Positions 1 through 24,671 of a DNA stretch of 24,671 bases are shown piece by piece. How positions within the stretch are numbered: the stretch's first letter is position 1; each line of letters starts with the position of its first letter. The notes under the pieces were generated by a model, which saw only the letters and a program-made list of their open reading frames with translations, searched no databases and had not been told where the DNA came from. The position numbers were made by a program, and so were the translations under genes. Origin of the DNA: a virus; the IMG/VR virus record IMGVR_UViG_3300020583_000039, positions 1-24,671 of that record, one strand, 5' to 3'.

Positions 1-2
1 CA

Positions 3-479
3 GGACGTATAGCAGACTTACCACACGGTACAATGAGCGGCATTGCAATTGAGTTGCTGTTTATGCCGCTTATAAAGAAAACTGATAAAAAAAGATGTTT
101 ATATGGATCGATTATTATAGACATCTGCCAAGCATTGCTGATCCTGAACGGTATGTCTCCAGATATCGAGGTTACACTGGCTTGGCAGAATGCGCTTCCG
201 AGTGACGACCTGCCCTCAGTGCAGAGCGCAATTGCCAAGAAAGAACTTTCGATCAGTAATACAACATTAATGCGTGAATTGGGATATGACCCAGAAGAAG
301 AACTAGAGTTATCACAGACAGAAGATGCAAAATTGCTACAGGGCTTTAATCGTGGAGCAGGCATGCCACCGGTAATGCTTCCTCCTGCTGACCCAGGAAC
401 TAAACCATTACCGGGGCAACTTCCAGCGGCTCCACCTACGAGCGGTAACGGAGGCGGCTCTGTTGATGCAACTCATTAA
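3..479 (+). CDS. Portal protein, C-terminal part (5' end outside window)
   Basis: The reading frame is open to the left edge, so this is the 3' end of a longer gene; the ATG at 33 is internal. The portal is the dodecameric ring at the capsid vertex through which DNA enters and leaves. The visible part reads SGIAIELLFMPLIKKTDKK followed by a hydrophobic helix and an acidic, then Pro/Gly-rich tail, which fits the C-terminal end of the SPP1 gp6-like portal family. The next plus-strand gene encodes a MuF-type minor head protein, the normal neighbour of a portal. The last 44 bases overlap the antisense HNH endonuclease gene, so the final residues (a Gly-rich tail ending in VDATH) may have been altered by that insertion. 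The family call rests on pattern and position, without an alignment. Confidence 0.75.
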   Translation, partial: GRIADLPHGTMSGIAIELLFMPLIKKTDKKRCLYGSIIIDICQALLILNGMSPDIEVTLAWQNALPSDDLPSVQSAIAKKELSISNTTLMRELGYDPEEELELSQTEDAKLLQGFNRGAGMPPVMLPPADPGTKPLPGQLPAAPPTSGNGGGSVDATH

Positions 480-1350
480 CGCGCTCTTTATTGGCCTGTT
501 GCCATTTTTTGATACGAGCACGTCGCGCCTGATAGGCTTCGGGATGAGTCGCTATGTGTTTTTTCTCCCATTGGCGCTTACGCTTGCGGTGGCATTCTTC
601 GCTACAGAACTTTTGAAACGCCACAGGAATAAAAGCTTTGCCACATTCAAGGCATACGCGGTACTTGTTGACCTTGATTGGATACTCAAGTTGCTCAGAA
701 ACTTGAAGGCTTTGATGGCACGATATACACAGGGCAATGAGGTTATCCATGCTGTTATCTTGGCTTACACGAGCAGGGATTTTATGGTGTACATCAAGCC
801 CGCGTCCATTCTCTTGCGGCGTTTTGCCACACATCTGGCAAACCTTATCACGGTCACGAACTGCTTGTGCAATCTTATTCCAACCATCGCCATAGTAGAT
901 ATTGCCACCTCGATAATTCCAATGGTTCTCACCTATGAGCCATTTTCCCATATGCGACCTATCGAGAAAAAACAAATCGGTTTTCTTGTCTCTTTTCATG
1001 CGATGGGGAGGAAGTTCAAACTTTTCTCCACAACCACAAGCACACTCAACCTCAGTATGAGGCTTGCTATTGGCTTTGCTGATTTTGCTCTTAGCTTTTT
1101 CATCGTGATTGCGACCATGAAAAGGATTGTGCTCTCCAGTCTTCGTTGCCTTTTTGCATTCTTCAGATCGGCATGTAACCAGTTTGTCAATTTCGGATTT
1201 TTTAACCTCAAACGGTTGACCACAGATCACGCATGTTTTCTGAACGCGCTTATAGGCATAGTTGCAAGGTTTGGAGCAAAATTTGGTGTGGCGTTTGTCT
1301 GGAGTAGTAACGGATTTACCGCACTGCAAACAGGTGTAAGTATACGGCAT
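436..1350 (-). CDS. HNH homing endonuclease with NUMOD3-like motif and zinc fingers
   Basis: The 304-residue protein has Cys pairs at 7/10 with 25/29 and at 40/43 with 60/65. A NUMOD3-like DNA-binding motif (GEHNPFHGRNHDEKAKSKIS) covers about 72-91, and Cys residues lie at 103/105/107. An HNH nuclease core covers about 165-213: CQMC, the catalytic DVHH, an Asn at 203, and CISCH. Another Cys set lies at 233/236/249/253, before a very basic C-terminus. This is the architecture of free-standing phage homing endonucleases, which cut a related genome and spread by repair. It lies antisense between portal and MuF genes and overlaps the portal stop by 44 bases. The start ATG has an AGAGGAT ribosome site about 8 bases upstream, and an extended -10 promoter lies about 100 bases upstream. 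I infer it is a mobile gene unrelated to head assembly. Confidence 0.88.
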   Translation of the reverse strand: MPYTYTCLQCGKSVTTPDKRHTKFCSKPCNYAYKRVQKTCVICGQPFEVKKSEIDKLVTCRSEECKKATKTGEHNPFHGRNHDEKAKSKISKANSKPHTEVECACGCGEKFELPPHRMKRDKKTDLFFLDRSHMGKWLIGENHWNYRGGNIYYGDGWNKIAQAVRDRDKVCQMCGKTPQENGRGLDVHHKIPARVSQDNSMDNLIALCISCHQSLQVSEQLEYPIKVNKYRVCLECGKAFIPVAFQKFCSEECHRKRKRQWEKKHIATHPEAYQARRARIKKWQQANKERVNELHQQSRLRYRS

Positions 1351-1452
1351 GATATAATCCTCTCGTCTCAGGATAGTTCGTCAATTTGTGTTGGGCGGCT
1401 AGTGACGAAACCAGCCTTGTCAGTAGGGGATCAGCCCACTCAAGCCCTGTCC

Positions 1453-1461
1453 ATTATACCA
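1453..1461 (-). promoter_or_regulatory. Extended -10 promoter for the HNH gene
   Basis: Read on the minus strand, 1461 down to 1453 is TGGTATAAT, a perfect -10 hexamer with the extended TGn element. No good -35 box is visible, which is typical of extended -10 promoters. Transcription would start near 1446, giving the HNH gene at 1350 a leader of about 95 bases. It lies in the 143-base gap between the HNH and MuF genes; I see nothing else convincing in that gap. Confidence 0.5.
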
Positions 1462-1493
1462 TTCTTATTGACTGGTAGAAAGGCGGTAAGAGC

Positions 1494-2573
1494 ATGACCA
1501 AAGGGCGCTTGCAACATGTGACTACCAAGTTCCGCAATCAGTTGCTCGCTCACCAGGAACAGGCAGAGCGGCAACTTGAAGCGTGGTATCAGCATGTGCT
1601 TGCGACAATACAGCCACAGCTAGACGCGCTCTACAAGCAGATTGGCGATATGCAGCAGTCAGATGAGACGATACATCCATCGTGGCTGTATGAGAAGAAC
1701 CGCTTGAACAATATCAAGCAACTGATCATTAACCACATAGGCACATTCGCCTATAACGCTGGTCAGGTCGTGGAGCACTTGCAAAGCGTTGGCGTGATGC
1801 TTGGCAGGCAATCAGCGAGCGCACAACTGGAGGCAACTGTACCTGCTGGCCTGTCCTATCAGTTTGGTGTACCTTCTCTGAAGGCAATCACTGATATGGT
1901 TGGCACGCTGCAAGATGGCTCACCTTTGGCTGATTTGTTCAGCACGTTTGGCGAGCAGGCTGCGAAGGATGTGCAGAGCGCTCTCGTGACTGGCCTGACT
2001 CTGGGGGATAATCCGCGCAAAGTAGCGAGGGATGTACAGCAGGCATTGAATATACCGCGTACAAGAGCACTTACAATTGCGAGGGATCAGCTTATCACGC
2101 CGTATCGCAGCGCGGCGCTGGAGACCTATAACGCCAATAGTGATGTTACAAATGGTTGGGTTTGGTCGGCTGACCTTTCCAGTAGGTCATGTGCGGCATG
2201 CATTGCTCTTAATGGAAGTGTACACGATCTTTCAGAGGACTTCGCAAGTCACAATAATTGCAGATGCGCACCTGTCCCACAAACGAAAAGTTGGGCTGAT
2301 ATCTTGCCAGGTGTGGACCTGAGCGGCATTGAGGATACGAGCGTGCAAGTGCAAGATGGCTCTGAGTGGTTTGACCAGCAGGACGCGAGCACACAACGCC
2401 AGATACTAGGCTCCAATGCCGCGTATGCTGCTTACAAGGATGGCGCAATCACGCTCAAAGACCTTGTAGGCAAGCAGCATAGTGAAGCCTGGGGAACATC
2501 GCGCTATCAAAAGTCGCTCAAAGAAGCATTAGGCTTAAAGAAAGCACAACATTATTATAAGAAGGCGAGTTAA
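1494..2573 (+). CDS. Minor head protein with MuF domain (SPP1 gp7-like)
   Basis: This 359-residue protein joins the portal inside the procapsid and is thought to help DNA exit or head assembly. The N-terminal half is helical. The MuF domain covers about 188-265: RTRALTIARDQL, a GWVW motif near 221, then C233/C236 and H253/C256/C258 in the signature CAAC...HNNCRC, which probably forms a metal site. Order and size match SPP1 gp7 and similar proteins that follow the portal. The start has an AGAAAGG stretch about 10 bases upstream. Its stop overlaps the next gene by one base (TAATG), indicating translational coupling. About 90 residues follow the MuF domain; I recognise nothing in them, although some relatives carry toxin domains there. 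Confidence 0.9.
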   Translation: MTKGRLQHVTTKFRNQLLAHQEQAERQLEAWYQHVLATIQPQLDALYKQIGDMQQSDETIHPSWLYEKNRLNNIKQLIINHIGTFAYNAGQVVEHLQSVGVMLGRQSASAQLEATVPAGLSYQFGVPSLKAITDMVGTLQDGSPLADLFSTFGEQAAKDVQSALVTGLTLGDNPRKVARDVQQALNIPRTRALTIARDQLITPYRSAALETYNANSDVTNGWVWSADLSSRSCAACIALNGSVHDLSEDFASHNNCRCAPVPQTKSWADILPGVDLSGIEDTSVQVQDGSEWFDQQDASTQRQILGSNAAYAAYKDGAITLKDLVGKQHSEAWGTSRYQKSLKEALGLKKAQHYYKKAS

Positions 2574-2827
2574 TGAACGACAACAAAATCAAACTGTTAG
2601 AGGCTCCACAAGCAGAGCCACAGCAACCGATGTTTCCACGTACAAGCGTCAATCTGGTTGCAGAGGGAATGCTAATTAATGTGGCGCTTGCTCCTGGCTT
2701 GTCATTAGGTCAAGTCATTGACGCAAACTCAATGGATCGGATCGCAAAAGATTGGATCACGGCACGTACTAAAGCCAAGCAGAATGAATTGGCAGTGATC
2801 CGACAAGTCAACAAGTCAAAACTATAG
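2573..2827 (+). CDS. Small head-region protein of unknown function
   Basis: This 84-residue protein begins in a TAATG overlap with the MuF gene. It has a Gln/Pro-rich start (LLEAPQAEPQQPMF), a short hydrophobic stretch (LINVALAPGLSLG), and a basic helical C-terminus. I do not recognise a family. Its place between the MuF and scaffold genes suggests an accessory head or assembly factor expressed with them; this is inferred from context only. It is followed by a strong ribosome site for the next small gene. Confidence 0.6.
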   Translation: MNDNKIKLLEAPQAEPQQPMFPRTSVNLVAEGMLINVALAPGLSLGQVIDANSMDRIAKDWITARTKAKQNELAVIRQVNKSKL

Positions 2828-2836
2828 GAGGATATT

Positions 2837-2971
2837 ATGGGTGGAAAACCCTCGCGTGGCACGCCAGCCGATAAGAGACTAGCAGCCAATAAGCCAAAGA
2901 CAGTACCAGCAAGCGGCGCTGGTACGTGGAGTTCACAAGGCAAACCACAGCCAAAGAAAGGCGGCAAATAA
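2837..2971 (+). CDS. Very small basic protein (44 aa), unknown
   Basis: An ATG at 2837 is preceded by a perfect AGGAGG (2826-2831) with a 5-base spacer, one of the strongest ribosome sites in the window. The frame runs 44 codons to a TAA whose last base starts the next gene (TAATG). The product is rich in Lys, Gly, Pro and Ser, begins MGGKPSRGTPADKR and ends KPQPKKGGK, with no predicted fold and only one acidic residue. The strong start signal and the overlap at the end argue that it is translated. Its function is unknown; a disordered nucleic-acid-binding or assembly peptide is possible. Confidence 0.6.
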   Translation: MGGKPSRGTPADKRLAANKPKTVPASGAGTWSSQGKPQPKKGGK

Positions 2972-3486
2972 TGCCACGATGGCCCAAAGAAGAAGTCGAA
3001 AAAGTAACGCATTTTGAGGAGCACATGAAAAAGAGGATGGAATTAGAAGGAAAAGAAACCTCAGAGCAAGGCGAAACATTTGGGCTTCCTCAAGTGCAGG
3101 AAGAGAGCACAGCAGAGGATACGGGTTTGCCCATGAATGATACAAATATCCTCGTGCGCTCTCTCTCAAATCGCGTTGACGATCTTAGCATTGCATTTGC
3201 GCGAATGATCGATGCGATTAATGGACACATGCCAATGTCCGAAGTAGAGACTGGTCATAGTCCAATCAAACTCAAGCGACGGCGTACCGAAGATGAGATG
3301 CGCAATGCACTGCGTATTTATGCCAACAACTTGGCGCGTCAAAGGGACGATGAGAGCGAGGACATTCTGAACGATACCATTGGCGAAGTATTAGCACTCA
3401 GGCAGATCACAATGGACCTTATGCAGGCAATCACGACCGCTCACCAAAACGGCTTGATGGCTATTCGTAAGCTCACTGAACGCTAG
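2971..3486 (+). CDS. Helical protein of unknown function, head region
   Basis: The chosen start is the ATG at 2971, which overlaps the previous stop (TAATG); an in-frame ATG at 2926 would run through the upstream gene and has no ribosome site. The 171-residue product starts MPRWPKEEVEKV, is strongly charged and helical, with probable coiled coil around residues 55-80 (LVRSLSNRVDDLSIAFARM) and 95-165. It resembles no family I can name. It lies directly upstream of the scaffold promoter, so it is the last gene of the portal-MuF group, and could be an assembly or packaging accessory protein. Confidence 0.65.
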   Translation: MPRWPKEEVEKVTHFEEHMKKRMELEGKETSEQGETFGLPQVQEESTAEDTGLPMNDTNILVRSLSNRVDDLSIAFARMIDAINGHMPMSEVETGHSPIKLKRRRTEDEMRNALRIYANNLARQRDDESEDILNDTIGEVLALRQITMDLMQAITTAHQNGLMAIRKLTER

Positions 3487-3526
3487 TAGTATTGTGTGAC
3501 ACAGTTTGAGACATCCGAACAAGTTA

Positions 3527-3556
3527 TTGACAGAACATAAAGAAAACAGGTATACT
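3527..3556 (+). promoter_or_regulatory. Sigma70-like promoter before the scaffold gene
   Basis: TTGACA at 3527-3532 matches the -35 consensus exactly, followed after 18 bases by TATACT at 3551-3556 (5 of 6 to the -10 consensus). It lies in a 71-base gap, one of the longest between plus-strand genes. The -10 box ends one base before the annotated ATG at 3558, so transcription should begin near 3562-3564, just inside the gene. The promoter may therefore mainly serve the capsid gene downstream. Confidence 0.6.
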
Positions 3557-3557
3557 T

Positions 3558-4298
3558 ATGACAGATGAATTAACCTCTCCTGGTGGAAGCGCGACGCCAA
3601 CACCAGTGACACCCGCGACGGGTACACCCGCTCCTGTGAGCGCGACGCCACAGGTAGCCGCTCCTACGGTTGAGGAACTGTTGAGAGAGCGTGAAGAGCT
3701 GAAACATAAATACGGCAATGCCGCAGAGGAATTAGAACGACATCGCAAGTTTCGTGCGAGTTACGATAAACAGCAAGCAGAGGCAGAGGCGGCGAAGAAG
3801 GCTGCTGAAGAGGCACAGCTTTCAGAGATAGAGCGAACCAATAAAAAGTATGCAGAGATGCAGGCACGACACGAGGCGGCTATCCGTGAGTTGCAAGAGA
3901 CAAAAGTACAGCATGCGGTGCTTCGTGAAGCCACTGGATTACAATTTATCCATCCTGAGATTGCGGCTAAACTGCTGGACTGGTCAGAGCTTGAATATGA
4001 TAGCAACGGCACTCCACAGAACACGCAGAAGCTCTTGGATAAACTAATCAAGTCCATGCCTGAATTGGTACGCCCATCACAACCTGAAAGCACACCAACG
4101 CCCACGCAGCCGAATGCGAGCGCTAATCCAGCACTCAGGCAACCGATCTTTACACCTGCTGCACCAACGATACCTGCAATGAATCCAGGACGGTCAAACA
4201 TACCGGCTCCTGGCTCTAATCCTCCTGGGAGAATACCGCGCCTCTCTGATCGTGGCGTGTTCGTGGCTCCTGGCACACCGTCTAAGTACCAACCGTAA
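3558..4298 (+). CDS. Capsid scaffolding protein
   Basis: The 246-residue protein has a Pro/Thr-rich disordered start (about 1-34), a long charged coiled coil (about 35-125, EELLREREELKHKYGNAAEE onward, with an Ala/Glu/Lys-rich centre), a short folded part (about 125-170), and a Pro-rich basic tail. This composition and the position directly before the major capsid gene are typical of phage scaffolds, which template the procapsid and are then lost. Upstream there is only a weak AGGT ribosome site overlapping a strong promoter, so the start is less certain than for its neighbours; no better in-frame start with a ribosome site is visible downstream. Confidence 0.75.
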   Translation: MTDELTSPGGSATPTPVTPATGTPAPVSATPQVAAPTVEELLREREELKHKYGNAAEELERHRKFRASYDKQQAEAEAAKKAAEEAQLSEIERTNKKYAEMQARHEAAIRELQETKVQHAVLREATGLQFIHPEIAAKLLDWSELEYDSNGTPQNTQKLLDKLIKSMPELVRPSQPESTPTPTQPNASANPALRQPIFTPAAPTIPAMNPGRSNIPAPGSNPPGRIPRLSDRGVFVAPGTPSKYQP

Positions 4299-4346
4299 AT
4301 AGTTACCTTTTGACCGCTCTCTACAAGCGGGGAAGGACAAACACTC

Positions 4347-5372
4347 ATGGCAATCGCAGCCAATACGGTGACGCTTGCTGACTACGCGCTGATGTCTAAT
4401 TCACCGCTTGTACAGGCCGTTACCTATTCCCTGATCCTTTATAGCAACGTCCTCCAAGACATTCCGTTGATGGAAAAGAAAAGCCTGATCGTCAATGGGA
4501 CTCGTTTTGAAGGCAATCTGCCAAGCGTGAACTGGTCACAGCTCAATGCTGAAGGCGTCACGACCAAAGGCACGCCAACCGCTTACCAGGAGCAGGCGTA
4601 CATCATTCGTAACTACATCGACGTTGACAAATTCCTTGTTGAAGAGGAAAACGCGATTGTAGACCCTCGCAGCGTGCAGACCGAAGCCTACCTTAAAGCG
4701 CTCACCTATGACATGAATTACAAGTTTTTCAAGAATGATCATGTCACTGGCGATGTGAACGCGCCTGTGGGGCTGAAGTACCGTATTACCAACGGCGGCA
4801 CGTTTGGCGTACGTCCTGAGAACCTGATTAACTCCAGTGCGCTTGACTTGTCTCAGGCAACGTTGACCAATGGCTCTGGTGGCCAGTACAACGGTTCCAA
4901 ACTGCTTGAGTTCTTGGATCAACTCCTCTGGTCGGTGGATGCTCCTGACGGCAACGGCGTGGTCTTGTATATGAATGAGATCATGATGCGCCGCTTCAAT
5001 CTGGCGATGCGTTCGTTGGGTACGAGCGGCGGTTTTGAGATCGTGCGTGACCAGTTTGACCGCGCCGTGACTCAGTACAAAGGCGCGATCCTGCGTGATC
5101 CTGGCTACAAATCTGACCAGACCACTCGCGTGATCACCACAACTGAGACAAGCGATGGCACCTCTGATACCAGCTCAACCTACACCAGCATCTACGCCGT
5201 CAACTACAGCACCGATCACTTTAGCGGCTGGCAGTTCAATCCCCCGAATGTGCAAGACCTCGGATTGATCTACAACGGTGCAATCTATAGAACCCTCATC
5301 GACTGGGCGATCGGTTACAACAATGCCTCAACCCGCTCTATTGGCCGTCTCTACGGTCTGAAGTTGAGTTAA
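4347..5372 (+). CDS. Major capsid protein (HK97-like fold expected)
   Basis: The 341-residue product is the expected size for a major capsid protein and follows the scaffold gene. It starts MAIAANTVTLADYALMSNSP and includes an extended-loop-like region (NLPSVNWSQLNAEGV near 53-67), a helical stretch near 100-130 (VQTEAYLKALTYDMNYKFF), and a C-terminal beta-rich part containing GWQFNPPNVQDLG. These features fit the capsid group in which residues near the N-terminus form the N-arm and E-loop, but I see no single diagnostic motif. The ribosome site AAGGA (4333-4337) is 9 bases from the ATG. Its codons look GC-richer and more even than its neighbours, as expected of the most highly expressed gene. 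Confidence 0.85.
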   Translation: MAIAANTVTLADYALMSNSPLVQAVTYSLILYSNVLQDIPLMEKKSLIVNGTRFEGNLPSVNWSQLNAEGVTTKGTPTAYQEQAYIIRNYIDVDKFLVEEENAIVDPRSVQTEAYLKALTYDMNYKFFKNDHVTGDVNAPVGLKYRITNGGTFGVRPENLINSSALDLSQATLTNGSGGQYNGSKLLEFLDQLLWSVDAPDGNGVVLYMNEIMMRRFNLAMRSLGTSGGFEIVRDQFDRAVTQYKGAILRDPGYKSDQTTRVITTTETSDGTSDTSSTYTSIYAVNYSTDHFSGWQFNPPNVQDLGLIYNGAIYRTLIDWAIGYNNASTRSIGRLYGLKLS

Positions 5373-5377
5373 TAGAC

Positions 5378-5566
5378 ATGACTAAAGATGAATTGAACGA
5401 GTTGGAGCAGGCTGTTGCAAATGTCGCACAGCATGATATGGCGCTAGGTCGCGTGCTTGGCCTGCTTGTCTCGCACCTCGCTTCTCTGGCGTCTAATCCG
5501 CTCGTAGATCAGGCTGAAAAGCTTGTGGAGCAAGTCAAAGAAGGGGAATTGAATAATGGCAACTGA
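5378..5566 (+). CDS. Small helical protein after the capsid gene, unknown
   Basis: This 62-residue acidic helical protein (MTKDELNELEQAVANVAQHD) starts five bases after the capsid stop and has no visible ribosome site, so it is probably translated by coupling to the capsid gene. Its end overlaps the next gene by 11 bases. Small genes in this slot often encode capsid accessory or decoration factors, but nothing in the sequence proves that. Confidence 0.55.
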   Translation: MTKDELNELEQAVANVAQHDMALGRVLGLLVSHLASLASNPLVDQAEKLVEQVKEGELNNGN

Positions 5567-5945
5567 TGCTCTCATTGCCTTGCAGGCGAGTGTTACTAAG
5601 ACCGCTACATTCACTGGCGCGGCGCTCACACTGGCAGGCGGCACACCTCGGCGCGGATTGAATGCTCGCGTGATTTATAGCGCGGCTTCTGTCAGTGCAA
5701 GCACCGGGTCCGTGACCTTTGGTATTGACGTTTCGTATGACGGCGGCAGCACTTGGAATACTGATTTCCAGGCTCCAGCCGTTGCGCTTTCAACTACGGC
5801 GGCATCTGGTGAAATTCACATTCCATTCAGCATCTCGCCAACCAGCGTTGCGAATGGTACGCAGGTTCGCTTGGCTGTGGAGGCTATTAGCGGCACGACA
5901 GCCACAGTTACGTACTTTGGTGACATCGAGGTTGGTAGACCATAG
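5556..5945 (+). CDS. Probable capsid decoration or head fibre protein
   Basis: The 129-residue protein is almost entirely beta-strand-like, with alternating Ser/Thr/Val, and contains VTFGIDVSYDGGSTWN, a motif common in phage beta-sandwich domains that bind capsid surfaces or saccharides. It follows the major capsid gene, where decoration and head-fibre proteins are usually encoded. The ribosome site is AAGGGGA about 6-8 bases before the ATG, inside the preceding gene. The role is inferred from fold-like pattern and position; an alternative is a structural protein of the neck. Confidence 0.55.
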   Translation: MATDALIALQASVTKTATFTGAALTLAGGTPRRGLNARVIYSAASVSASTGSVTFGIDVSYDGGSTWNTDFQAPAVALSTTAASGEIHIPFSISPTSVANGTQVRLAVEAISGTTATVTYFGDIEVGRP

Positions 5946-5968
5946 TGTCTTGATGCTAGGAGCAAGCA

Positions 5969-6577
5969 ATGGCAGTGCGTAATTCTATGGCGAGTCTCAT
6001 TACTCGTGTGCGTACGCTCATCAATGATCCGTCTTCTACGAGCCAGATTTTTGATGATCAAACAATTCAAGATGTGCTGGATTATGGCAGGCTGGATGTT
6101 GTCAATGAGGTTATGACACCAAAGCCAACGTTTACAGGCGCGTCTATCCAATTCTTGAATTACTACACACAACTAGGAGACTGGGAAGATGATATTGTTT
6201 TCAAACAATATCTCGTTACGCCTGTTACGCCTGCCACGCTTGAGCCGATTGCTGGTCACATCGTTTTCGCTGCTACTACGCTTCCACCGATCTATTGGAC
6301 TGGCAAGACCTATGACGTTTACCGCGCTGCTGCTGATCTCTTAGAGCGGCAGGCAGCGCAGTGGATGTTGCGTTTTAGCTTTTCAAGTGACGGGCAAAGT
6401 GTTCAGCGCTCACAGGCTCACACGATGATCCTTGATCTGGCAACAACGTACAGGCAGCAGCAACGACCGCGTGAAATTAGCTTGATACGCTCTGATATGC
6501 GAAGCCGTGACAACATGGCTGGTGCTGGGCTTGGTCCATTGGAAATCGACTATATGGGCGATGGTAGCGGGCATTAA
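5969..6577 (+). CDS. Head-tail connector (adaptor) protein
   Basis: The 202-residue protein begins MAVRNSMASLITRVRTLIND, then has DDQTIQDVLDYGRLDVVNE, a helical start typical of the gp6/gp15-like adaptors that dock below the portal. A second helical block with YDVYRAAADLLERQAAQWML (about 112-131) is also characteristic. AGGAG at 5958-5962 lies 6 bases before the ATG. It opens the neck gene group, before head closure and tail terminator genes. The family assignment is from pattern and order. Confidence 0.75.
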   Translation: MAVRNSMASLITRVRTLINDPSSTSQIFDDQTIQDVLDYGRLDVVNEVMTPKPTFTGASIQFLNYYTQLGDWEDDIVFKQYLVTPVTPATLEPIAGHIVFAATTLPPIYWTGKTYDVYRAAADLLERQAAQWMLRFSFSSDGQSVQRSQAHTMILDLATTYRQQQRPREISLIRSDMRSRDNMAGAGLGPLEIDYMGDGSGH

Positions 6578-6976
6578 ATGAGGCATCACGCTCACCATCC
6601 ACACAAGAACCATACGCGCCATACAGCCCATCACAAGAACGCCAAGCATCATGCAAAGCATAAGGCTCATCATGTTGTGCATCATAATCACGCAGCGCAC
6701 AAGCATCATGTGACTCATCAGAGGAAGCATGTAGCGCGGCGCAAAAGTACACATCACGCAAAGCATGTAGTGAGGCACGCAGCCAAGCATGGAGCAGCGA
6801 GAGCACATGCCAGGCGAGCAACTAGCGCGAGGAAGACGAAATCAACGCTTCACCGCAAAGGAGCCGTTAAGCCAAAGGCGGTTGCATCAAAGCCAATGAA
6901 GATAGCGGCAAAGGTTCATGCGATGCAGAAAATTCAATCGTTTCATGTCCATACGAAAGCAGCGAAGAAATACTAA
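6578..6976 (+). CDS. His/Lys/Arg-rich low-complexity protein, no acidic residues
   Basis: I count 32 His, 22 Lys and 11 Arg in 132 residues, and no Asp or Glu. The first 80 residues are dominated by HH, KHH and AKH runs (for example MRHHAHHPHKNHTRH); the end is Ala/Lys/Arg-rich like a histone tail (ARRATSARKTKSTLHRK). There is no predicted fold. The ATG follows directly after the connector stop, with only a weak GGTAGCGGG upstream, so translation is probably coupled. It sits between the connector and head-closure genes. It could bind DNA or RNA, metal ions, or act as a pH-responsive polycation. I do not know a family. The high GC shuffle of CAT/CAC/AAG codons also creates long antisense reading frames, which I consider artefacts. 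Confidence 0.7.
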   Translation: MRHHAHHPHKNHTRHTAHHKNAKHHAKHKAHHVVHHNHAAHKHHVTHQRKHVARRKSTHHAKHVVRHAAKHGAARAHARRATSARKTKSTLHRKGAVKPKAVASKPMKIAAKVHAMQKIQSFHVHTKAAKKY

Positions 6977-6988
6977 GGAGTGAGAGCA

Positions 6989-7354
6989 ATGGGTGTCACG
7001 GCAGCAGAACTAACGCGAATGCAGGCAGATGCACAGGCCATAGCTTGTGATAAGTCTTGCCAGATTTGGCGCAAGTCCTCAGTTGTTGATGATATCTATG
7101 GTTCGCAATCCGATGCCTACACACTGCATAGCACAACTGTGGCAGGCATGGCTCAACCGTCTGGGGGAGAACTTCAGAACTATGCCTATCTCATAGAAGC
7201 GAAAGACGCATGGACCGTTCGCCTACCTATCGGGACCGATGTGATTGCAACTGACCATCTTGTGATAGAAGGCCAAACGCTAGAGGTGCATATTTTGCTT
7301 ACGCCGAAATCGTACCCAACGCTCAAGAGTGTTATCGCTGCGGAGTTGAAATAA
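6989..7354 (+). CDS. Head closure (stopper) protein
   Basis: I take the ATG at 6989 because AAGGAG at 6975-6980 is 8 bases upstream; the GTG at 6980 overlaps that site and is unlikely. The 121-residue product has a strand-rich body (CQIWRKSSVVDDIYGSQSDAY ... WTVRLPIGTDVIATDHLVI ... LEVHIL), which matches the small beta-barrel head-closure proteins that plug the connector after packaging. Such proteins lie between the adaptor and the HK97 gp10-like gene, as here. Its stop overlaps the next start by one base. Confidence 0.72.
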   Translation: MGVTAAELTRMQADAQAIACDKSCQIWRKSSVVDDIYGSQSDAYTLHSTTVAGMAQPSGGELQNYAYLIEAKDAWTVRLPIGTDVIATDHLVIEGQTLEVHILLTPKSYPTLKSVIAAELK

Positions 7355-7749
7355 TGCCTGGCACGAATAACTTTGAGGCAATTGCCAACAATTTCAAGCC
7401 TGCACTCTCGCAGATTGTGAGGAAGGCAGCGCTGGATATTCAGGCACAAGCGCAACAAAATGCACCAGTAGACACCGGCTTTCTCAAGAACTCGATTTAC
7501 ACGGTTACATCTCAGGACAGCACCTACGGCAACGCAGGAACGCCTCCAGGCGATGCAACCATGTTGCCAGAAGTAGCGGCACCGGAAGACGAGACGACGG
7601 CATATGTGGCTGTAGGGGCAAGCTATGGCATCTATCAGGAAATGGGTACACGCTTCCAGCCTGCGCAACCGTTTCTTGGGCCTGCTGTAGAGACAGTATC
7701 GCAATCGTTTGACGCGATCATGCAGAAGTTAGAGAGCCTGTTGCAATGA
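7354..7749 (+). CDS. HK97 gp10-like neck/tail completion protein
   Basis: The 131-residue protein has the hallmark pattern of the HK97 gp10 family: an N-terminal helix with AALDIQAQAQQNAPVDTGFL, where the APVDTGxLxxSI motif (about 38-49) is the family signature, then a variable loop, and YQEMGTRFQPAQPFLGPA (about 92-109). These proteins help join tail to head. The start overlaps the preceding stop (TAATG), and its own stop overlaps the next gene, so the neck genes are translationally coupled. Confidence 0.88.
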   Translation: MPGTNNFEAIANNFKPALSQIVRKAALDIQAQAQQNAPVDTGFLKNSIYTVTSQDSTYGNAGTPPGDATMLPEVAAPEDETTAYVAVGASYGIYQEMGTRFQPAQPFLGPAVETVSQSFDAIMQKLESLLQ

Positions 7750-8168
7750 CAATGGAACTGTTTTCGGGCTATCAATGGCTCACAGGTGTGCTCACAGGAG
7801 ATGCGCTGCTCACTTCCTATGCGCCTGGTGGTGTGTGGCGTGCGCTGGCTCCTAATACGACCGCACCGCCATTTGTGATTATGTCATTCCAGAATGGATC
7901 AGACATCACGAACATGAATGAGTTTCGTTTGTTCGTGGAAGCAACGTATCAGGTTAAAGTGGTGGGACCAGCTAGCGCAACACCTAATCTTGTGTTGGCG
8001 GCGTCACGCATTGATACATTGCTTGGCCTAGCAAACGGGACCGTATCTAATGGCAATATTTTAGCTTGCTGGCGTGTCTCGCCGCTAGCAGTGGATTCTC
8101 TTGTGAATGGCGAGTTATGGAGCGATATTGGCGGTTTGTACCGCTTGCAGATAGAAAACACTAACTAG
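7746..8168 (+). CDS. Tail terminator (DUF3168-like tail completion protein)
   Basis: The 140-residue protein begins with a short helix (YQWLTGVLTGDALLTSYAPG), then GVWRALAP, PFVIMSFQNGSD, and alternating strands with YQVKVVG, as in DUF3168-type tail completion proteins that cap the tail tube and set its joining surface. It lies directly before the major tail protein, the usual place. The ATG at 7746 overlaps the previous stop by four bases; a second ATG at 7752 is possible and would shorten it by two residues. Confidence 0.8.
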   Translation: MTMELFSGYQWLTGVLTGDALLTSYAPGGVWRALAPNTTAPPFVIMSFQNGSDITNMNEFRLFVEATYQVKVVGPASATPNLVLAASRIDTLLGLANGTVSNGNILACWRVSPLAVDSLVNGELWSDIGGLYRLQIENTN

Positions 8169-8179
8169 GAGGCGGTATC

Positions 8180-9466
8180 ATGACATTCACGCCTGAGCGG
8201 AGTAGCGTTAATCAACGCGTACAAATCGGTGCAGAGTCAACGATTGGCACAGCAGTACCAGCAGGAAAGCTACTGGAGTGCTTTGATTGGGTCTTTGGAA
8301 TTAACGGGGATGTGGTGGATTACACGCCAACAGGCCACAAGTATGTGAACGTCCAGGAAGAGAACACAGAATGGACTGATATCACGCTTGGCGGTGAGAT
8401 GGATTATAACGGCCTGATCTATCCTGCTGGTGGTGTCTTTGGCGCGGTAACGCCTGCGGCACACGGTTCATCCTCAGTGGCTAAAGACTGGATTTATACG
8501 CCTCCTGTGTTTGGTAGTGTTGCACCGCAAACTTATACCTTGCAGCAAGGTGATAGCACACGAGCACACCAGACCGCGTACACGCTCTTTACTGATTTTG
8601 GGTACACGGTCACACGTAAGGATGCCAAACTCACCGGGAAAGCGATCACACAGCCAATCAGCGACGGTGTAACGCTTACATCTTCGCCAACAGCAGTAGC
8701 TCTTGCGCCAACGGTTGCCAAGCAGTACAACATCTATCTTGACTCGACAAGCGGCGCTCTGGGAACCACGCAACTGCTCAAAGTGTTGCAGGTTGTTTAT
8801 TCTTTCAGTGGCGTTTACGGTCCATTCTGGCCTATCAATCGCGCCAACATCGGGTACACCTCGCACGTTGATCTCGTGCCGAAGTCTGATATCAAGATCA
8901 AGCTGGAGGCAGACGCGGCAGGTATGGCGCTCCTCATCTACTTACAGCAAGGCACGACGTATTATCTGCGCGTGCAGGCTGTTGGCAGCGTGATTGACAA
9001 CAACCAAACACTGACCATTGGTGGTGGTGCGGTTTCTGGTAACTTCACTTTGACCTACAAGGGACAAACAACGGCTAATATTGCTTACAGTTCGTCTCTT
9101 ACGGCTGCTACGGTACAGACAGCCTTTCAGTTGCTCTCCACGGTAAGCACAAACTGCACCGTTTCTGGCTCCAATGGCGGTCCCTACACGTTCGCGTTTT
9201 CTGGTGCATTGGCATCAGATACAACAGCTATGACCGCTACGAATGTTTCGCTGACAGGTGGTACGCCAACGATCGTGGTCACTCAAACGCAAATCTACAA
9301 CACCTTCACTCACGACATGGCCATCAAGGTTGGCAAGCCTAGCACCTTCAGCGATGACTCAGGCATATTCGCTATCGAGTGGGCTGCGGTGATTGTGGAA
9401 GACCCTTCCTGGGGTAGTGGCAAGGCGCAAACCATGACACTCACCAATTTAATCACAGCACTTTAA
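8180..9466 (+). CDS. Major tail (tube) protein with inserted Ig-like domain
   Basis: The 428-residue protein has a strong ribosome site (AGGAGG, 8167-8172, 7 bases from ATG) as expected for an abundant tube subunit. Residues 1-275 and 372-428 look like one tube protein: GAESTIGTAVPAGKLLE near the start, GEMDYNGLIYP, a closing EWAAVIVEDPSWGSGKAQTM. Residues about 276-371 are an insertion (GNFTLTYKGQTTANIAYSSS ... NGGPYTFAFSG) of the kind that decorates many phage tail and capsid proteins and probably projects from the tube. It precedes the chaperone pair and the tape measure, which fixes its role. Confidence 0.85.
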   Translation: MTFTPERSSVNQRVQIGAESTIGTAVPAGKLLECFDWVFGINGDVVDYTPTGHKYVNVQEENTEWTDITLGGEMDYNGLIYPAGGVFGAVTPAAHGSSSVAKDWIYTPPVFGSVAPQTYTLQQGDSTRAHQTAYTLFTDFGYTVTRKDAKLTGKAITQPISDGVTLTSSPTAVALAPTVAKQYNIYLDSTSGALGTTQLLKVLQVVYSFSGVYGPFWPINRANIGYTSHVDLVPKSDIKIKLEADAAGMALLIYLQQGTTYYLRVQAVGSVIDNNQTLTIGGGAVSGNFTLTYKGQTTANIAYSSSLTAATVQTAFQLLSTVSTNCTVSGSNGGPYTFAFSGALASDTTAMTATNVSLTGGTPTIVVTQTQIYNTFTHDMAIKVGKPSTFSDDSGIFAIEWAAVIVEDPSWGSGKAQTMTLTNLITAL

Positions 9467-9475
9467 AGGATTTAT

Positions 9476-9796
9476 ATGTCAATCACTATTGCAAAAATCG
9501 CAGCTAACACTGCTACCTGCTCCTTTCAATGGGGGGAAGACACGGTAAACGTTGAATACTTTCCATCACAGGTCACGGAATCGACGCTGGCAGAAATGGA
9601 CAAGCTATCAAGCACGGTTAAAGGTGATCTTGCGAGCTTTAATGCGATCCTGCTCAAGCTAATCAAGTCCTGGGATGTGATGGAGGATGCAGAGAACATG
9701 TTTCCTGTTGACGCTGATCATCTGGCAATGTTGCCGCTCAAGTTTCGTATGGTGCTTGTGCGAACGATTGTGCAGGATATTCGCCCAAACGCCTGA
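9476..9796 (+). CDS. Tail assembly chaperone, short form (gpG-like)
   Basis: The 106-residue protein lies between the tail tube and tape measure genes, the position of lambda G. It is mostly a beta start (CSFQWGEDTVNVEYFPSQV) followed by helices (LAEMDKLSSTVKGDLASFN). Near its 3' end the slippery heptamer C CCA AAC is in the correct phase, and a hairpin follows at the optimal distance, so part of the ribosomes should shift to -1 and make a 183-residue longer form (9476-9790 joined to 9790-10026). Both forms coat the tape measure and recruit tube subunits during tail assembly in known phages. Confidence 0.85.
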   Translation: MSITIAKIAANTATCSFQWGEDTVNVEYFPSQVTESTLAEMDKLSSTVKGDLASFNAILLKLIKSWDVMEDAENMFPVDADHLAMLPLKFRMVLVRTIVQDIRPNA

Positions 9797-9841
9797 GCGC
9801 CGCAAAGAAAGAAGACGTGGAGCTGGTGGCTTTGCGGCGCT
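9784..9841 (+). promoter_or_regulatory. Programmed -1 ribosomal frameshift element
   Basis: The slippery site CCCAAAC (9784-9790) is in frame as C CCA AAC, fitting X XXY YYZ. After a 5-base spacer, AGCGCCGCAAAG (9796-9807) pairs perfectly with CTTTGCGGCGCT (9830-9841), a 12-bp stem with a 22-base loop. The zero frame stops at 9794-9796, just after the slip, and the -1 frame is open to 10026. All parts of a canonical stimulator are present. Confidence 0.9.
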
Positions 9842-10026
9842 GGCTAATCCTGGGAGGCGAGACGACGGAAACGGCGTGGTGTCCTGACTGGTACCCAATC
9901 ATACGCGCTGCAAGGTACCTACACACCACGCCTTGGGAACTGCTAGAACAATCTGTCTTCTGGCGAGATAAGGCACTCATAGCCAGTACGGCAGAAGATC
10001 AGGCGCGAAACTTTAAACCATCCTAA
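9790..10026 (+). CDS. Tail assembly chaperone, -1 frameshift extension (gpT-like)
   Basis: This frame has no ribosome site of its own; a GTG at 9817 exists but nothing supports it. Read after a -1 slip at CCCAAAC it continues the chaperone with CGC CTG AGC, giving ...RLSAAKKEDVELVALRRW and then LIRAARYLHTTPWELLEQS-like helices, 78 residues in total. WCPDWYPIIRAARYLH and TPWELLEQ resemble T-type chaperone extensions, which often carry a PWE motif. The stop lies 13 bases before the tape measure start. Confidence 0.85.
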   Translation, partial: RLSAAKKEDVELVALRRWLILGGETTETAWCPDWYPIIRAARYLHTTPWELLEQSVFWRDKALIASTAEDQARNFKPS

Positions 10027-10038
10027 TGAGGTAAAAAC

Positions 10039-12558
10039 TTGTCAATTACGGCCGCTCAACTTGTAGCAGAGGTATCCATTCAAGGAGCCGATCAGGCGAT
10101 TGGCGACTTGACGGAGATTGGCGCTGCCTCAAAAGATGTGCAATCTGGGTTTGACGCGAGCGGTGAAGCGGCTGATATGCTTGCCGGAGTGATAATTGAT
10201 TTAAGTAATCAGTTATTTGACTCCTTCGCCAACATGACAGACTCTATAGACAATGTACGGTTGGCTATAGACGACATGTCAAGCAACGCGACGACGGGCT
10301 TTGAAACGCTAAATGAGAGCATTTCTAGCATAAGTGGTCAGGCTGATGAAGCGGCTACTTCATTAGAGAACGTGGGGACGGCGGCAGAATCAGCGTCAAG
10401 TGGTGGTTTCGGTAGCCTCATGATGTCGGTCGGCATGACGTTTTTCAACTTCCAAATGCTCGCTGGTATCGTCAAAAATGTTGCTTCAGGCTTGCTTCAG
10501 CCTGCTATCAGCGCCGAAACCGTGACCACTGCATTGACGACGCTGGATGGATCGGCAAAAGCGGCTGGCCAGGAGATGGATAAGCTTAACGCCTTTGCCG
10601 CCAAGACGCCGTTTAAAACACTGGACATCGATCAGGCCGCTGAGAAGTTGCAAGGCTTCGGCATCCAGGCGAGCAATGTTATTCCTGATATCACGGCTAT
10701 TGGCGATGCTCTTGGGTCGGTTGGTAAGTCCTCACCTGCTGAAATGCAGGCAGTAGTTGATATTTTTGGCAAGATCAACACTGAGGGCAAAGTTTCAGCC
10801 ATGACCATGAATGAGCTTGCAGTACATGGCATCAATGGCTGGAAGGCGCTTGCAGACGCGACCGGCAAGACTATACCACAAGTTCAGGCAATGGTGAAAA
10901 GTGGTTTGTTACCAGCGAAGGACGCCATAGCCGATCTGACCAAAGGCATAGAGATGAATCCGCTTTATGCTGGTGGTATGGCGAAGGCTGCTGGTACGTT
11001 CACAGGTCTTCTCAGTACGCTTCAATCCAACTGGGATCAGGTCATAGCCGCATTTGGCACGCCAATCATCAAGGCGCTGGAAGGCTCGCTTAATAATCTA
11101 GGCAGCATTCTTGCGTCTCCTGCTTTTCAGGATTTTGCAGGCGCGGTTGGTCAAGGCATTGTTGGCGTTTTCCAGGGAATAGGCGGCGCTGTTCAGTATA
11201 TCGGCAACATCTTCAAGTCACTCAACCTGACAGACTTTCTAAGCCTCTGGCATTCCATCGGTGACGAAATCGGCTCAATTACCACCAAGTTTCAAGGTGC
11301 TGGCGATATTTTCAAAACGGTTGGCACTGACATGGACCCAATCGCCAACATCATTGGAGAGATTGCGCACGCAGGACTTGATACCGTTACGAATGTGCTG
11401 GCAGGCATCTCAGGCGCATTGATGGACATTGACAAGGCGGCATCTGGGAGCGGCTTTGGATCGCTTGGCAGTATGTTCAAGCAAGTCTCTGGCATTATAG
11501 GTGGTCAAGTTAGTGCCGATTTCAAAACATTCTCCGGTATCCTCAAGAGCCTGGGCGATTGGTGGAAGAATACAATGGCTCCTACCATCGCAAGCGTGAT
11601 GCCAAGCTTTGAGCGGCTTGGCTCGACCATCATGACCACTGTTGTACCTGCATTCGCGCAAATCTGGGCGGCTGGCCAGCAGGTAATGCGGCAAGTACTT
11701 CCCCCACTCACGCAAGCCTTTGAAACGATCGCGCCTGTGGTGGTCAGGGTTGGTGGCTTTCTCGCCAATCAACTAGGGGCTGCGCTCAAGTTCATCATGC
11801 CGTTTGCGGTCCAGGCTGCGCAGGCAATAGGCCAGTTTGCAGATCAGATCATCACGCGAGTTACACCGATTGTCAAAGAGTTGTGGGCAGGCATTCAAGG
11901 CTTCCTCGATTGGATCAAGCCCTATTGGCCTGAAATCTGGGGAGGCATCCAAACGACACTACTCTCTGTCTGGGACATCATCAAAGGCGCGGTACAAATC
12001 GCATGGAGCCTGATATCAGGCATCATCAAGGTTGGTCTTGATCTGCTCTCAGGCAACTGGAAACAGGCATGGAAGGATGTTCAGGATACATTCTCAGGTG
12101 TGTGGGATGGCATCAAGAGCATCGCTGAGGGTGTCTGGGCAGGTATCTCAGGCGCGGTCAAGGGTGGCATCAATGACATTATTAACCTAATCAATGGATT
12201 TATTGGCTTCATCGACGGGATACAAATTCACATACCTGCAATAGGAGTAGGACCGGTGCATACTCCTGCGCTGGATTGGAATGGCGTAGGTATACCAAAG
12301 ATACCATTGCTCGCAAAAGGTGGAACAGTGACACAAGGTGGTTTCGGCGTCGTGGGCGATGATGGACCGGAAGGGCTATGGTTGCCGCAAGGTGCTCAGG
12401 TCGCTCCAAATAATCAGCTTAACGCGATGCTGGCAGGTGCGAGCAATGGCGGCAACAACCGACCGCTTATTTTACAGATAGATGGCAGGCAATTTGCACA
12501 AGCGTTCTTGCCAAGCCTTAGCAGTGAGATGCGGTATCGTCTCGGTACAAAATTCTAG
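10039..12558 (+). CDS. Tail tape measure protein
   Basis: At 839 residues this is the longest gene of the window and sets tail length; at roughly 1.5 angstrom per residue it predicts a tail of about 125 nm. The N-terminal 120 residues are coiled coil, residues about 123-153 are hydrophobic, and 160-335 match the tape measure domain (AAKTPFKTLDIDQAAEKLQG, MNELAVHGINGWKAL, GLLSTLQSNWDQVI). The C-terminal third has Trp-rich repeats (WDGIKSIAEGVWAGISGAVK) and ends with the usual GG...GDDGPEGLWLPQGA motif. It starts at TTG, with ATGAGGT 6 bases upstream; the ATG at 10026 is closed by TAA two codons later. Confidence 0.95.
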   Translation: MSITAAQLVAEVSIQGADQAIGDLTEIGAASKDVQSGFDASGEAADMLAGVIIDLSNQLFDSFANMTDSIDNVRLAIDDMSSNATTGFETLNESISSISGQADEAATSLENVGTAAESASSGGFGSLMMSVGMTFFNFQMLAGIVKNVASGLLQPAISAETVTTALTTLDGSAKAAGQEMDKLNAFAAKTPFKTLDIDQAAEKLQGFGIQASNVIPDITAIGDALGSVGKSSPAEMQAVVDIFGKINTEGKVSAMTMNELAVHGINGWKALADATGKTIPQVQAMVKSGLLPAKDAIADLTKGIEMNPLYAGGMAKAAGTFTGLLSTLQSNWDQVIAAFGTPIIKALEGSLNNLGSILASPAFQDFAGAVGQGIVGVFQGIGGAVQYIGNIFKSLNLTDFLSLWHSIGDEIGSITTKFQGAGDIFKTVGTDMDPIANIIGEIAHAGLDTVTNVLAGISGALMDIDKAASGSGFGSLGSMFKQVSGIIGGQVSADFKTFSGILKSLGDWWKNTMAPTIASVMPSFERLGSTIMTTVVPAFAQIWAAGQQVMRQVLPPLTQAFETIAPVVVRVGGFLANQLGAALKFIMPFAVQAAQAIGQFADQIITRVTPIVKELWAGIQGFLDWIKPYWPEIWGGIQTTLLSVWDIIKGAVQIAWSLISGIIKVGLDLLSGNWKQAWKDVQDTFSGVWDGIKSIAEGVWAGISGAVKGGINDIINLINGFIGFIDGIQIHIPAIGVGPVHTPALDWNGVGIPKIPLLAKGGTVTQGGFGVVGDDGPEGLWLPQGAQVAPNNQLNAMLAGASNGGNNRPLILQIDGRQFAQAFLPSLSSEMRYRLGTKF

Positions 12559-12567
12559 GAGGATGGC

Positions 12568-13068
12568 ATGGCTTTATATCCGAAACTGCCACAGGATGCA
12601 GGCGGCATTCCGGTTGGCGGTCTGTGGTTGCCAAATGGCGCATGGTACGCGCTCCAAGCCACGACTGCAACCACCACTGATAGCAATAGCCGCGCTTCGG
12701 CTGGCCTTGCTGTGGGCTGGTTCGCCTCAAATGTTTATGCTCATGCGAGTAGCCCTGTAACATCAAACGGAAATAGCGGAGATTTAGCCGTTGACTCGTT
12801 CTCAGAGCTTGCCGTTGACATCAACATCACTGCCATCTCAGGCACGTCTCCAACTATTCAATTTATTGTGGAGCGCAAAGGCAATGACAGCAATTACTAC
12901 GCAATCTATACAGGCACGAGCCTGAACACTAATCAGGCGCTCTCTATTTCGCTGGGTGCAGGTATGGGCCAATCAGTATCTTTCGGATCGGTAGCGCGTC
13001 TACGATGGGTTCTTGGTGGTACGTCTCCAAGCTTCACTTTTTCGGCTAGCATAATCGGCAAGTCGTGA
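12568..13068 (+). CDS. Distal tail-tip protein, beta-sandwich, unknown
   Basis: This 166-residue protein has a strong start (AGGAGG 12557-12562, 5 bases spacer). It is Ser/Thr/Gly-rich and strand-like throughout, ending QSVSFGSVARLRWVLGGTSP. The slot directly after the tape measure usually holds the distal tail (Dit) protein, but I see no Dit signature, so I call it a tail-tip protein from position only. It could also be an adhesion domain protein paired with the next gene. Confidence 0.6.
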   Translation: MALYPKLPQDAGGIPVGGLWLPNGAWYALQATTATTTDSNSRASAGLAVGWFASNVYAHASSPVTSNGNSGDLAVDSFSELAVDINITAISGTSPTIQFIVERKGNDSNYYAIYTGTSLNTNQALSISLGAGMGQSVSFGSVARLRWVLGGTSPSFTFSASIIGKS

Positions 13069-13094
13069 ACGATGGAAAGAGTTAGGGAATCGAT

Positions 13095-14060
13095 ATGAGT
13101 ATTGCATTTTCCACGTATGCAACTGATGCAACAACTGCCAGCCCCATTCGCGGCGTTCCTAATGCGATCTCGCCAGGCAGCGACGGCAACAACTGGACAC
13201 AGATAAGCGGCAATCAGACCGCCTCGTATGTCAGCAATCAGATCGTGCTCACCTATGGCTCCAACAGCAATCTCGGTGTGTGGACCTATGCAGGCCAATC
13301 ACAGGCCGATCAAGAGGTATTGGTCAACATCACGCAAGGTAATAGCACATCAGCCGTTGCAGGCGCGGTATTGCGCTGTGTGGACGCCAACCACTTCTAC
13401 TATGCTGATCTGGGCAATTCATCCGGCAACATCGAGATTGGCAAGTACATTTCTGGGACATTCACACAGTTGGCTTCAGCGCCTTTTGCCTCCGCTGCTG
13501 GCACAAAGTACGGTTTGAGATTTCAGGTTGTAGGGCAAACGCTCAGGGTACGCGTGTGGGACGCATCGACCACGGAGCCTATGAACTGGAGCGCTCAGGC
13601 CACAGATATAGTGCTCTTTACTGGCGGTTTCGGTATCTGCACAGCGCCAACCGGCACGCATAGCTGCTTCTACGATACGTTTAGCGCAACCAACGGCGTG
13701 TACATCTCATCTACGCCTATTGATCCAACCGTAGGAGTGGAGCAAGTTGGTTTGATTGCTACAGGCGCTAATGCCGATCTTGTACCAGCGCAAGACATTA
13801 GTGCCTATAACATGTGGTCGCTCCATATCAATACCATTGCCACAGGCGGCACAATCACGTTCCAGGGAAGCAATGACAACGTGAATTGGGTGTCTGCTTA
13901 CGGCTATTCAGCAGTTGACAAGACCACTGCCAGTAGTGCCACGGCAACAGGATTGTGGGCGGGACCGCGCCTTTATCGCTACTTCAGAGCGCGTCAAACG
14001 GTATGGACAAGTGGAGCAAGTGCGGCAACGCTTGAATTGTATTATCGAGGGATTGTGTAA
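13095..14060 (+). CDS. Tail-associated adhesion protein: lectin-like plus beta-sandwich domain
   Basis: The first 200 of 321 residues resemble a concanavalin/LamG-like jelly roll: repeated strands, a conserved HFYYADLG near 98-105, RFQVVGQTLRVRVWD near 142-156, and SCFYDTFSATNGVY near 190-203. The last 100 residues form a second beta domain with TFQGSNDNVNWVSAYGY, a motif frequent in phage fibre and decoration domains. Such pairs bind saccharides on the host surface. The ribosome site AGGGA is 6 bases upstream of the ATG. Its stop is immediately followed by the ATG of the hub gene. Confidence 0.6.
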   Translation: MSIAFSTYATDATTASPIRGVPNAISPGSDGNNWTQISGNQTASYVSNQIVLTYGSNSNLGVWTYAGQSQADQEVLVNITQGNSTSAVAGAVLRCVDANHFYYADLGNSSGNIEIGKYISGTFTQLASAPFASAAGTKYGLRFQVVGQTLRVRVWDASTTEPMNWSAQATDIVLFTGGFGICTAPTGTHSCFYDTFSATNGVYISSTPIDPTVGVEQVGLIATGANADLVPAQDISAYNMWSLHINTIATGGTITFQGSNDNVNWVSAYGYSAVDKTTASSATATGLWAGPRLYRYFRARQTVWTSGASAATLELYYRGIV

Positions 14061-15671
14061 ATGGTACTTTACGCCACGCGTGCGCTGATGGGAGCAATCC
14101 CGATCAACATAACCACATCCTATATGGTACTCATTAACGGTACTCCAGTCTTCATTGAGGCTGGATCACTGACCTTTAACGACACTATCGGGAAGCGTGC
14201 GCAAGCGAGTTTTACCATTAAGTCTCCTGATACCTTGACACACTATCAGCAATATCAGCAAGTAACTATCTATGATGCCAACAACACGCTGGTCTTTAGT
14301 GGCTTCATCACCAATCCGCAAGAGCAGAAGCCAGGCTTTCAACCAAGCTTGGAGCACAAGATCACCTGTACAGATAATCACTATCTGGCAGACAAACGCA
14401 TTATTGCCAAATCGTATATCAACCGCACGCGAGCATCCATCGTGCAAGATATCGCTTCGTCAATCCTGGCACAAGAAGGCATAACAGTTGGCGCGATTGT
14501 AGATGAAGCTACAAACATTGCCACGCTCTATCCAAGCACGTCGCTCTATCCAAGCACAGCACTCTTTCCACAAGGCAATAACGCGGTTGGTGTGATTAAC
14601 GCAACCTTCGCCTACTGCACTGTAGCGGCTGCGCTGGATGCGCTCACCAAAGACGCCAACTTAGCAGGCATCCCGTACTACTGGACCATCGATCAATTCC
14701 GTCAATTGTGGTGGGTACCCTATACCTACGTGAGCAATAGCACAGTGGTGGATGGCACGCTGCTGGATCAGGTGACAAATCCTCCAACGGTAGCGCGGCA
14801 AAATCCAGCGTATCGCAATCAACAGTACATCATTGGGGGTATGGCGCAAACAGCCCAGCAAACAGAGACGAAGCTTGGAGACGGCAATGCAACTTCCTGG
14901 GCAATGGGCTTTGAATTGGCGAGCGCTCCAATGATTAGTACAAATCTGAATGGAGCAGGCTATGTAGCGCAATCAGTTGGTGTGAAGGGTACAACCGGCT
15001 CAGCATTCTATTGGGCCGCAGGCGATCCGGTGATTGCGCAAGATAGTAGTGGCACGAAGTTGCGCGGTCCAACTGGCACCATTGACTTACTTCAGGTCGT
15101 GTACGTTGGTCAGTATCCAACGGTCGCGCTCGCCAATAATAGTGCGCAGATTAGCGATCAAGCGGTGCTTGATGCCTCCTCTGGCATTGTTGAGGCAGTA
15201 GCGATAGACGCGACAATCACAACGCTCTCTGATGCCTTCAGCAAGGCTACGGGCCTGCTCACGCGCTACGGCACACAAGGCATACAACTTCAATGGAGCC
15301 AGAGAGGCAATGCGGCAGGCTATGCACCAGGCCAGTTGATCACGGTCAATTTACCTGATCACGCACTCACGAATGTACAGATGCTCATTGAGGAAGTGCA
15401 GGCCAGCGATCAGCAAGACGGCTTCAATCTCTGGTACATGATCAAGGCGATTGTGGGAGCCTATGACATTACATGGCAGGACTTTTTTGGACCAATCGTA
15501 ACTGCTCAACAAGCGTCAAACAGCATCACGGTTGGTACAAGCCAGTCATTGACGCTGCTCACGCCATTCAGCGTAGCGCTTTCGCTCAATGCCACATTGA
15601 ATGTGAGCGTTCATGCTTGCCCATTGCCAGGCGCAACGTTGTTCCCAAGCACCACGCTTTATCCTTGCTGA
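14061..15671 (+). CDS. Tail hub / Tal-like baseplate protein
   Basis: The 536-residue protein has the overall plan of siphovirus tail hub proteins: an N-terminal barrel-like region (VFIEAGSLTFNDTIGKRAQA, near 30-49), a Phe-Ser-Gly-Phe strand (LVFSGFITNPQEQ), a mid helical and Trp-rich region (YYWTIDQFRQLWWVPYTY), and a C-terminal part ending in a beta-rich tail. It would sit at the distal end of the tube and contact the host. An unusual repeat, TLYPSTSLYPSTALFP, occurs at 155-170, and ATLFPSTTLYPC closes the protein. The start follows the previous stop directly. Confidence 0.75.
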   Translation: MVLYATRALMGAIPINITTSYMVLINGTPVFIEAGSLTFNDTIGKRAQASFTIKSPDTLTHYQQYQQVTIYDANNTLVFSGFITNPQEQKPGFQPSLEHKITCTDNHYLADKRIIAKSYINRTRASIVQDIASSILAQEGITVGAIVDEATNIATLYPSTSLYPSTALFPQGNNAVGVINATFAYCTVAAALDALTKDANLAGIPYYWTIDQFRQLWWVPYTYVSNSTVVDGTLLDQVTNPPTVARQNPAYRNQQYIIGGMAQTAQQTETKLGDGNATSWAMGFELASAPMISTNLNGAGYVAQSVGVKGTTGSAFYWAAGDPVIAQDSSGTKLRGPTGTIDLLQVVYVGQYPTVALANNSAQISDQAVLDASSGIVEAVAIDATITTLSDAFSKATGLLTRYGTQGIQLQWSQRGNAAGYAPGQLITVNLPDHALTNVQMLIEEVQASDQQDGFNLWYMIKAIVGAYDITWQDFFGPIVTAQQASNSITVGTSQSLTLLTPFSVALSLNATLNVSVHACPLPGATLFPSTTLYPC

Positions 15672-15684
15672 TGAGGTTTTATAT

Positions 15685-16068
15685 ATGACTGTGATACAAA
15701 AAACAAATGGCTGGCTCAACCTGATACGCGATAGCAGCTCAGGTGCGGTAAATCCAAAGATCACGTATGTGGCGCTAGGAACAGGCACAACGACGCCTGC
15801 CATAACAGACACGCAATTGCAAGCAGAGGTCTTTCGCAAGGCTGTTACAAGCTATAGCGTTGGTGGCACAGGCGAAATACTGATTTCTCTTTACCTTGGG
15901 CCAACCGATGCCGTTGGTGTGGATATTGAAGAAGTTGGCTTTTTCGCTGGAAGTTCTGCCACGTCTGCGCTCAACTCTGGGACACTTATAGCGCATGGCT
16001 TGTGGTCGCACAACAGTAAGACCAATGTGGAAAGTATCGTTTTTCAACTTGATGAAATAGTAAGTTAG
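15685..16068 (+). CDS. Tail fibre / baseplate wedge-like protein
   Basis: The chosen ATG at 15685 has ATGAGGT (15671-15677) 7 bases upstream; an in-frame ATG at 15613 lies inside the hub gene and is unlikely. The 127-residue product reads NGWLNLIRDSSSGA, then KITYVALGTGTTTPAITDTQ and LQAEVFRKAVTSY. The LGTGTTTPA...RKAV pattern is typical of the base domain that attaches phage tail fibres to the baseplate. The next gene has a matching short fibre pattern, so the two may form one fibre. Confidence 0.65.
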   Translation: MTVIQKTNGWLNLIRDSSSGAVNPKITYVALGTGTTTPAITDTQLQAEVFRKAVTSYSVGGTGEILISLYLGPTDAVGVDIEEVGFFAGSSATSALNSGTLIAHGLWSHNSKTNVESIVFQLDEIVS

Positions 16069-16078
16069 GAAAAATACA

Positions 16079-16435
16079 ATGGCAGATTACAGCAAAGTTG
16101 GCCCGTTCAACAATGGTGGCGCTCCTGGTATAAGCGCATCCTTTTTAAATGGAGTAGAGAACGTGTTTAATCAACCATCAGGCGGGACCGAGACAGGCCG
16201 ATACTTGATCGCTGGTGCCGCATCGATTAACGGTAGCGTCATTTCAGGCTACATTGTTTCGCTCTCACGCGTCTCTACGCCTGTCTCCGTGTCATTCGAT
16301 ACGTCAGATGGATCGAGCAATGCAAACACGCCAACGACTGCGCATCTGACCTCAAACGGGTTTCAAATTTCTGCGACGAGTACATCCGGGAACATCAACG
16401 CTGCCGTAGGCGGTGCATGGACAATCCAATTTTAG
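16079..16435 (+). CDS. Short tail fibre-like protein
   Basis: The 118-residue protein begins MADYSKVGPFNNGGAPGISA, followed by SFLNGVENVFN, an N-terminal anchor pattern common to tail fibre tips, then Ser/Thr/Gly-rich strands. It has a ribosome site AGGA 8 bases before the ATG. Being immediately behind a fibre base-like gene, it is probably part of the same appendage and may contact the receptor. No enzymatic motif is visible. Confidence 0.6.
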   Translation: MADYSKVGPFNNGGAPGISASFLNGVENVFNQPSGGTETGRYLIAGAASINGSVISGYIVSLSRVSTPVSVSFDTSDGSSNANTPTTAHLTSNGFQISATSTSGNINAAVGGAWTIQF

Positions 16436-16451
16436 CAAGGAGCAAACAACA

Positions 16452-16790
16452 ATGGCTTTGCATACATTGACAGAGGATGGATATCTTGGCTGGACATGTC
16501 CGAAGTGCAGTCAGGACCGGAGAGAGCATATCAGTCACGAGGCAATCAAGGCAGTGCTTCCTTTTCCTGAAGCGCCAATCCACACGCGCCTGGTACAAAC
16601 GCCTGCTTGTAGTTGTGGCATGCGCGTGGATCTCAAAGTTGATTTTACTCCCGAAGAACTAGCCGCGCCCAACATGATTGATGCACAGGGCCAACCGACG
16701 CCAAGCCACGCCACAGCACACAGGCATATGGCGCTGGCCAGGCAGATGATTGCGAGCGGCAAAAGGCCAAACATTGCGCCAACCGATTGA
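16452..16790 (+). CDS. Small Cys4 zinc-ribbon-like protein
   Basis: Start at 16452, with AAGGAG (16437-16442) 9 bases upstream; an in-frame ATG at 16413 lies inside the fibre gene and is unlikely. The 112-residue product has CPKC at 16-19 and CSC at 53-55, which could bind one zinc. The C-terminal half is helical and Ala/His-rich (SHATAHRHMALARQMIASGK). A zinc ribbon is unexpected among tail genes. It might aid fibre folding or bind RNA; I do not recognise a family. Confidence 0.55.
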   Translation: MALHTLTEDGYLGWTCPKCSQDRREHISHEAIKAVLPFPEAPIHTRLVQTPACSCGMRVDLKVDFTPEELAAPNMIDAQGQPTPSHATAHRHMALARQMIASGKRPNIAPTD

Positions 16791-16827
16791 GCGAGAAAGA
16801 GCATAGACATAAGGAGGAGAGCATACT

Positions 16828-17007
16828 GTGAGCTGGATTATTCTTGTACGTATCTCGATATGGCTAACGTTTTTCTTGCTCATTGCAGGCGAAATAGTAG
16901 CGTGTATTTTTATTCCTCGCTTTATCAAATTGTATCTCAAGGAGCATAAAAAGCTTGAGAACGAAGTCAAAACCATCAAACGCTTTGTGAAAATGCCAGA
17001 GGAATAA
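16828..17007 (+). CDS. Small single-pass membrane protein (59 aa)
   Basis: The start is GTG at 16828, with a very strong AAGGAGGAGA (16811-16820) upstream. The product is 59 residues: a hydrophobic segment of about 25 residues (IILVRISIWLTFFLLIAGEI) followed by an amphipathic, lysine-rich tail (YLKEHKKLENEVKTIKRF). It is followed after 12 bases by a second membrane protein, and the two look like a pair. Location in a tail fibre block suggests a membrane-active accessory, for example a holin partner or antiholin, but no motif proves it. Confidence 0.6.
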   Translation: MSWIILVRISIWLTFFLLIAGEIVACIFIPRFIKLYLKEHKKLENEVKTIKRFVKMPEE

Positions 17008-17019
17008 GGTAATAAATCG

Positions 17020-17436
17020 ATGGAAACGCTAACGGGGTGGCTCACATTCATCAATCTTTTTATCATGATTGCTGGGCCTTTGGGCGGCATATTCATTTTT
17101 CGGTCGTCACTCGCCAAAGCAAAAGACGATGTACAGGAGCGAGTACGTGAGGCGCTAGAGGCTGAAAACGATCTGCAACAAAAGCAGATTGATCGATTGG
17201 AAAGAACGCTGAAGCGCATGGAGAAGATTTTGAACCTTATTGCGTCAACGCTCAAAAAGACACATAACATAGAGCTAACGATAGATGAGGATATTGTTAT
17301 CTTGCGCGATATCAAATCAGGGAGCCAGCATTCAGTACGTATTAGTGGAAGCCTGGAACAAGCCAATGCCGCAAAGGTCAGGCCAATCCGTTTGCAGCCA
17401 ATTGCAGCAGGCGATAACGATGATGATGCTGTATAA
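17020..17436 (+). CDS. Membrane-anchored coiled-coil protein
   Basis: The 138-residue protein has one transmembrane helix (about 7-28, WLTFINLFIMIAGPLGGIFI), a long coiled coil (about 33-82), and a soluble acidic C-terminus. AAGGT at 17006-17010 lies 9 bases upstream. It resembles the general plan of XhlA-like lysis accessories, but with the transmembrane helix at the N- rather than the C-terminus. With the preceding 59-residue protein it may be a two-gene membrane module. Function unproven. Confidence 0.55.
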   Translation: METLTGWLTFINLFIMIAGPLGGIFIFRSSLAKAKDDVQERVREALEAENDLQQKQIDRLERTLKRMEKILNLIASTLKKTHNIELTIDEDIVILRDIKSGSQHSVRISGSLEQANAAKVRPIRLQPIAAGDNDDDAV

Positions 17437-17457
17437 CAGCAAAAGGAGTTAGATCAA

Positions 17458-18189
17458 ATGTCCGATTTTTCCGTCATCCGCAGTATGTGGAACTCAAACA
17501 CCGATGCGTCTCCAACCTGGAACGCTGTTACTTTTGGTGGATCAGCAGGCGCGAATGAGGTGCGCTGGTGTGCGGCTAGCGCCGGTGCTGGTGGCACTGC
17601 TAGCGCATCCTGGCCACAATATAGCCGACCCGCAAGCGGTACTCAAGCGGTTCCTGAACTCTGGTATTTTACTGCCGACACAACTGGCACGAAGGTTGCT
17701 ACCTACGATGGAACCAACGGGCACGCCAACGTGGCCTGCATCGACTATGACTCACTCGGCACGTATGCAGCACCCCCAACCTTCAGCGCATACGGAGACA
17801 ACACACACGCCGCGCCAAGTGCAGGTACGCAACCAGGAGCACAGAGCGGATCACCTATCGTCAATGGTCACGCAACGGATACAAGCTCAACGTCCTATCT
17901 CAAGATTAATGAGTATGGAGACGATCAGACAGGTAACCCGGCTGCTGGCTCTGTTGGCACAACACTTGCTGTTACGAGTGGTACGGCTGGCTCAGTGAGT
18001 CCAGGCGCGGCTGCGTGGCTTGCTACATGGCAGAGCGCACAAGGAACCATCCAATATATCACGCATAGACGCACGCCAGCAGCAACAACGGCAGGAAAAA
18101 TATTCTTTGCTCTTGTGCTGTATACAGGTGTCAATCAATCGCTCGGCACTTTACAGCCTGTTATCACCTTCCAGTATTCCTATGTTTAG
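17458..18189 (+). CDS. Tail-associated structural protein, unknown
   Basis: The 243-residue protein is rich in Ala, Ser, Thr and Gly, with a strand-like pattern, and has an AAGGAG ribosome site about 9 bases upstream. Features are MWNSNTDASPTWNAVTFGGS near the start, and VNGHATDTSSTSYLKINEYG near 136-155. The pattern is like phage appendage proteins, and it is followed by two more tail-region genes without gaps. I cannot name a domain. Confidence 0.55.
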   Translation: MSDFSVIRSMWNSNTDASPTWNAVTFGGSAGANEVRWCAASAGAGGTASASWPQYSRPASGTQAVPELWYFTADTTGTKVATYDGTNGHANVACIDYDSLGTYAAPPTFSAYGDNTHAAPSAGTQPGAQSGSPIVNGHATDTSSTSYLKINEYGDDQTGNPAAGSVGTTLAVTSGTAGSVSPGAAAWLATWQSAQGTIQYITHRRTPAATTAGKIFFALVLYTGVNQSLGTLQPVITFQYSYV

Positions 18190-18197
18190 GAGGCATC

Positions 18198-18710
18198 ATG
18201 AGCGTAGCAACAAGCTTGCTTGCATTGAGTGATACCATCGATCCGCGCATGGCTTATTGGGGCGTGCTCCTTACAACCAACAGGCGCTTATCAGAGCGGC
18301 AACTTGTGCCTACGCTCATAGCTGGCAAGAAAGGCGTGCGCCGCTTAGATTGGGCGCTAGACCTCGTGGGAACTGGTGATATTAAGCGTGTCAAGGAAGT
18401 CATGCTGCACTGTCCAGATGGCAGAACAGCAGTGCTAGAAATCCCTGAGAGTGGAACGGCTTTTCAATTCAAAACGAAGTCGCTCAACATGCTTGGGGCA
18501 AATGATACAGGGCTAGAATTTCAGGTGATTGGTAGAGTGCTGGATAAGGTGAGTGGAGCATGCGAATGCTTTGCTTGGGACTACAATCCACTTCCAGGAG
18601 CACCCAATTTGGTCGCGTACAAAACAACCATTTTTAATTTTGGTATGTGGAGAAATACATGTACGCCTATAGGAGCGCTTAGCATTGATGTGCAAGGAAT
18701 GAAGCTATGA
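18198..18710 (+). CDS. Tail-region protein of unknown function
   Basis: The 170-residue protein has a strong AGGAGG six bases before the ATG. It has an N-terminal helix (MSVATSLLALSDTID), then mixed strand and helix with two cysteine-bearing strands (GACECFAWDY). The last codons overlap the next start (ATGA), so it is coupled to the esterase gene. A role in attaching or chaperoning that esterase is possible, on position only. Confidence 0.5.
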   Translation: MSVATSLLALSDTIDPRMAYWGVLLTTNRRLSERQLVPTLIAGKKGVRRLDWALDLVGTGDIKRVKEVMLHCPDGRTAVLEIPESGTAFQFKTKSLNMLGANDTGLEFQVIGRVLDKVSGACECFAWDYNPLPGAPNLVAYKTTIFNFGMWRNTCTPIGALSIDVQGMKL

Positions 18711-21055
18711 CGTCTCTTACAACCTACGGTACTAACACCGCAGCCACAACGGTAACAACTGCCAACACACTTGTAACTGGCACCGGAGCGGCAGGCACAA
18801 CGGTTGGTACTCGTTGTGGTACGAGCGTAACCGGATGGGGCGAACTGCACGCACAAGCCTTTGCTGGCAACTGGCCTGCAAGTGGTGCTATTGGCTCTGC
18901 AAGCGGGAATGGTTGGTTGTTGGATGCGACCACGTTAGAAGGTAACTCTATCCTCGCTGGCAATTGGACGCCAACGCTCAACTTGCGTTACTTCAGTTCC
19001 AATGGCGCTGCAACGGCTGATATTAACGTGCGCGCATTTGTACGCTCATCTGGAGGAACCTACACACAAATTGGCTCTACAATGGTGCTGAGCGCACAAA
19101 CCATCAATAGTACGACTGCTCAGTATACATTCAGCGCCACAAGTTTACCTCTGCAAGCATTCAATGTTGGAGATAAATTATATCTGGATGCATGGCTGCA
19201 TATAACCGCCAATGCCAATACGACCAGCAATGCTCAGATGAATGTCTCGATTGCGTCGAGCAGCACGCAAGGTGTAGCGAATGATATGCAGGTGGTCACT
19301 CCCGGCTATTCTGTTGTCACAACCAATAAGAAAGATATTTCCACGCGCTTTGTGCTGGCCAGTCCGTATCACGATGTCAAAACGCGCTTTAACCTGAGCG
19401 TTAAACAAGTCAAGGATGTGGCTACAAGGCTACGTCTCATGAGTACTAATCAACTCAAAGACGTATCTAGTAGGCTCCGTTTGCGCAGTTACTACGATGG
19501 TCCTGCTCCAATGTTGGTCGTTAGCCGTAACTGTCCTGTTTACGTCAATGACAACAACTCGAACGCTAATCCAGGTACAAACGCCAATGATGGAGACTAT
19601 GGAACGCTCTGGAGAACGCAGGCACTTACCAACATCAGCAATGATGCCTACATTGTTTACGACCTCTCAGGCGTCTCCAGCGCTCAACGTGGTAAAGTGC
19701 TGGTCAACTGGAATAACAACCTGACTGGCGACTATGACTGGACTATCAAGAGCGTTCTCGCTTACAACCAACCAAGCAGTTACACTGTTGATGTCAATGC
19801 GGCTGCTGGTGGCTCGTTACCGTCAAGCGGCTGGGTAACGCTCGTAACCGTAACCGGCAACAACTACAATGGCAGACAGCATCCAATCAACATGACTGGT
19901 TACAATTGGGTGCGCATAAACTGTACTGCTATTAATGGATCACCGTCCAATCTTGGTTGTGCGCTCCAGATGGATGTCCATAACTGTGCCAATGGCGTGC
20001 AGGACGATATTATTTTCTTCGGAGACTCGATTACGCGAGGCGGTCTGAACATCGACAACGGTGGCGGTGCTGGCTCTGTCGCTCAGCAGATCAACGCTCA
20101 AGCGCCTGCTAACTTCCCGGCAGCGCAAGGCGCTGGCATTGGTGGCACTGTCTCAGGCGATTTCGTAACCAATGCATCAACCTGGCTTCCACTCTTTCCA
20201 GGCAGATACGTTACGCTCAACTATGGCACGAACGACGCCAATAATGGAGTAGCCACAGCCACATTCAAGAGCAATATGCAGAGCGCAATCAATAGCGTGA
20301 TCGCTCAGGGATGCATCCCAATCATCCCACATATCCCGTATGGCCTGACAGGTAACATTATTGCGAATGGTCCTGCTATCAACACCGCCATTGACCAGCT
20401 TGTGGCGGCTAATCCGCTCGTGATCGCTGGTCCTGACTTGTGGGCGTACTTCAACGCCAATCAAAGCCTGATCGGTCCTGATAACATCCATCCGACGTCA
20501 GCAGGCTATACGGCGCTCAGGCAATTGTGGGTGAGCAGGCTTCTCGCCACAGTTTATCAAACCTCGCAGTCTGATGTTACTAGCCGCTTTCGCCTAATGA
20601 GCGCCAATCAGTTAAAGGACACGGTTACTCGCTTTAGATTGATGAGCGCTAATCAATTAAAAGATACGGCCACGCGCTTGCGGCTTATGTCTCCCGCTCA
20701 ACCCAAGGACGTAAGCGCACGCTTCAAGCTTGACTCATTCTTTCAAAAAGATGTAGCGACGCGCTTCAATCTGGCAAAGTTTGTTGACATCCAGGCACGT
20801 CTACGGATGATGAGCGCAAGTCAATTCAAGGATGTGCAAGCACGTTTGAGGATCAGGAGCGCAAATCAGTTGCGCGATATCTCCTCCAGGTTTTTTCTTG
20901 GCGGTGCAATCGTGCCGCGTGATGTCTCTACGCGCTTTTGCATCATTCAGCCTGCACAGCCTGGGGACAGTTATATCGATTGGTACACACGTGATGGAAA
21001 TATGGACTGGTACACGAGAGACGGCAACATGGACTGGTACACGAGAGGAGTGTGA
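18707..21055 (+). CDS. Repeat-flanked SGNH/GDSL-type esterase tail protein
   Basis: This 782-residue multidomain protein has an N-terminal jelly-roll-like domain (about 1-205), a first repeat cluster (about 209-265), a discoidin/carbohydrate-binding-like domain (about 268-425), and an SGNH hydrolase domain (about 433-612). FFGDSITRG places the catalytic Ser at 441; GTND gives Asn509/Asp510; PDNIHPTS gives Asp592 and His595. A second repeat cluster (about 622-755) and a terminal DWYTRDGNM repeat follow. SGNH domains remove acyl groups from sugars, so this is probably a receptor-modifying or capsule-deacetylating tailspike. It overlaps the upstream gene by four bases. The family call is from motifs; the substrate is unknown. 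Confidence 0.82.
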   Translation: MTSLTTYGTNTAATTVTTANTLVTGTGAAGTTVGTRCGTSVTGWGELHAQAFAGNWPASGAIGSASGNGWLLDATTLEGNSILAGNWTPTLNLRYFSSNGAATADINVRAFVRSSGGTYTQIGSTMVLSAQTINSTTAQYTFSATSLPLQAFNVGDKLYLDAWLHITANANTTSNAQMNVSIASSSTQGVANDMQVVTPGYSVVTTNKKDISTRFVLASPYHDVKTRFNLSVKQVKDVATRLRLMSTNQLKDVSSRLRLRSYYDGPAPMLVVSRNCPVYVNDNNSNANPGTNANDGDYGTLWRTQALTNISNDAYIVYDLSGVSSAQRGKVLVNWNNNLTGDYDWTIKSVLAYNQPSSYTVDVNAAAGGSLPSSGWVTLVTVTGNNYNGRQHPINMTGYNWVRINCTAINGSPSNLGCALQMDVHNCANGVQDDIIFFGDSITRGGLNIDNGGGAGSVAQQINAQAPANFPAAQGAGIGGTVSGDFVTNASTWLPLFPGRYVTLNYGTNDANNGVATATFKSNMQSAINSVIAQGCIPIIPHIPYGLTGNIIANGPAINTAIDQLVAANPLVIAGPDLWAYFNANQSLIGPDNIHPTSAGYTALRQLWVSRLLATVYQTSQSDVTSRFRLMSANQLKDTVTRFRLMSANQLKDTATRLRLMSPAQPKDVSARFKLDSFFQKDVATRFNLAKFVDIQARLRMMSASQFKDVQARLRIRSANQLRDISSRFFLGGAIVPRDVSTRFCIIQPAQPGDSYIDWYTRDGNMDWYTRDGNMDWYTRGV
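19331..19499 (+). repeat. Tandem ~15-residue protein repeat, first cluster (4 copies)
   Basis: Four degenerate copies of K-D-V-x-T/S-R-hydrophobic-x-L-(M/R)-S, for example KDISTRFVLASPYH, VKDVATRLRLMSTNQL and KDVSSRLRLRS. DNA copies are diverged, so the repeat is maintained at protein level. It lies between the N-terminal domain and the carbohydrate-binding-like domain of the esterase. Confidence 0.75.
20570..20968 (+). repeat. Tandem ~15-residue protein repeat, second cluster (9 copies)
   Basis: Nine copies of the same D-V-x-T-R-F/L-x-L-M-S-A-N-Q-L-K unit follow the SGNH domain, with copies such as DTVTRFRLMSANQLK and DVQARLRIRSANQLR. Spacing is mostly 15 residues, shortened to 12-14 in two units. 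Alternating hydrophobic residues suggest a strand or triple-beta stalk rather than helix. Confidence 0.75.
20978..21046 (+). repeat. 27-bp tandem repeat at the esterase C-terminus
   Basis: Two full copies and one partial copy (20978-21004, 21005-21031, 21032-21046) encode DWYTRDGNM units, ending DWYTRGV. DNA identity between copies is high except at third positions, so expansion looks fairly recent. Confidence 0.75.
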
Positions 21056-21057
21056 TT

Positions 21058-21375
21058 ATGTCATTTACGCCTAGAAGCGTTGGGGATGCTTCGGCTATCC
21101 ACAACACTTTTCATACCGATAGCGGTATTTATCCGCTTGGTAGTTTACTGGCGAGCGCTCTTGCTATGCATTTCATCGACACTGGAAACAGCATACTTCG
21201 GGTTGGCACTGGCACATGGTCCATTACCGATGCTCCAAACGGCAAGGCTGATTATGCGCCTAGTGCGGCTGATGTTGCAACGGCAGGCGCGTTCTCCATC
21301 TATCCGGTGGTCACGCTTACCACTGGACCAAAGGCGTTTGATCCGCAAATTTTAGAGCTTAGATTCTTGCCTTAA
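21058..21375 (+). CDS. Small tail-region protein, unknown
   Basis: I choose the ATG at 21058 (GAGGAG at 21045-21050, 7 bases away) over the GTG at 21052, which overlaps the previous stop. The 105-residue product starts MSFTPRSVGDASAIHN and has several strand-like segments (SILRVGTGTWSITDAP). No recognised family. It is the last gene before the endolysin, and its stop overlaps the endolysin ribosome site. Confidence 0.55.
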   Translation: MSFTPRSVGDASAIHNTFHTDSGIYPLGSLLASALAMHFIDTGNSILRVGTGTWSITDAPNGKADYAPSAADVATAGAFSIYPVVTLTTGPKAFDPQILELRFLP

Positions 21376-21384
21376 GGAGGTTTC

Positions 21385-22404
21385 ATGGCACTACTCGCAT
21401 ACGCAGATATATCCGCGTGGCAACCCGCCAATGTGGATTGGCAAGCATACAAACAGTGGTCAAGCATCGTGGCCATACGCTCATCATACGGCGTTGGCTA
21501 CGAGGATGCACACTATAAAGCCTATCGCTCAGGAGCAGAGGCGGCAGGCTTGCGCATCATCCACTACCACTACGCCTATCCCGGCATTAACTCGGCAGTA
21601 GATGAGGCAAACTGGCAACATAAGACCGTTGGCCCAATTGGTGCGAATGATCTGCTCATGCTTGACTACGAGGAAGGCAACGCACGCGCAAATGCCTCGT
21701 GGGCGCTGGCCTTTCTCACTCAGCAAGAAGCGAACTATGGGGGCAAGTTACCGCTCATCTACGCCAGTGATGGCTATGTGAGGAGTAGGCTACAGGATGC
21801 GCGGCTAGCCAGATATCCGCTTGTCTTGGCTGATTGGCAGTACACGCCTAGCGAGCGGCCTGCTTGTCCTCCACCTTGGCAATCATATATAGCAGTGCAA
21901 TACACCGACAAGCAAACCAACGTGCCAGGCATCGCAGGCGCGATAGACGCGAATGTATGGCTTGGCGATACAGCACAAGGAGATGATATGGCAATCACAA
22001 TCAATTCGCCTGGCGTGGCGAGCTTCTTTGAGGAGGTAGACGCCGCTCATTGGAAGTGCAAGAGTAACGGCAACATCGTACAAGGCGAAATACTCAAGTT
22101 CTACCAGCGCAACAACGGACTGCTGCTCTTTGGGCTTCCCTTATCCAACGAGGTCAGTTTAGACGCTCAGGGCAATGTCAAGCAATATATGGAGCGAGCC
22201 TGCTTGGTTTATAATCCAAGCCATTCTCTGGATAACCCGCCTGGCTCTAGCGACGTCTACACAGCGCACGTCTACTCTGATGGAGCGCTTGGTGAAGACC
22301 CACTTATCCCGAAGCTTGAGGCAACTATCACGCAACTGCAATCACAATCGTCCGATCCAACCGACGCCGCCAAGCTCGCGCAAATCAAGGCGATCGTTGG
22401 CTAA
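21385..22404 (+). CDS. GH25 endolysin (N-acetylmuramidase) with C-terminal wall-associated domain
   Basis: Residues 1-195 match glycoside hydrolase family 25: YADIS with Asp8, the catalytic LDYEEG (Asp94, Glu96), LADWQY (about 152), and DANVW (Asp188). GH25 enzymes cut the MurNAc-GlcNAc bond of peptidoglycan. Residues about 205-310 (FYQRNNGLLLFGLPLSNEV, VKQYMERACLVYNPS) resemble a repeat found in secreted proteins of Chloroflexota, probably for wall or surface binding. The last 30 residues are a helix. No signal peptide is present, so a holin is needed. AAGGAGG is 4 bases before the ATG. An in-frame internal start at 21988 separates the two domains. Confidence 0.9.
   Translation: MALLAYADISAWQPANVDWQAYKQWSSIVAIRSSYGVGYEDAHYKAYRSGAEAAGLRIIHYHYAYPGINSAVDEANWQHKTVGPIGANDLLMLDYEEGNARANASWALAFLTQQEANYGGKLPLIYASDGYVRSRLQDARLARYPLVLADWQYTPSERPACPPPWQSYIAVQYTDKQTNVPGIAGAIDANVWLGDTAQGDDMAITINSPGVASFFEEVDAAHWKCKSNGNIVQGEILKFYQRNNGLLLFGLPLSNEVSLDAQGNVKQYMERACLVYNPSHSLDNPPGSSDVYTAHVYSDGALGEDPLIPKLEATITQLQSQSSDPTDAAKLAQIKAIVG
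21977..22404 (+). promoter_or_regulatory. Internal ribosome site and start for the endolysin C-terminal domain
   Basis: AAGGAG (21977-21982) lies 5 bases before an in-frame ATG (21988, Met202), exactly at the junction between the GH25 domain and the C-terminal domain. A 138-residue product ending at 22404 would be made from it. Known phage endolysins use such internal starts to produce extra wall-binding subunits. That it works here is inferred from the sequence alone. Confidence 0.6.
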
Positions 22405-22433
22405 TTCTTGTGTAATTTCAAAGGAGTATCATT

Positions 22434-23006
22434 ATGAAAATCACACCATCAATGGTTGCCTTGTGGCATACCGTCGTTACTGTCGCCACTGGTATCCTCG
22501 TACCGATCATCATGGGGCTTTTCCAGTATGTGAGCCAGCATGGCGTTAATGTTGGCCAGGATGTCTCTTATAGCATCCCTGTGCTTCTTGCAGGCGCGGC
22601 TACGTTGCAAGTATCTCTTTGGCACGCTATTAAATTAAGTCCTGCACTGCCACAAGTTGAGGCTGATGTACAAGCGCAAGCAACGCCTATCGTCACGACG
22701 GCAATTGGTCAGGTTGGCGCATTCGTGAAGGAAGAGATCAATGCTCTGGAGTCTCGTTTGCACATCCACATTAACAACGCAGTGCAAGCCGCTACGCCTG
22801 CTAGCGTGCCTCAAGTGCCATTCCCACCACAGGCATCCGCTAGCGGCAACATGACTATCCTTAATCCCAATCCTGGTACGGCAAGCCAGTATGGTTCATA
22901 CATACCTGTATCTATAGCAGGAACCGTACCACCTCAAAACATGGTCAGTTTGCCTCAGCGCTCGTTCACTGAGAGCGCATTGATGCCAGCAGTGCCGAAG
23001 CAATAG
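22434..23006 (+). CDS. Putative holin with two transmembrane helices
   Basis: The 190-residue protein has two hydrophobic helices (about 10-32 and 46-66) with a short hydrophilic turn between them, then a long soluble tail with an amphipathic helix (about 75-110) and a Pro-rich, Ser-rich end. That is consistent with a class II holin or a phage membrane protein of the same role, which forms the hole that lets the endolysin reach the wall. It directly follows the endolysin, with AAGGAG 7 bases upstream. The C-terminal tail is longer than in most holins, so an alternative membrane anchor role is possible. Confidence 0.65.
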   Translation: MKITPSMVALWHTVVTVATGILVPIIMGLFQYVSQHGVNVGQDVSYSIPVLLAGAATLQVSLWHAIKLSPALPQVEADVQAQATPIVTTAIGQVGAFVKEEINALESRLHIHINNAVQAATPASVPQVPFPPQASASGNMTILNPNPGTASQYGSYIPVSIAGTVPPQNMVSLPQRSFTESALMPAVPKQ

Positions 23007-23018
23007 CACGAGCAAACA

Positions 23019-23049
23019 GAAACGACCTGCACACCTCGCAGGTCGTTTC
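23019..23049 (+). terminator. Terminator hairpin after the late operon
   Basis: GAAACGACCTGC (23019-23030) pairs perfectly with GCAGGTCGTTTC (23038-23049), a 12-bp stem with a 7-base loop. The plus strand continues with a loosely T-rich GTTGTGTT, and the minus strand with TGTTTGCT, so it may stop transcription from both directions. It lies exactly where the convergent operons meet. Confidence 0.7.
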
Positions 23050-23066
23050 GTTGTGTTGGGATGCCG

Positions 23067-23162
23067 TTACCATACGTGCGTCGTGTCTCGTTCTTCTGGT
23101 GTGTCATCGCCTCCAAGGAACTTCCCCCAGAGAGCGCGAATAAATCGCTTGATTGCTTTCAT
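23067..23162 (-). CDS. Very small protein (31 aa), minus-strand cluster
   Basis: A minus-strand ATG at 23162 is preceded by AAAGGA, 6 bases upstream. The product of 31 residues reads MKAIKRFIRALWGKFLGGDD and then a charged end; the first half is a basic amphipathic helix and the rest is acidic. It follows the larger minus-strand gene after 27 bases and ends close to the terminator hairpin. Translation is supported only by the start context and spacing. Such a helix could act on membranes. Confidence 0.45.
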   Translation of the reverse strand: MKAIKRFIRALWGKFLGGDDTPEERDTTHVW

Positions 23163-23189
23163 GTCTCATCCTTTCTTTGTGTTGGCTTC

Positions 23190-23906
23190 CTACAACAAGA
23201 ACGCGCCGTCTTCTACCTCGGATAACAATACAACAGGTACTTGCTCGCCTGTATCGTGTGGCGATGTTTGACCGCGCATCAGTTCCAATATGGCAACTTC
23301 AGCCTTGACCGCAGGAATTTGCAGCGTGGAGCGGCTCAACTTGATTGCAGGTAAACGGTGCTCAGTGGCGTCTCCATCGTCTTGCGGTGTGTTGGCGTAT
23401 ACAATGCCTCTTGCTGGCAGTGGGGCTGTTATAACGTTAGCCTGGGGGAGTGTTGCCAATACAGGCATCGGGATTTCTTCGGTGTGTCTGGGAAGTGTGG
23501 GAATGCGCTCCATAGCGATTTGTCGAATGGCTATCTGCTGTTGCTCTCGCTCTATCTGCTTCACAGAGACAAATACAGAGCCTCGCACGAAGTGTGGATC
23601 ATCGCTCATTAATTGGCGTTTGGAAAGTCTTTCACGGTTGCGCTCAATCTCACAGAGAGAGCACGTATAGCATTCCGCTTCTTGGAGTGCGTTCTGAGGA
23701 TTGATTTGCTGGACCTTTGCCAGATCACGAAACTTCAATACATGATGTTCATCACAAAATGTTGTGTGCCAATCGTGCGCCTGCTGGCGAATAGCTTCAT
23801 TGCCTCGCAGGAACTTGGAAATAGAATCAATGGTGATTTGGATACGTTCACGGATGTTTACTGATGTCGTCACTGTAACATCACTTTCTGAGGCACATCG
23901 CCTCAC
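23190..23906 (-). CDS. Protein of unknown function with Cys/His cluster
   Basis: Two starts are possible: GTG at 23906 with AAGGAG upstream (10-base spacer), which I prefer, or ATG at 23966. The ATG overlaps a promoter -10 box and would lie upstream of the expected transcript start. From the GTG the product is 238 residues. Counting from the ATG, H67/C71/H74/H75 (HTTFCDEHH) and C99/C102/C105 (CYTCSLC) could form a zinc site. A long Gln/Arg-rich helix follows (near 125-165), and the C-terminal third is Pro-rich. No family recognised. It may be regulatory or DNA-binding. Confidence 0.6.
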   Translation of the reverse strand: MRRCASESDVTVTTSVNIRERIQITIDSISKFLRGNEAIRQQAHDWHTTFCDEHHVLKFRDLAKVQQINPQNALQEAECYTCSLCEIERNRERLSKRQLMSDDPHFVRGSVFVSVKQIEREQQQIAIRQIAMERIPTLPRHTEEIPMPVLATLPQANVITAPLPARGIVYANTPQDDGDATEHRLPAIKLSRSTLQIPAVKAEVAILELMRGQTSPHDTGEQVPVVLLSEVEDGAFLL

Positions 23907-23964
23907 TAAAAACTGTCTCCTTCTGAAAAAATCTATATTCAAGCATGTGAATGCTGGTCTTGGC

Positions 23965-23994
23965 ATACTACGCCGTTCCTCGTAGATGTGTCAA
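23965..23994 (-). promoter_or_regulatory. Sigma70-like promoter for minus-strand gene
   Basis: On the minus strand TTGACA (23994-23989) is followed after 18 bases by TAGTAT (23970-23965), 4 of 6 to consensus with the important outer bases conserved. The -10 box overlaps the ATG at 23966, so the transcript would start near 23958 and the GTG at 23906 would be the real start. A 9-bp inverted repeat surrounds the region (23967-23975 with 24003-24011), possibly an operator. Confidence 0.45.
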
Positions 23995-24011
23995 CAAGTG
24001 AGCGGCGTAGT
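23967..24011. repeat. 9-bp inverted repeat across the minus-strand promoter
   Basis: ACTACGCCG (23967-23975) and CGGCGTAGT (24003-24011) are exact inverse complements with 27 bases between. They bracket the -35 box. This could be an operator for a repressor, or, in RNA, a hairpin. It is not long enough to exclude chance. Confidence 0.45.
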
Positions 24012-24032
24012 GGTCGCGTAATAGAAAAAGAG

Positions 24033-24431
24033 TTACCTTGCACTGCTGTAGATTGTTTGGACTGGCGCTGCATAGCCACAACTCACGGTCACGCAACCAG
24101 GATCAATCCACATGTTTGTTTTCATCGGGAATCGGTGATTTTGCTCCGTGATGCCTGCTTCGTCTGCTGCTGCTTCTAGCATGTCCTTTGGCTCATAATC
24201 ACAGACAAGGTATAAATCCTCATCAGTGGTGCTAAGAGCCTCTAATTTGTCTCTCAGCGCGGCTTTAAACGTCTCGATCTGCTGATCGGTGAGAGGCTGG
24301 ACCGTGATAAAAGATGAGAAGGAGAATAGCGAGAAATCTACTTCCTTATCACCAGTTTGGTTGATTGGTCGTTGTGTGAGTTGGCTTGCCCACCACTCAA
24401 CGGCGGCAGTTATTTCTTGCTCCATGCTCAT
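24033..24431 (-). CDS. Conserved-looking phage protein, unknown function
   Basis: I take the start at 24431 because AAGGAG lies 9 bases upstream; in-frame ATGs at 24437 and 24425 are also possible, and a TTG at 24470 would precede the ribosome site. The 132-residue product has VEWWASQLTQRP near the start, a Glu/Asp-rich middle with LYLVCDYEPKD, and HRFPMKTNMWIDPG and VSCGYAAPVQTIY near the end. The many Trp, Cys and Gly residues in short runs suggest a well-folded globular protein. I do not recognise a family and no catalytic motif is clear. It is part of the minus-strand cluster. Confidence 0.65.
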   Translation of the reverse strand: MSMEQEITAAVEWWASQLTQRPINQTGDKEVDFSLFSFSSFITVQPLTDQQIETFKAALRDKLEALSTTDEDLYLVCDYEPKDMLEAAADEAGITEQNHRFPMKTNMWIDPGCVTVSCGYAAPVQTIYSSAR

Positions 24432-24483
24432 GTTCATCTTCTCCTTGCGAGGTTGACCGTTGCCAGCCAACCTCTACTACTCA

Positions 24484-24671
24484 CTAACTGGCCTTTGCCA
24501 TTGGTTTCTTGCCAGCCGCATTGATCATTGTCCACATTTCAGTCAAGTGCTGGTCAGTGATCTTGTCGTCAGGCAGATCACCAGCCACACGAGTACGAAT
24601 GCGCTGATATGCTCCTTGCCCTTTGCCTTCACCAGCGATCTGCTCGCACTTCTCGACCATGCGCGTGAACG
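24484..24671 (-). CDS. Partial gene at right edge, unknown (C-terminal 61 aa)
   Basis: The frame is open to the right edge and ends at a stop at 24484-24486. Visible residues include FTRMVEKCEQIAGEGKGQGA, KITDQHLTEMWTMINAAG and KKPMAKAS. The part is helical and basic at the end. With so little sequence I cannot assign a function. Its stop is 52 bases upstream of the next minus-strand start, so it belongs to the same cluster. Confidence 0.55.
   Translation of the reverse strand, partial: FTRMVEKCEQIAGEGKGQGAYQRIRTRVAGDLPDDKITDQHLTEMWTMINAAGKKPMAKAS

Follow-up and report, generated by a model that had tools for sequence, protein, structure and literature searches.

Several phage endolysins yield two polypeptides from one gene. 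In CTP1L, CS74L and CD27L of clostridial phages, the second product and the complex have been shown experimentally; its translation begins at an internal GTG or ATG, preceded in most CTP1L relatives by the Shine-Dalgarno (SD) sequence GGAGG, and the site is kept among relatives (PMC4777826). LysIME-EF1 and Lys170 of enterococcal phages, each encoded by a single gene, use an internal ribosome-binding site (RBS) and start located just before the binding domain, and their second product consists of free binding domains (PMC7098653; PMC9430671). The 1:3 complex of LysIME-EF1 has been solved (PMC7098653), and complexes of full-length enzyme with free binding domains have been shown for Lys170 and LysP7951 (PMC9430671). 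In-frame internal starts are predicted in about half of Gram-positive phage endolysins by a survey that includes GH25 architectures, its sample being isolate phages from Gram-positive hosts rather than uncultivated contigs (PMC9430671). Some proven two-product endolysins form no complex (PMC9430671), and LysP008 and Lysc2 have conserved internal starts but gave no second product upon expression (PMC9371310), a result that counsels caution in inferring a short product elsewhere.

The window analyzed here, a 24,671-nucleotide stretch of viral DNA from IMG/VR (IMGVR_UViG_3300020583_000039), contains an endolysin gene of comparable layout, with the following features:

21374..21380, plus strand: main SD of the endolysin gene, AAGGAGG; duplex energy -12.5
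21385..22404, plus strand, stop included: endolysin gene, 339 residues at full length; open reading frame with a PHROG endolysin match (E 5.7e-34)
21406..21915, plus strand: GH25 muramidase domain, residues 8-177; Pfam PF01183, E 9e-22
21977..21982, plus strand: internal SD, AAGGAG; position conserved in relatives
21988..21990, plus strand: internal in-frame start ATG, Met202; ATG or GTG in 25 of 25 relatives
21988..22404, plus strand, stop included: predicted second product, a 138-residue C-terminal domain; open reading frame and comparative evidence
22018..22272, plus strand: LGFP-like wall-binding fold, residues 11-95 of the short product; profile match to 6swz/6sx4, Foldseek, Z 7.4
22303..22398, plus strand: C-terminal helices, residues 106-137 of the short product; AlphaFold2 model, pLDDT 63-71

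CTP1L offers a close parallel, with an N-terminal glycosyl hydrolase, an internal start in the linker and a separately made C-terminal wall-binding domain; in contrast to the window protein, the binding domains of CTP1L, CS74L and CD27L are, as far as described, not LGFP-like, and their hosts are clostridia (PMC4777826). LysIME-EF1 and Lys170 share with the window the placement of the internal signal, but LysIME-EF1 combines a CHAP catalytic domain with another binding domain (PMC7098653). LysP7951, which forms a proven 1:5 complex, follows the same plan, in which the start separates a single catalytic domain from a single binding domain (PMC9430671). On the side of the binding domain, the passages that deal with LGFP repeats in Barnyard's description present them as proposed cell-wall anchors, unusual in endolysins; the endolysin gp39 carries LGFP motifs at its C-terminus, where the window protein has an LGFP-like domain, and its description there mentions no internal start (PMC3314691).

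The original prediction placed AAGGAG, a 5-base spacer and an in-frame ATG at the boundary between GH25 and the C-terminal domain, and judged the ribosome site as good as those of true genes. The site is confirmed. The SD occupies 21977-21982, the spacer reads ATGAT, and the ATG at 21988 lies (21988 - 21385)/3 = 201 codons into the gene, i.e., at codon 202 of 339, just beyond the catalytic part: the GH25 match ends at residue 177, and the PHROG match spans residues 7-204. Set beside a rough call of 30 gene starts in the window, the internal SD has a duplex energy of -8.5 kcal/mol vs a median of -6.5 and beats 24 of the 30, with -8.5 or stronger found at only 6; the main SD of the endolysin itself is much stronger (-12.5 vs -8.5 kcal/mol). 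Met202 is the strongest internal in-frame start of its gene and one of only three internal in-frame ATG or GTG codons of this strength in ~5,800 internal codons of window genes. An out-of-frame ATG at 21983, which adjoins the SD, is an unlikely competitor because its frame is only 18 codons long and it has no spacer. The mRNA at the internal start (-8.2 kcal/mol) is not specially open. Taken alone, the window site proves little, since 14% of synonymous shuffles of the gene produce an equally good site within 5 codons of the junction (p = 0.14).

If one gene decides so little, what do its relatives say? Scans of IMG/VR contigs turned up 25 more distinct genes related in the catalytic domain, the C-terminal domain or both, making 26 with the window gene; L039, as a near-identical copy, and L041 and L042, as distant GH25 genes lacking the module, were left out. 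Clustering the 26 genes leaves 23 groups at a 70% identity threshold and 18 at a 60% threshold, so they are not one sequence repeated, yet they are not independent. The junction start was picked by eye from a ranked list for each gene, so the strong test lies in how the site ranks rather than in its presence alone. The original prediction had proposed to check whether AAGGAG and the start are conserved in homologs: an in-frame start codon stands at the domain seam in 26/26 genes (15 ATG, 11 GTG), and the SD energy there is -8.5 or better in 24 of them, window included, the weak cases being L009 (-6.0) and L023 (-5.6). The seam site ranks first among internal in-frame starts in 24/26 genes. Poor conservation in homologs, which the original prediction had named as a refutation, is therefore not what the relatives show. 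The rest of these genes holds 7 sites that strong in 7,864 codons, so that ~0.01 strong sites are expected per junction (an 11-codon stretch). The comparison thus lifts the site far above chance: a chance origin, plausible for the window gene taken alone, is ruled out for the family by conservation.

What is kept at the seam is nucleotides rather than linker peptide, because the SD core falls into different codon registers (0 in 11 genes, 2 in 14, 1 in a single gene). Its translation is Gly-Gly (GGA GGA) in some genes and Glu-Glu or Glu-Asp (GAG GAx) in others; the window has Gln-Gly-Asp (CAA GGA GAT). Linker residues thus differ among genes while the SD stays. Where the start position encodes Val, the codon is GTG in 11/11 genes, vs 23% GTG at other valines of these genes. 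The mRNA around the seam starts is less structured than at other internal ATG or GTG codons (mean -5.1 vs -10.2 kcal/mol), a difference that becomes smaller but persists after composition control (p = 0.003). Strong other-frame sites near the junction are few, mostly TTG codons further downstream that use the same SD. Seven isolate GH25 endolysins served as a control, and a strong internal in-frame site is present in only one, the lysin of Streptococcus phage Javan642 (ATG at codon 217, SD energy -9.5), which offers a ready laboratory comparison. Kept in 25 relatives despite exchange of the cutting domain or the tail, the internal start signal is very probably a real conserved feature, as judged from sequence comparison.

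What would the second product be? A profile search with the window's C-terminal domain leads to the LGFP-repeat C-terminal domain of C. glutamicum mycoloyltransferase A (6swz, 6sx4). The AlphaFold2 model of the domain (mean pLDDT 82.5, good to about residue 90) compares with 6swz at Z 7.4 and an rmsd of 1.9 Å over 60 residues, the next unrelated entry reaching Z 2.9; Foldseek also matches the LGFP domain, with E of only 0.04-0.13. Sequence identity to 6swz/6sx4 is ~15%, the window version being short and diverged, with helices appended. An LGFP (PF08310) match is absent when the window protein is compared with Pfam; among the relatives, whose C-terminal domains are 27-42% identical to the window's, PF08310 scores 22.5 bits in L049, 21.8 in L015 and 20.3 in L052 (gathering score, 22 bits). 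By profile and fold, then, the domain resembles a wall-binding LGFP domain, and its binding role is predicted. Most members of the set end in helices with a heptad periodicity that is significant across the set, not for the window sequence alone; these helices could form an oligomerization tail.

The site itself, its place at the seam, its conservation in relatives and the LGFP-like fold together make it highly likely that one frame encodes two proteins, a full-length enzyme and a free wall-binding domain, which probably form a complex that improves lysis. Ribosomes initiating at 21385 would make the 339-residue protein, a GH25 muramidase that ends in the LGFP-like wall-binding domain, and those engaging the internal SD and ATG (21977/21988) would make the 138-residue wall-binding domain alone. 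The free domains would most likely join the full-length enzyme through contacts of the C-terminal domain and the tail helices, giving a complex of one or a few catalytic domains with several wall-binding domains; the additional binding domains would raise avidity for the cell wall and make lysis more efficient. The original prediction of a separate wall-binding domain, made as in known endolysins, has in this way gained strong support from sequence comparison, while we infer the short protein itself, its assembly with the full-length enzyme and the improved lysis; the complex is suggested by the layout of one catalytic domain, an internal start and one binding domain, as in endolysins with demonstrated complexes. 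Its claim to a new case is not supported beyond a new member of a known mechanism, one that the survey of Gram-positive phages already expects in roughly half of their endolysins (PMC9430671).

The short protein could instead be made and act alone, for example by competing for wall sites or by timing lysis. Isoforms that do not interact have a precedent in LysJavan488 (PMC9430671), and a solitary protein would fit the lack of a significant heptad signal in the window tail. However, in the proven case without interaction the start lies between two catalytic domains, whereas the proven interacting cases are built like the window protein, from one catalytic domain and one for binding (PMC9430671), and helical tails are common in the set; a solitary function is therefore unlikely.

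Domains are exchanged among the relatives, and the seam start is kept across three catalytic kinds and two kinds of C-terminal module. The GH25 genes are those of the window, L002-L004, L008, L009, L017, L019, L030, L036, L038, L040 and L056 (by Pfam in the window, L036, L040 and L056; by alignment in the others). Amidase_2 is found in L015, L025, L027 and L052 by Pfam and in L023, L026 and L054 by resemblance. In the third kind (L010, L011, L012, L016, L024 and L049), an N-terminal domain of ~245 residues sits at the endolysin position; the three members scanned have no Pfam catalytic match, L049 has no PDB match, and the N-terminal part of L012 has only a weak PHROG endolysin match. This domain is possibly an undescribed or very diverged peptidoglycan hydrolase. 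The second C-terminal module (GWTDDG...FRW), which has a long C-terminal helix, occurs in L003, L009, L023, L024, L025, L026, L027 and L040, each time with the same kind of internal start ahead of it. It has no Pfam match, Foldseek returned nothing for it, and its model is poor (pLDDT 64); a relationship to ESAT-6-like helices was dismissed, as the sequence matches are weak and look like helix composition.

Alignments place each of the two modules with all three catalytic kinds. In one swapped pair, L004 (GH25) and L015 (amidase), the DNA is 94% identical through the opening 120 bases of the C-terminal part, and the similarity starts at the SD, upstream of which none is recognizable. From this boundary, the C-terminal module appears to carry its start signal along when it moves; greater divergence in the other swapped pairs leaves them only compatible with such joint movement. 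As a tentative extension, neither favored nor set aside, module, RBS and start may be shuffled as a unit, like a gene nested in another, and may have recombined at the RBS onto at least three catalytic kinds in uncultivated phages; since two different modules in the same phage group keep the arrangement, the second product would then be required, rather than accessory, for lysis in this group.

The same boundary could be read as the scar of an old fusion, with the C-terminal domain once a separate gene whose RBS was carried along when it was fused to catalytic domains and whose start is now unused. L004 and L015 have the most similar C-terminal domains, and their DNA likeness begins at the SD as it would at a fusion seam; moreover, single-gene synonymous p-values are modest given the proteins (0.01-0.7). 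But the SD and the start persist although the C-terminal domains have diverged to 27-42% identity with that of the window, and the combined synonymous test gives p ~1e-4 on a reduced set while the linker residues themselves show no conservation, which makes an unused relic quite improbable. Among the relatives, no gene with catalytic and C-terminal parts separate was found. Ribosome pausing by SD-like stretches at domain borders has also been proposed, and the site does lie exactly between domains in all genes; yet a pause that merely helps the catalytic domain to fold needs no start codon, whereas ATG or GTG stands at initiation spacing in all 26 genes and every Val at that position is GTG, so pausing in place of initiation is very improbable.

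Two polypeptides from one frame remain the preferred reading. As to the host, scans of cellular genome contigs found no relatives and hence no prophage or host, and the original prediction's suggestion of an unusual host phylum finds no support here. Searches of plasmids and isolate phages with the C-terminal domains gave no matches, and the major capsid protein was uninformative, its best listed isolates being <30% identical and spread over several phyla.

The window holds other features that merit mention. A 27-base tandem repeat (20973-21047, plus strand; 2.8 copies) encodes MDWYTRDGN at the C-terminus of a 782-residue protein bearing a GDSL-lipase; in L002, a 720-residue protein upstream of the endolysin ends in a similar degenerate repeat. 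Unexpectedly for a phage, a 145-residue reading frame (24036-24470, minus strand) hits the C-terminal portion of the Pfam family BTG (PF07742; E 5e-8, above cut-off), which is known from eukaryotic anti-proliferative proteins. In the head-tail region, a 132-residue reading frame extremely rich in His, Lys, Arg and Ala (6578-6976, plus strand) abuts the preceding gene base-to-base and has no Pfam match. An HNH endonuclease with a NUMOD3 motif (436-1350, minus strand) lies antisense between two structural genes, like a homing endonuclease.

The mechanism is already known from other phages, and what is new here is further members: two-polypeptide endolysins now extend to a group of uncultivated phages and to binding modules of an LGFP-like type. 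For expression work the site matters, as codon-optimized synthesis of such lysins would silently lose the second product. For the family, this is an unusually clean comparative case, in which the start outlasts changes in catalytic domain, binding domain and linker peptide alike, and it goes somewhat beyond known cases in that the internal start persists within a single phage group despite three catalytic types and two binding modules.
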